Shown in pieces: positions 1 to 48,848 of a DNA stretch of 48,848 bases; within the stretch, counting starts at the first letter, position 1; every line of letters begins with the position of its first letter. Under the pieces are notes generated by a model. That model was not told the origin of the DNA. It worked only from the letters and a program-made list of their open reading frames with translations, and did not search any database. Where the stretch lies: positions 1 through 48,848 of the forward strand of contig JAAWBT010000087.1 in the NCBI GenBank assembly GCA_022792835.1, in the 5' to 3' direction. The DNA comes from Lachnospiraceae bacterium (GTDB lineage Bacteria > Bacillota > Clostridia > Lachnospirales > Lachnospiraceae). The position numbers and the translations under genes are program-made.

Positions 1-74
1 ACGAGACCGGCGAGGGCCTTGAGAAGAAGAGCGAGACCTTCGCCGAGGAAGTGGCGAAGCTGATGGGACTGTAA
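1..74 (+). CDS. 3' end of an unidentified gene
   Basis: The last 23 codons of a reading frame that enters from outside the window (first full codon at position 3) and stops with TAA at 72-74. The readable tail is charged and helical, ending EEVAKLMGL. Too little is visible to name the protein. A strong hairpin terminator follows 26 bases later, which supports this being a real gene end. Its codons are markedly GC-rich compared with the noncoding stretch that follows. Confidence 0.6.
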   Translation, partial: ETGEGLEKKSETFAEEVAKLMGL

Positions 75-100
75 CACCAATTTCAGAAACGTAACAAAGA

Positions 101-132
101 CGCTGGAAACCCGCAGGTTTCCAGCGTTTTTT
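101..132 (+). terminator. Rho-independent terminator
   Basis: A perfect 10-bp stem (CGCTGGAAAC with GTTTCCAGCG) around a six-base loop is followed directly by six T residues. It closes the gene that ends at position 74. Confidence 0.9.
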
Positions 133-468
133 GCGTTTTGGGCTGTTATTTTCAGATGAATGGAATTGGGGATTTTCATGGAAAAATTGGTAAAAAGCTG
201 GTAGAGAAATTGGTAAAAACAGTTTACCAACTTTTGGATGCGAAGTTTGCAGGGTTTTTATACTTTTCAGTAATTTTTAATCAATCTGCGGATGGGATAT
301 GCAACGCTGCCCTTTCTGACCAGTTTAACGCTGTCCGTAACAATCTTTGTTTTACGTAAGAATCGAAAAAGGATGACTGTAGATGAAAATTCTTCTGTGC
401 CCGGCCCTGAATGCAAAACAGAAACACGGATATAAAATCCGACAATTCAACATAAAAACGGAAATTTC
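133..468. other. noncoding stretch, no convincing gene
   Basis: AT-rich region between the terminator and the promoter of the surface-protein gene. Short open frames exist on both strands (138-359 plus, 281-484 minus) but they lack a Shine-Dalgarno sequence, a recognisable product or typical codon use. I see no tRNA, riboswitch or repeat here. Confidence 0.5.
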
Positions 469-497
469 TTGTGCATAGAGGCAAAATAGTTTATACT
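469..497 (+). promoter_or_regulatory. sigma-A-type promoter of the surface-protein gene
   Basis: TTGTGC (469-474) and TATACT (492-497) separated by 17 bases, about 40 bases upstream of the start codon at 539. The Shine-Dalgarno GAAAGG lies at about 524-529. Confidence 0.65.
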
Positions 498-538
498 ATA
501 TTCTACAAAATGTTTTTCATGATAGAAAGGTATAAAAT

Positions 539-2635
539 ATGAGAGATAAAATGAAAATGATTTTAATGATTCCGGCAATCTGCCTCATGCTGGTCCTACG
601 GCTGGAAGCATTATCCGCATCCAGTGGTTCTGTCTTTGTTCAGGGACTTGATATTCTGTCTGCAGTAAATCATACAGTTCCATGCGGGTCTGGCACTGCG
701 GCCTATGATCCCGATACAAAGACACTGACACTTGATAACGCTTTCATCACTGGAAATTCCGGCAGTTATTATGGACTCGAAATTCATGAAACAGGCGTGA
801 CCATTGAGGTAATTGGGGAGAATACGATCAATGCACATTACGGCATCTGGAGCGAATATCCATTGACGATCAGGGGAACGGAGAATGGCAGCAGGCTTTT
901 GATCAATACCATTCCCTCTCCTTCTCTTCCCCAATTTGCCTGCGCGGGAATCCATGTGCGAAACGGGGGGCTGACTGTCGAAGATATTGAACTGCAATTA
1001 ATGAGCGGTAAAATGAGTGATGCCAGTGCATATGGGATCGACGCCTGGGGCGGCGACAATGTAATCAACAATGCAAAGATAAAAATTACTATGAATCCGC
1101 TCGCAGATCCCGATATGCAGTGTATCGGAATCAATATACCAGGGGCAGATTCCCTCATGGTAACCAATAATTCCAGCATCACCATGGAATCACTGGATAC
1201 AGGAATTGCCTTTTCAGGAAATCTGAATATCTCCGGCAGCAGTCTTACAATCAAGGAGTCTGCCAGACATGCCGTTATCGCCGGTAAGACAGAGATATCA
1301 GACGGATCCGTACTGGATATTACCGCACAAGACGGACCGGCTCTTTCAGCGGCCGGAAACAAGGTTATTATCTCTGGTTCTTCTGTCAATCTGGAATCAA
1401 CAGGGACAAACGGCATCTTTTGTCAGGACCTTGAGATCAGAGATTCCTCAAGGTTGACGGCAAAAGGCTATTGGCCTGCTTTATTCGTAGATAACACCAC
1501 TGTCATTCAAGACTCCTCCGTGGATACGGTGACGGAAAATGACTTCGGCTTCTATTGCAAAGGCTCAATGAATATTTCAGGTTCTAAAGTCAACTCAGCT
1601 TCGAACCTGAACCAAAGCGGAATTCGCGTCTTAGGTGATCTTACAATACAGGATTCCGATATTATCTCTTCCGGCAATGCTGACAATGACAGTATCTCTG
1701 CCAAAGGCAGCATCTCCATCACCGGTGGTACGACAGAGATTGGAGACGGGAACATTTTTGCTGAAAAGGATATCTATATCGGAGGGATCATCTCTTCAAA
1801 CGGTGTACCGTCGTATGATAAGATAGCCAATGACAGCGGGGAAGTCTCTTACTTAGAGGCAGATTACAGTGCGGTAGACGATTCACTCAAGAAGGCAGAA
1901 GCGCTTAACCGGGAAGACTATATTAATTTTGAGATTGTAGATGACGCTGTGAAAACGATTGTCAGACGAAAGCCTTTCTGGGAACAGGAGCTTGTAGACG
2001 GATATGCAGCCGCAATTGAAGAGGCCCTGGCCGCCTTGATTCCGGCTTCTCCTGTCGAACAGATTACATATGAGATCATCGAAGGCGCAGGCCAGACGAT
2101 CACAAAAGGGGAAGATGACAGCGTCACAATAAAGTCCAATGGGGATTTTGACAAGTTTGTAAGCATATCGCTCAATAACAAAGAAGTTGCCAAAGAGCAT
2201 TATACGGCAGCGGCCGGCTCCACCATCATTACATTAAAGCCTGAGTATATCCAGACACTTGCGGCAGAAACCTATACAGTCAGGATCCATTATACGGATG
2301 GTTTTGCTCAGACGATTTTGACACTTCAAGAAGAAGAGGAACCGGAACAGCCATCGGATAAGCCATCAGACAAGCCTGCCGATAAACCGTCAGATAAGCC
2401 ATCGGATAAGCCTGCCGATAAACCGTCGGATAAGCCCGCTGATAAACCATCGGATAAGCCCAATGATAATTCAACTGGTTCTGACAAAGCACCTTCATCA
2501 AAGCCGCAGAATACGGAGGATACAAAGCAGACATCTCCCGAAACAGGAGATAGTTTGCCAATCATATGGCTGTTCACCTTGGCCTTCTCCTATGTCATAA
2601 TCCGGATATCAAGAAGAACTGGGCAAGAAAAATAA
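539..2635 (+). CDS. cell-wall-anchored surface protein with beta-helix-like repeats, X2-like domain and sortase signal
   Basis: A 698-residue secreted surface protein. Residues 1-28 form a signal peptide (basic start, hydrophobic core, cleavage near ALSASS). Residues about 30-430 are a series of short repeats rich in I/V, N, G and S (phrases such as LTLDNA, ISGSSV, ITGGT), typical of the right-handed beta-helix or carbohydrate-binding-like surface proteins of Clostridia. Residues about 505-600 resemble an immunoglobulin-like CBM_X2 module. A proline-rich DKPS/DKPA spacer follows (about 605-650), then a sortase signal: SPETGD, a hydrophobic segment and a basic tail RISRRTGQEK. SPETG departs from canonical LPXTG but resembles the S/P-PXTG motifs used by clostridial sortases. 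It is monocistronic, with its own promoter and terminator. The ligand is unknown; adhesion or glycan binding is inference. A start at Met4 or Met6 is also possible. Confidence 0.8.
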   Translation: MRDKMKMILMIPAICLMLVLRLEALSASSGSVFVQGLDILSAVNHTVPCGSGTAAYDPDTKTLTLDNAFITGNSGSYYGLEIHETGVTIEVIGENTINAHYGIWSEYPLTIRGTENGSRLLINTIPSPSLPQFACAGIHVRNGGLTVEDIELQLMSGKMSDASAYGIDAWGGDNVINNAKIKITMNPLADPDMQCIGINIPGADSLMVTNNSSITMESLDTGIAFSGNLNISGSSLTIKESARHAVIAGKTEISDGSVLDITAQDGPALSAAGNKVIISGSSVNLESTGTNGIFCQDLEIRDSSRLTAKGYWPALFVDNTTVIQDSSVDTVTENDFGFYCKGSMNISGSKVNSASNLNQSGIRVLGDLTIQDSDIISSGNADNDSISAKGSISITGGTTEIGDGNIFAEKDIYIGGIISSNGVPSYDKIANDSGEVSYLEADYSAVDDSLKKAEALNREDYINFEIVDDAVKTIVRRKPFWEQELVDGYAAAIEEALAALIPASPVEQITYEIIEGAGQTITKGEDDSVTIKSNGDFDKFVSISLNNKEVAKEHYTAAAGSTIITLKPEYIQTLAAETYTVRIHYTDGFAQTILTLQEEEEPEQPSDKPSDKPADKPSDKPSDKPADKPSDKPADKPSDKPNDNSTGSDKAPSSKPQNTEDTKQTSPETGDSLPIIWLFTLAFSYVIIRISRRTGQEK
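2352..2463 (+). repeat. tandem DKPS/DKPA-encoding repeat
   Basis: Near-identical 12-base units encoding DKPS or DKPA are repeated about nine times within the surface-protein gene. Such repeats form an extended wall-spanning spacer and can change copy number by slippage without breaking the frame. Confidence 0.85.
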
Positions 2636-2646
2636 ACAAAACTTAA

Positions 2647-2675
2647 GGCTGTCTGAAAATCCAGACAGCCTTTCT
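2647..2675 (+). terminator. Rho-independent terminator after the surface-protein gene
   Basis: A 9-bp perfect stem (GGCTGTCTG with CAGACAGCC) with the loop AAAATC, followed by a T-rich tract (TTTCTGTT). It separates the surface-protein gene from the methylase operon. Confidence 0.8.
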
Positions 2676-2689
2676 GTTAATGAATCTGA

Positions 2690-2718
2690 TTGTCGTCTTT
2701 ATTTCCCGGTGATATAAA
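2690..2718 (+). promoter_or_regulatory. promoter of the methylase/ATPase/HNH operon
   Basis: TTGTCG (2690-2695) and TATAAA (2713-2718) with a 17-base spacer. It sits between the upstream terminator and the first methylase gene. No other promoter-like element was noticed before the end of the HNH gene at 10140, so the five reading frames probably share this one. Confidence 0.5.
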
Positions 2719-2748
2719 CATGAAACAATCGAAGAGGAATTGTTAAAA

Positions 2749-4188
2749 GTGAAATTCTACATAGATCAACTGAGGTCCTTTTTAAAAGGCCGTTTCCATG
2801 AGGAGAAAGAAAAAAACTTAATATTGAGCATGCTTCTTTTCCGTTTTGCAAGTCTTGAGTTTGAGAAAGAATGTGCTACATTAAAGTTCAAGGACCAGGA
2901 GGACGAAAGTCGGGCCTATTGGAGAGGAAAAAGTATTTACTTTCCTCGGAATGTAAGGTGGGAGGAATTAAAGAAAAGACAGAAGACGGATTTGAGAAAG
3001 GGACTTTTTGATGCAATATGCATGATGGATGAGCCGGGAAGCAAATATCAGGGGCTCGTGTATCCGAAAAGCGTATCCGGAAACTTTGACGAGGAAGAAC
3101 TTTCTGAACTGTTTCGCATCACAGGGGCGCTTTCCTTTGATGATAATGGGGAGGAAGGCTCTGATTTTGCCCAGTTCTATGAGTTTATTATACAGTATTT
3201 GACGGACTGGAGTACGAGACAGATGGGAAGCTATTATACGCCCCGTCAGATTGCCAGACTGATGATCGAGCTGCTGGAACCGGATGCAGGAGCCATATAT
3301 GATCCATGCTGTGGCACCGGGAGCATGCTGCTGTATACATTGGACTATATGAGGAGAAAAAAGCAGAAATGTGAGCTTTATGGGCAGGAAGCGGATGAGA
3401 CTGCATGGAACATAGCGCGTGTTAATCTGCTTTTGAGAGGGGCAAAAGCTAATCTGGGAGCCATTGCGGCCAGTACCTTTGAAAAGGATTTGCATCCGGA
3501 CCTGCAGGCGGACTTTGTGTTGGCAAATCCGCCCTTTCATAGATATGGGCGGGGACAGGAGCGGATACCACATGCCGTACAATGGAAAGCAGATTTTCCG
3601 CTTTCCAGGAAAGGGGAGTTTGTCTGGCTGCAGCATATGCTTTTCCATCTGAAAGAACATGGCAGAATGGCGTCTGTGTTTGGCAATGGGATTTTGGCCA
3701 GCCAGAGAAGAGAAGAACGGGAGATTCGCGCGGCGCTTTTGAGGGAGGATGTTTTGGAGGCTGTCTTTACCCTCCCTCCAGGGCTGTTTTATGGAACAAA
3801 GGTGTCGGTCTCTCTGTGGATATTGAAGAAAAACAAGGAGAAAATCTGCAGAAAGAAGCTTTTACTTGTAGACGCCCGGAAGATGGGAAAGGCGGAGGGC
3901 GGTCTAACTGTACTGTCGGTTTTGGAACAAAAAAAATTGATTCAGGCATACAGAAATTATCAGAATGGAGTCCAGGATGACCAGCCAGGATTTTGCCGGC
4001 AAATGTCAGTGACAGAAATTGAGACGGAGGAGTATTCTCTGGCGCCGGAGCGGTATGTGATGGACAGGCGGCAAAAACTGTTGCAATTAGAAGAATTGGA
4101 GAGTCATGAGGACCAGTTGGAGAGCCGATTGGAGGAACTGCTGTGGGAGAGCAGTGATATTCTGAGTCGGATCCTTGATGGCAAGTAG
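2749..4188 (+). CDS. type I-like N6-adenine DNA methylase subunit (first of two)
   Basis: A 479-residue HsdM-type methyltransferase that would transfer a methyl group from S-adenosylmethionine to adenine N6. Residues 1-150 resemble the helical HsdM N-terminal domain. Residues about 155-400 are the N6_Mtase fold with the entry phrase GSYYTPRQIA, motif I DPCCGTGSM (about 185-193) and catalytic motif IV NPPF (about 260-263), so it looks intact. It is close to normal HsdM length. I chose GTG at 2749 because GAAGAGGAA lies about 8 bases upstream; the TTG at 2740 is too close to that site. It is the first gene of the operon, 10 bases before a second, divergent methylase gene. Nearest family: type I restriction-modification M subunits. 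No HsdR follows, so its partners are unusual. Confidence 0.85.
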   Translation: MKFYIDQLRSFLKGRFHEEKEKNLILSMLLFRFASLEFEKECATLKFKDQEDESRAYWRGKSIYFPRNVRWEELKKRQKTDLRKGLFDAICMMDEPGSKYQGLVYPKSVSGNFDEEELSELFRITGALSFDDNGEEGSDFAQFYEFIIQYLTDWSTRQMGSYYTPRQIARLMIELLEPDAGAIYDPCCGTGSMLLYTLDYMRRKKQKCELYGQEADETAWNIARVNLLLRGAKANLGAIAASTFEKDLHPDLQADFVLANPPFHRYGRGQERIPHAVQWKADFPLSRKGEFVWLQHMLFHLKEHGRMASVFGNGILASQRREEREIRAALLREDVLEAVFTLPPGLFYGTKVSVSLWILKKNKEKICRKKLLLVDARKMGKAEGGLTVLSVLEQKKLIQAYRNYQNGVQDDQPGFCRQMSVTEIETEEYSLAPERYVMDRRQKLLQLEELESHEDQLESRLEELLWESSDILSRILDGK

Positions 4189-4198
4189 GAGGATGGCG

Positions 4199-5491
4199 AT
4201 GGCAGAGTTGAAACATACATGTCTGAGATTATGCCAGACAGTGGATTGGCTGCTGGAACAGTCAAGGCTTTGGCAGACAGAGGCATTAGAGTTTTTAAAT
4301 GATTTTTCCCTGCTTCTATATGCAGCGGCCTATGGAGGAACTGCTGACCTTCTGGTTTTTGACAGATTTTTCAGAGAACCGAAACGCCAGGAGGTGACAG
4401 AGGGGATTTTGAGCAGATATCCAAGCCTGAAAGAACTGGACTATGAATTTGGCAGAGGTTTGAAAAGAATAAGCGACGAGGCATGGCGGGAACTGGCGGA
4501 ATGTTTCCATGCATTTTCGCCGGAAGGGCAGTTGCAGAAGTACGGTGGAAAACTATTTGATTACGTATTACAAAGCATGTACAGGAAAGAGAGGATCAGT
4601 AATTTTATCACCCCGCAGTCATTGGCGCATATGATGGCGGACATGCTTGAACCAAGACAGGGGGAACTTGTGATTGACCCCGTCTGCGGCTGCGGCAGAT
4701 TATTGACCGCGGCTGCCGCAAGGTGCGGGGGCGGCCGCTATATCGGCAATGACCTGGACGGGAGGATAAGGACAACCGCTTTTTTTAATACGGCGCTTCA
4801 TGGGATGAAGGACGTGGAGCTTTACCAGGAAGATTTTCTGAGAGGAACATGGGAGAGACAGGGAGACTTGATTTTGGCCAACCCGCCTTACAGTGATGAT
4901 GTACATGCGACCATCCGTTTTTTGAAAAAAATTATGGGCACATTGAAAATGGGCGGCAGATGCGGCGTGCTGGTCCCGGAAGGCTTTTTAACCAACGCTG
5001 TAAATGCCCATGTCATTGCCATGCGTCAGATTTTGCTTTGCCAGTACAGTCTGGAGGCAGTGATATCGCTTCCCAGAAAAATATACAGGCCGTATACCTT
5101 CAGCAAATCTTCTTTGATTCTTGTGAAAAAAGAGAAGGCCTCGCCGGGACATCTGACCTTTTTTGGCAGTGTAGCGGAATATGAAGGGCCGGAAAATCAA
5201 TTTTCGGACCAGGTCTATGGACGGGAGATGAAACGGATTGCAGAAGCCTGGAAAGGCTGGAGGCGAGGAGAATGTGGGAGTGATACTGTAAGGGGGAACA
5301 CAGGATTCTGGGTGGCGTCTCTGGAAGAGATCAGGGAAAAGGGGTATGTATTTGGCGCCGATTACTACCAGAAGTCAAAATATAAGTATACGAAACCACA
5401 AAGAGATAAGGTGTGGGATAATATTTTTGCGGGACAGAAAGAGCTGGAACGCTTTGTCTCAGACTATTTTAGAGAGGATTCTGCAATATGA
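4199..5491 (+). CDS. second N6-adenine DNA methylase-like subunit
   Basis: A 430-residue protein with the HsdM layout but clearly different in sequence from its neighbour. It has an N-terminal helical part, then ISNFITPQSLAHMM leading into motif I DPVCGCGRLL (about 160-169) and motif IV NPPY (about 228-231), followed by the KMGGRCGVLVPEGFL stretch typical of N6_Mtase. Both key motifs are present, although motif I has Cys-Gly-Cys-Gly where CGTG is usual. The start at 4199 is set by AGGAGG at 4187-4192 with a 6-base gap; ATG at 4193 and TTG at 4175 are less likely. Its end overlaps the HsdS-like gene by 4 bases (ATGA). Two adjacent paralogous M subunits suggest a heterodimeric methylase core; that is inference. 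Confidence 0.8.
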   Translation: MAELKHTCLRLCQTVDWLLEQSRLWQTEALEFLNDFSLLLYAAAYGGTADLLVFDRFFREPKRQEVTEGILSRYPSLKELDYEFGRGLKRISDEAWRELAECFHAFSPEGQLQKYGGKLFDYVLQSMYRKERISNFITPQSLAHMMADMLEPRQGELVIDPVCGCGRLLTAAAARCGGGRYIGNDLDGRIRTTAFFNTALHGMKDVELYQEDFLRGTWERQGDLILANPPYSDDVHATIRFLKKIMGTLKMGGRCGVLVPEGFLTNAVNAHVIAMRQILLCQYSLEAVISLPRKIYRPYTFSKSSLILVKKEKASPGHLTFFGSVAEYEGPENQFSDQVYGREMKRIAEAWKGWRRGECGSDTVRGNTGFWVASLEEIREKGYVFGADYYQKSKYKYTKPQRDKVWDNIFAGQKELERFVSDYFREDSAI

Positions 5492-6471
5492 CAGTGAAAC
5501 GGATGCCCTTGGAAATGGTGGCTAATATATACTCCGGCTCAAACCTCAAAAACAGAGAGAACGTTTTTGGGGGAGAAGGCTGCCCCTGGGTAAAAGTGGA
5601 GGATTTAAATAACGGGGAGCTGGAGACGGCCTCCCGTAGTCTGTCGTCAGAGGGGATGGGGCAGGTAAGGGTGTCGCCTGCGCAGACCGTGTTTTTTTCC
5701 AGTACGGGAACCATTGGAAAAGTGGGAATAGCCAAAGTGCCCATGGCTCCCAGCAACAACATGATCGCCGTAGAGTTTGACAGAGAACAGGTGGAGCCTC
5801 TTTATGGCATGTATTGTCTGCTGGCCATGGGGGAGGAATTGAAAGCAGAGGCAGGTGGCGCCGTCTATGCCTCCCTTCGCCTTTCTGTGTTTCGGAAATT
5901 TCAGATTCCGGTTCCGTCCCGGGAGGTACAGCGCAGGATTGCCGGAAAGCTGGAGGCTTTGCACAAAAGCCGTCTTGAGCAGGAAGCACTGATTGATCAT
6001 GTGAGGCAGGCCGTTCATGTACTGTTCGATAACTATTTCAGTGGGTGTATCGAAGACGTGATACAGAAACAACGCTGCTTGAAATTGGGAGAGTGTGCGG
6101 ATATTCAGTTAAATGGAGCGGCAAAAAATAAGCAGGGAGAGTCTGTCCTCTATGTGGCGACTTCCCAGCTGGATGACTGGGAGATTTCAGAAAATAGAAT
6201 TCCGCTGGTGAATGTGGAGCCAGAGAGGATGGACAGGTACTGTATTCATGCCGGCGATATTGTGATGAATCGCATCAACAGTGCGGAACGGCTGGGAAAA
6301 TGCGGGCTTATTTTTACAGAGCCGGAGAAAATGACCGTTTTTGGACAGAATACTCTGAGGATACGGGGGGACCATCAACTGCTGAACCCGATCTTTTTGT
6401 TTGCATGGCTGACCCATTCTTATGTAAAACAGTACGTTCGGGAAAATGCGAAAAACTCTACATCTTTCTAG
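5488..6471 (+). CDS. HsdS-like specificity subunit, N-terminal part ending at an amber codon
   Basis: 327 codons of a type I DNA-specificity protein. The first target-recognition domain (about 1-150) contains WVKVEDLNNGE and the SSTGTIGKVGI stretch typical of the family. The first conserved helix follows (about 150-190, VQRRIAGKLEALHKSRLEQ). The second recognition domain (about 195-327) contains YVATSQLDD, AGDIVMNRINS and ends NSTSF. The frame then meets TAG at 6469-6471 and continues in the same frame as SSLNKQVLMELPLPL, which is the usual junction into the second HsdS helix. The stop is therefore a nonsense interruption, not a natural end. As it stands the product lacks the second dimer helix. 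It starts in a 4-base overlap with the upstream methylase gene, which indicates translational coupling. Confidence 0.8.
   Translation: MTVKRMPLEMVANIYSGSNLKNRENVFGGEGCPWVKVEDLNNGELETASRSLSSEGMGQVRVSPAQTVFFSSTGTIGKVGIAKVPMAPSNNMIAVEFDREQVEPLYGMYCLLAMGEELKAEAGGAVYASLRLSVFRKFQIPVPSREVQRRIAGKLEALHKSRLEQEALIDHVRQAVHVLFDNYFSGCIEDVIQKQRCLKLGECADIQLNGAAKNKQGESVLYVATSQLDDWEISENRIPLVNVEPERMDRYCIHAGDIVMNRINSAERLGKCGLIFTEPEKMTVFGQNTLRIRGDHQLLNPIFLFAWLTHSYVKQYVRENAKNSTSF
6469..6471 (+). other. in-frame amber codon inside the HsdS-like gene
   Basis: TAG stands where related HsdS proteins usually carry a polar residue (commonly Gln) between the NSTSF-like and SLNKQ-like phrases. A CAG-to-TAG change would be one transition. 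Frames 5488-6471 and 6496-7518 are the same phase with no other stop between them, so this single codon splits an otherwise continuous 676-codon gene. Confidence 0.85.
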
Positions 6472-6495
6472 AGTTCTTTAAACAAACAGGTCCTT

Positions 6496-7518
6496 ATGGA
6501 ACTTCCTCTTCCTCTGGCAAAGTTGTGGCAGCAGGAGAAATATGCGGAAGAATTGGATAGCTATTTTTGCTATATCCGTACTGCGGAAAAAATTATTGAA
6601 ACCCTGAGGGAATTGCAGCAAGTCTGGTATGACAAAATACGGTTTTTATCACAACAGGGAGAGAAAGAACAGACAGAGGCAGATCCTTTCAGGGGTTATC
6701 AGGAGGGCAGATATTGGACTGCCCCCACAGGGGCCCTCTGCTTTTATGATTCTTTCTTGGAATGCATTCAGGTTCCGCCGGGGGAGAGCAGGCTGGTCAG
6801 ACTGGCCGGACTTCCACTGGGAGCCGAAGTGCAGTTTTTAGAAGAAGTGAGAACAGCGGATCAGAAAGATTACGGACGCCTGGGACATACGAGGCTGAAA
6901 CGGATCAGTGAAGATACAGTGCAGGTGATTCAGATGGAGCCGGTGGCCTATCGGTCCGGGGAAATGCAGAAGAGGGAGGATGAAGAGAGGCGGCTGGAAG
7001 AAAATGGGATACTGAGTGAACAGCAGGATTTTGGCTACATACGCCATATTCAGGAAGTAAAATTCGGGAAGGGCGAGACAGCGGAACAGTGTTTATCAAA
7101 CTACCGGTTTCACGACGGGAAGGAATATTGCCGGTTTCAACAATTTCCGGATTCGGCCCGATTCTTTGTGTCGCGGCTGTCGGCATTTCAGCAGGCAGTT
7201 TTTGAAGAATTTCTTTTGGCTATGCAGCCTCTTGCCTGCCATATGGTTGGAAAGCAGGTGGTTATGCGGGCGGGAGAGGAGCATTTTAAACATGATGGGA
7301 TTCAGGATGTGATTGCCGCGGTGCGGCTTTTGGAACATGCGGGCCTATTGGAGCGGCGGCAGGGATTTTACCTGAATTATGACGGCGATTACGGACAGGG
7401 AGAACCGCGGCAGATGATTCTGGATTACAGAGGAAAGCCGATTCCCATCGACACGTGGATTTGCGGGGATGTAAGGGAACAGGGGATGGACGATGGAGCT
7501 GATAAAGGTTTGGATTGA
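6496..7518 (+). CDS. HsdS-like specificity protein, C-terminal part plus extra domain
   Basis: The downstream part of the interrupted HsdS gene, shown from the first ATG after the amber codon; homologous sequence begins right after the TAG at 6472. Residues 1-60 are the second conserved HsdS helix (LAKLWQQEKYAEELDSYF to IETLRELQQVWYDKIRFLSQQ). The following 280 or so residues are not part of ordinary HsdS proteins. They hold a charged linker and a C-terminal piece (IQDVIAAVRLLEHAGLLERR) that reads like a winged-helix. ATG 6496 has only a weak AGGT upstream, so independent initiation would be poor. The end overlaps the ATPase gene by 26 bases. The extension could dock the specificity subunit to the ATPase/HNH partners; that is inference. 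Confidence 0.65.
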   Translation: MELPLPLAKLWQQEKYAEELDSYFCYIRTAEKIIETLRELQQVWYDKIRFLSQQGEKEQTEADPFRGYQEGRYWTAPTGALCFYDSFLECIQVPPGESRLVRLAGLPLGAEVQFLEEVRTADQKDYGRLGHTRLKRISEDTVQVIQMEPVAYRSGEMQKREDEERRLEENGILSEQQDFGYIRHIQEVKFGKGETAEQCLSNYRFHDGKEYCRFQQFPDSARFFVSRLSAFQQAVFEEFLLAMQPLACHMVGKQVVMRAGEEHFKHDGIQDVIAAVRLLEHAGLLERRQGFYLNYDGDYGQGEPRQMILDYRGKPIPIDTWICGDVREQGMDDGADKGLD

Positions 7519-9064
7519 TGGATATAAACATTTGAGAAATACCTGTGTTAATTTTAATGAGAAAGTTTCTCCAGCTGTGTTTTCTGGGGAACTGCCCATA
7601 CGGTTTTTTATAGGACTGAATGGATCTGGAAAGTCAGTGTTTCTGGAGGGGATTTGCTTTTTGTTTTCCCGGATTGTCCAGAACGAGGTGCCCGGCTTTG
7701 ATTTTTCCCTGGTTTACCGTATCTTCCGGGACCGCATGTATCGTGTGGAAGTCACCAACGGGAGAGGGGAGGAAAAGCTGGATATCCTGGTAACCTCGGA
7801 GGGGGAGGGTGAGCTGCAAAGACTTCATACCTTTGAGGGACATCGCAAACTGCTTCCGGATTATGTGTTCACCTGCGCGTCGGGCAGCAATAATAATTAT
7901 TTTGACATTATGGTGCATTCGCCAAGGACATCTCTGTACAGCGATTTATTCGACATGAGCCTGCTGGGAAAAAGCAGAATGGATAAAAAAGAGAGGCGCC
8001 GGAATATCGAAGGGCTGCTGGCTTCTCTGAAGGAGCTGGAGGAAAATCCCATCAGCATGTTTGTCGATGAGGAGAATTCAGTGTTGGTGCTGGCCGCCCT
8101 GCTGTCTGTTCTGCCGGGAAGGCCAGACTCAGAGACCATGGCGGGCTACATGAAATTCAGGCGGGAGATTCTGGCGATGGTGGACAGTATGCCTGAACCG
8201 ATCATGCTGTCTCTGACTTTAGATGCGGGGCGGGCGGAGGAATTGAGAGATACGCTTTGGAAAGGCAAAGATTATCAAAGGCGGTTTGAAAGAAGCGGGT
8301 GGAGTACCACGAGGCTTTATCAGTATGAAGAGGCGGATATGGCAAACGGCCATGGAGACAGAGTCCTTAGCTTTTTATTTGAACCCTGCATTGAGGGGAA
8401 GCAGGATTCTTTTGCTGTCTGCCGTCTCAATGATTGTTATGACAGCCCCATGGAGCTGCTCTCCAAATTAATGCTTGCACGGAATAAGGGAATCATCAAA
8501 GAGGCCCACATTGGATTTCGAATCCAAAATACGGCTGATCTTGTGGAAGAGAATGCGTTCAGTGAAGGGGAATACATGCTGCTTGTCCGGCTGGGGCTGT
8601 TCTTAATGGGGAGAGAATGGAGAGGCAGCCGTCAATGCCTGTTTCTCATGGATGAACCGGATGTTTACTTAAACGAGCATTGGAATATTGACTTTGTGTC
8701 CATGATACACAGAATTTATGAGGGGGCGGCGGCAAATCATGAGATTGTCATCGCAACCCATTCTTCTCTCATGCTGACCGATGCATTTCCCAATCAGCTG
8801 TATTATTTTCAACAGAAACAGGGCCAGGTGGCCTGTCTGAACATCCGCGCCTCCACCTTCGGCGGAAGCCGCAATGAGATTATGGAAAGGCTGTTTTTAA
8901 CTGACAGTTCTGTCGGAACGTATTCCTACAGGATGATAGAAAGAATTCTGGATGAAGTGGAGGACGTAGAGCAGCTGGAAATATATCTTAAGGATGTGGG
9001 CTCTGGCTATCTGAGGCTGCGTATGTTGGATAAAATACAGCACTTAAAGAAAAAAGAGGAATAA
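7493..9064 (+). CDS. SMC/ABC-type AAA ATPase of a defence system (PtuA-like)
   Basis: A 523-residue ATPase of the AAA_15/AAA_21 type found in OLD, Septu PtuA and related defence proteins. Walker A is GLNGSGKS at about 41-48. An ABC-signature-like stretch FSEGEYMLL lies near 358-366. Walker B LFLMDEPDVYLNEHW is at about 382-396, and the switch histidine is in IVIATHSSLML (about 421). Roughly 300 residues between Walker A and the signature would form the coiled-coil and arm region. The GLNGSGKS loop and DEP pair are intact, so ATP hydrolysis is expected. The start ATG 7493 has AGGGGATGGA upstream and overlaps the HsdS gene by 26 bases. The HNH gene follows after 2 bases. ATPase plus HNH is the Septu gene order; the link to methylases is what is unusual. 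Confidence 0.8.
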   Translation: MELIKVWIDGYKHLRNTCVNFNEKVSPAVFSGELPIRFFIGLNGSGKSVFLEGICFLFSRIVQNEVPGFDFSLVYRIFRDRMYRVEVTNGRGEEKLDILVTSEGEGELQRLHTFEGHRKLLPDYVFTCASGSNNNYFDIMVHSPRTSLYSDLFDMSLLGKSRMDKKERRRNIEGLLASLKELEENPISMFVDEENSVLVLAALLSVLPGRPDSETMAGYMKFRREILAMVDSMPEPIMLSLTLDAGRAEELRDTLWKGKDYQRRFERSGWSTTRLYQYEEADMANGHGDRVLSFLFEPCIEGKQDSFAVCRLNDCYDSPMELLSKLMLARNKGIIKEAHIGFRIQNTADLVEENAFSEGEYMLLVRLGLFLMGREWRGSRQCLFLMDEPDVYLNEHWNIDFVSMIHRIYEGAAANHEIVIATHSSLMLTDAFPNQLYYFQQKQGQVACLNIRASTFGGSRNEIMERLFLTDSSVGTYSYRMIERILDEVEDVEQLEIYLKDVGSGYLRLRMLDKIQHLKKKEE

Positions 9065-9066
9065 TT

Positions 9067-10140
9067 ATGTTTCTATCTGTAAAGCAGGCCAGATGCTCCG
9101 GCGCTTTGAATCAGATTATGGATATGATCCAGACGATTTTAGATTATTCAGCGAAGTCGTTGGTTCAGGAACTGGATTTTGATGAATTGTCAAAACTCAT
9201 AGAGCCGGGACTTCAGGTTTTACTGGGAAAGAAAAAAATTCGTGGGGATATTGAAGCGTTATTTCAGCTGACTTATCTGGAACGCACGGAGGCAAACTGG
9301 GCTTTTTTCCATGACAGGAAGTTTGAGAATTACATTGACGACGGAGACTACGAGCTGCATCCTTGCCTGGCGGCAGCACATGAGAAAAGCAGGCCCATGG
9401 AGGTTTTGAATAGACTTTGCAATGATCTCTATGACAGCGTAAAAGACGGACTGCCGGGGAGAGAGGGGGGATTCAGCATTGCCCTGCTGCAAAAGGAATA
9501 TGAGGAACAAAACGGGGAAAACGGCAGAGTGTGTCCTGTGTGCGTAAAGGAAAATCTGTTTGGTATGGGGGAGGGAGAAGTGGATCATTACTTTCCGCGA
9601 AAACAATTCCCGGTATTGGCTCTCCATCCCTACAACTTGCTTCCAGTATGCCGAGACTGTAATGGTCCCCGCAGGAAACACACCAAAAATCCGGTGGCTG
9701 CTTCTGATACAGGCCCAGGTGAGCTTTGCACGGTTTTTTTACCTTATCTGCGCTGCGGGAAGGATGAAATAGAACTTGCGGTGTCTGAAGATCCTTCACG
9801 GCATATCGTCATGAAACCAGGAGCCAAAGGAGATAAAAACACAGAAAAAAGAATTGCCAATATGGAACGTTTGTATGATTTGGGCAGACGGTGGAGCGCC
9901 ATATTTCCTTATGTGTACGAGGATGTCAGGGCAGAGCTTCGCCAAGCAGGAGAATGGGGGAAAACCAGGAAAGACAGGTGCGACCGGCTTCGGAGGATCA
10001 TGGAGGCGAATGCTGACAGTACAAAAAATAGGAGAGATTTTATAAAGGGGGTTTACTGCGGGTGGCTTCTGGAAAAGAGCGATGAAGAATTGGAGGAAAT
10101 GTTTCTCGACGATACGGCGAATCCTGGGCCATCGGCATGA
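9067..10140 (+). CDS. HNH nuclease (PtuB-like)
   Basis: A 357-residue protein with one clear HNH/McrA-type nuclease domain at about 154-212: a CPVC zinc knuckle, VDHYFPRKQF with the catalytic His, NLLPVC, then CRDCN and a nearby Lys. About 150 residues precede it and 145 follow; I recognise no other domain in them. The catalytic residues appear intact. It is the last gene of the operon, 2 bases after the ATPase gene with GAGGA as ribosome-binding site, so ATPase and nuclease are probably made in matched amounts. In Septu systems PtuB-type HNH proteins cut nucleic acid under control of the PtuA ATPase. Here it probably supplies the cutting function that HsdR supplies in type I systems (inference). 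Confidence 0.8.
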   Translation: MFLSVKQARCSGALNQIMDMIQTILDYSAKSLVQELDFDELSKLIEPGLQVLLGKKKIRGDIEALFQLTYLERTEANWAFFHDRKFENYIDDGDYELHPCLAAAHEKSRPMEVLNRLCNDLYDSVKDGLPGREGGFSIALLQKEYEEQNGENGRVCPVCVKENLFGMGEGEVDHYFPRKQFPVLALHPYNLLPVCRDCNGPRRKHTKNPVAASDTGPGELCTVFLPYLRCGKDEIELAVSEDPSRHIVMKPGAKGDKNTEKRIANMERLYDLGRRWSAIFPYVYEDVRAELRQAGEWGKTRKDRCDRLRRIMEANADSTKNRRDFIKGVYCGWLLEKSDEELEEMFLDDTANPGPSA

Positions 10141-10205
10141 TAATATGACCGCAGATTCCAGGAAATCGAGAAATTTAGCAGCATGAATGCCAGACGGCCA
10201 GGGCC

Positions 10206-11567
10206 TTATAAGGCCGCCGGCCGCCGGAAAAGCTTTCTGGTGGTAAAGGCAAACAGAATGATGGTCACGGCGACGGAAATAAAATCTGCCACCGGTTCGG
10301 CCAGATAGATTCCCTCTACGCCCATGAACATGGGAAACAGGATAGCGAGGGGAATTAAAAGGATTACCTTTCGCAAAAGAGCGATCACCAGGGATACCTT
10401 GGCCTGTCCAAGAGCCAGGAAAGTAGACTGGCAGCTCATCTGGATCCCGAAAATTGTGATTCCCAAGAAGTAGACCGGCATGTGCCTGCAGGTCAGGGCG
10501 ACCAGCTCGCCGTTGCTGCTGAACAGCCGGGCATAAAGATCTGGTTTTAACACCGCGATTCCGCCAAAAAGGAGGGTTCCGGCCAGTGACACCAGGACCA
10601 TGCGGAAAAAGGTCGCCTTCACCCGCTTCAGGTTTCCGGCCCCGTAATTGTAGCTCATGATCGGCTGAATGCCCTGGGAGATGCCCTGTACCGGAATGAC
10701 GATGAGCTGCATGATACTGCTCATAATGGACATGGTACCCACATACAGGTCGCCGCCGTATCTTTGCAGACCGGAATTTAAGGTGATCATGACAAGGCTT
10801 TCCGTGCTCTGCATGATAAACGGGGAGATGCCCAGCGCGGCAATTTTGGCCATGATCTTTTTGTCCAGGCGGATATACTTTTTGCGGATCCGTATGACGC
10901 TTTTTGCGGAAGCCAGAAAATGGATGACCCATAGGGCGCTTAAGGCTTGGGAAATGATCGTAGCCAGTGCGGCGCCCTGTACGCCCATTCCGAGGCCAAA
11001 GATCAGAATCGGATCCAGGATAATATTGGTCACTGCGCCTAGAAGGACGGAAAGCATGGCCACCTTCGCATTCCCCTGCCCGCTGATGTAGGTATTCAGG
11101 CCAAGGGCAAACTGAACAAATACAGTTCCGCTCAGATAGATGGTAATGTATTGTTCGGCATAAAGGATGGTGTTGTCGCTGGCGCCAAACAAGTAAAGGA
11201 TCGGAACTTTGAAAACTTGAAATAGAACCGTCAACACAACAGAAAAAACCAGGAGCATCGCGATGCTGCTTCCGAGAATCCGTTCCGCCTGCTCGTAGTT
11301 TTTCTTTCCCAATTGAATGGAAGCCTGCGGGGCGCCGCCCATTCCGGCAAATGCGCTGAAGGCAGAGATGACCATCAGGATCGGGGCGGTGAGTCCCACT
11401 CCGGTCAGTGCCAGTTCCCCATAGCCGGCAATATGCCCGATGTAGATCCGGTCAACAATGTTATAAAGCACGTTGATGATCTGCGCCGCCACCGCCGGAA
11501 GGGCCATACTCAATATCAGCCTTCCAAGGGGCGCTGTCCCCAGTCTTTCTTCTTTAGTTTGTTCCAT
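10206..11567 (-). CDS. MATE-family efflux transporter
   Basis: A 453-residue multidrug and toxic-compound extrusion protein with about 12 membrane segments in two halves. The N-terminus LGTAPLGRLILSMALPAVAAQ and the phrase NIVDRIYIGHI are hallmarks of clostridial MATE proteins. It would export cationic drugs or metabolites in exchange for Na+ or H+. I place the start at ATG 11567 because homologous sequence begins at MEQTKEERLG; an ATG 36 bases further upstream would add an unlikely basic peptide. It runs in the same direction as clpB and the DUF4250 gene but lies about 105 bases from the latter. Substrate unknown. Confidence 0.88.
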   Translation of the reverse strand: MEQTKEERLGTAPLGRLILSMALPAVAAQIINVLYNIVDRIYIGHIAGYGELALTGVGLTAPILMVISAFSAFAGMGGAPQASIQLGKKNYEQAERILGSSIAMLLVFSVVLTVLFQVFKVPILYLFGASDNTILYAEQYITIYLSGTVFVQFALGLNTYISGQGNAKVAMLSVLLGAVTNIILDPILIFGLGMGVQGAALATIISQALSALWVIHFLASAKSVIRIRKKYIRLDKKIMAKIAALGISPFIMQSTESLVMITLNSGLQRYGGDLYVGTMSIMSSIMQLIVIPVQGISQGIQPIMSYNYGAGNLKRVKATFFRMVLVSLAGTLLFGGIAVLKPDLYARLFSSNGELVALTCRHMPVYFLGITIFGIQMSCQSTFLALGQAKVSLVIALLRKVILLIPLAILFPMFMGVEGIYLAEPVADFISVAVTIILFAFTTRKLFRRPAAL

Positions 11568-11672
11568 AGAATATACCAACTTTCTTTCTCGCCTGACAGG
11601 CATGGCACCTGGAGGGCTGCATTGTTGTGGCCTGCAAAGATTTTAGTGACTGAATGAAGCTTCGGGAAGTTC

Positions 11673-11849
11673 TTATATAAACTGATTTCGCTCGGCGTCA
11701 TATTCATAATCAATGGCGGCAAGACGTTCTTTCAGTTGGATTCTGTCAATTCCGGCATCTTGACAAAAAGCTTCTAAAGACGGGAAAAAGTCCCTCAGCT
11801 TCATGTTGACAAAGCTTAAAAGGATCATCGGATCTTTTGGAAGTTCCAT
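11673..11849 (-). CDS. DUF4250 small protein
   Basis: A 58-residue protein matching the DUF4250 pattern: MELPKDPMILLSFVNMKLRD at the start, an acidic helical middle and the closing IDYEYDAERNQF. The family is small, cytosolic and without known function. The start ATG 11849 has an ideal AAAGGAGGA upstream. It follows clpB by 22 bases, so it is probably cotranscribed and heat-inducible. Confidence 0.88.
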   Translation of the reverse strand: MELPKDPMILLSFVNMKLRDFFPSLEAFCQDAGIDRIQLKERLAAIDYEYDAERNQFI

Positions 11850-11871
11850 ATACTCCTCCTTTCCACAGGGT

Positions 11872-14457
11872 TTACTGTACATGGGCAGTGAGTCTGCCAT
11901 CCGTTACGTCCATAACAATGACACTGCCGGCCCGGACCTGGTCGGCCAGGATCAGCTTTGCGGCCTGAGTCTCTACATATTTTTGCAGATACCGCTTCAA
12001 AGGTCTTGCGCCATATACCGGATCATAACCGTTTTCCGTCACAAAGGCTTCTGCTTCAGGCGTCAGACGGATCGAAATCTCCCGTTCCGCCAGCCGCTTA
12101 TTGACATCCTTTAGCATCAGGCTGATGATATGGTTTATATTGTCTTTGGTGAGAGGTTTAAACATAATCGTCTCATCCAGCCGGTTTAAAAACTCTGGGC
12201 GAAAATGATTTTTAAGTTCATCCATGACCAGGGTTTCATTTTCCGGGCGGATATTTCCCTCCTCGTCGATGCCTTCCAGCAGATAGGAGGAGCCCAGGTT
12301 GGAAGTCATAATGAGGACTGTATTTTTAAAGTCCACGGTTCGGCCCTGAGAGTCCGTGATCCGGCCGTCGTCGAGAACCTGCAGGAGCACATTAAATACG
12401 TCAGGGTGGGCTTTTTCGATCTCATCGAACAGTACCACAGAATAAGGCCTTTGCCGGACGGCCTCTGTGAGCTGGCCGCCCTCGTCATAGCCCACATATC
12501 CCGGAGGTGCCCCGATCAGGCGGGATACGGAATACTTCTCCATGTACTCGCTCATGTCAATCCGGACCATGTTCTGCTCATCGTCGAAAAGGCTCTCAGC
12601 AAGGGCCTTGGCAAGCTCTGTCTTCCCCACTCCGGTGGGCCCCAGGAACAGGAAAGAGCCGATGGGCTTCGTCGGGTCTTTGATTCCCGCCTTAGAACGG
12701 ATGATGGCCTCCGCCACTTTAGTCACACCCTCGTCTTGACCGATAACCCGTTTATGAAGCTCTGAATCCAGATGAAGCGTCTTGTTCCTCTCGCTCTCCG
12801 TCAGTTTCGCCACAGGAATTCCGGTCCATCTGGAAACGATCCGGGAGATTTCCTCCTCTGTCACTGCTTCGTGAAGGAGTGACAAATCCTGGTTCTGGGC
12901 CTTTTGCTCTTCAATCTCAAGCTGTTTTGACAGGCCGGGCAGTGTCCCGTACTGGAGTTCCGCAGCCTTTTCCAGATCATAATTTTGCTTGGCAAGGGCG
13001 ATCTGGCTGTTGATTTCGTCGATCTGCCCCCGCAGTTTCTGCAGCCGTTCGACGGAAGTTTTTTCGTTGTCCCACTGGGCTTTCATCTTGCCGAATTCTT
13101 CCCGGAAATCTGCCAGTTCTTTCTGAATGGCTTCCAGCCGGTCATGACTTAAATGATCGGTCTCTCTTTTCAAAGCTGCCTCTTCGATTTCAAGCTGCAT
13201 GATTTTTCTGGACAGTTCGTCCAGTTCTGCAGGCATGGAATCCAGCTCCGTCTTAATGAGGGCACAGGCTTCGTCTACCAGGTCAATGGCCTTGTCCGGA
13301 AGAAACCGATCGGAAATATAGCGGTTAGAGAGCACGGCAGCGCTCACCAGCGCGGAATCGGTGATTTTCACACCGTGGAACACCTCATACCGGTCCTTTA
13401 ATCCCCGGAGGATGGAAATCGTATCTTCGACCGTAGGCTCATCCACCAAAACGGGCTGGAACCGACGCTCCAGAGCCGCATCTTTTTCAATGTATTTGCG
13501 GTATTCATCCAAGGTCGTGGCGCCGATGCAGTGGAGTTCTCCTCTGGCCAGCATGGGTTTTAACATATTTCCGGCATCCATGGCACCGTCTGTCTTGCCG
13601 GCGCCTACAATGGTATGGAGCTCGTCTACAAACAAGAGGATTTTCCCATCACTCTTCTTGACTTCCTCCAAAACTGCCTTCAGGCGTTCCTCAAACTCTC
13701 CCCGGTATTTTGCTCCGGCTACCAGAGCCCCCATATCCAGGGAGAATACAGTTTTATCCTTTAACCCCTCCGGCACGTCTCCGCGGACAATCCGCTGGGC
13801 CAGCCCTTCCACCACAGCCGTCTTGCCGACGCCTGGTTCTCCGATCAGGACTGGATTGTTCTTTGTTTTTCTGGACAGGATCCGGATCACATTGCGGATC
13901 TCCGTGTCCCGTCCAATGACAGGATCCATCTCCTGTTTCCTTGCCCGCTCCACCAGATCTGTACCATATTTTGCCAGAGTGTCATAGGTTGCTTCTGGAT
14001 TGTCGCTGGTTACCCGCTGATTTCCCCGTACCGTGGAAAGTGCCTTGAGAAACCGTTCCCTGGTGATGCCAAATTCCGTAAACAGTTCCTTCACGGCTTT
14101 ACCTGGATACTTGAGCAGAGACAAAAACAGATGTTCTACAGATACATATTCGTCTCCCATCTGTTTCGCCTCATCCTCAGCGCTCACCAGCACTTTATTT
14201 AACTCCTGGCTGACATAGAGCTTTACATCACCGGACACTTTGGGCTTTTGGTTCAGCATATCCTCCACCCGGTTCATAAAATATTCCGGCTGGATCTCCA
14301 TTTTGACAATCATTTTTTTGATCAGGCTGTCGTCCAGAGATAAAAGGCATGCCAGCAGATGTTCCTGGTCGATTTCCTGGTTTCCATATTCATAAGCCAG
14401 CTTCTCGCAGTTCTGGACTGCCTGTAGAGAATTCTGTGTGAATTTATTGATATTCAT
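11872..14457 (-). CDS. clpB: ATP-dependent chaperone ClpB
   Basis: An 861-residue disaggregase that, with DnaK, pulls proteins out of aggregates. It has an N-terminal Clp repeat domain (1-145) and a first AAA+ module with GEPGVGKT (about 205-212) and LFVDELH. A ClpB-type coiled-coil middle domain follows (about 400-520), then a second AAA+ module with GPTGVGKT (about 603-610) and [15 protein letters not shown], and a C-terminal D2-small domain. The long middle domain and the absence of a ClpP-docking loop mark ClpB rather than ClpC or ClpA. The length is normal. The start ATG 14457 has GCAGGAGG upstream. A CIRCE-like operator overlaps its promoter, so HrcA repression is likely. Confidence 0.96.
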
Positions 14458-14512
14458 AGAAATACCTCCTGCATATTGTTATACATGTACTATAACAATC
14501 ATTTCAAACAGT

Positions 14513-14541
14513 ATAATAACACAGACTGTCAGCAGTGTCAA
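14513..14541 (-). promoter_or_regulatory. clpB promoter
   Basis: Read on the minus strand: TTGACA (14541-14536), a 17-base spacer and TATTAT (14518-14513). The -35 hexamer is canonical and lies inside the CIRCE element. Confidence 0.75.
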
Positions 14542-14555
14542 GTGTCGAGTGCTAA
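14529..14555. promoter_or_regulatory. CIRCE element (HrcA operator) of clpB
   Basis: Read on the minus strand the site is TTAGCACTC, nine bases, then CACTGCTGA. The first arm is a perfect CIRCE half-site; the second matches GAGTGCTAA at 6 of 9 positions. The -35 box of the clpB promoter lies within it, so bound HrcA would block RNA polymerase. The consensus is known for groESL and dnaK operons and for some clpB genes of Gram-positive bacteria. Confidence 0.75.
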
Positions 14556-14558
14556 GAT

Positions 14559-14576
14559 TGTGAAAAAGTTTTCACA
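14559..14576. promoter_or_regulatory. 8+8 bp inverted repeat between clpB and the AlkD-like gene
   Basis: TGTGAAAA and TTTTCACA flank two central bases, giving a perfect palindrome 15 bases upstream of the -35 box of the AlkD-like gene and just beyond the CIRCE element. It looks like an operator for a dimeric regulator. No regulator gene is adjacent. Confidence 0.4.
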
Positions 14577-14590
14577 CAGGGATATATATC

Positions 14591-14619
14591 TTGCAAGCCT
14601 GCCGGAAATAGGGCATAAT
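14591..14619 (+). promoter_or_regulatory. promoter of the AlkD-like gene and perhaps the lar cluster
   Basis: TTGCAA (14591-14596) and CATAAT (14614-14619) with 17 bases between them. Transcription would begin near 14626, which makes GTG 14630 nearly leaderless and supports ATG 14666 as the true start of the gene. Confidence 0.55.
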
Positions 14620-14665
14620 AAAGAATAGTGTGGAAAGGAAAAAGAAACAGGAGAGGAGGACGGCC

Positions 14666-15382
14666 ATGCTTTTGGAGCTGCGGAAGAAACTGTTTGCTTT
14701 AACGGATGAGACTTATAAGGCGTTTAACGAAAAGCTGGTGCCGGGGACCGGAGATACGATCGGTGTGCGGGTCCCGAAAGTCCGGGAACTGGCAAAGGAA
14801 GTGGCAAAAGAAGATCCGGCAGGATTTTTTAAAGAAGTGGAGGCAGCAGACGGAAACGGGTTTTATCAGGAAGAGCTTATGCTCCAGGGAATGGTGATCG
14901 GCTATGCCAAACTGCCTCTGGAAGAGAGGTTTGAACATCTGGACGTCTGGGTGCCCAGGATCAACAGCTGGGCGGTCTGCGACTGCGGAAACAGCACCCT
15001 GAAGTTTATGAAAAAGTTTCCGGAAGAGAGCTTTGCCTATGTCTGCAGATACCTGGAGAGTGGGCGGGAGTATGAGATCCGGTTTGCAGTGGTAACCTTG
15101 ATGGAATATTTTATCACGGAGGAGTATATTGACCGGATTCTGGAAATTTACCGGAAGGTCAGCCATGAAGGTTATTATGTGAAAATGGCTGTGGCCTGGG
15201 CAGTTTCAGTCTGTTATGTGAAATTTCCAGAGAGGACAAGGAAGCTTCTGGAAGAAAAAAGCCAGGAAGCAGGCGGACTTCCAGACTGGACTCACAACAA
15301 GGCCATCCAGAAAATTAGGGAGTCCAGAAGAGTTTCTGACGAGGACAAGATTTATTTGAACAGTTTAAAGCGGAAAAACTGA
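14666..15382 (+). CDS. AlkD-like DNA alkylation repair protein
   Basis: A 238-residue all-helical HEAT-like repeat protein of the DNA alkylation repair (AlkC/AlkD) family, which removes N3- and N7-alkylated bases without flipping them. It carries the family phrases GVRVPKVRELAKE, QEELMLQGMVIGY and WVPRINSWAVCD; the Trp and Asp of the last one correspond to the active-site residues of AlkD. Length is normal. GAGGAGGA at 14653-14660 fixes the start at ATG 14666. It has its own promoter and runs the same way as the VWA/lar cluster 64 bases downstream, so read-through into that cluster is possible. Confidence 0.85.
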   Translation: MLLELRKKLFALTDETYKAFNEKLVPGTGDTIGVRVPKVRELAKEVAKEDPAGFFKEVEAADGNGFYQEELMLQGMVIGYAKLPLEERFEHLDVWVPRINSWAVCDCGNSTLKFMKKFPEESFAYVCRYLESGREYEIRFAVVTLMEYFITEEYIDRILEIYRKVSHEGYYVKMAVAWAVSVCYVKFPERTRKLLEEKSQEAGGLPDWTHNKAIQKIRESRRVSDEDKIYLNSLKRKN

Positions 15383-15446
15383 GGCAGTACATACATTAAG
15401 GAAAACACAGAAAGAGGACGAAGCGCGAGGGAACAGGTGAAAAGTC

Positions 15447-16796
15447 ATGTCACAGGGGTTATCCGAAAAATGGGACCAGATAGGGAAAGAGATTCTGAGA
15501 ACTGCCCGCAATGAATTATACCTTAATATGCGTTTTTTGGATCTGGCCCTGTGTAGTTTCCGTTACCAGATGGATACAAAAGCGCGGACAGCCGGCAGTG
15601 ACGGTTATGTGATTTATTTTGAACCTTTTAAGCTTGCGGAGCTTTTTGAAGGGAGACGGAAAAATGTAAACAGGCTTTATCTTCATATGGTGATCCACTG
15701 CCTGTTCCGCCATCTCACAAGGCGGGGAGCCAGGGAGGAAGAGCTCTGGAATCTGGCCTGTGACATTGCGGCAGAGGCGATGATCGACAGCCTTGAGAAG
15801 CGGAGCGTCAGGAGGGCTGTGGAGCCGGAGCGGGCCACGGTCTATAAAAAGCTGGCAGAGCGGCTTTCCGTGCTCACGGCAGAGGGAATTTATCATATTC
15901 TGTGTGAATGGAATCTGGAGGTAGTTCAAAAGGAACGGCTTGCAGAGCTGTTCTTGACAGACGATCATGGGTTCTGGCCCAGAGAGGAACAGGAAGGACA
16001 GGCTCCTGAGGCCATCTTGGAGCTTGAAAGGCACTGGCAGGATATTGCCGACAAAATGGAGACAGAGACTGAAACCCTTGGGCGGGATCAGGATGAAGAG
16101 ACGGGAGGTCTTCTGGAGCAGGTAAAGCTTCAGAATCAGAGACGGCAGGATTACTGGAGTTTCTTGAAAAAATTTTCCATATGGCGGGAAGAAATGCAGA
16201 TCGACGAGGACTCCTTTGATTATGGGTTTTACAGCTACGGCCTGCGCCTGTACGGAAATCTGCCCCTAATCGAGCCCCAGGAATTTAAGGAGACGAAAAA
16301 AATACAGGAATTTGTCATTGCCATAGACACCTCCATGTCCTGCTCCGGGGATCTGGTGAGGGCTTTCCTGGCGGAGACCTGCGGCATTTTGTTTCAGACG
16401 GAAAGCTTTTTCAAAAAGGTTCATATCCATATTCTCCAGTGCGACGAGAAAGTTCAGGCAGACACAGTAATTACCAGCTCGGAAGAGATGGCAGAATTTG
16501 TGGAGAACTTTGAGGTGAAAGGTGGAGGGGGGACGGATTTTCGGCCGGTTTTCGCTTATGTGGAGGCGCTGAGAGAACGGCAGGAACTGAAGAGGCTTAA
16601 AGGGCTTTTATATTTTACCGACGGAAGGGGAATTTACCCGGCGAAACGGCCGGATTATGACGTGGCTTTTTTGTTCATGGAAGAGGATTACACAGATGTG
16701 TCCGTTCCGGCCTGGGCCATGAAGCTGATACTTACGGCAGCAGAGCTTACCGAGACAGGCAGGGCGCTGGATACGGACATCCAGTTTATCAATTAA
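15447..16796 (+). CDS. VWA-like protein with metallopeptidase-like N-terminus (DUF2201 type)
   Basis: A 449-residue protein. Residues 1-210 match the zincin-like N-terminal domain of DUF2201 proteins, with VIHCLFRH at 82-89 as the likely metal-binding helix. Residues 285-449 are a VWA-like domain starting EFVIAIDTSMSCSG, where DTSMS (about 293-297) is an intact metal-ion-dependent adhesion site. The middle is a charged helical linker. VWA proteins of this kind work with the MoxR-type AAA+ ATPase encoded next door (16816), the pair acting as a chaperone or metal-insertion machine on a client protein. The gene lies 19 bases before that ATPase gene. Context points to a client in nickel-pincer cofactor enzymes (inference). 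Confidence 0.8.
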   Translation: MSQGLSEKWDQIGKEILRTARNELYLNMRFLDLALCSFRYQMDTKARTAGSDGYVIYFEPFKLAELFEGRRKNVNRLYLHMVIHCLFRHLTRRGAREEELWNLACDIAAEAMIDSLEKRSVRRAVEPERATVYKKLAERLSVLTAEGIYHILCEWNLEVVQKERLAELFLTDDHGFWPREEQEGQAPEAILELERHWQDIADKMETETETLGRDQDEETGGLLEQVKLQNQRRQDYWSFLKKFSIWREEMQIDEDSFDYGFYSYGLRLYGNLPLIEPQEFKETKKIQEFVIAIDTSMSCSGDLVRAFLAETCGILFQTESFFKKVHIHILQCDEKVQADTVITSSEEMAEFVENFEVKGGGGTDFRPVFAYVEALRERQELKRLKGLLYFTDGRGIYPAKRPDYDVAFLFMEEDYTDVSVPAWAMKLILTAAELTETGRALDTDIQFIN

Positions 16797-16815
16797 GGAA
16801 GGAAGAGATGATTCA

Positions 16816-18336
16816 GTGAATATCAAACGGGCAAAGGAAGAGATCAAGAATACGATAGAAGCCTATCTTCTGAAAGATTCTTTTGGGGAATATGTGATTC
16901 CTGCCATCCGTCAGAGACCAGTGCTTTTGATGGGACCGCCCGGAGTGGGTAAAACACAGATCATGGAACAGATTGCCAGAGAGTGCGGAATCGGCCTGGT
17001 ATCCTACACCATTACCCATCACACCAGGCAGAGTGCGGTTGGGCTGCCTTTTATAAAGGAAAAGGAATATGGCGGGAAAATCTATTCTGTGACAGAATAC
17101 ACCATGAGCGAGATCATTGCTTCTGTCTATGAGAGGATGGAGCGGACCAAAATCCGGGAGGGGATTCTCTTTATTGATGAGATCAACTGTGTGTCAGAGA
17201 CCATGGCCCCCATGATGCTTCAGTTCTTACAGTGCAAAACTTTTGGCAACCAGCAGGTCCCGGAAGGCTGGGTGATTGTGGCGGCGGGGAATCCGCCGGA
17301 GTATAATAAGTCGGTACGGGATTTCGATGTGGTGACTCTGGACCGGGTAAAACGGGTGGATGTGGAGGCAGATTATCCGGTGTGGAAAGAATATGCATAT
17401 CGGGAAAAGCTTCACGGGGCAGTGATTTCTTACCTGGATATCCGGAGAAATAATTTTTACCGGGTGGAGACGACTGTGGACGGTACCCTTTTCGCCACGG
17501 CGAGGGGGTGGGAAGATTTGTCCCAGATATTGTATGTTTATGAGAAACTGGACAAGCCGGTAGACGCACAGGTTGTGGGACAGTATATTCAGTTCCCGAA
17601 AATTGCCAGGGATTTTTCCAATTATCTGGAACTTTACCATAAATATCACCGGGATTATCGGGTGGATGAGGTTCTGGCGGGAAATCCTTCTCCAGAGGCG
17701 ATTTCCAAACTGCATTTTGCAGAGTTTGATGAGCGGTTCAGTGTCATGGGCCTGCTCCTTTCCCGTCTGGGCGAGGAGTTTCGCTGCTGCTATCTGGAGG
17801 ATGCATTTGTCACGGAGCTTTTTGGGCGGCTGAAGGCGCTGCAGGGAAGTGCCGTAAAAGCTGGCTCCTCTTCTTTGACCGGAGTGCAGATCCGGGAGGA
17901 GAGGCTTTTAGAGGAAACGGCTTTTGAAAAGGACAGGGAAGCCGGGCAGCTTGACCGTATGACAGAACATGTCAGGCGCCGGATCATTTCCTGGCTGGGA
18001 AAGATGGAAGGGGTCTCCGACTTTGAGGAGGTGCGGACAGGGTTCGCCAAAGAGACAGAGGCAAGACAGAATCTCATAGACCAGACAGCGCAAAAGCTGG
18101 AATATGCCTTTGATTTCCTGGAGGCAGCTTTCGGAGAAGGCCAGGAGCTGATTCTGTTTGTGACGGAGCTCACGGCGGGATTTTTTAGCGCCTGGTTTAT
18201 CCGGGAGAATGGCTGCGATCGGTATTATAAATACAACAGGGGACTTTTGTTTGCCGAGCGGCAGCAGGCGATTCACGGACAGATTGAGGAGGCAAAAGAC
18301 ATGATGACAGGGGCAGACTGGAAACAGGCTTTTTGA
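16816..18336 (+). CDS. MoxR-type AAA+ ATPase (partner of the upstream VWA protein)
   Basis: A 506-residue ATPase: Walker A GPPGVGKT (about 40-47), Walker B ILFIDEINC (about 117-125), a sensor-1 region VIVAAGNPPEYN, and an arginine-containing VVTLDRVKRV stretch. Residues beyond about 270 form a long C-terminal extension (about 230 residues) with no motif I recognise. The start is GTG 16816, with AAGGAAGGAAGAG upstream; an ATG at 16808 leads to a stop after three codons. It is coupled with the VWA gene before it and precedes larC by 31 bases. MoxR ATPases act together with VWA proteins to mature or remodel metalloproteins. Confidence 0.85.
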   Translation: MNIKRAKEEIKNTIEAYLLKDSFGEYVIPAIRQRPVLLMGPPGVGKTQIMEQIARECGIGLVSYTITHHTRQSAVGLPFIKEKEYGGKIYSVTEYTMSEIIASVYERMERTKIREGILFIDEINCVSETMAPMMLQFLQCKTFGNQQVPEGWVIVAAGNPPEYNKSVRDFDVVTLDRVKRVDVEADYPVWKEYAYREKLHGAVISYLDIRRNNFYRVETTVDGTLFATARGWEDLSQILYVYEKLDKPVDAQVVGQYIQFPKIARDFSNYLELYHKYHRDYRVDEVLAGNPSPEAISKLHFAEFDERFSVMGLLLSRLGEEFRCCYLEDAFVTELFGRLKALQGSAVKAGSSSLTGVQIREERLLEETAFEKDREAGQLDRMTEHVRRRIISWLGKMEGVSDFEEVRTGFAKETEARQNLIDQTAQKLEYAFDFLEAAFGEGQELILFVTELTAGFFSAWFIRENGCDRYYKYNRGLLFAERQQAIHGQIEEAKDMMTGADWKQAF

Positions 18337-18367
18337 ATTCCTGGATATGAGGAAAGGGGAAAGAGGA

Positions 18368-19732
18368 ATGCTTTATTTGGAATGTTATTCCGGCATCAGC
18401 GGAGACATGGCAGTGGCAGCGCTTTTGGATCTGGGAGCCAGCAAAGAAAAGCTTTTGGAGGGGCTTTCCAGCCTGGGCCTTTTGGGCTATGAAGTAAAGA
18501 TCAGCCGCCGGATAAAATGCGGCGTGGAAGCCTGCAGCTTTGATGTGGAGCTTTCCGGGGATGAAGACGGAGGAAGTCATGATTATGTGGAATACAGCTG
18601 CCTGGAACATGATCACAGCCATGGCCAAAAACATGTTCACGGACATGACCACAGTCATGACCACGGACACGGTCATGGAGAAGGGCAGGAGTATGGCCGC
18701 GGTCACAGTCATGGGCATTCTCATGAGCACAGGAATCTGGCGGATATCACAGAGATTATCAGCCGTTCCGGTATGACAGAACAGGCGAAAAAAACAGCCC
18801 TGCAGATTTTTCAGATTGTGGCAGAGGCAGAGGCTAAGGTCCATGGAAAAGCGGTTTCGGAGGTTCATTTCCACGAGGTGGGGGCTGTGGATTCTATTGT
18901 GGATATTGCGGCGGCGGCGATCTGCCTGGATGATTTGGGCATCAGGGAAGCCGTGGTCTCAGACATCTGCGAGGGAAGCGGGCATGTCCATTGTCAGCAC
19001 GGAATCCTGCCGGTCCCCGTACCGGCAGTGACGGCCATCGCAGAGGCCCACGGACTTTCCCTGAGAATGACGGATACGAGAGGGGAAATGGTGACGCCTA
19101 CGGGGGCGGCCATTGCCGCCGGGATACGGACAAAGGAGCGTCTGCCAAAATCTTTCTGTATAAAAAAAACAGGGATGGGAGCTGGGAAAAAAGACTTCCC
19201 CAAAGCAAATATTCTGCGGGCATATCTGATTGAAGAGGGCGGGGAAAAGGCGGCGGAGAGAGAGACTTTGTGGATGATGGAATCCAACATTGACGATGCG
19301 ACCGGGGAGGCGCTGGGGTATGTGATGGACCGTCTTTTAAAGGCGGGGGCCAGGGATGTGTGCTATCTTCCGGCTTTTATGAAAAAAAACCGTCCGGCAT
19401 GGCTGATGAAGGTGGTCTGTGATGAGAGCAACCGGGAGGAACTGGAAGACATTATTTTCCGGCATACCACCACGATCGGTATCCGGCGATATCCTCTGGA
19501 GCGGACCGCGCTGTCAAGGCAGATCCGCTTGGTGGATCTGCCTTACGGTCCTGCCAGAGTCAAAGAGGTGACCAGAGGAGATGCGGTTTTCCATTATCCA
19601 GAATATGAGGATGTGGCCCGATATGCAGACCTTTTAGAGAAACCGTTTCAGGATGTCTATGAAGAAATCCGACAAAAGGCGTCGTTTGCACATGCCGCCG
19701 TAGGCTCTGTGACCAACGGGCAGGAGGAATAA
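18368..19732 (+). CDS. larC: nickel pincer cofactor biosynthesis protein LarC (nickel insertase)
   Basis: LarC inserts nickel into pyridinium-3,5-bisthiocarboxylic acid mononucleotide, using CTP, to finish the NPN cofactor of LarA-type racemases. The 454-residue protein starts MLYLECYSGISGDM, a LarC hallmark. It has a histidine-rich segment at about 81-121 (some 17 His) that would bind or buffer nickel. The phrases VHFHEVGAVDSIVDI, PVPVPAVTAI and GEMVTPTGAA follow, and the C-terminal part has ESNIDDATGEALGYVMD and TTIGIRR. In Lactobacillus plantarum LarC is made by a frameshift joining LarC1 and LarC2; here it is one continuous frame. AAAGAGGA sets the start at 18368. larE begins one base after the stop. 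Confidence 0.95.
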   Translation: MLYLECYSGISGDMAVAALLDLGASKEKLLEGLSSLGLLGYEVKISRRIKCGVEACSFDVELSGDEDGGSHDYVEYSCLEHDHSHGQKHVHGHDHSHDHGHGHGEGQEYGRGHSHGHSHEHRNLADITEIISRSGMTEQAKKTALQIFQIVAEAEAKVHGKAVSEVHFHEVGAVDSIVDIAAAAICLDDLGIREAVVSDICEGSGHVHCQHGILPVPVPAVTAIAEAHGLSLRMTDTRGEMVTPTGAAIAAGIRTKERLPKSFCIKKTGMGAGKKDFPKANILRAYLIEEGGEKAAERETLWMMESNIDDATGEALGYVMDRLLKAGARDVCYLPAFMKKNRPAWLMKVVCDESNREELEDIIFRHTTTIGIRRYPLERTALSRQIRLVDLPYGPARVKEVTRGDAVFHYPEYEDVARYADLLEKPFQDVYEEIRQKASFAHAAVGSVTNGQEE

Positions 19733-19733
19733 A

Positions 19734-20543
19734 ATGTACGATTATATGGATAAAAAAGAAAAGTTGGAAGAACTTTTGAGAGAATCAGTAAAAAAGGGCC
19801 TTTGCATCGCCTTCTCCGGCGGCGTGGACAGCAGCCTTCTGCTGGCGGCGGCCTGCAAAGAGCAGAGGAAGTCCGGGGGTACGGTATTCGGAGTCATGTT
19901 TGATACATTTCTCCACACAAAGAGAGATGAAGAGGCAGCCAGGAAGGTGTCCATGGAATGCGGGGCCGATTTTGCCGTTCTTTCCATAAATGAGCTGGAT
20001 AATCCGGTGATTTTGAATAATCCGAAGGATCGCTGTTACCAGTGCAAAAAATATTTGTTTGCCAGATTAAAAGAATTTGCCGGGGAGCATCAGTGCGGTG
20101 TGATTATGGACGGTACCAATGCAGACGACGGGAAAGCTTACCGGCCGGGGATGAGAGCCCTCTCGGAACTTGGGATTTTAAGTCCGCTGAAGGAAACGGG
20201 ATTTACGAAAGAGGACATACGGCGTCTGGCAGGAGAATACAGGATCTCATCGGCAGAGAGACCCTCCGATTCCTGCCTTGCCACCAGGCTTCCCTACGGG
20301 GAGCATCTGGACAAAGCTGTCCTTGCGCGGATCGCCAGGGGAGAAGAATATCTTTCCAGGCTGGGTTTTACTGCGTTGAGAATCAGGCTTCACGGCCCGG
20401 TGGCCAGAATCGAGATTTTGCCGGAACAGTTTTCCTTGTTCTTAAATTTGAGGGAGGACATTACTGAGAGGCTGAAAGAATTTGGTTTTACTTACATTAC
20501 CCTGGATGTAGAAGGTTTTCGCTCTGGGAGTATGGACATATAG
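19734..20543 (+). CDS. larE: ATP-dependent sulfur transferase LarE
   Basis: LarE adenylates the carboxylates of the LarB product and replaces oxygen with sulfur. The 269-residue protein has the PP-loop SGGVDSS at 28-34, the phrase VIMDGTNADD, and RPSDSCLATRLPYGE with Cys181 at the place of the sacrificial sulfur-donor cysteine of L. plantarum LarE. Two further cysteines in DRCYQCKK (101 and 104) raise the possibility of the iron-sulfur-cluster variant of LarE, which recycles sulfur instead of consuming its cysteine; that is inference. The start is ATG 19734 with AGGAGG six bases upstream, one base after the larC stop. Confidence 0.93.
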   Translation: MYDYMDKKEKLEELLRESVKKGLCIAFSGGVDSSLLLAAACKEQRKSGGTVFGVMFDTFLHTKRDEEAARKVSMECGADFAVLSINELDNPVILNNPKDRCYQCKKYLFARLKEFAGEHQCGVIMDGTNADDGKAYRPGMRALSELGILSPLKETGFTKEDIRRLAGEYRISSAERPSDSCLATRLPYGEHLDKAVLARIARGEEYLSRLGFTALRIRLHGPVARIEILPEQFSLFLNLREDITERLKEFGFTYITLDVEGFRSGSMDI

Positions 20544-20600
20544 AGCTGGAAAATATAAAGATGAGAAGCGGGGCAATCGAGACAGAGGGGTTGAGATCAT

Positions 20601-21347
20601 ATGGAAATAAAGGAGCTGTTGGAGCAGGTGAAGGCGGGGACGCTTCCTGTGGAGGAGGCGGAGATTATGCTGGGCGCTCAGGAGTACGAGGACATCGGCT
20701 GTGCCAAGATTGATTTCCACCGGAGTGCGCGGCGGGGATTCGGCGAGGTGATTTTCTGCCAGGGAAAAAAGACGGATCACCTGGTCCATATTTATGAGAG
20801 CTTCCGGGACAAAGGGGTGAACGTCATGGGAACCAGGGCGGAGGCCAGTCAGTATGAGGCCGTGCGCCTTTCTGTGCCGGAAGTCTGTTACGATGAGGTC
20901 TCCAGGATACTCAAATATGAGCCGGAGCCGGCAAAGCAGACAGGCTTGGTGGCAGTGTGTACTGGAGGGACTGCGGACATCCCTGTGGCGGAGGAGGCTG
21001 CCCAGACAGCGGAATTTCATGGAAGCCAGGTACTCAGAGTCTTTGACGTGGGAGTAGCTGGGATCCACCGGCTGTTTTCTAAAATAGAGGAAATTCGGAA
21101 GGCCAACTGTATTGTGGCGGTGGCGGGAATGGAAGGCGCCCTGGGCGGGGTTATCACAGGACTTGTAGACAAGCCGGTCATCGCAGTTCCGACCTCAGTG
21201 GGATACGGAGCCGGTTTAAACGGGATCGCCCCTCTTCTTGGCATGCTCAACTCCTGTGCAGAGGGGATGGCTGTGGTCAATATTGATAACGGGTTTGGGG
21301 CCGGATATATGGGGGCGCAGATCAACCGGTTGATTTGCAAGTCTTAA
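20601..21347 (+). CDS. larB: nicotinate adenine dinucleotide carboxylase/hydrolase LarB
   Basis: LarB carboxylates nicotinic acid adenine dinucleotide and releases AMP, the first step of nickel-pincer cofactor synthesis. The 248-residue protein has an N-terminal helical part and a PurE-like C-terminal domain with CTGGTADIPVAEEAA, VAVAGMEGALGGVITGL and PTSVGYGAGLNGIAPLLGMLNS, all typical of LarB. With larC and larE the complete biosynthetic set is present in this window. No larA racemase gene is here, so the enzyme using the cofactor must be encoded elsewhere. Confidence 0.95.
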   Translation: MEIKELLEQVKAGTLPVEEAEIMLGAQEYEDIGCAKIDFHRSARRGFGEVIFCQGKKTDHLVHIYESFRDKGVNVMGTRAEASQYEAVRLSVPEVCYDEVSRILKYEPEPAKQTGLVAVCTGGTADIPVAEEAAQTAEFHGSQVLRVFDVGVAGIHRLFSKIEEIRKANCIVAVAGMEGALGGVITGLVDKPVIAVPTSVGYGAGLNGIAPLLGMLNSCAEGMAVVNIDNGFGAGYMGAQINRLICKS

Positions 21348-21429
21348 AATTTCCTCTTTTTTTGACCGTGTGTGTTCTTGTCAACTGATGGTAGGGATGT
21401 AGAAATATGAAATAGAAAGGAAACGGGAG

Positions 21430-22353
21430 ATGTTAGAGGCAACGGAAATACTGCGGGAGCAGGGAGTGGACGAAGGGCTGATTAGGGATGTGGAGTCGTT
21501 CCGGGGACAGTATCCGGTGGAGGAGAGTGAGCGGGGACGGACCTCGCCGCCTTCGATTCCTTTTTATGGAAAAGAAATTTTGGAGCAGGCCATTGCCGGG
21601 CTTTTACAGGGAGAAAATCTTTTGCTTTCCGGATCCAAAGCTACGGGCAAGAATGTGCTGGCAGAAAATCTGGCCTGGATTTTCGGAAGGCCGGCTTACA
21701 ATATTTCCTTTCATGTCAATACAGACAGCAGTTCTCTGATCGGAACGGATACCTTTATAGACAACGAAGTGAGGCTCAGAGAGGGGCCGGTGTATCAGTG
21801 TGCCAGATACGGTGGATTCGGCGTACTGGATGAGATTAATATGGCGAAAAACGATGCGGTGTCCGTGCTTCATGCTACGCTGGACTTCCGCCGGGTCATC
21901 GAGGTGCCCGGATACGGGAAGCTTAATCTTCATCCGGCGGCCCGCTTCATTGCCACCATGAATTACGGTTATGCGGGTACAAGAGAGTTGAATGAGGCGT
22001 TGGTTTCCAGATTCCTTGTGATTGACATGCCTCCGGTGGACGAGGAGACGCTGCTTAAAATTTTCAGGATAACCTTTCCGGACGGAAAAGAGCCGGCCAT
22101 GGAACAGTTTGCCGGACTGTTTCTGGATCTTCAGCTGAAGGCATTCAACGGGGAGATCACCACCAGGCCCCTGGATCTTCGGGGGCTTCTGGCGGCCATG
22201 AAGACTATCCGCAGCGGCCTGAAACCTGTCCTGGCGGTGAAGATGGGCATTACCAATAAGACCTTCGACATCTTTGAAAAGGAGATCATCGGGGACGTGG
22301 TCATGACCAGGATCCCGGATGACTGGACGGCGGGAGATGTGTTTGAGAGCTGA
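21430..22353 (+). CDS. MoxR/NorQ-type AAA+ ATPase (second AAA-VWA pair)
   Basis: A 307-residue ATPase of the MoxR, CbbQ/NorQ class. Walker A is GSKATGKN (about 68-75), Walker B FGVLDEINMA (about 129-138), and sensor 1 lies in FIATMNYGYAGTRELNEALVSRF, which also supplies the arginine finger. It is much shorter than the ATPase at 16816 and not a close copy of it. The start ATG 21430 has AAAGGAAACGGGAG upstream. The VWA gene follows 37 bases later. CbbQ/NorQ partners activate metal-containing enzymes together with CbbO/NorD VWA proteins, which fits the neighbouring nickel-cofactor genes. Confidence 0.87.
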   Translation: MLEATEILREQGVDEGLIRDVESFRGQYPVEESERGRTSPPSIPFYGKEILEQAIAGLLQGENLLLSGSKATGKNVLAENLAWIFGRPAYNISFHVNTDSSSLIGTDTFIDNEVRLREGPVYQCARYGGFGVLDEINMAKNDAVSVLHATLDFRRVIEVPGYGKLNLHPAARFIATMNYGYAGTRELNEALVSRFLVIDMPPVDEETLLKIFRITFPDGKEPAMEQFAGLFLDLQLKAFNGEITTRPLDLRGLLAAMKTIRSGLKPVLAVKMGITNKTFDIFEKEIIGDVVMTRIPDDWTAGDVFES

Positions 22354-22376
22354 GGGGTAGCAGTGAGGAGGAAGCG

Positions 22377-22394
22377 ATGGTGGGACGGCGATGA
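22377..22394 (+). other. five-codon minicistron overlapping the VWA start
   Basis: ATG at 22377, five codons (MVGRR) and TGA at 22392-22394. The stop overlaps the start of the VWA gene as ATGA. The strongest Shine-Dalgarno in the area (GAGGAGG) serves this minicistron, while the VWA start at 22391 has little of its own. Translational coupling through the short frame is plausible. Confidence 0.35.
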
Positions 22395-24166
22395 AAGAAT
22401 ATATGGAAAACGAACTGGAGCTGGAGACTGCCAACCGGGTCCGGAATCTGATGTGGACAGTCAGCGGGGATTACTCGCTGGATGTTAAGCTGGATGTGGA
22501 TTCATTTCAGAAATCCCGCTATATTTCTTTATATGATGCCGTGAAACAGGGGGCCTTTGCCAAATATTTTGATAAAGACGCCCTGGCTCTTTATGTGGTG
22601 AAAAAGGTGTTTTTGGGGGCCGACGAGAGGAATTTGATGAATTTGGCCCAGATCTGTGTGGATGGGGCAAGCCACAGGCAGGCGGAGGCAGAACGGAGCG
22701 GCATCGCCGCCCTCAGAAAGCGGGCATTTTCCGACACACTGGATCTGGAGTACCGGCGATTGACAGAATCCCTGACAGGAATGTTAAAGCTTACGGTGAT
22801 GAAACGGGCCCTTGACCCTTCTTACCGGACCACGAAAAAGCTTTCGGAGGCAGCAAAGAGGGTGGAAAGCCTGGAGAATGCAGAGGAGACCATGGATTTA
22901 ATCCGGGTGGTGGACGGCCTCTACAACAGCCTTTTGGACAATACCTTTGAGGCGAAACAGGGGAATCTGGAAGAGGTCCTTTCTGTCACCCTGGAAGAGC
23001 TCGCCGAATACGGCTGGAAGGATTTTTTGAAAGAGGACGCTTCGGAGGAAAGCTTTGAAGAATATATGAGGCGGGTCTCCCGGAGCATGATGCGGACCGA
23101 TTCCGAGGAGAAGGAAAAGGAAGAACAGAAAGCGGAAGGAGGCGGCGCCCATGTGGTGCGGATCACAGAGGAGGACCTTAAGAAAGTCTATTCCTATGTG
23201 GAACTGAATTTTGGGAAGTCGTATATGGGGCGGCTGGAAAGCAGACGGTTGGATTTTAAGCTGTGCCGGGGGGCCCACGGAGACTGCAGCCTGTATTTTA
23301 CGGAGGGGATTTTGAGAAATCCGGTGCGGAACAATTACCAGTATCAGTATGCTCTCAGGCAGGCGGAGCAGAACCGGAGGGGATATGCCCAGAATCACAA
23401 TTTGGCAAGAAAAAATATTTCCATCCTGACGGACGTGCTGAAACAGGCCCTTGTCCGCAGAAGCGAACGGGAACAGATGCGGGACACTTATGGGCAGGTA
23501 GTGCCGAACTTTCTTTGGAAGGTGGGAAGAACCAGGGATAGGAAGCTGTTTACGAGAGACCTAAACCAGAACGCCTCAGATTTCGTGGTGGATGTGCTCA
23601 TCGACGCCAGCGGCTCCCAGCGGGTAAGGCAGCCAAAGGTGGCACTGCAGGGTTACATTATCAGCCGGGCGCTCAGTAATGCGGGGCTTCCTCATCGGGT
23701 TATGAGCTTTTGCAGCTTTTGGGATTACACCATTCTCCACCGGTTCCGGGACTATGATGAAGACCGGGCGGCAGATAAAAACATCATGGAATACACCACT
23801 TCTTCCAACAATCGGGACGGTCTGGCAGTCCGGGCCGCCGCGGACGGGCTTCTCACCAGGGAAGAAGAGAATAAGATTTTGATCGTGCTGAGCGACGGCC
23901 GCCCCAATGACATCATTGTAAACCGGCCTAACAGTAAAAATCCTCGATCCTATGGCGGAGAATATGCAGTCATGGACACGGCCAGAGAAGTCCGCTACGC
24001 TAGAAGTATGGGGATTTCTGTTCTCGGCGTATTCGCTGGAAGAGAGACAGACCTGGCAGCGGAGAAGAAAATTTTTGGAAAAGATTTTGCCTATATCCGG
24101 GACATTGCCAACTTCTCCAATGTGGTGGGGATGTATTTAAAAAGGCAGATGGACACAGAAGAGTAA
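22391..24166 (+). CDS. NorD/CobT-like VWA-domain protein (second AAA-VWA pair)
   Basis: A 591-residue protein. The first 380 residues are mostly helical and charged, with an acidic/lysine stretch near 238-252 (EEKEKEEQKAE). The VWA domain occupies about 395-591 with the intact MIDAS DASGS (about 405-409), a conserved Ser/Thr region around YTTSSNNRDG and ILIVLSDGRPND. This layout, a large helical arm followed by a C-terminal VWA, is that of NorD, CbbO and CobT-like partners of MoxR ATPases. It probably recruits a client to the ATPase encoded just upstream. It is the last gene of the lar/AAA/VWA cluster. Confidence 0.85.
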   Translation: MKEYMENELELETANRVRNLMWTVSGDYSLDVKLDVDSFQKSRYISLYDAVKQGAFAKYFDKDALALYVVKKVFLGADERNLMNLAQICVDGASHRQAEAERSGIAALRKRAFSDTLDLEYRRLTESLTGMLKLTVMKRALDPSYRTTKKLSEAAKRVESLENAEETMDLIRVVDGLYNSLLDNTFEAKQGNLEEVLSVTLEELAEYGWKDFLKEDASEESFEEYMRRVSRSMMRTDSEEKEKEEQKAEGGGAHVVRITEEDLKKVYSYVELNFGKSYMGRLESRRLDFKLCRGAHGDCSLYFTEGILRNPVRNNYQYQYALRQAEQNRRGYAQNHNLARKNISILTDVLKQALVRRSEREQMRDTYGQVVPNFLWKVGRTRDRKLFTRDLNQNASDFVVDVLIDASGSQRVRQPKVALQGYIISRALSNAGLPHRVMSFCSFWDYTILHRFRDYDEDRAADKNIMEYTTSSNNRDGLAVRAAADGLLTREEENKILIVLSDGRPNDIIVNRPNSKNPRSYGGEYAVMDTAREVRYARSMGISVLGVFAGRETDLAAEKKIFGKDFAYIRDIANFSNVVGMYLKRQMDTEE

Positions 24167-24202
24167 GGGAAGAACAGGATAAGGGCATTCACCTAAAATA
24201 AA

Positions 24203-24232
24203 TTGACACAAAAGACTGCCGTATAGTATCAT
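24203..24232 (+). promoter_or_regulatory. probable promoter of the 24285 gene
   Basis: A perfect TTGACA at 24203-24208 followed at 18 bases by TATCAT (24227-24232); TAGTAT at 24224-24229 gives a 15-base spacer instead. The -10 is uncertain, the -35 convincing. Confidence 0.45.
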
Positions 24233-24284
24233 GGATTACAAAGATATGGATGTTGAGGAAGATTCTAAAAGGGGGGACAGTAGT

Positions 24285-24719
24285 ATGGGTGTGAGAATCA
24301 GTGATTATGGCCGGACAAGGGAGATGATGAAGCTGCAGGAAGCGAAATTTTCCACAGCGAATAAAGAAGAGAAGCCTGTGGAGAAAAAGCCTTCCGGGGA
24401 ACTTTATACAGATGCGCCTGCGGTGAAACTGGAAATTTCCAGGACAAGAAAAGAAAGCCTGAAAACGCATATCTACTGCAGACCAATGCGCAATAATCTG
24501 GGCGCGCTTTATCCGGAAATGGGAGACGCAGAGAGTTTGATTGAGAAAGAGAAACAGGCAATCAAGGCGGAACAGGAGCAGCGCACAGAAAACGAAGCGT
24601 TTCTGGAAGAACTGGATGAACAGTTAAAGACATCAATCCGGGATTTTGTTATGCAGTGCGTGAGAGAGAGCATCGATGACACCACGAAAATGCTTGCAAA
24701 TTTTGCATTGACGGTATGA
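24285..24719 (+). CDS. hypothetical protein, 144 aa, coiled-coil
   Basis: I do not recognise this protein. It is soluble, with no signal peptide or membrane segment. The first 60 residues are basic and mixed, including REMMKLQEAKF. Residues about 85-120 form a charged helix rich in Glu, Lys and Gln (ESLIEKEKQAIKAEQEQ) that would be a coiled coil, and the C-terminal part is a second helix. The start ATG 24285 has a GGGGGG ribosome-binding site; a start at 24231 would overlap the promoter. It lies 43 bases before the SDR gene and may share its transcript. Confidence 0.65.
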   Translation: MGVRISDYGRTREMMKLQEAKFSTANKEEKPVEKKPSGELYTDAPAVKLEISRTRKESLKTHIYCRPMRNNLGALYPEMGDAESLIEKEKQAIKAEQEQRTENEAFLEELDEQLKTSIRDFVMQCVRESIDDTTKMLANFALTV

Positions 24720-24762
24720 TGGAGACAACAAAAGTGTCGAGAGCTTCAGATCGGAGGTAAGG

Positions 24763-25521
24763 ATGAGCGAATACAAGAAATTCAGTTATGATCTGCTTTT
24801 AACCGGCAAAGTGGCAGTGATCAGCGGAGGGACGAGCGGGATCGGAAAGTCCATTGCAGAAGTGATGGCGTACCGCGGCGCGAAGGTCATTATCCTGGGG
24901 CGGAAGCAGGTGGAAGAGACGGCAAAGGAGCTGGGAGCGGCAGGTAAGGTTCTGGAGCTTAGGGACCGGGCCGCCATGAAAAAGGTGGTAGAAGAGATCG
25001 CGAAGGAGTATGGAACCATTGACATTCTGGTCAACAGCGCGGGGATTGGTTCCGGCGTGCCGGCTGCAGAGATTTCGGAAGAGGAAGTGCGCGAAGTACT
25101 CAATGTCAATTTGGAATCTGCCTTCTTTCTGACTCAGGAGGTCGGCAAGGTTATGATTGCGTCAGGGCGGGGCGGACGAATCATCAATATCGCTTCCGAT
25201 GCGGGAATCAGCGCAGTGGAAAACCATCTGGCCTATTCTGCCAGCAAAGCGGGCCTTTTGTCCGTGACAAGGACCCTGGCGCTGGAGTGGGGAAAATATG
25301 GGATCACTGCCAATGCAATCTCGCCGACGGTTGTGATGACGCCCATGTCCAGGGCCTACTGGGTTGGAGAGCGAGCCGAAAAACGTCTGGCCCAGATGCC
25401 GGTGGGCCGGTTTGGAGAGATGGACGAGATTGCTGCCGCCGCCGCATTCCTTGCCAGTGACGGCGCCCAGATGATCAACGGGCATAATCTCGTAATAGAC
25501 GGCGGATTGAGTATCTGTTAA
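24763..25521 (+). CDS. short-chain dehydrogenase/reductase
   Basis: A 252-residue classical SDR. It has the NAD(P)-binding GGTSGIGKSIAE (about 22-33), the NSAGIGSG stretch, catalytic Ser in IASDAGIS, and YSASKAG with Tyr and Lys, then SPTVVMTPM and NGHNLVIDGG at the end. The lack of an Arg in the Rossmann fold after the first strand cannot settle NAD versus NADP preference by eye. It resembles polyol or gluconate dehydrogenases of the FabG-like group more than true fabG. Substrate unknown. GGAGGTAAGG precedes the start. A strong terminator follows. Confidence 0.85.
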   Translation: MSEYKKFSYDLLLTGKVAVISGGTSGIGKSIAEVMAYRGAKVIILGRKQVEETAKELGAAGKVLELRDRAAMKKVVEEIAKEYGTIDILVNSAGIGSGVPAAEISEEEVREVLNVNLESAFFLTQEVGKVMIASGRGGRIINIASDAGISAVENHLAYSASKAGLLSVTRTLALEWGKYGITANAISPTVVMTPMSRAYWVGERAEKRLAQMPVGRFGEMDEIAAAAAFLASDGAQMINGHNLVIDGGLSIC

Positions 25522-25540
25522 AAAAATATGGAAGAGATGA

Positions 25541-25579
25541 GCTCCTGAAGGCGGCAAGAGGCTTTCAGGGGCTTTTTTT
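25541..25579 (+). terminator. Rho-independent terminator after the SDR gene
   Basis: GCTCCTGAAGGC pairs with GCTTTCAGGGGC across a short loop (12 pairs with two G-T type), followed by seven T residues. Confidence 0.85.
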
Positions 25580-25684
25580 GGAAAAGTGAACCGTCAGGAC
25601 CGGGCCGGCGGCGAATAACTTTTCCACATCTGGCGCATACTGGGAAGGAATCTAATCATTTTAAATTCCAGGAGGTTGTGCGCA

Positions 25685-26293
25685 ATGAATTTGAGGGAAA
25701 GTGAGACAAGAAAAAATCTGCTTCGGGCCTTTGCGGGAGAGAGCCAGGCCAGGAACCGTTACACCATGGCAGCGGGGAAGGCAAAGGAGCTGAAGCTGCA
25801 GGCGATCCAGCAGATCTTCCTGTTTACGGCAGATCAGGAGAAAGAGCATGCAGAGATCTTTTATAAACATTTAAAGGAGCTGAACGGCGAAAATCTGGAG
25901 ATCGACGGGACTTATCCCATCGAGGTCTATGACGATGCGCTGACGCTTCTTCGGGCAGCCAGACACAATGAGTACGAAGAGTATGAAAATGTGTATCCGG
26001 CATTTGCGAAGACTGCCCAGGAGGAAGGGTTTCTGGCAGTGGCGGCCAGCTTCCGTCAGATTGCCCAGATTGAGAAAATCCACGGAGACCGCTTTGGCCA
26101 CATCGCAATGCTGATGGAGAAAAATGAGCTGTTCCAGACAGCAGAGGAAGAAATTTATATGTGCTTAAACTGCGGCCACATTTACACCGGAAAGAAAGTG
26201 CCGGAATCCTGCCCTGTCTGCAAACACGATCGAGGCTACTATATCCGCATTGACATGGCCCCCTTCACAAAAGGAACCGCCCTTTCCTTATAG
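25685..26293 (+). CDS. rubrerythrin
   Basis: A 202-residue non-haem iron peroxidase that reduces hydrogen peroxide in anaerobes. The four-helix ferritin-like part (1-140) carries the diiron ligands in FAGESQARNRY, ADQEKEHAEIFYKHL and AQIEKIHGDRF. The C-terminal rubredoxin-like domain has CLNCGH and CPVCKH, which bind one iron. Both metal sites look complete and the length is normal. AGGAGG at 25670-25675 fixes the start at ATG 25685. It appears monocistronic. Confidence 0.95.
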   Translation: MNLRESETRKNLLRAFAGESQARNRYTMAAGKAKELKLQAIQQIFLFTADQEKEHAEIFYKHLKELNGENLEIDGTYPIEVYDDALTLLRAARHNEYEEYENVYPAFAKTAQEEGFLAVAASFRQIAQIEKIHGDRFGHIAMLMEKNELFQTAEEEIYMCLNCGHIYTGKKVPESCPVCKHDRGYYIRIDMAPFTKGTALSL

Positions 26294-26308
26294 AAGCTTT
26301 GATAACCA

Positions 26309-26334
26309 GAACAAAAACCAGCCGGTTTTTGTTC
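26309..26334 (+). terminator. hairpin after rubrerythrin
   Basis: A perfect 10-bp stem (GAACAAAAAC with GTTTTTGTTC) with a six-base loop, 15 bases after the rubrerythrin stop. The T-rich part lies within the stem rather than after it, so it may be a terminator or an mRNA-stabilising hairpin. Confidence 0.55.
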
Positions 26335-26348
26335 GTCACATATTCTGT

Positions 26349-26377
26349 TTGCTTTTTGCCATCGTCTATTTTATAAT
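26349..26377 (+). promoter_or_regulatory. nadE promoter
   Basis: TTGCTT (26349-26354) and a perfect TATAAT (26372-26377) with a 17-base spacer, 60 bases upstream of the nadE start. Confidence 0.7.
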
Positions 26378-26436
26378 GGATTCAGAACAGCCGAAAGGCG
26401 AAATATGGGTGAATCTGCAAGGGAGAAAAGAAGACT

Positions 26437-28371
26437 ATGGAACAGGGATTTATCAGGGTGGGAGCCGCCACGCCGTCTGTGAGCGTGGCCGACCCGGCCC
26501 ATAACAGAAACCAGATCGAGGAGCTTTGCAGAGAGGCGGCTGCCAGACAGGTGAAGCTTTTGGTATTCCCGGAGCTTTGTCTGACCGGCTACACCTGCAG
26601 CGATCTATTTTTGCAGGATACGCTGCTTGAGAGTGCGAGGCGCGAGCTCTCGACGCTTGCGGATCATACGAAGGAGCTTGATCTGCTGATCTTTGTGGGG
26701 CTTCCCTGGATGCGGGAGGGGAAGCTTTATAATGTCATGGCGGCGGTGAAGGACGGCCAGATCCTCGGGCTGGTCCCGAAAACAGCCATTCCTAATTATT
26801 CAGAATTTTATGAGGCGAGGCACTTTGTGAGCGGAAACCAGGTTCCGGTTATGGAGAAGGTGGAGCTTGCGGGCGGGATGACAGATTTTGTTCCCATGGG
26901 GACAAATCTTTTGTTTTCCTGCATGAATATGGAAGAGTTTGTGGTCGGGGCGGAAGTCTGTGAAGATTTATGGGTGCTGAATCCCCCTGGAAACCGTCAT
27001 GCGCTGGCTGGAGCCACGGTGATTGTCAATTCCTCCGCCAGTGATGAGACCACAGGGAAAGATGTCTACCGGAGGGAACTGATCGGGAGCCAGTCGGCCA
27101 GGCTGATCTGCGGCTATGTCTATGCGGATGCAGGGGAGGGGGAGTCCTCCACAGACCTGGTGTTTGCGGGCCATAACATGATCTATGAGAACGGGACACT
27201 TTTAAAAGAGGCGGAGCGGTTTTGTGGCGGGCTGATCTTTGCCGACCTGGATCTGGAACGGCTTCGGAATGAGAGACGCCGTCTGACCACCTTTGGACCC
27301 ATTGACAGTACAGGCTATATGAAGGTGTACTTTAGTCTGGACAGGATACCTCTTGCCCTGGAACGATTCATTGACCCCGCTCCATTTGTTCCTGGAAATA
27401 AGGCGGAGCGGGACAAGCGGTGTGAGGAGATATTGTCTATCCAGGCTATGGGACTGAAAAAGCGGCTGGCCCACACAGGCTGTAAAAACGCAGTGGTGGG
27501 GATCTCAGGAGGGCTGGATTCTACCCTGGCGCTTCTGGTGACGGCCAGGGCGTTTGACCTTTTAAAGCTGGGACGGGAATGTATTACGGCGGTGACTATG
27601 CCTTGTTTCGGAACCACGGACAGGACGTACACCAATGCCTGCTCTCTGACAAAGCTTTTGGGGGCAGAGCTTTGGGAAGTGGATATCCGGGAGGCCGTGA
27701 CGCTGCACTTTAGGGACATTGGCCATGACCCGTCGGACCATTCCGTGACTTACGAAAACAGTCAGGCCAGGGAGCGGACCCAGGTATTGATGGATATTGC
27801 CAATGAGAACGGCGGTCTGGTGATCGGTACAGGGGATATGTCGGAGCTGGCTCTTGGCTGGGCCACCTACAACGGGGATCATATGGCCATGTATGGGGTC
27901 AATGCCTCTGTGCCCAAGACTCTGGTGCGTCATTTGGTCCGTTATTACGCCGAAACCTGCAAAGAGGAGAAGCTGGCGGAAATCCTTTTTGACATTTTAG
28001 ATACGCCGGTGAGCCCGGAGCTTTTGCCGCCCACGGAAGGGAAAATCTCTCAGAAGACAGAGGATCTTGTGGGTCCCTATGAGCTTCACGATTTCTTCTT
28101 ATACTATATTCTCCGGTTCGGCTACCGCCCGGCGAAAATCTGCCGGCTGGCAAGGCAGGCATTTGCCGGAGTATATGATGAAGACACGATCTTAAAGTGG
28201 CTTGAGACTTTTTACAGACGTTTTTTTGCCCAGCAGTTTAAACGGTCCTGTCTGCCGGATGGGCCCAAAGTGGGAAGTGTGGCCCTTTCGCCCAGAGGAG
28301 ACCTGCGGATGCCAAGCGACGCATGCGGTCGTCTGTGGCTGGAGGAAGTGAGGAAGCTGGCAGAGAAATAG
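26437..28371 (+). CDS. nadE: glutamine-dependent NAD(+) synthetase
   Basis: A 644-residue two-domain enzyme that turns nicotinic acid adenine dinucleotide into NAD+ using glutamine and ATP. The N-terminal nitrilase-like glutaminase (1-290) has its Glu in LLVFPELCLTGY, Lys in LVPKTAIPNY and catalytic Cys in VGAEVCEDLW (about 175). The C-terminal synthetase has the P-loop VGISGGLDST (about 354-363), IGTGDMSELALGW and VPKTLVRHLVRYY. The length matches the long glutamine-dependent form. LarB uses the same dinucleotide intermediate, so this enzyme and the lar pathway draw on one pool. Confidence 0.95.
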   Translation: MEQGFIRVGAATPSVSVADPAHNRNQIEELCREAAARQVKLLVFPELCLTGYTCSDLFLQDTLLESARRELSTLADHTKELDLLIFVGLPWMREGKLYNVMAAVKDGQILGLVPKTAIPNYSEFYEARHFVSGNQVPVMEKVELAGGMTDFVPMGTNLLFSCMNMEEFVVGAEVCEDLWVLNPPGNRHALAGATVIVNSSASDETTGKDVYRRELIGSQSARLICGYVYADAGEGESSTDLVFAGHNMIYENGTLLKEAERFCGGLIFADLDLERLRNERRRLTTFGPIDSTGYMKVYFSLDRIPLALERFIDPAPFVPGNKAERDKRCEEILSIQAMGLKKRLAHTGCKNAVVGISGGLDSTLALLVTARAFDLLKLGRECITAVTMPCFGTTDRTYTNACSLTKLLGAELWEVDIREAVTLHFRDIGHDPSDHSVTYENSQARERTQVLMDIANENGGLVIGTGDMSELALGWATYNGDHMAMYGVNASVPKTLVRHLVRYYAETCKEEKLAEILFDILDTPVSPELLPPTEGKISQKTEDLVGPYELHDFFLYYILRFGYRPAKICRLARQAFAGVYDEDTILKWLETFYRRFFAQQFKRSCLPDGPKVGSVALSPRGDLRMPSDACGRLWLEEVRKLAEK

Positions 28372-28465
28372 AGACCGGCAGGGCATATTTGTGGGCTGGC
28401 TTTGGGAAGCTGGCGGCATAAGCAGATGAGAAAAAATTTAAGGCGCAGGCCAGAAAGGAGTACAT

Positions 28466-29098
28466 ATGGAAGATAAAGTATTTGTGATGGAGCATCCGCT
28501 GATTCAGCATAAGATTTCCATGCTGCGGGATGAGCGGACAGGGACCAATGAGTTCCGCAAGCTGGTGGAGGAGATCGCGGTTTTGATGGGGTACGAGGCG
28601 TTTCGGGACCTTCCTCTGGAGCAGGTGGAGGTGACGACTCCCATTGAAACCTGTAAGACGCCGATGATTTCCGGAAAGAAGCTGGCGGTGGTGCCGATTC
28701 TGCGGGCGGGCCTGGGCATGGTAAACGGGATTATGACCCTGGTGCCTTCTGCGAAGGTGGGACATATCGGCCTTTACAGAGATCCGGAAACCCATGAGCC
28801 GACGGAATATTACTGCAAGCTGCCGGAGGAGATTGGGCAGAGACTGATCACCGTGGTGGATCCGATGCTGGCAACAGGAGGTTCGGCAGCAGCAGCCATT
28901 GATTATATCAAAGATCAGGGCGGAAAGCAGATCAAATTCCTCTGTATTATTGCAGCCCCGGAGGGTATCAGGCGTCTAAAAGAAGCACATCCGGATGTGG
29001 AGATTTACTGCGGCCATGTGGACCGGGAGCTCAATGAGAATGCCTACATCTGCCCCGGCCTTGGCGATGCCGGCGATAGGATTTTCGGCACGAAGTAA
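28466..29098 (+). CDS. upp: uracil phosphoribosyltransferase
   Basis: A 210-residue salvage enzyme that makes UMP from uracil and PRPP. It begins [18 protein letters not shown] and carries [13 protein letters not shown], the PRPP-binding loop [15 protein letters not shown] and the uracil-binding C-terminus [16 protein letters not shown]. Length and motifs are normal. GAAAGGAG precedes the start. It follows nadE by 94 bases in the same direction. Confidence 0.96.
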
Positions 29099-29157
29099 AG
29101 GACGCTAAGAAGGCTGAAAGAACACGGAAAAAGAAGTGTGGAAAGAAGGAACACAAC

Positions 29158-30030
29158 ATGTTCGGAGAATGCCACGGGCATATTTTCATGAACGGTGTCA
29201 ATTATAAGGCAGCTGTGGCTTGTCATAAAAACGGTGTGAATCAGGAGGCAGTGCGGGACTGCCTCCTGTCCTACCAGAAAGACGGGATCACTTTTTTCCG
29301 GGAAGGGGGAGACTGTCTGGGAGTCTCCTCTTTTGCGGCGGAAATTGCCGGGGAGTATGGGATCGACTATCGGTCCCCAGTGTTTGCGATCCATAAAAAG
29401 GGCCATTATGGCGGAATTGTGGGGCTTGCATACGAAACATTGACGGAATTTTCTGCCCTGGTGGGGAAAGCGGCAAAAAAAGGGGCGGATTTCATCAAGA
29501 TCATGTTTTCTGGGCTCCTGGATTTTAACGAATACGGGGCTATTACCGGAAGGGGACTTGTCTTTTCAGAAATGAAGGAACTGGTACATATCTGCCATGA
29601 AGAGGGCTTTGCGGTCATGGTTCATGTGAATGGGAGAGAGACCGTGCACGGCGCCATTGCGAGCGGTGCGGACAGCATTGAACATGGATTTTATATGACG
29701 GAAGAGGAGATTTCCCTTCTGGCAGAGACGGGAACGATCTGGACGCCGACGATTTCTCCTGTGGGAAATCTGGCCGGGAAGGGGCTCTTTGACGAAGGGG
29801 CAGTGAGGGCGATTACGCAGAGGCAGCTTGCGGATGTGAGAAAAGCCTTTGCCATGGGAGTTCATGTGGCTCTGGGCAGCGACGCCGGAGCGGTCACGGT
29901 ACCCCATGTGGGCGGCCTTCATGACGAGTATGCATGGCTTTTGCAGGCGGCGGACGGTGACAAAAAGCGGCTGGATGGGATTCTGGAACATACAGAACAG
30001 ATTTTAAGAGAAAAATTTCGGAGGCGCTGA
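29158..30030 (+). CDS. amidohydrolase-family metal hydrolase
   Basis: A 290-residue TIM-barrel hydrolase. The metal ligands of the superfamily are visible: HGHIF near the start (ECHGH), Lys in ADFIKIMFSG, His in VMVHVNG, His in DSIEHGFYM, and Asp in ALGSDAGA. It is short for the family because the N-terminal beta-sandwich is absent. Substrate unknown; relatives include imidazolonepropionase-like and dipeptidase-like enzymes. GAAGGAAC precedes the start. The gene ends inside a hairpin shared with the convergent chemotaxis gene. Confidence 0.8.
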   Translation: MFGECHGHIFMNGVNYKAAVACHKNGVNQEAVRDCLLSYQKDGITFFREGGDCLGVSSFAAEIAGEYGIDYRSPVFAIHKKGHYGGIVGLAYETLTEFSALVGKAAKKGADFIKIMFSGLLDFNEYGAITGRGLVFSEMKELVHICHEEGFAVMVHVNGRETVHGAIASGADSIEHGFYMTEEEISLLAETGTIWTPTISPVGNLAGKGLFDEGAVRAITQRQLADVRKAFAMGVHVALGSDAGAVTVPHVGGLHDEYAWLLQAADGDKKRLDGILEHTEQILREKFRRR

Positions 30031-30055
30031 AAACAGGCGCCTCCATATGTTTTTT
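30020..30055. terminator. bidirectional terminator
   Basis: GGAGGCGC (30020-30027) pairs with GCGCCTCC (30037-30044). T residues follow on the plus strand (30050-30055), and a T-rich run follows on the minus strand. It lies between two convergent genes and overlaps the end of the amidohydrolase gene. Confidence 0.75.
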
Positions 30056-30063
30056 ATAGATAT

Positions 30064-31008
30064 TCAGTCTGCCTGGGTATTCGCGTCCTGAATGATGGAC
30101 GGAACCTGGGAGAGCATATTGTCCACATCCTCAAACATGCTGCTCTTGGTGGTGCCAAGGCTGTTTGCCTTCTGGATATGTCCGACGACTTTCTGGTACT
30201 GGTCCTTGATTTCATCAAAGAACTGGCAGACCGCCTGTAAATCGTTTTGGGAATTATCAATGACTTCTGCGATTTCTGTCTGCACAGAGGTTGCGCCTTC
30301 TGCGGCGGCTGTGATCTGCTGGAAGCCCTCGTCCGTATTGTTGACAATAGCGGCGCCCTGTCCTAAGGTTGTCTGGGCATTGGTGATGCTTCCGCTCAAC
30401 TGGGTGGAGTGGCCCTTTACCTCATGAATGCCGGAATCCACCTCATTAGCCAGGAGTTTGATTTCCCTGGCCAGGTCTTTGACCTGGGCCGCGACGATGG
30501 CAAAGCTTCTGCCCTCAGTGCCGGCTCTGGCGGCCTCAATGGATGCGTTGACGGCCAGGATGTTGGTCTGGTCTGCAATGGAGACAATTTTGCCCATGCA
30601 GTCCTGGATTCCCTGGATGGAATTCTGAAGCTGCTCGAAGATGCGTTCCATATCTCCAAAGGAGTCCAACACCTGTATGGAGATGTTTTTCAGATCTTCC
30701 ATCTCGTTTCTGGCTCCGGATACGGTTTGGCCGACCTCATCCTTGACCTGGGAAAACTGTTCGGCGGCGTGGTTAATATTGGCGAAAGACTGGCCGAATT
30801 CCTGCAGTCTGTCCTGGAACTGTTCGGCTCCTTTCAGGATACCTTCAAAGGAACGGCCGATCATGCTCAGCTCCCAGAGAGAGTCCACTTCCTTTTGAAC
30901 CAACTCTTTCTGATAACCTTTCAGACTGTTTACGATATGTAAAACAGGATAAAGGCTCTTTTTCCTGTCTGCCGGTTCTGATTTGTGCTGTTTTTTCTTG
31001 AAAAGCAT
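30064..31008 (-). CDS. soluble methyl-accepting chemotaxis-type signalling protein
   Basis: A 314-residue cytosolic receptor. It has no membrane segment or HAMP domain. Residues 1-60 are a basic and hydrophobic lead-in, and the rest is one long coiled coil. The signalling tip is intact: [20 protein letters not shown] followed by [16 protein letters not shown]. It would contact CheA/CheW through that tip. AAAGGAGGA fixes the start at 31008; the upstream TTG at 31029 lies inside the previous stop region. It follows the FIST gene with 13 bases between stop and start, so the FIST protein is the likely sensory partner. Confidence 0.87.
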
Positions 31009-31021
31009 TCCGCATCCTCCT

Positions 31022-32077
31022 TTATTCAAATACGACGCAGGTCATGGATTGATTGACAAAACGGTTGTTGTAATGCTCTCCGTAGCCGACCAGACCGGCG
31101 TGGCTGCCGAGGGTCGCCATCTCCTGCAGATATTTTTGCATATAGCCCCGCTCTGAGAACAGCTTGTAACGGAACAGGCAGTTTACGGAAAACACTGCGG
31201 AACGCCTGGGGAAATCCTGACATATCTGACGGATAGTATCCCTGGTGATGGCCTCATAATCTCCCAGTTCCAGCAGGTTTAAGACATCAGAATCGTTGAC
31301 CTGGCGGAAGCAGGCCAGGGCATTGCCCTTCACCTCCTTGATGGAAATGATACAGGTATCATCTCCGTTGACCTTGCCGAAGGGGTTCTGGAAAGTCCTG
31401 GTGAGGATCTCCTGGTCTGTGACATGAAGGATCTCCTGATAGACCTGCTTTGCCGGTTTCCCATTGAGCGTTCCAAGGATATAATTGGAACGGTCTGTGT
31501 CAGAGGCAATAAATCGGTAATTGCCGAGCTGATGGTAAATATTTTCTTTGTAGGTTTTTACCTGGCCTTTCAGGTTGCGGACAATCCCGTAGGCCACTGC
31601 GTCCGGATAGATTTTTCCGTTGGCCGATACTTTTCCGGCGTCGCCGGTCCCACCTACCAGGGAAATGCCCTTTGGACGGAGGACGGTATAAAGGGTGGTA
31701 AGCACGCAGGCGTCGTTTCCCGCACAAAAATCAATGCATACAGTGTCCCGGGAGGTGCCGTTTACCTTTGCCACGTCCTGCTGAAGACGCTCGATGTATT
31801 TGGCCGGCATGGTAGATACCTGTTCCAGCACGTTGGCTGAAGCGCAGACGCCGTCCAAAAATGCGATCACACAGACACCATGTTCAACCACCCGGGTATC
31901 ATAACCCATCCCGATACATCCGATACTGGGGATACCGGGGAAAAGTGCCTCCAGGGAGCTCACATGTGTCTCAAACTGGTTGTCATTGGATAACAACATA
32001 ATAAACTGGGGTTTGCTAAGCCCGCGAACTGCCTCTTCCAGCTTTCCGCTCTGGCTCATGCCAAAAAACTGTCTCAC
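31022..32077 (-). CDS. FIST-domain sensory protein
   Basis: A 351-residue protein with the FIST N and FIST C domains, thought to sense small ligands such as amino acids. The family pattern is visible: [23 protein letters not shown], the glycine-rich [20 protein letters not shown], a middle region with NPFGKVNGD, and [16 protein letters not shown] at the end. GTG at 32077 is the best start: AAAGGAGA lies eight bases upstream, and the product begins [11 protein letters not shown], as expected for the family; a longer reading from 32221 would include the promoter. It has no output domain of its own. The next gene encodes a soluble chemotaxis receptor. Confidence 0.82.
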
Positions 32078-32147
32078 GCCGTTTCTCTCCTTTGCTTTGG
32101 ACTCATTCATCAGAATCGCGGTGTTTGAGCGATTGTTTTCTGCCGAA

Positions 32148-32176
32148 AGTATAACATAAAAAGGCGGCAATTTCCA
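32148..32176 (-). promoter_or_regulatory. promoter of the FIST/chemotaxis-receptor pair
   Basis: Read on the minus strand: TGGAAA (32176-32171), 17 bases, TATACT (32153-32148). A TG one base before the -10 makes it an extended -10 promoter. Confidence 0.6.
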
Positions 32177-32264
32177 GTAGAATCGCATATCCAGACCTGG
32201 TAAAAAAAGATTCAGAGACACTGGGAGCTATTTTACCTGTCAATCTTGCGGCTATGCCTGTTCC

Positions 32265-32633
32265 GTGTTACAATGGCTGGAAGAAGCCGGTTTTGCAGCA
32301 GCAGTTTGTTCTAAGATTGAATCCAGAGAGTCAGAAAAATCATTTTGGATTCCCGGAGACCGGCCTTATCGTGTATATGGCGGCGTTCCCATGAAACCAA
32401 GGACCGGGAAATCTTGTATCCGGTGCGGGCTTTGTGCAAAGGAATGTCCTGCCGGAGCCATTCCGGTTGAAGAGCCGTCAAAAACGGATGCGAAAGCCTG
32501 TATTTCCTGTATGCGGTGTATCGAAATCTGTCCGCGAAAGGCAAGGAGCGTCAGCAAGACTCTTCTTGCAGCCAGCAGTGTGAAGATGAAAAAAGTCTGC
32601 AGCGGCCGGAAAAAGAATGAGTTATTTTTATAA
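32265..32633 (+). pseudogene. remnant of a 4Fe-4S ferredoxin-type protein
   Basis: A 122-codon frame with two 4Fe-4S clusters of the CxxCxxCxxxCP type: CIRCGLCAKECP and CISCMRCIEICP, preceded by YRVYGGVPMKPRTGKSC. This matches the C-terminal third of the flavodoxin-ferredoxin (EFR1-like) proteins of Clostridia, which normally have an N-terminal flavodoxin domain of about 150 residues. Here the frame is open only back to 32181, has no ATG and no Shine-Dalgarno, and the only start available is an unsupported GTG at 32265. I read it as an N-terminally truncated remnant. A short functional ferredoxin is possible but less likely. Confidence 0.55.
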
Positions 32634-32701
32634 GAGTAATTTTGGAGACAGACCAGAAGGGATTATCAGCTGGCGGACAAAAAGACAGGGAGAGACAGAA
32701 A

Positions 32702-32989
32702 ATGAACGATCCTATTTATGAGTTTACTGCAGTGATTGAGGCTGTGCCTGATAAGGGGGGCGCCTATGTCCGCTTTCCCTATGATATCAGGGAAGAATTC
32801 GGCAAAGGCAGGGTGAAGGTAGAAGCGACTTTTGACGGCGAACCTTATCGGGGGAGCATTGTGAACATGGGCGTGAAAAATGCGGACGGCTCAGTCTGTC
32901 ACATTATTGGAATCCGAAAAGAAATCCGAAATAAAATAGGAAAGCAGCCGGGCGATACGGTCTTTGTCACGGTGAGGGCTGTAGAATAA
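32702..32989 (+). CDS. DUF1905 protein
   Basis: A 95-residue protein matching DUF1905: YEFTAVIEAVPDKGGAYVRFP, VKVEATFDGEPYRGSIVNMG and IGIRKEIRNKIGKQPGDTVFVTV. The family forms a small beta-barrel and has no established role; some members are fused to a bacteriocin-protection-type domain. ATG 32702 with AGGGAGAG upstream is preferred over 32642. It lies 32 bases before the DUF5655 gene. Confidence 0.82.
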   Translation: MNDPIYEFTAVIEAVPDKGGAYVRFPYDIREEFGKGRVKVEATFDGEPYRGSIVNMGVKNADGSVCHIIGIRKEIRNKIGKQPGDTVFVTVRAVE

Positions 32990-33021
32990 AAATTTTCACA
33001 AGAAAAAGGGGGATTTTTGAT

Positions 33022-33399
33022 ATGAATGGAGACAGTATGCTCTTTTTTGACCGCCATATGGATGCGCTCCCTTTATATGAGGCATTTAAAGGCCGGGTCA
33101 TGGATGAGATCGAAGACGTACACATGAAAGTGCAAAAAAGCCAGATCTCATTTTATAAGAAACATTTATTTGCCTGCGTTTCTTTTGCACGGGTAAGAAA
33201 AAAGAAGGACTGTCCAGAGGTTTATATTGTGGTGACCTTCGGGCTGGCCCGAAAAAAAGAATCCCCCCGGATTGATGTGGCGACAGAGCCTTATCCGGGC
33301 CGCTGGACCCACCATGTTCTGATTTCCGAACTGGAAGAGATTGATGACGAATTACTGTCGTGGGTCCGGGAGGCGGCAGAGTTTTCCGCTGAGAAATAG
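33022..33399 (+). CDS. DUF5655 protein
   Basis: A 125-residue protein resembling DUF5655: a KSQISFYKKHLFACVSF stretch, VVTFGLARKKESPRID, then EPYPGRWTHHVLIS with two conserved His, and an acidic helical end. Function unknown; small cytosolic protein. AAAAAGGGGGA precedes the start. It probably forms a two-gene unit with the DUF1905 gene and ends just before the valS promoter. Confidence 0.75.
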   Translation: MNGDSMLFFDRHMDALPLYEAFKGRVMDEIEDVHMKVQKSQISFYKKHLFACVSFARVRKKKDCPEVYIVVTFGLARKKESPRIDVATEPYPGRWTHHVLISELEEIDDELLSWVREAAEFSAEK

Positions 33400-33408
33400 G
33401 AATCCCCC

Positions 33409-33437
33409 TTTACAAATCCCATTTCCTATAGTATAAT
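33409..33437 (+). promoter_or_regulatory. promoter of valS
   Basis: TTTACA (33409-33414) and a perfect TATAAT (33432-33437) with a 17-base spacer, directly in front of the T-box leader. Confidence 0.8.
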
Positions 33438-33467
33438 CCTTGCAGATTTGAAAATTTGACAGGCTGT

Positions 33468-33766
33468 GAAGAAGAGGAGTACGCAGGAAGGCACATGCAG
33501 AGAGGACGGTTCACCGGCTGAAAGGCCGTCCATGGAGGCAGCGGCGGAAGGTAGCTTCTGAGCCGGATTTCTGAAATCAGATAGGAAGGGCAGCAGGTGT
33601 TTTTTGGCGAGGCTGCGCCGGAGAGATTAGGAAGTCCCGGATATGCCCCCGTTACAGGGCAAAAGAGGACTGTGTTGGTTTGTTAAAGATGGAGCCGACA
33701 GTTGAAAAAAGGTGGTACCGCGATACATTCGCCCTTTTTCGTCAAAAGACGGAGAAGGGCGTTTTT
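33468..33766 (+). promoter_or_regulatory. T-box leader of valS
   Basis: A tRNA-sensing leader of about 300 bases. The T-box core AAGGTGGTACCGCG is at 33709-33722, followed by an intrinsic terminator. The 5' part folds into a long stem I; GTA at 33551-33553, within GGAAGGTAGCTTC near the end of stem I, is the likely valine specifier codon. Uncharged tRNA-Val would pair with the specifier and the T-box and switch the terminator to an antiterminator, raising valS expression during valine shortage. Confidence 0.92.
33730..33766 (+). terminator. T-box-controlled terminator
   Basis: CGCCCTTTTTCGTC pairs with GACGGAGAAGGGCG around AAAA (two G-T pairs), followed by TTTTT at 33762-33766. It competes with the antiterminator that uses the T-box core. 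Confidence 0.88.
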
Positions 33767-33825
33767 ACGTAGCTGGAGATTTTCCCGGCTGGCGGTATAG
33801 CTCATATCTGAGAAAGGAAGAAATT

Positions 33826-36471
33826 ATGAGTAGAGAACTGGAAAAGACGTATAATCCTCAGGCCATTGAGGACAGGTTGTATGAGAGATGGATGGAAAAG
33901 AATTATTTCCATGCGGAGGTGGACAGGGACAAGAAGCCTTTTACCATTGTGATGCCGCCGCCCAACATTACGGGGCAGCTTCATATGGGCCATGCATTGG
34001 ACAATACCATGCAGGATATTCTGATCCGCTATAAGAGGATGCAGGGGTATTCAGCCCTGTGGCAGCCCGGGACAGACCATGCGGCCATCTCCACTGAGGT
34101 GAAGGTGATTGACAAGCTGCGGAGTGAAGGGATCAATAAGGATGATTTGACCCGGGAAGAATTTTTGGAGCATGTATGGGCCTGGAAGGAAGAATACGGC
34201 GGAAGGATTGTAAGACAGCTCAAAAAGCTGGGTTCTTCGGCGGACTGGGAGAGGGAGCGTTTCACCATGGACCAGGGCTGTTCCGATGCGGTTTTGGAGG
34301 TGTTTATCCGTCTTTATGAAAAAGGCTATATTTATAAAGGATCCCGTATTATCAACTGGTGTCCGGAGTGCCAGACTTCAATCTCTGATGCGGAGGTGGT
34401 TCACGAGGAGCAAGGGGGCCATTTCTGGCACATCAATTACCCGGTGAAGGGAGAGGAGGGGCGGTTTGTGGAGATCGCCACCACCAGGCCGGAGACCATG
34501 CTGGGCGATACGGCAGTGGCTGTCCATCCCGATGACGAGCGTTATCAGGACCTGATCGGGAAAATGCTGATTTTACCCATTGTGAACCGGGAGATTCCCG
34601 TGGTGGCGGACGAGTACGTGGACCGGGAGTTTGGAACTGGCTGCGTGAAGATCACTCCTGCCCATGACCCCAACGACTTTGAGGTGGGGAAACGGCACGG
34701 TCTGGAAGAGATCAATGTCCTCAACGACGATGCCACAATCAATGAAAACGGCGGCAAGTACCAGGGCATGGAGCGTTATGCGGCGAGAAAGGCAATTGTG
34801 GAAGAACTGGATTCTCTGGGGCTTCTGGTGAAGATTGTCGACCACTCTCATAATGTAGGGACCCATGACCGGTGCAAGACGACCATTGAGCCCATGGTGA
34901 AACAGCAATGGTTTGTGAAAATGGACGAGATGGCGAAACCGGCCATTGAAGCTTTAAAATCCGGCAGGCTTAAATTTGTGCCGGAGAGTTTTGGAAAAAC
35001 CTATCTCCACTGGCTGGAGAATATCCGCGACTGGTGCATTTCCAGACAGATCTGGTGGGGGCACCGGATTCCTGCCTATACTTGCGAGAAGTGCGGAGAG
35101 ATGGTGGTTGCGAAAGAGGCGCCCGGCGTCTGCCCGAAATGCGGACATACTCACATGCTTCAGGACGAGGATACCCTGGACACCTGGTTTTCCTCGGCCC
35201 TCTGGCCCTTCTCGACCCTCGGCTGGCCGAAGAAAACGCCGGAGATGGATTATTTCTATCCCACAGACGTTCTGGTGACGGGATATGACATTATTTTCTT
35301 CTGGGTGATCCGTATGGTGTTCTCCGGACTTGAGCAGACTGGGAAGGAGCCTTTCCACACAGTGCTGATCCACGGCCTGGTGCGGGATTCTCAGGGCAGA
35401 AAGATGAGCAAATCTCTCGGAAACGGCATTGATCCTCTTGACGTGGTGGATAAGTACGGCGCCGACGCCCTGCGCATGACTCTGATCACAGGAAATGCCC
35501 CTGGCAATGACATGCGGTTCTACTGGGAACGGGTGGAGGCCAGCCGCAATTTTGCCAACAAGATCTGGAATGCGTCCCGGTTTATTCTGATGAATATGTC
35601 CCGGGCTTCCGTCCGGCAGGTGAGTGTGGACAGTCTGACTGGGGCCGACAAATGGATTCTCTCCAAGGTCAACACCTTGACGAAGGACGTGACAGAGAAT
35701 CTGGACAAGTACGAGTTGGGAATCGCGCTCCAGAAGGTTTATGATTTTGTCTGGGAGGAATTTTGCGACTGGTACATTGAGATGGTGAAGCCTCGTCTGT
35801 ATAATGATGAGGACGAGACGAAAGCGGCGGCCCTCTGGACCCTCAAGACGGTGTTGATTCAGTCTTTGAAGCTGCTTCACCCTTACATGCCCTTTATTAC
35901 GGAAGAAATCTTTTGTAATCTGCAGGAAGAGGAAGAGTCTATTATGATTTCTTCTTGGCCTCAGTACCGGGCAGAATGGGAGTTTGCGGCAGATGAGACG
36001 GCGGTGGAGACCATCAAAGAGGCTGTCCGGGCTATCCGCGGCGTCCGCACTTCCATGAATGTGCCCCCCAGCCGGAAAGCAAGTGTGTTTGTGGTTTCTG
36101 GGGATGAGGCTGTCCGGGAAATTTTTGAAAACGGAAAGGTATTTTTGGCGACCCTTGGCTCTGCCGGCGAGGTGGCGGTGCAGGCGGACAAGGCGGGAAT
36201 CCCGGAAGATGCCGTCTCTGCGGTGACGGCGAAGGCTGTGGTCTATATGCCCCTGGAAGAGCTGGTGGACACGGCAAAGGAGATAGAACGTCTGAAAAAA
36301 GAGGAGGAGCGGCTTGACAAAGAGCTGGCCCGTTCCAGAGGAATGCTGGGCAACGAGAAGTTTGTGAGCCGGGCGCCGGAAGCCAAAATTCAGGCGGAGA
36401 GGGAGAAGCTTGAGAAATATGAGCAGATGATGGCTCAGGTGAAAGAGCGTCTGGCCCAGTTGGAGAAATAA
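33826..36471 (+). CDS. valS: valyl-tRNA synthetase
   Basis: An 881-residue class I synthetase that charges tRNA-Val. The HIGH-type motif is in [15 protein letters not shown] (about 43-57), the editing CP1 domain occupies about 200-330 ([15 protein letters not shown]), and the KMSKS motif is at about 526-530 ([11 protein letters not shown]). A zinc-knuckle-like insert (CEKCGE then CPKCGH) lies near 423-445. The anticodon-binding domain and a C-terminal coiled-coil arm close the protein. Length is normal. ATG 33826 with AGAAAGGAAG upstream is the start; the longer frame from 33712 begins inside the T-box. Confidence 0.97.
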
Positions 36472-36484
36472 CCTTTTAAGAATA

Positions 36485-37378
36485 TTAACCGGAGCAGGAC
36501 GGCAGGAGTGCGAGAAATTGCCTGCCGGCCAGGGAAACAGGATGGGAGCTGTCGCTCACCACGCAGATGTGGCGGGGCGGCAGTTCTTTTTTTAAGGGAA
36601 TCCGGAATACGCTACCGGTTCTCAGGGCTTCGGCGGCAAAATTTTCCGGCACAAAACCAAGGCCCAGGTTGTGGGCGGCCAGGGGAGTCACCAGATCGGT
36701 GGTGGCAGGTTCCACGTCCGGTTCCAGAGGAACGCCTTCTTTCAAAAATTGCTGCTCCAGGAAAGTTCTGGTGGCTGTCCCGTGGCTTAAGCAGATCAGA
36801 GGATGGGCTGTAAGGTCTTTCAGGCTGAGGACAGTTCCCTGAAGTTCTCTGAAACGGTTTCCGGCGATGACAATGTCCTGGAAGGCGGCCAGAGGGACGA
36901 CGGAAAGACCTTCCGTATCGTCCAGGGGAGAAATGACAATGGCGAAATCCACAGCGCCTTTTTGCAAGGCTGTCAGGGCGCCTGGCGTGGTGCTGCTGGA
37001 AATTTTCAGTTTCAGGGCCGGGTAACGGTCTTTAAACTGTTCCAGGTAAGGCAGGAGGAAATTATGAAGAGTCATTTCACTGGCTCCGATCCGCAGCTGT
37101 CCCACAGTCATGGACTTGACAGTTTCCAGAAGCTGTTCGGCTGCCTGTAGCTCCTCGCAGGCTCTCCTGGCGTGGGGAAACAGAAGCTCCGCTTCCGGAG
37201 TCAGGATCACCCCATGTTTGCTGCGGACGAACAGAGAAAACCCAAGCGCTTCCTCCAGCGCCCGGATATAATGGCTGACCGTGGGCTGGGACAAGAACAG
37301 AGCTTTTGCGGCGGCAGTGATGCTTTTGTACTGGGCCACGTAATAAAACACTTTGTAGTATTCAAGATTGACAGACAT
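36485..37378 (-). CDS. LysR-family transcriptional regulator
   Basis: A 297-residue LTTR. The N-terminal winged helix-turn-helix (1-65) has YYKVFYYVAQYKSITAAAKALFLSQPTVSHYIRALE split over its helices. A linker helix and the periplasmic-binding-type effector domain (about 90-297) follow. The start ATG 37378 has GAGGT upstream; the longer frame to 37420 would read through the palindromic operator. It is divergent from the MATE gene at 37541, and a 29-bp palindrome lies between them, so it probably controls that transporter and itself. The effector is unknown. Confidence 0.9.
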   Translation of the reverse strand: MSVNLEYYKVFYYVAQYKSITAAAKALFLSQPTVSHYIRALEEALGFSLFVRSKHGVILTPEAELLFPHARRACEELQAAEQLLETVKSMTVGQLRIGASEMTLHNFLLPYLEQFKDRYPALKLKISSSTTPGALTALQKGAVDFAIVISPLDDTEGLSVVPLAAFQDIVIAGNRFRELQGTVLSLKDLTAHPLICLSHGTATRTFLEQQFLKEGVPLEPDVEPATTDLVTPLAAHNLGLGFVPENFAAEALRTGSVFRIPLKKELPPRHICVVSDSSHPVSLAGRQFLALLPSCSG

Positions 37379-37411
37379 GAAAAATACCTCGCAGGATGTA
37401 TGCTGGCGGAT

Positions 37412-37440
37412 ATAATCCATAGAAAATTTCTATGGATTAT
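37412..37440. promoter_or_regulatory. 29-bp palindrome, likely LysR operator
   Basis: Two 14-bp arms (ATAATCCATAGAAA and its exact reverse complement) around a single A. It contains the T-N11-A core typical of LysR sites (ATAGAAAATTTCTAT). It lies between the divergent LysR and MATE genes, just upstream of the MATE promoter. Confidence 0.8.
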
Positions 37441-37455
37441 CGCGAAAAACATAAG

Positions 37456-37484
37456 TTTTCAAATAGACATGAACGTAGTATAAT
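37456..37484 (+). promoter_or_regulatory. promoter of the LysR-linked MATE gene
   Basis: A perfect TATAAT at 37479-37484 with a weak -35 TTTTCA at 37456-37461 and a 17-base spacer. A weak -35 next to an upstream operator is the usual layout for LysR-activated promoters. Confidence 0.6.
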
Positions 37485-37540
37485 GCTTTTTGAGTGAAAA
37501 TGCAATTGAAATTGTTTGCGGAAGAGATGAGGTATCTGAG

Positions 37541-38884
37541 ATGATAAAAGATTTGACGGAAGGAAAGTCCTCTTCTGTGCTCTGGCGATTTTCTATTCCC
37601 ATGTTTGTGAGTGTGATTTTCCAGCAGCTTTATAACATTGCGGACAGTGCCATTGCTGGAAAATTTGCGGGGGAATCGGCGCTGGCAGCAGTGGGAGCTT
37701 CCTATCCCATCACCATGATCTTCATGGCTGTGGCCGTGGGGAGCAACATCGGCTGCTCTGTGGTAATCTCCCAGCTCTTTGGGGCAAAGAAATACAAAGA
37801 GATGAAGACAGCTGTTTCAACCACACTATTGTCCTGTGGAGCCCTGTCAGCAGTGTTGACGGTACTTGGACTTTTGGGGACCAACGGACTTCTTCTGCTC
37901 CTGAATACACCTGAAGATGTTTTTGGCGATGGGGCACTTTATCTCAGAATTTATATCGGGGGCTTTCTGTTCCTCTTCCTATATAATATCTGTACGGGAG
38001 TCTTCACTTCTTTAGGAGATTCCAGGACGCCGCTGTATTTCCTGATCGGTTCCTCCCTGAGCAATATCTTTTTGGATTACTGGTTTGTGACGTCCTTCCA
38101 TATGGGGGTGGCAGGCGTGGCCTGGGCGACCTTTCTGGCTCAGGGAGCTGCCTGTATTCTGGCGTTTTTTACCCTTCTGTACCGCTTAAAGAAGATTCAG
38201 ACAAAGGAAAAGCCGCCGGTCTTTTCCTGCGCGATGTTAAAGCGGGTCAGCCGCATCGCCATACCCAGCATTCTGCAGCAGAGTTTCATTTCCATCGGAA
38301 ATATTTTTATCCAGTGGAGGGTCAATGGCTTTGGTTCCTCTGTCATCGCCGGATATTCAGCGGCCATCAAGCTCAATACCTTTACGATCACATCCTTTAC
38401 AACCCTGGCCAACGGCCTTTCTAGCTTCACGGCCCAGAATGTGGGGGCAGGAAAGACAGACCGGGTGAAGGAGGGACTCCGGGCCGGGATTTTGCTGGCT
38501 TTCCTGATCGCAGTCCCTTTTGCCCTGGCCTTTTTCTTCTTCGGGAAGACCATGATCCTTCTGTTTCTCCCTGGGGATGCCGATGTGGGGGCAGCTCTTT
38601 CCACCGGGACGGCTTTCTTAAAAACCGTATCACCCTTTTATTTTGTGGTATCTGTCAAGCTGATGGCCGACGGGATCCTCAGAGGAGCCGGGGCTATGAA
38701 ATACTTCATGACAGCGACCTTTACCGACCTGGTGCTCCGGGTGGTTCTGGCTTTTCTTTTCTCAGAGGCCCCGGCCTTTGGCTCCACCGGAATCTGGATG
38801 TCCTGGCCGGTGGGCTGGACCACGGCCACTGTGGTATCCTGCTTGTTTTATAAAACAGGAAAATGGAGGCGCGGGAGAGTGTGA
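37541..38884 (+). CDS. MATE-family efflux transporter (LysR-linked)
   Basis: A 447-residue, 12-segment MATE protein of the clostridial DinF/NorM-like kind: VLWRFSIPMFVSVIFQQLY, NIADSAIAGKFAGESALAAVG, then SLGDSRTPLYFLIGSSLSN and, in the second half, LRGAGAMKYFMTA. It differs clearly from the MATE protein at 10206-11567. ATG 37541 has GATGAGG upstream; TTG 37490 would place the start within the promoter's initially transcribed bases. It is divergent from its LysR gene. The substrate is unknown; a compound sensed by the regulator is the natural guess. Confidence 0.88.
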   Translation: MIKDLTEGKSSSVLWRFSIPMFVSVIFQQLYNIADSAIAGKFAGESALAAVGASYPITMIFMAVAVGSNIGCSVVISQLFGAKKYKEMKTAVSTTLLSCGALSAVLTVLGLLGTNGLLLLLNTPEDVFGDGALYLRIYIGGFLFLFLYNICTGVFTSLGDSRTPLYFLIGSSLSNIFLDYWFVTSFHMGVAGVAWATFLAQGAACILAFFTLLYRLKKIQTKEKPPVFSCAMLKRVSRIAIPSILQQSFISIGNIFIQWRVNGFGSSVIAGYSAAIKLNTFTITSFTTLANGLSSFTAQNVGAGKTDRVKEGLRAGILLAFLIAVPFALAFFFFGKTMILLFLPGDADVGAALSTGTAFLKTVSPFYFVVSVKLMADGILRGAGAMKYFMTATFTDLVLRVVLAFLFSEAPAFGSTGIWMSWPVGWTTATVVSCLFYKTGKWRRGRV

Positions 38885-38951
38885 CCAGATTCATAGGGTC
38901 AACAGAAGATGTGTAACATAAAAATCGCTTGATTATAATGCGGAAACCCTC

Positions 38952-38979
38952 TTGCGAATTTACAAATCTGTATTATAAT
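38952..38979 (+). promoter_or_regulatory. folC promoter
   Basis: TTGCGA (38952-38957), 16 bases, TATAAT (38974-38979). It lies downstream of the first ATG of the long open frame (38938), which argues that translation begins at 39037-39064 instead. Confidence 0.65.
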
Positions 38980-39042
38980 CAGAAGGAAGAAAATTTTTTC
39001 GCTCATGAGTATAAAATACGAAGTACAGGCAGGAAAATGGGG

Positions 39043-40395
39043 ATGAAGGACAGCAAAGACAGAATGAATATAAAGGAAGCAGAAGATTATCTGAACGGGA
39101 TTCCAAAATTCTCAAAAAAAACTACCATGGAAAATGAACGCAGGATCCTGTCACTTCTGGGGCATCCAGAGCAGGGCCAGCGGTTTGTCCATGTGGCGGG
39201 GACCAACGGGAAGGGATCGGTGTGCGCATTTTTAAGCCGGATTCTTCTGGAACAGGGGCATCATGTGGGGACATTTACTTCCCCCCATCTAGTTGATATT
39301 ACGGAGCGGTTCCTCATTGACGGAGAGCAGGTGTCAGAGGAAGAGTTTCTGGCGGCGTTTCACCGGATTTATGATCTGTGCCGGGAAAAAGAGGAAGAGA
39401 TTGTCCATCCGTCCTATTTTGAGTTTCTGTTTCTGATCGGAATGCTGATCTTTAAAGAGCGGCAGGTGGATGTGACTGTGCTGGAGGTGGGGCTTGGCGG
39501 GCGGCTGGACGCCACCAACGTGATTGATGCGCCCATGGTCTGTGTGATTGCTTCCATCAGCCTGGACCATACAGAAATTCTGGGAGAGACCATTCCTGAG
39601 ATCGCGGGCGAGAAAGCCGGGATCATCAAAGAGGGGTGCCCTGTGGTCTATGACGACAGTGTGCCGGAGGCGTCGGCCGTCATCCGGGAAACGGCGAAGA
39701 AGCACAGCGCCCCCGCTTATCCGGTAAACCCATTGGATTTTGAGATCACAAAGAGGAGCCGGTCAGGGCTGGCTTTTGAGATGAAGAGTGGAAAGCTTTC
39801 TGGTCAGGAATTTGAGGTGCCCTTTGTGGCAGATTATCAGGCCATGAATGGGTCGCTGGCAGTGACGGCTGCCGGGATTGTGAGGAAGACTCTTGGGGAG
39901 ATTTCTGGGAGAGTGGTAGCCGGTGAGCCGGAGACTTCCATATGGGTCAGGAAAGTGGGACAGGCACTTCTTCATACCTCCTGGCCGGGACGGATGGAGC
40001 CGGTGCTTCCGGGAATCTATATGGATGGAGCCCACAATGACGACGGGATCCGGGTCTTCATTGAAACAGTGACAAAATTTCCCTGCGCCGGAAAGAAATA
40101 TCTGCTGTTCTCGGCGGTGGTGGAGAAGGATTATGAGACCATGATTGATGAGATCTGCACTCAGGCAGATTTTGACGGTTTTATTTTAACGGAGCTTGAC
40201 AGCTACCGGGCATTGCCCCTCGCAGAGATTCAAAGGGCCTTTGGGGCAAGGACAGATAAGCCGGTCTGGAGCTTTGAGGGGATCCGGGAGGCCTTCGCCT
40301 TTGCCAGAGAGAACAAGGAGGAAGAGGATCTGCTGTTTATTGCAGGTTCCCTATACCTGGCCGGAAGCATCAAAGAGCTTCTTGGGGAACAGTAG
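39043..40395 (+). CDS. folC: folylpolyglutamate synthase / dihydrofolate synthase
   Basis: A 450-residue Mur-ligase-family enzyme that adds glutamate to folates and, in many bacteria, to dihydropteroate. It has EAEDYLNGIPKFSKK near the start, the P-loop HVAGTNGKGSV, the TSPHLVDITERF stretch, VLEVGLGGRLDATNV, SISLDHTEILG with the Mg-binding His, and IYMDGAHNDDG in the C-terminal domain. Length is normal. The start is uncertain between ATG 39043 (AGGA eight bases upstream), 39037 and 39064. It has its own promoter and terminator. Confidence 0.93.
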   Translation: MKDSKDRMNIKEAEDYLNGIPKFSKKTTMENERRILSLLGHPEQGQRFVHVAGTNGKGSVCAFLSRILLEQGHHVGTFTSPHLVDITERFLIDGEQVSEEEFLAAFHRIYDLCREKEEEIVHPSYFEFLFLIGMLIFKERQVDVTVLEVGLGGRLDATNVIDAPMVCVIASISLDHTEILGETIPEIAGEKAGIIKEGCPVVYDDSVPEASAVIRETAKKHSAPAYPVNPLDFEITKRSRSGLAFEMKSGKLSGQEFEVPFVADYQAMNGSLAVTAAGIVRKTLGEISGRVVAGEPETSIWVRKVGQALLHTSWPGRMEPVLPGIYMDGAHNDDGIRVFIETVTKFPCAGKKYLLFSAVVEKDYETMIDEICTQADFDGFILTELDSYRALPLAEIQRAFGARTDKPVWSFEGIREAFAFARENKEEEDLLFIAGSLYLAGSIKELLGEQ

Positions 40396-40405
40396 AGACG
40401 GCGAG

Positions 40406-40434
40406 AAGGATGACAGTTTTTGTCGTCCTTTTTT
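40406..40434 (+). terminator. folC terminator
   Basis: AAGGATGACA pairs with TGTCGTCCTT around a short loop (one G-T pair) and is followed by TTTT; eleven bases after the folC stop. Confidence 0.85.
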
Positions 40435-40548
40435 CATTGTAAAATATGGGAAATTGTAGTAGAATACCTTCAGTTGGCATGAAACAATCTTTTGCGGCAT
40501 ATATTGAAAATTTTAAGAAAATTTGTGGGTGTGCGAATAAGATTTTTA

Positions 40549-40557
40549 TGATATACT
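40549..40557 (+). promoter_or_regulatory. extended -10 promoter of the 40614 gene
   Basis: TGATATACT, the TGn-TATACT form. No good -35 is present at 17 bases, which is usual for extended -10 promoters. The region upstream is AT-rich. Confidence 0.5.
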
Positions 40558-40613
40558 AAGGGATACGCAAAAAGGTATCTTTGTGCGATGGCTTTTGGAG
40601 AGGACAAGACAGA

Positions 40614-40766
40614 ATGTTGAACTTTGAGGAAGAATTGGCAAAATTTAAGCCCAGCCGGGACATTGACCAGGTGGAAGATACCATCGTGAACCGGGATATC
40701 ACCGATGTGACGGACATCATGGTGGAATTTTTGAAGGAACAGCTTGAGCAGGACAGCGGAGAGTAG
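40614..40766 (+). CDS. small acidic protein, 50 aa
   Basis: A 50-residue acidic protein: MLNFEEELAKFKPSRDIDQV, then a hydrophobic-acidic region ITDVTDIMVEFLKEQLEQ. No domain is recognised and it has no membrane segment. GGAGAGGA lies nine bases before ATG 40614. It precedes the zinc-ribbon TPR gene by 11 bases and is probably cotranscribed, so a role as partner of that membrane protein is plausible. Codon use and the Shine-Dalgarno support a real gene. Confidence 0.65.
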   Translation: MLNFEEELAKFKPSRDIDQVEDTIVNRDITDVTDIMVEFLKEQLEQDSGE

Positions 40767-40777
40767 GAAGAACGTAT

Positions 40778-42175
40778 ATGGAATGTTTATATTGCCATCG
40801 TCCCATGGGAGAGCGGAGGCACTGCCAGGTCTGCGGCCGTGATGTGTCGCTTTACCGAAAGGTGGTCCGCACGTCCAATACCTATTACAATGTGGGACTG
40901 GAAAAGGCGAGAGTCCGCGACTTAAGCGGCGCCGCCGTATATCTGAAAAAAAGCCTTGATCTGTATAAGAAGAACACAGATGCGAGAAATCTTTTGGGAC
41001 TGGTGTATTATGAGCTGGGAGAGACTGTAGATGCGTTGGCCGAATGGGTGATCAGCAAGAATCTCCAGCCAGAGGACAACCTGGCGGCAGAATATTTAAA
41101 GCAGCTTCAGTCCAGGCAGTCCAGATTAAACCAGATGAACCAGACGCTGCGGAAATTCAACCAGGCGCTTTATTATGCCCGCCATGACAGCCAGGACCTG
41201 GCGCTTCTCCAGGCGAAAAAGGTAATCAACATGAATCCCAGGTTTGTCAAGGCGTATCAGCTTTTGGGGCTTTTGTACCTGAAAAAAGAAGAATACGCCA
41301 AGGCGGAGAAGACCTTAAAGACAGCTCTGGCCATTGACGTAGGCAATACGGCGGCCCTCACTTACCTGGATTATATTCAGAGTCTTGCGAAGGATAAACG
41401 GGCGGCTGCGAAAGAGAGACCCCGCAGACAGGCCAGAATGCTCCAGGAAGCGGAGATGCAGGAGAATGCAGCCAAAGATGAAGCCATTGTTCCCACTTAC
41501 CGGGAAGGGAACGGAAATTGGACTGCGGTTCTTCTTCTGGTCATCGGGATCATTATGGGAATTCTGAGCTGCTATTTTCTTGTTCTGCCGGTGCAGGAGC
41601 GGGAGCTCAAGGCAGACTTCAATGTGGACGCGCTCTCTTATAATGAAAAGATTGCTGAGCGGGATACCAATATTACTGGCCTCAAAGAGCAGATTGAAGC
41701 GCTCAATGAGGAGAAGGCGAACCTCAACAATGAGCTGGCGGCCTATACCGGGGAGGGCGGCATCATCAACGAGTACAACAAACTGATTGATGTGCTGACC
41801 ATGAAGGCAGACGGAAATTATATCGGAGCCATGGAAGCCATTTCATCCATCAATGCCTCACTGGTGACCAACGAGAAGTTCCAGAGTGTTTACGGGGCGT
41901 TGAATTCGGAGTTTACTGACAGCGGTGTCCAGAATCTTTACACCAGAGGGAAGGGCGCCTATGACGGCAGGGACTGGGAGACAGCCAGGGTTTATTTTAC
42001 CAAGTGCCTGGAGCTGCAGCCAGATTATCCGGAAGTGATTTTCTATATAGGTGTCTGCTATCAAAATTTGAATGACTGGGGAACGGCAGTCACTTATTAC
42101 AACCAGTTGATCGACAATGAGGCTTACAGCAATACCCAGTGGGGGCAGGAAGCCAGAAGACAGCGGGGATATTGA
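40778..42175 (+). CDS. zinc-ribbon, TPR and coiled-coil membrane protein
   Basis: A 465-residue protein. Residues 1-22 form a zinc ribbon (CLYC and CQVC). Residues about 32-210 hold several TPR repeats (TDARNLLGLVYYELGETVDA, FVKAYQLLGLLYLKKEEYAKA). One membrane segment lies near 248-272. After it come a coiled coil (about 290-325) and two more TPR-like repeats (AYDGRDWETARVYFTKCLEL). The TPR-TM-TPR layout suggests a scaffold joining a cytosolic complex with something outside the membrane. Function unknown. It lies immediately upstream of the spoIIA operon but a terminator separates them. Confidence 0.75.
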   Translation: MECLYCHRPMGERRHCQVCGRDVSLYRKVVRTSNTYYNVGLEKARVRDLSGAAVYLKKSLDLYKKNTDARNLLGLVYYELGETVDALAEWVISKNLQPEDNLAAEYLKQLQSRQSRLNQMNQTLRKFNQALYYARHDSQDLALLQAKKVINMNPRFVKAYQLLGLLYLKKEEYAKAEKTLKTALAIDVGNTAALTYLDYIQSLAKDKRAAAKERPRRQARMLQEAEMQENAAKDEAIVPTYREGNGNWTAVLLLVIGIIMGILSCYFLVLPVQERELKADFNVDALSYNEKIAERDTNITGLKEQIEALNEEKANLNNELAAYTGEGGIINEYNKLIDVLTMKADGNYIGAMEAISSINASLVTNEKFQSVYGALNSEFTDSGVQNLYTRGKGAYDGRDWETARVYFTKCLELQPDYPEVIFYIGVCYQNLNDWGTAVTYYNQLIDNEAYSNTQWGQEARRQRGY

Positions 42176-42197
42176 TTCCATTTGGTTTGATATTAAC

Positions 42198-42243
42198 AGA
42201 GGGATACATACAAAGGATAAGCTTGTGTGTATCTCTCTTTTTT
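42198..42243 (+). terminator. terminator between the TPR gene and spoIIAA
   Basis: AGAGGGATACATACAA pairs with TTGTGTGTATCTCTCT (with G-T pairs), followed by TTTTT. It insulates the spoIIA operon from the upstream gene. I could not find a convincing sigma-H promoter in the short space before spoIIAA. Confidence 0.75.
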
Positions 42244-42274
42244 GATTTGAAAATGTGACAGGAGGAATAATCTG

Positions 42275-42613
42275 ATGGAAAACGGGACAAACTATAGGGT
42301 CAGCGGTACAGTGCTCTATGCTTTTATGCCGAGAGAGGTGGATCATCACAGCAGCCTGAGAATGAAAGACGGGATCGCGAAAATGCGGGTGAGCCGTCCA
42401 GTTACCAGCCTGGTGTTTGATTTTTCAAAAACAGATTTCATGGACAGCGCCGGCATCGGCATGTTGCTTGGAAGGTATAAAGAAATGGCCGCGATCGGGG
42501 GAGAGGTGTTTGTGAGGAATACTTCCCCCAGAGTAAAACGGATTTTGGAAATGTCCGGTATTTACCGGGTGATCCGGGACTGGGACAGGAAAGATGAGGA
42601 AGGGAGCAGGTAA
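42275..42613 (+). CDS. spoIIAA: anti-sigma-F factor antagonist SpoIIAA
   Basis: A 112-residue STAS-domain protein. The phosphorylatable Ser is in DFMDSAGIGMLLGRYKE (about Ser58). When dephosphorylated by SpoIIE it binds SpoIIAB and frees sigma F in the forespore. Start ATG 42275 has CAGGAGGA upstream. spoIIAB begins two bases after its stop. Confidence 0.94.
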   Translation: MENGTNYRVSGTVLYAFMPREVDHHSSLRMKDGIAKMRVSRPVTSLVFDFSKTDFMDSAGIGMLLGRYKEMAAIGGEVFVRNTSPRVKRILEMSGIYRVIRDWDRKDEEGSR

Positions 42614-42614
42614 G

Positions 42615-43136
42615 ATGGAAAAAGGCACGTCATTGGAGGAACTAAACAACGTGGAGGGGACAAAAGGCATAGGGAGGGAAGAGGAGCAGAACAGGGACAC
42701 AAAAACGGAGGAAAGCGTATACCTGGAATTTGAGAGCCGTTCTCACAACGAGCAGTTTGCCAGGGTAGTGGCGGCAGTATTTGCCGCCAGGCTGGACCCC
42801 ACAGTGGAAGAGGTGGAGGATTTGAAAACAGCAGTATCGGAGGCAGTGACCAATGCGATCATCCACGGCTATGAGAAGGAGGAGGGCATTGTACATATGA
42901 GGCTGACCATGAAGGGACGGGAACTTTCCGTGGAGGTGCGGGACGATGGAGTCGGAATTGCGGACGTCAAAAAAGCGATGGAACCGCTTTATACCTCGAA
43001 ACCGTCCAGAGAGCGGTCCGGCATGGGATTTTCCTTCATGGAGGCTTTTATGGACAACGTGTGGGTGGATTCGGCGCCTGGTCAGGGTACCACGGTGCGG
43101 ATGGTAAAAAAACTGGAAGAAAGGCTGGCCCGGTGA
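42615..43136 (+). CDS. spoIIAB: anti-sigma-F factor / serine kinase SpoIIAB
   Basis: A 173-residue HATPase kinase that binds sigma F and phosphorylates SpoIIAA. The N box TAVSEAVTNAIIHGYE, the G1 box VRDDGVGI and the GMGFSFMEAFMD region are intact. Normal SpoIIAB is about 145 residues and begins near the phrase YLEFESRSHNEQFAR; here an extra 38 or so charged residues precede it (rich in Glu, Lys, Gly). ATG 42615 has GGAAGGGAGCAGG upstream, and no ATG start closer to the core is available. sigF follows 19 bases later. Confidence 0.93.
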   Translation: MEKGTSLEELNNVEGTKGIGREEEQNRDTKTEESVYLEFESRSHNEQFARVVAAVFAARLDPTVEEVEDLKTAVSEAVTNAIIHGYEKEEGIVHMRLTMKGRELSVEVRDDGVGIADVKKAMEPLYTSKPSRERSGMGFSFMEAFMDNVWVDSAPGQGTTVRMVKKLEERLAR

Positions 43137-43155
43137 CCGCAGGCAGGAGGCGTGC

Positions 43156-43869
43156 ATGGACGAGACGATGGAGCTGCTTCAATCGGCACACGCGGGGGAT
43201 AAAGAGGCGAGAGACAGACTGGTATCGGAAAATATGGGGTTAATCTGGTGTGTGGTGCGGCGTTTTTTAGGCCGTGGCCATGAGGCAGAAGACCTGTTCC
43301 AGATTGGCAGCATTGGACTGCTCAAGGCAATTGATAAATTTGACACCAGCTATGACGTCAGGTTTTCCACCTATGCGATTCCTATGATTACCGGAGAGAT
43401 TAAACGGTTTCTCAGGGATGACGGCATGATCAAAATCAGCCGTTCTCTAAAAGAAATGGCAGCCAAAGCCGGGGCGGAGAGGGAGCGGCTGGGGACGACA
43501 CTGGGCAGGGAGCCGACGCTTCCAGAGCTGGCGGAGTCTCTCCAGGTGGAGCCCACAGAGCTGGCGGCAGCCATGGAATCAGGGGCGGAGGTGGAATCGC
43601 TCTATAAAACCATTTATCATGGAGACGGCAATGCCATCTATCTGATTGACAAACTAGAGGACATGAAGGAAGAGGACGAAGGTGTTTTGAACAAATTGGT
43701 GGTGGCAAGGCTTTTAAAAGAATTGCCGCCACAGGAAGCCCGCCTGATTGTCATGCGTTATTATATGGATAAAACACAGACCCAGGTGGCAAAAGAACTG
43801 GGGATTTCCCAGGTACAGGTGTCCAGGCTGGAAAAGAAGATTCTGCAGACCATGAGAAGGCGGCTGTGA
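43156..43869 (+). CDS. sigF: RNA polymerase sigma-F factor
   Basis: A 237-residue sigma-70-family factor for the first forespore programme. Region 2 has ENMGLIWCVVRRF, AEDLFQIGSIGLLKAIDKFD and RFSTYAIPMITGEIKRFLRDD; region 3 has EMAAKAGAERERLG; region 4 ends with KTQTQVAKELGISQVQVSRLEK. Together with the preceding anti-sigma pair this is the spoIIA operon. GGCAGGAGG precedes the start. Confidence 0.96.
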   Translation: MDETMELLQSAHAGDKEARDRLVSENMGLIWCVVRRFLGRGHEAEDLFQIGSIGLLKAIDKFDTSYDVRFSTYAIPMITGEIKRFLRDDGMIKISRSLKEMAAKAGAERERLGTTLGREPTLPELAESLQVEPTELAAAMESGAEVESLYKTIYHGDGNAIYLIDKLEDMKEEDEGVLNKLVVARLLKELPPQEARLIVMRYYMDKTQTQVAKELGISQVQVSRLEKKILQTMRRRL

Positions 43870-43921
43870 GGAAGCCGGCCTCTTGCCGGTACATGAATGA
43901 AACAGCTCACAGGCATTGGTG

Positions 43922-43951
43922 TGAATAAAAAATTTCGCTTTAGCCATACTA
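43922..43951 (+). promoter_or_regulatory. sigma-G-type promoter of the spoVA operon
   Basis: TGAATA (43922-43927), 17 bases, CATACTA (43945-43951). This fits the sigma-G consensus from Bacillus subtilis, where spoVA is sigma-G dependent. It lies between sigF and the small membrane-protein gene at 43987, so the spoVA genes are likely switched on in the engulfed forespore. Confidence 0.8.
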
Positions 43952-43986
43952 TACCCAAAGGAAGTCTGAAGAAAGGAGCTGGGAAT

Positions 43987-44190
43987 ATGAGTGGTTCAAG
44001 AGCGAGGCGCTGGATCATCGGTTTTCTTTTGCTGGCAGCGGTCGCGGCAGTGGCAGCGGGATATCTGCTGTTAAAAAGACCTGCCGAGCGGGCGGACAAG
44101 GGAACTCTGGTACGGGCGGCCGAGGACGGAATGCAGACGGCTGGAGAGATGTTAAAAAGTGCAGTCCGCACAGTTGGTGACTGCTTATGA
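43987..44190 (+). CDS. small membrane protein, first gene of the spoVA operon
   Basis: A 67-residue protein with a basic start (SGSRARRW), one membrane segment (about 10-27, rich in Ala, Val, Leu) and a soluble helical tail. No family recognised. AAAGGAG precedes ATG 43987. Its TGA overlaps the spoVAA ATG (ATGA), so translation is coupled. Placed behind a sigma-G-type promoter it is probably expressed in the forespore and may belong to the SpoVA channel or its assembly. Confidence 0.7.
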   Translation: MSGSRARRWIIGFLLLAAVAAVAAGYLLLKRPAERADKGTLVRAAEDGMQTAGEMLKSAVRTVGDCL

Positions 44191-44813
44191 GTGAAGTGTT
44201 GTATCTGAAGCTGAATCAGAATACAGAGGTTCACGAAAAAGAGGTATTCCTGGGACAGCTTGGAAGCATCTGGTGCCGGGACAAGGCCATTGAAAGTAAA
44301 TGCAAGGCCATCAAGGTCATGAATATCCGGGCAGACAAAAAGGAACGGTATGTGGTGTCAGTCATGGAGCTGATAACAAAAATGGAAAAGCTCTGTGAGC
44401 AGGTAGAGATCAACAACATCGGGGAAACAGACTGCATTATTGACTATCAGCCGGATGTGAAGCCGCATCCTATCTGGGACTGGATTAAAGCGGCCTTTGT
44501 CTGTCTGGTGTCTTTTTTTGGGGCGGCGTTTGCCATTATGACCTTCAACAATGACGGCGATGTGAGTAACATTTTCCGTCAAATATACGCTCAGGTCATG
44601 GGGATGGCGCCGGCAGGGCCGACGATTCTGGAGCTGACCTATTCCATTGGACTGCCCATTGGAATTCTGGTGTTTTTTAATCATTTTTCCAAAGCTGCTC
44701 TTTCCAAAGACCCGACGCCAATCGAGGTGCAGATGCGTACTTACGAGACGGATGTCAATACCACATTGATTCAGAATGCGGAAAGAGAGGAATCGGGCAT
44801 TGATGTTTCTTGA
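44187..44813 (+). CDS. spoVAA: stage V sporulation protein AA
   Basis: A 208-residue membrane-linked protein of the SpoVA complex that moves dipicolinic acid into the forespore. The N-terminal domain (about 1-90) is soluble and ends VEINNIGETDCIIDYQPD, then a proline-containing link (KPHPIWDWIKAA) leads to membrane segments at about 98-117 and 146-166, the first containing FGAAFAIMTFNNDGDV, a family hallmark. It overlaps its neighbours on both sides. Confidence 0.87.
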   Translation: MSEVLYLKLNQNTEVHEKEVFLGQLGSIWCRDKAIESKCKAIKVMNIRADKKERYVVSVMELITKMEKLCEQVEINNIGETDCIIDYQPDVKPHPIWDWIKAAFVCLVSFFGAAFAIMTFNNDGDVSNIFRQIYAQVMGMAPAGPTILELTYSIGLPIGILVFFNHFSKAALSKDPTPIEVQMRTYETDVNTTLIQNAEREESGIDVS

Positions 44814-45219
44814 TTATATTCTGCTTGGCATGATCGGGCTTTGCGCCGGAGGGGTGATCGCGGCAGGGGTGTTTGCCTTTATCGTCACCATCGGCGTGGT
44901 GGTCCGTCTCATCGGAAAGACCCATACGGCAAAGCATATACGGCTGGTCGAGGACAGCATTGTGGTCGGGGGCGCGTTCGGAAACGTGGTCAACCTTTAC
45001 AAGATTCCAGTGCCGGGAGGCGTTACTTTACTGGGCTTTCTGGGGGTAGGAGCCGGAATTTTCGTGGGCTGCCTGATCATGTCTTTGGCAGAAACCTTAA
45101 ATGCACTGCCTGTGTTAAGCCGCAGAATCCGGCTGGCCACGGGCCTCCAGTATGTGATTCTGGCAATGGCAGTGGGAAAAGGTGTCGGTGCGTTGATTTA
45201 TTTTTTTCTGGGAGGATGA
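44803..45219 (+). CDS. spoVAB: stage V sporulation protein AB
   Basis: A 138-residue integral membrane protein with about four hydrophobic segments, starting MFLDYILLGMIGLCAGGVIAAG. It matches SpoVAB in length and in the phrases GKTHTAKHIRLVEDSIVVGG and LAETLNALPVLSRR. ATG 44803 is inside the end of spoVAA (11-base overlap). Confidence 0.88.
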   Translation: MFLDYILLGMIGLCAGGVIAAGVFAFIVTIGVVVRLIGKTHTAKHIRLVEDSIVVGGAFGNVVNLYKIPVPGGVTLLGFLGVGAGIFVGCLIMSLAETLNALPVLSRRIRLATGLQYVILAMAVGKGVGALIYFFLGG

Positions 45220-45252
45220 AATATAAAAATGGACAGAGAGGAGCCAGTTCTT

Positions 45253-45744
45253 ATGGAAAAAAACAAAAAAATTCCGCGTCCCGGCACGGACATGAAACCG
45301 GAGGAATACGAAAAATATGTGAAGCAGGTCACACCGGTTCACAATACGCCTCTTAACATGATAAAAGCGTTTTTAACCGGCGGGATCATCTGTACCATCG
45401 GCCAGTTTTTCATGAATACCTTTACGAACAACGGCTTGGATAAAGAGGCGGCCGGCGCATGGACCCTGCTGATCCTGATCGGAGGAACAGTCATACTGAC
45501 TGGCCTAAATATATTTCCCAAAATCGTCACCTTCGGCGGCGCCGGGGCCCTGGTGCCCATCACTGGCTTTGCCAACTCCGTGGTGGCCCCGGCCATCGAG
45601 TACAAAAAAGAGGGTCAGGTCTTCGGCATCGGCTGCAAGATCTTCACCATCGCCGGCCCGGTGATCCTGTACGGGATCTTTGCCAGCTGGATTGCGGGGA
45701 TAATTTATTATTTTTTGGATATGGCAGGGGTTTATTGGGCGTAA
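45253..45744 (+). CDS. spoVAC: stage V sporulation protein AC
   Basis: A 163-residue membrane protein that acts as a mechanosensitive channel subunit in B. subtilis SpoVA. Family phrases are MKPEEYEKYVKQVTPVHNT, AFLTGGIICTIGQ, FGGAGALVPITGFANSVVAPAIEYKKEGQVFG split along the segments, and GIGCKIFTIAGPVILYG. ATG 45253 has GAGAGGAG nine bases upstream; ATG 45229 is the alternative. The gene normally continues into spoVAD and spoVAE, but here a terminator follows 50 bases later and neither gene is found in the rest of the window. Confidence 0.92.
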   Translation: MEKNKKIPRPGTDMKPEEYEKYVKQVTPVHNTPLNMIKAFLTGGIICTIGQFFMNTFTNNGLDKEAAGAWTLLILIGGTVILTGLNIFPKIVTFGGAGALVPITGFANSVVAPAIEYKKEGQVFGIGCKIFTIAGPVILYGIFASWIAGIIYYFLDMAGVYWA

Positions 45745-45794
45745 AGGATTTATGCAGAGGCGATGAGCTGAACAGGAAATATGGATTTATGGGG

Positions 45795-45832
45795 CAGAGC
45801 AGCGGAGATTGATTTTCGTTGCTCTGTTTTTT
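45795..45832 (+). terminator. terminator after spoVAC
   Basis: CAGAGCAGCG pairs with CGTTGCTCTG (one G-T pair), followed by TTTTTT. It marks the end of the sporulation operon and the border of the AT-rich downstream region. Confidence 0.85.
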
Positions 45833-45888
45833 AATTGCGTATTCTGGAAAAATGCATTATGCTTAATGTGAAGAAAGTATGATTGGTT

Positions 45889-45916
45889 TTGGAAAAAAAT
45901 AATATTTGAATATTAT
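45889..45916 (+). promoter_or_regulatory. promoter of the second island
   Basis: TTGGAA (45889-45894), 16 bases, TATTAT (45911-45916), upstream of the small frame at 45950, which has GGAGAGGG as ribosome-binding site. Confidence 0.4.
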
Positions 45917-45949
45917 AGTTGATTATAGATATGGAGAGGGAAATAGAAA

Positions 45950-46102
45950 ATGGGAATAAGGCCGACTGGATTTAGTACGCCTTGGGTTGGGCTTTCCTGG
46001 GAATATACAGAAAAAAAAGTCCCGGAGATTTTATCGGAGATTTATGCCAGGAGAAAAAATCAAGGTTTTTATCAGTTCTATATGCGGAGAGCCAAGGTAT
46101 GA
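45950..46102 (+). CDS. small protein with GFSTPWVGLSW motif, overlapping the DUF4062-like gene
   Basis: A 50-residue frame whose ATG has a good GGAGAGGG site ten bases upstream. The product begins MGIRPTGFSTPWVGLSWEYT. This resembles the GISTPxGGxSW N-terminal signature of a family of bacterial proteins (as I recall DUF6650-type), which normally continue for another 80-100 residues. Here homology fades after about residue 35 and the frame ends at TGA 46100-46102. It overlaps the DUF4062-like gene in another frame. I read it as a truncated or frame-shifted piece, perhaps only a leader for the next gene. Confidence 0.45.
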   Translation: MGIRPTGFSTPWVGLSWEYTEKKVPEILSEIYARRKNQGFYQFYMRRAKV

Positions 46103-46622
46103 TAAGGTACGCACAGAATTAAAAAATGCGATAGAAGGAACAAACCTGGCAGAAGTATATTTGTCTGAAGCAAATCCGGCCTTGAGCCTGCCCATGGAAG
46201 TACATGATGCTTTTGCATTGGAAGGTAGTGACTTGTGCATTTTCTTGATTGATAATGCGGATGGTGTGGCACCCGAAGTACAGAAACAAATAGACTTAGC
46301 AAAAAAATATGGTATTAAAGAGGTCTATTACTTTTGCGATGGGAGGTCATTGGAACAAACAGTTCTTGAAAAGAACCTTACGGGAATTGTGGGTATAAGG
46401 AAAGAAACCGTACATAAGTTTCAAGAGGTAAGTCAAAATGGCGGCGCTGCATTGATGAATGACATTGTATCGGTATATCGTAATTACTGCGGCGGAAATA
46501 TAATCCTCAAATCAGAAAATGAAGAATTTCAGAAAATCGGCGTAGCCGGCACGGAGTCTGTCCCTGCGTCAACGCTTCTTAAAATAGATAATATCAGGAT
46601 AATATTGCAATTGCAAAATTAA
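46044..46622 (+). CDS. DUF4062-like protein, N-terminal part before a frameshift
   Basis: A 192-residue frame beginning MPGEKIKVFISSICGEPRYD. The VFISS start, the YDKVRTELKNAIE helix, the DLCIFLIDNADGV strand and KKYGIKEVYYFCDGRS fit the DUF4062 fold, a Rossmann/TIR-like domain common in bacterial conflict systems. The frame ends at 46620-46622, but recognisably continuous protein sequence goes on in another frame from about 46603 (KDKSTFDINRCC). The stop is therefore probably a frameshift artefact or a real lesion. The start at 46044 has only CGGAG four bases before it, and it may be translated by coupling to the frame at 45950. Confidence 0.65.
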   Translation: MPGEKIKVFISSICGEPRYDKVRTELKNAIEGTNLAEVYLSEANPALSLPMEVHDAFALEGSDLCIFLIDNADGVAPEVQKQIDLAKKYGIKEVYYFCDGRSLEQTVLEKNLTGIVGIRKETVHKFQEVSQNGGAALMNDIVSVYRNYCGGNIILKSENEEFQKIGVAGTESVPASTLLKIDNIRIILQLQN

Positions 46623-47000
46623 AGACAAATCAACCTTTGATATCAACAGATGTTGTAGCGTACTATGGCGTGAAGTTGGCGCAAGGCAGGATTATGAACA
46701 TGAATTTGGAAGCAAACCGTTTGGTGAATTTGTCCGTGAGATTGTAGCATTAGATATGGATGTTGCCAAGGAAGCGTTTTCGAAGTACCTGATAGTACAG
46801 CCTTGATAGCAGACAGATTTATTTTTGTGAATCAGATAGTGGAATATGTTGTTCATAATGGAATGATGAAAGGTTTTTCCGTTCTTCAGGAATCACTATT
46901 TACTGATCAGAGAAATGTGGTTGAGATATTCACTGATTTAATTGTATGGATGGGGATTGGGAAAGTTATAGATACAACAGATACCAATGTGTTGGCGTAG
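46603..47000 (+). pseudogene. C-terminal remainder of the DUF4062-like gene in two frames
   Basis: Coding-like sequence without an intact frame. From 46603 to about 46797 one frame reads KDKSTFDINRCC, WREVGARQDYEHEFG, KPFGEFVREIVALDMD and AKEAFSKYL, then stops at 46804. The adjacent frame carries on from about 46788 with PDSTALIADRFIFVNQ, HNGMMKGFSVLQES and ends at 47000. That second frame is the same phase as the DUF4062-like gene upstream, so two opposite single-base shifts would restore one protein of about 318 residues (46044-47000). Confidence 0.6.
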
Positions 47001-47015
47001 AAGGGGGGACAATCC

Positions 47016-48566
47016 GTGAGTGTGCTAATGAACACAGAAGTAGATAAATTATCAGTTATGTATGAGGGGGATAAGAATAGAGATGCCACAGATAAGATTA
47101 GGGGATTTTTATTTCAGGATTATGTTGCGATTATGTGCCTCCTTCAAAATCAAGTAAAGTATGTCTGTTCAGAATACCTTGAGGATGTGGATATATTTTT
47201 CGAGGATGGTACATTTGAGTTTATTCAGGTAAAGTATTATCCGAAGACATATCCAAACATGAAGGAAATTTCGACAGATCTTTATTATCAGTATCTCCGT
47301 CTTCAGATGCTTCGGAGTACTTTGAAAGCAAAACCGAGCCTTTATATTCATAGAAATTCAAAGGTTGAGAAACCGGCGTTTGATAAAATGAAAGAATATA
47401 TCGAACTTGGAAATGCGCTTCCAAAATCAGTGCCTTATCCAGATGTAGCGGATTCGGCTGCTTGGCTGAAGACGAAAGTTTACACAACGAATAAGAAAGA
47501 GTTACAAAAGAAAACTCTTTTTGTGGACATGGCCTCTGAGGACTCTCTGAAAGAGTTTGTTTCAAAATATGATATCTTCTTCCAAGTGGATATCAAACGG
47601 TACAAAAAGGAATTGATGGAAGCATTGGCCAGGGCTTATCCGAATCCGGATAAGGATGGGAATGACGAGCACTGGCAGTTCATATTGCTAGGTCTTGCGA
47701 TTTCGTATATACAGCGACGTTATACGCTAGTTAATCCTGTTTTTGATCAGCTGCGAGTGGATAAAAAAGAATTTGATCGTTATATGACGGAATCTGCCAA
47801 GACGAAGACGGAACAGACAATTGCAAGTTATTTGGCGGGCATTGTTTGTGAGAAGTATGGGGAGATTATAAATAGTAATGATCTCTCAGATATACAGACA
47901 CACATGTTAAACATGATTTGCCAGAATACAGTGCGATGGATAAATGAGATTGGTAAGACTGTGGATGGTCAATATCAGTTATTGAATACATATAGCATGG
48001 ATGATGTCGGCAAGATTGCTGGCTACAGAGGAGCTCCTGTAGATGATAGACTGCTTTACGTTGCCGAATGCAAACAGGGTTTTCTTGTTTTTCTGGAGTA
48101 TTTGTGGAAGATTATGCTAAATATCTGTCAGAAGAAGGCGAATAATGAGCCAAGGAATTCTGCTCGTTTGGAAATGTTTGATCCATTGTATTATGTGGAT
48201 TCCTCAGTAACTGACTATGTTTGTCTGAATTTTCCTGAAGATAAATACGTAAACCATAGCGTGATTCTTCCTCGGGCAGGCGGAAATTTTAAAGGTGTAA
48301 AACGAAAGATTGTGGAACGTATTGTGAATATGTTAACAAAACCGGAGAAATGGTTCTTTGAGAATAGTAAACTTACGAGAGGTAAAAATTATTATAACTA
48401 TAGTACGGCGAACGTAAATGAGAATCCTACGGTTGCAGATCTTGGTGAAGATAGTTTTTATATTGAGTGTATGGATTGTATTGGAATTGATGAGGATGAG
48501 TGGGGCATACAGGAAGATTGCAACAGTTGCATTTTTTCTATGAAATGTGTGAAAGAGGAAGCGTAG
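47016..48566 (+). CDS. DUF4297-like defence nuclease
   Basis: A 516-residue protein. The N-terminal part has the signature of the DUF4297/Cap4-type restriction-endonuclease fold: KIRGFLFQDYVAIMCLL (about 28-44), then EDVDIFFEDG and FEFIQVKYY, giving the D/E...D...QxK catalytic arrangement (Asp59, Gln71, Lys73). The remaining 400 residues are helical and not recognised; the C-terminus is cysteine-rich (CMDCIGIDE, CNSCIFSMKC). No SAVED domain is apparent, so it is not an obvious CBASS Cap4. The start is GTG 47016, with AAGGGGGGA just upstream. The next gene begins two bases after its stop. An effector of a three-component ATPase system is a plausible role. Confidence 0.65.
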   Translation: MSVLMNTEVDKLSVMYEGDKNRDATDKIRGFLFQDYVAIMCLLQNQVKYVCSEYLEDVDIFFEDGTFEFIQVKYYPKTYPNMKEISTDLYYQYLRLQMLRSTLKAKPSLYIHRNSKVEKPAFDKMKEYIELGNALPKSVPYPDVADSAAWLKTKVYTTNKKELQKKTLFVDMASEDSLKEFVSKYDIFFQVDIKRYKKELMEALARAYPNPDKDGNDEHWQFILLGLAISYIQRRYTLVNPVFDQLRVDKKEFDRYMTESAKTKTEQTIASYLAGIVCEKYGEIINSNDLSDIQTHMLNMICQNTVRWINEIGKTVDGQYQLLNTYSMDDVGKIAGYRGAPVDDRLLYVAECKQGFLVFLEYLWKIMLNICQKKANNEPRNSARLEMFDPLYYVDSSVTDYVCLNFPEDKYVNHSVILPRAGGNFKGVKRKIVERIVNMLTKPEKWFFENSKLTRGKNYYNYSTANVNENPTVADLGEDSFYIECMDCIGIDEDEWGIQEDCNSCIFSMKCVKEEA

Positions 48567-48568
48567 TT

Positions 48569-48848
48569 ATGATTTTACAGGAAGAGTTTAAGAAAAGCGG
48601 CTATAAAGATATCCTTGTTGGGAATATTGCTTCTGAATATGAAATTAATCTAGAAGATATTTTTGATTTGGATCAGAAACCGGAAGCGTTATTAAGTATT
48701 TTTATCAGCGATCAAAGAGATGAATTATTTTTCCTTCTGGATGGGGACTTGGCTGAAATAGATTCCCTATGTGATTATTGGGATGATCGAATTCGGGTGT
48801 TTATGATTATTAATGGCAAATCAAAAGCGATTCATAAGTTAAAGTATA
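48569..48848 (+). CDS. partial gene, small partner of the DUF4297-like nuclease
   Basis: 93 codons, cut off by the window end. It starts at ATG 48569, two bases after the nuclease stop, with GAAAGAGGAAG upstream. The visible part is acidic and alternates helices and strands (MILQEEFKKSGYKDILVG, then LSIFISDQRDELFFLLDG). No domain is certain. The order nuclease then small protein matches the effector and middle component of ABC-three-component systems, in which an ATPase gene would follow; this is inference. Confidence 0.55.
   Translation, partial: MILQEEFKKSGYKDILVGNIASEYEINLEDIFDLDQKPEALLSIFISDQRDELFFLLDGDLAEIDSLCDYWDDRIRVFMIINGKSKAIHKLKY

Follow-up and report, generated by a model that had tools for sequence, protein, structure and literature searches.

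Our analysis suggests that a type I methylase core, made up of two methylases (M1 and M2) and HsdS, probably gates a PtuAB-type effector in place of HsdR in the window studied here, a stretch of 48,848 nucleotides from a Lachnospiraceae genome. This reading is modelled on the reverse transcriptase of retron Ec78 and on EcoprrI as the gate of PrrC. The genes for M1, M2, HsdS, an ATPase and an HNH nuclease form a real operon, all on the + strand and where the initial annotation had placed them (Table 1). The likely M2 start (ATG 4199, preceded by AGGAGG) lies 10 bases past the M1 stop, M2 and hsdS overlap by 4 bases, hsdS overlaps the ATPase gene by 26 bases, and 2 bases separate the ATPase and HNH genes. 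The single operon with overlaps or very short gaps that had been described therefore stands, but it holds six ORFs rather than five reading units, since the hsdS frame carries a TAG. A stem-loop separates the operon from the upstream gene (539-2635); terminator-like sites around the operon showed no excess (8 versus 7.2 in shuffles), and the 13 promoter-like sites between 2500 and 10300, against 9.4 ± 3.1 expected from shuffles, include none that stands out.

Table 1. Features of the operon and its upstream boundary, in window coordinates
Feature	Position	Strand	Details
Stem-loop	2645..2672	.	12-pair stem and T-rich tail; terminator-like on the minus strand
M1, HsdM-type methylase	2749..4188	+	479 aa from GTG 2749; alternative start TTG 2740
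M2, second HsdM-type methylase	4199..5491	+	ORF opens at TTG 4175; likely start ATG 4199
HsdS, first 327 codons, both target-recognition halves	5488..6471	+	Ends at in-frame TAG 6469-6471
Remainder of the hsdS frame, downstream of the TAG	6472..7518	+	End of the S core, then extension; ORF from ATG 6496, 340 aa
Alpha/beta part of the extension	6694..7110	+	Model residues 67-205
C-terminal tail of the extension, winged-helix-like	7132..7476	+	Proposed ATPase docking domain
PtuA-like ABC/SMC-type ATPase	7493..9064	+	523 aa; Walker A 7613-7636, Walker B 8639-8662
PtuB-like HNH nuclease	9067..10140	+	357 aa; motif at 9532-9678

The last two genes are relatives of ptuA and ptuB. The ATPase carries the Walker A (GLNGSGKS) and Walker B (MDEPD) motifs of the SMC/ABC ATPase originally described, and it is of the Septu PtuA type both by PADLOC (PtuA, 2.9e-39) and by profile comparison with the PDB, where its best matches are 22bu (2.1e-16), 9vh1 (retron Ec78, 4.1e-16) and 8ee4 (PtuA, 3.2e-15). 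The predicted HNH nuclease has the expected motif (C156, C159, D173-H174, N190, C195 and C198-N199) and is related to PtuB by profile and by predicted fold, so that the early description of a Septu-like ATPase-HNH pair is borne out. Both families are also found side by side, with the ATPase gene first, in Septu and in retrons of type I-A (Ec78/Eco7), and in retrons too a separate partner accompanies PtuAB. The partners in the window, however, are HsdM and HsdS rather than a reverse transcriptase, the HNH protein has 357 aa versus about 215, and neither the NCBIfam retron PtuA cut-off (24.1 bits against 500) nor that for retron PtuB is reached. None of the six operon ORFs has a reverse transcriptase among its general Pfam matches, and the ATPase has no PrrC-named family among its general Pfam and NCBIfam matches. 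Nor is this a stand-alone two-gene ptuAB Septu, as the pair shares its operon with M1, M2 and S, and likewise in relatives.

The association is widespread. Our survey comprised the best 80 of 373 confirmed ATPase relatives plus 10 further loci, some of them also profile seeds, and all survey counts given here refer to this set; 21 of the 90 loci had less than 4.5 kb of upstream sequence and were left out of the methylase-hsdS (M-S) and HsdR counts. The ATPase has a methylase gene and hsdS in its neighbourhood at 67 of the remaining 69 loci (66 distinct, L015 and L084 being the same locus), which span many phyla. An HNH gene follows at all 67, identified by profile at 49, by pattern at 12 and by reading the sequence at 6, and the ATPase and HNH genes are at most 60 bases apart at 60 of 63 measured loci. 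The same five genes in the window's order, the arrangement whose recurrence the initial annotation had proposed looking for, are found in an Oscillibacter MAG (L029), with a frame change in M1. It is very improbable, in our view, that two unrelated defence systems, a Septu and an M-S locus that only methylates, have merely come to lie side by side. Defence genes do cluster, and PtuAB-like pairs with no M-S nearby exist (L014 and L016), the frequency of such pairs not being derivable from relatives chosen by ATPase similarity. Against chance adjacency stand the 26-base overlap of hsdS with the ATPase gene, the lack of an internal promoter signal above shuffles, the M-S neighbourhood kept at 67 of 69 surveyed loci, and a tail, described below, that goes with whichever gene precedes the ATPase; the suspicion of a chance neighbour with its own promoter finds little footing.

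Both methylases belong to the HsdM type and carry motifs I and IV. M1 matches Pfam N6_Mtase (2e-75) and HsdM_N (5.6e-5, just under the HsdM_N cut-off), as well as PDB 3khk (3.2e-50) and 7vru_A (6.5e-50), and has NPPF at 3526-3537; M2 matches N6_Mtase (1.3e-25) and PDB 5ybb (8.4e-17) and has NPPY at 4880-4891. The family and the intact motifs are as first annotated, but that both are N6-adenine methylases is uncertain, because NPPY is also present in m4C subunits according to passages of PMC9613975. The same passages describe non-canonical m6A/m4C type I systems (PacII, M1M2S) in which NPPF and NPPY M subunits share one S, as in the window. The AGEF (M1) and AAEF (M2) motifs of those systems are absent from the window, which has TRQMGSYYTP and KERISNFITP at that place (GSYYTP and ISNFITP, the correspondence being drawn by eye); L029, unlike the PacII type, has NPPY in both M subunits, and the window operon differs further in its PtuAB-like genes and its lack of hsdR. 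Across the survey, 79 of 84 methylase ORFs have a normal NPPF or NPPY. Of the five without NPP[FYW], only those at L030 and L088 were scored as degenerate, L032 being cut by a contig end, L041 resembling a C-terminal fragment of a split M, and L066 being an adapter.

HsdS is recognizable as a type I specificity subunit with two target-recognition domains (Pfam Methylase_S, 1.2e-18), though its frame is not open throughout, and the second Methylase_S match, at 6160-6606, crosses the TAG. M1 also terminates at TAG, so we take this codon to be an ordinary stop in the window. The hsdS stop may leave the window copy inactive or working through two S polypeptides. There is accordingly a substantial chance, although we lean against it, that this copy is a decaying relic of a system disabled by the TAG, which would be compatible with either mechanism considered below. 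Gene interruptions are common in the window's clade, L028 having an in-frame stop at a different place in S and frame changes in the ATPase and HNH genes, and L029 the frame change in M1; among more distant relatives, L067 is fragmented and the S of L008 is split over two ORFs. Presence is also sporadic, with the ATPase in 1 of 11 congeneric genomes, namely the window's own. On the other hand, the other four genes are open, as are 348 codons past the stop (to 7518), where in-frame codon use resembles that of the other genes (r 0.668, versus 0.227 and 0.120 for the two alternative frames), and ATG 6496, 24 bases past the TAG, could restart translation. The S_C piece after the stop is 52% identical to L028 and 45% to L029, whose S is one uninterrupted 647-aa protein. 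Moreover, the window (a draft assembly in 100 contigs, 84.5% complete), L028 and L029 all come from draft assemblies, in which breaks can be errors.

Roughly the first 65 residues of the 340-aa downstream ORF correspond to an ordinary HsdS end (PADLOC match only at E 0.062) and the other ~275 to an extension, with the boundary set by eye. The extra C-terminal part of about 280 residues ascribed to HsdS is thus confirmed in size, but it lies past the in-frame stop. Profile comparison, of moderate strength and with tail groups sorted by eye beforehand, points to a related tail in three groups, carried by the gene product before the ATPase, whether S, M or a separate protein. Tails of the window's clade match group G2 (79.7%, E 1.5e-5) and G3 (36.2%, E 3.7e-4), the latter being separate proteins between S and the ATPase, and G2 matches G3 (62.3%, E 7.4e-5). 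In Paenibacillus radicis (L031) it is the methylase, encoded immediately upstream of the ATPase, that carries the tail. Surveyed S proteins directly before the ATPase have a median length of 548 aa (51 loci), and those separated from it by an intervening protein 387 aa (nine loci). It is possible, judging from these sequence relationships, that the tail is a docking domain for the ATPase. The window-clade tails show no homology to groups G4 and G5 (40 rows; 0.1% each), however, so that a single docking domain across the whole family is unsupported. Further comparisons gave 44.6% for G4-G5 and 28.8% for G2-G5; G1 tails gave 0.1% each against S ends not adjoining an ATPase and against M ends, and in the S control G5 reached 72.7% over 25 residues and G2 98.2% over the S core.

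The operon lacks the HsdR translocase-nuclease of type I systems. In a profile search of the window's own genome, HSDR_N had no match on this contig and was found only on contigs C39 and C56, both with hsdS matches of their own; HSDR_N_2 had no match in this assembly, which is 84.5% complete. Likewise, hsdR is near none of the four assessable loci of the window's Bacillota clade (the window, L029, L030 and L031), and the P. radicis genome has no HSDR_N or HSDR_N_2 match anywhere. Together with the intact motifs in both window methylases and at 17 of the 19 hsdR-free surveyed loci, and with the targeting of nicked DNA reported in PMC11555353 for the Septu of E. coli ATCC 25922, these findings favour the main rival to gating: M1-M2-S would methylate a bipartite host site, and an ATPase-HNH pair recruited by S would cut unmethylated DNA, doing the job of HsdR. 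We nevertheless judge direct restriction of this kind unlikely. Across the family as a whole hsdR lies near the pair at 48 of the 67 M-S-ATPase loci of the survey (47 of 66 distinct) and is absent at 19, as called from same-strand matches to a four-seed profile no more than 10 kb away; genome-wide checks covered 15 of these 19 with HSDR_N and 12 with HSDR_N_2. If the pair did the job of HsdR, hsdR would be redundant at those 48 loci, and we conclude that the pair is not simply an HsdR substitute, as the initial annotation had it; an hsdR gene next to the operon in relatives, which that annotation had named as counter-evidence, does occur outside the window's clade. A methylase without a normal NPPF/Y occurs at 2 of the 19 hsdR-free loci (L088 and L030) versus none of the 48 with hsdR. 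Although these numbers are small, they sit awkwardly with simple cutting of unmethylated DNA, which would leave such hosts unprotected. In addition, the two HsdR proteins encoded elsewhere in the window's genome could act in trans. In the tree, which came from a quick search on 89 rows and has several long branches, hsdR must have been gained or lost 14 times, and well-supported branches force at least 12 of these changes. From sequence comparison, HsdR thus looks optional, whereas the effector stays constant.

According to the gating reading, the tail would tether the ATPase and the HNH protein to the methylase complex, which would scan DNA through the recognition domains of HsdS. An encounter with foreign (unmethylated) DNA, or disturbance by a phage anti-restriction protein, would be the trigger, upon which the PtuA-like ATPase would free or fire the HNH nuclease. 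The nuclease may then cut tRNA or DNA, as known PtuAB pairs do, leading to abortive infection; PMC11555353 and PMC13096335 describe cleavage of tRNA-Tyr by PtuAB in retron-Eco7 and in one Septu, and action on nicked DNA is reported for another. In support of gating are the M-S genes at 67 of 69 and the HNH gene at 67 of 67 surveyed loci, the variable presence of hsdR beside them, the degenerate methylase motifs at two hsdR-free loci, the PtuA profile and PtuB fold of the pair, and the tail on the product preceding the ATPase. Counted against it are the normal motifs in 79 of 84 methylase ORFs, which also suit ordinary restriction, the broken hsdS of the window with the interruptions in L028 and L029, and the lack of tail homology to G4 and G5. 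A broader version, which we offer tentatively and hold to be rather doubtful, is that type I methylase complexes have repeatedly been turned into PtuAB sensors through a movable docking tail (on S, M or a separate adapter), with HsdR dispensable and some complexes, as in Pseudomonas cyclaminis, seemingly without methylation. The result would be a sequence-recognizing guard that, on being touched by a phage or a phage anti-restriction protein, stops the cell by cleaving tRNA or DNA.

Several known systems resemble parts of this arrangement. EcoprrI-PrrC, a type IC system with an embedded anticodon nuclease, is likewise a type I locus with an ATPase-linked nuclease effector, one that is gated by the type I enzyme (excerpts of PMC12707154) and acts when restriction is blocked; PrrC, however, is a single polypeptide that includes its nuclease, in a locus with HsdR, whereas the window has a separate ATPase and HNH nuclease and no hsdR. 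Defence operons of the MADS type likewise hold genes for a methylase, an S-like protein and an ATPase, but the scores against the two NCBIfam models compared stay below the cut-offs (MAD2, 64.3 against 720; MAD5, 27.5 against 400). Similar in layout are loci of NCBIfam TIGR04435 (for example on Sphingobium pKN1 and Hymenobacter pHsw2), in which M, a long S and the ATPase form one operon, the HNH gene after the ATPase is annotated as hypothetical, and hsdR is kept at some loci (Sphingobium) but not at others (Hymenobacter). The window ATPase matches the C-terminal part of this family (3e-28; best stretch residues 334-516), its 98.9 bits falling short of the equivalog cut-off of 300 that L070 (804) and L009 (403) exceed, and the window differs in having two methylases. 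The exact five-gene set, thought at the outset to be undescribed, was not found in the literature searched, among the matches listed, but the kind of ATPase already bears a name in TIGR04435, 'restriction system-associated AAA family ATPase'.

Two settings of PtuAB effectors are known: on their own, as Septu, and in company with retrons. If gating is correct, the type I methylase core would be a third, widespread controller of PtuAB, and HsdR would be shown to be optional in many type I loci. PADLOC Septu models matched one of five tested ATPases almost full length, together with its HNH partner (L013), so that some loci reported as Septu may belong to operons of this kind. Since PacII, a type I enzyme, is a target of the phage proteins Ocr and ArdA, which bind to it and block its activity (PMC9613975), methylase-gated PtuAB systems could also be an answer to anti-restriction. 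These considerations raise the question of whether a type I complex gates an abortive nuclease here as EcoprrI gates PrrC, with the familiar core of a restriction enzyme seemingly coupled to a different weapon.

In the window operon a 4-base overlap joins M2 to S and a 26-base overlap joins S to the ATPase gene, while 2 bases separate the ATPase and HNH genes; the most likely M2 start is the ATG at 4199, directly 3' of AGGAGG. Pfam N6_Mtase matches both methylases (M1, 2e-75; M2, 1.3e-25) and Methylase_S the first S piece, with no Pfam family found for the second, and the ATPase and HNH proteins give sub-threshold matches to AAA_15/SMC and HNH, respectively. Promoter-like and terminator-like sites of the region show no excess over shuffled sequence, and GC content is 0.48 in the operon vs 0.494 in the window. 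The DUF4062-like and Cap4-nuclease-like genes at the contig end are a candidate second defence locus.

Coordinates of the operon and of other features discussed in the text
Feature	Location	Strand	Remark
M1, M2, hsdS in two pieces, ATPase, HNH	window 2749-10140	+	six ORFs
Pseudomonas cyclaminis HsdM	L088 6641-8350		SDLPHG replaces NPPF; hsdR-free M-S-ATPase-HNH operon
ATPase-HNH pair	L014 6142-8587		no M or S nearby
ATPase-HNH pair	L016 8941-11857		no M or S nearby
Protein before ATPase	L036 7265-9193		tail related to window's; no Pfam family
Protein before ATPase	L057 7234-9303		tail related to window's; sub-threshold Pfam matches only
DUF4062-like protein	window 45987-46622		weak match, E 0.094
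Cap4-nuclease-like protein	window 47016-48566		Pfam 4e-5; PADLOC LmuA 5.9e-16

The association of M, S, ATPase and HNH genes is real, recurrent and modular. Plasmid matches (six of eight inspected) revealed M-S-ATPase operons in Kovacikia, Sphingobium, Hymenobacter, Herpetosiphon, Pantoea and Vibrio, and an HNH gene accompanies every one of them. One genome scan added the best 80 of 373 relatives, for 90 loci surveyed, and M, S and hsdR were counted in the 69 with at least 4.5 kb 5' of the ATPase gene. M and S lie near the ATPase gene in 67 of these (exceptions, L014 and L016). In every one of the 67 an HNH gene follows the ATPase gene, recognised by profile in 49, by pattern in 12 and by reading the sequence in six (L046, L056, L077, L081, L102, L107). 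M-S-ATPase is the commonest order but not the sole one, with M after the ATPase or other variants in 16 loci. The full window order recurs, without hsdR, in an Oscillibacter MAG (L029), preceded by a gene recognised by eye as gapA-like; L028 has M2-S-ATPase-HNH starting from the contig end, L030 a single M, and Paenibacillus radicis (L031) the order S, M, ATPase, HNH. In L038, S-ATPase-HNH-M adjoins genes that look conjugative by eye, which suggests carriage on a mobile element. The protein before the ATPase in L036 and L057 has kin in L042, L043, L044, L052, L053, L055, L058, L066 and L074; these proteins, mostly of 590-690 aa, are possibly dedicated adapters.

The initial annotation proposed direct restriction, with the ATPase-HNH pair in place of HsdR. 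This is possible, but as a general rule it is made less likely by two degenerate methylases (L088, L030) and by hsdR being nearby in 48 of the 67 M-S loci and not in 19 (47 and 19 of 66 distinct loci, L015 and L084 being one). In the ATPase tree, the window and L028-L031 form a Bacillota clade (SH-aLRT 99), where hsdR is not nearby in any of the four assessable members. On this tree hsdR switches between present and absent 14 times, and well-supported branches account for at least 12 of these switches; clustering is mild (19-20 of 500 shuffles equally low). Because the window genome encodes two HSDR_N proteins elsewhere, HsdR could possibly act in trans; both contigs (C39, C56) also have Methylase_S (hsdS) matches and probably hold two ordinary type I loci. 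Searches of 15 genomes or records with hsdR-free loci left 7 without an HSDR_N match, and 9 of 13 searched for HSDR_N_2 (12 of those 15 plus the window genome) gave no match. Both profiles were without a match in P. radicis, in the Sphingobium MAG, in the Parabacteroides genome and in each of the two plasmids.

NPP[FYW] is present in 79 of 84 M ORFs of surveyed loci, or by locus in 48/48 with hsdR and 17/19 without; one hsdR-free exception, L030, has NPPV, and the L088 methylase, from one isolate genome, has DPAAGTA in motif I. The NPPF (M1) and NPPY (M2) pair of the window resembles PacII, whose M1 makes m6A and M2 m4C (PMC9613975, in part). The AGEF/AAEF motifs that accompany this pair in PacII are missing from the window, however, and both M of L029 carry NPPY, so an m6A/m4C assignment is tentative.

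The window hsdS ends at an in-frame TAG (6469-6471), after which the frame is open up to 7518; L029 has a single unbroken 647-aa S spanning both pieces. Codon use 3' of the TAG is like that of other genes (r 0.668 in frame vs 0.227 and 0.120 in the other frames), and divergence from L029 there also peaks at third codon positions (0.45, 0.34, 0.591 by position). The TAG may be genuine, recent, or an assembly fault. In L028, the window's nearest among the best 80 of 373 relatives (ATPase identity 61%), S has an in-frame stop at another place and ATPase and HNH change frame, in a MAG of thin coverage (7.4, from the record title). That the window copy is a decaying locus strikes us as plausible but somewhat improbable; because L029 M1, with a frame change, and L028 HNH are also interrupted, we have raised that estimate slightly and slightly lowered that for the explanation preferred below. 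The Niabella defluvii operon (L067) is a decayed member, heavily fragmented although its record title says complete genome.

That the ATPase is linked to restriction genes had already been noticed, as the NCBI family name shows. The L013 branch matches PADLOC PtuA (1.5e-207) and PtuB (5.8e-100) over almost full length, so existing Septu counts probably already include parts of the M-S-associated ATPase-HNH family. The consulted part of the PADLOC paper (PMC8565338) covers a reverse transcriptase-containing Septu type II and an Hma operon near Septu, with no mention of M-S; among the open-access titles and abstract starts listed, we found no paper treating the M-S-ATPase-HNH operon.

Retron-Eco7 PtuAB degrades tRNA-Tyr, one Septu PtuAB cleaves tRNA-Tyr in its variable loop, and a different Septu reportedly acts on nicked DNA (PMC11555353, PMC13096335, in part). 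PrrC, a tRNA nuclease encoded within a type IC locus, is switched on by EcoprrI inhibition (PMC12707154, in part). From these precedents and the operon anatomy we infer that the tail, the winged-helix-like C-terminal part of the S extension, would hold the ATPase-HNH pair on the M-S complex, which upon infection would fire it. An M-S core gating a PtuAB-type effector is, with modest confidence, the best explanation.
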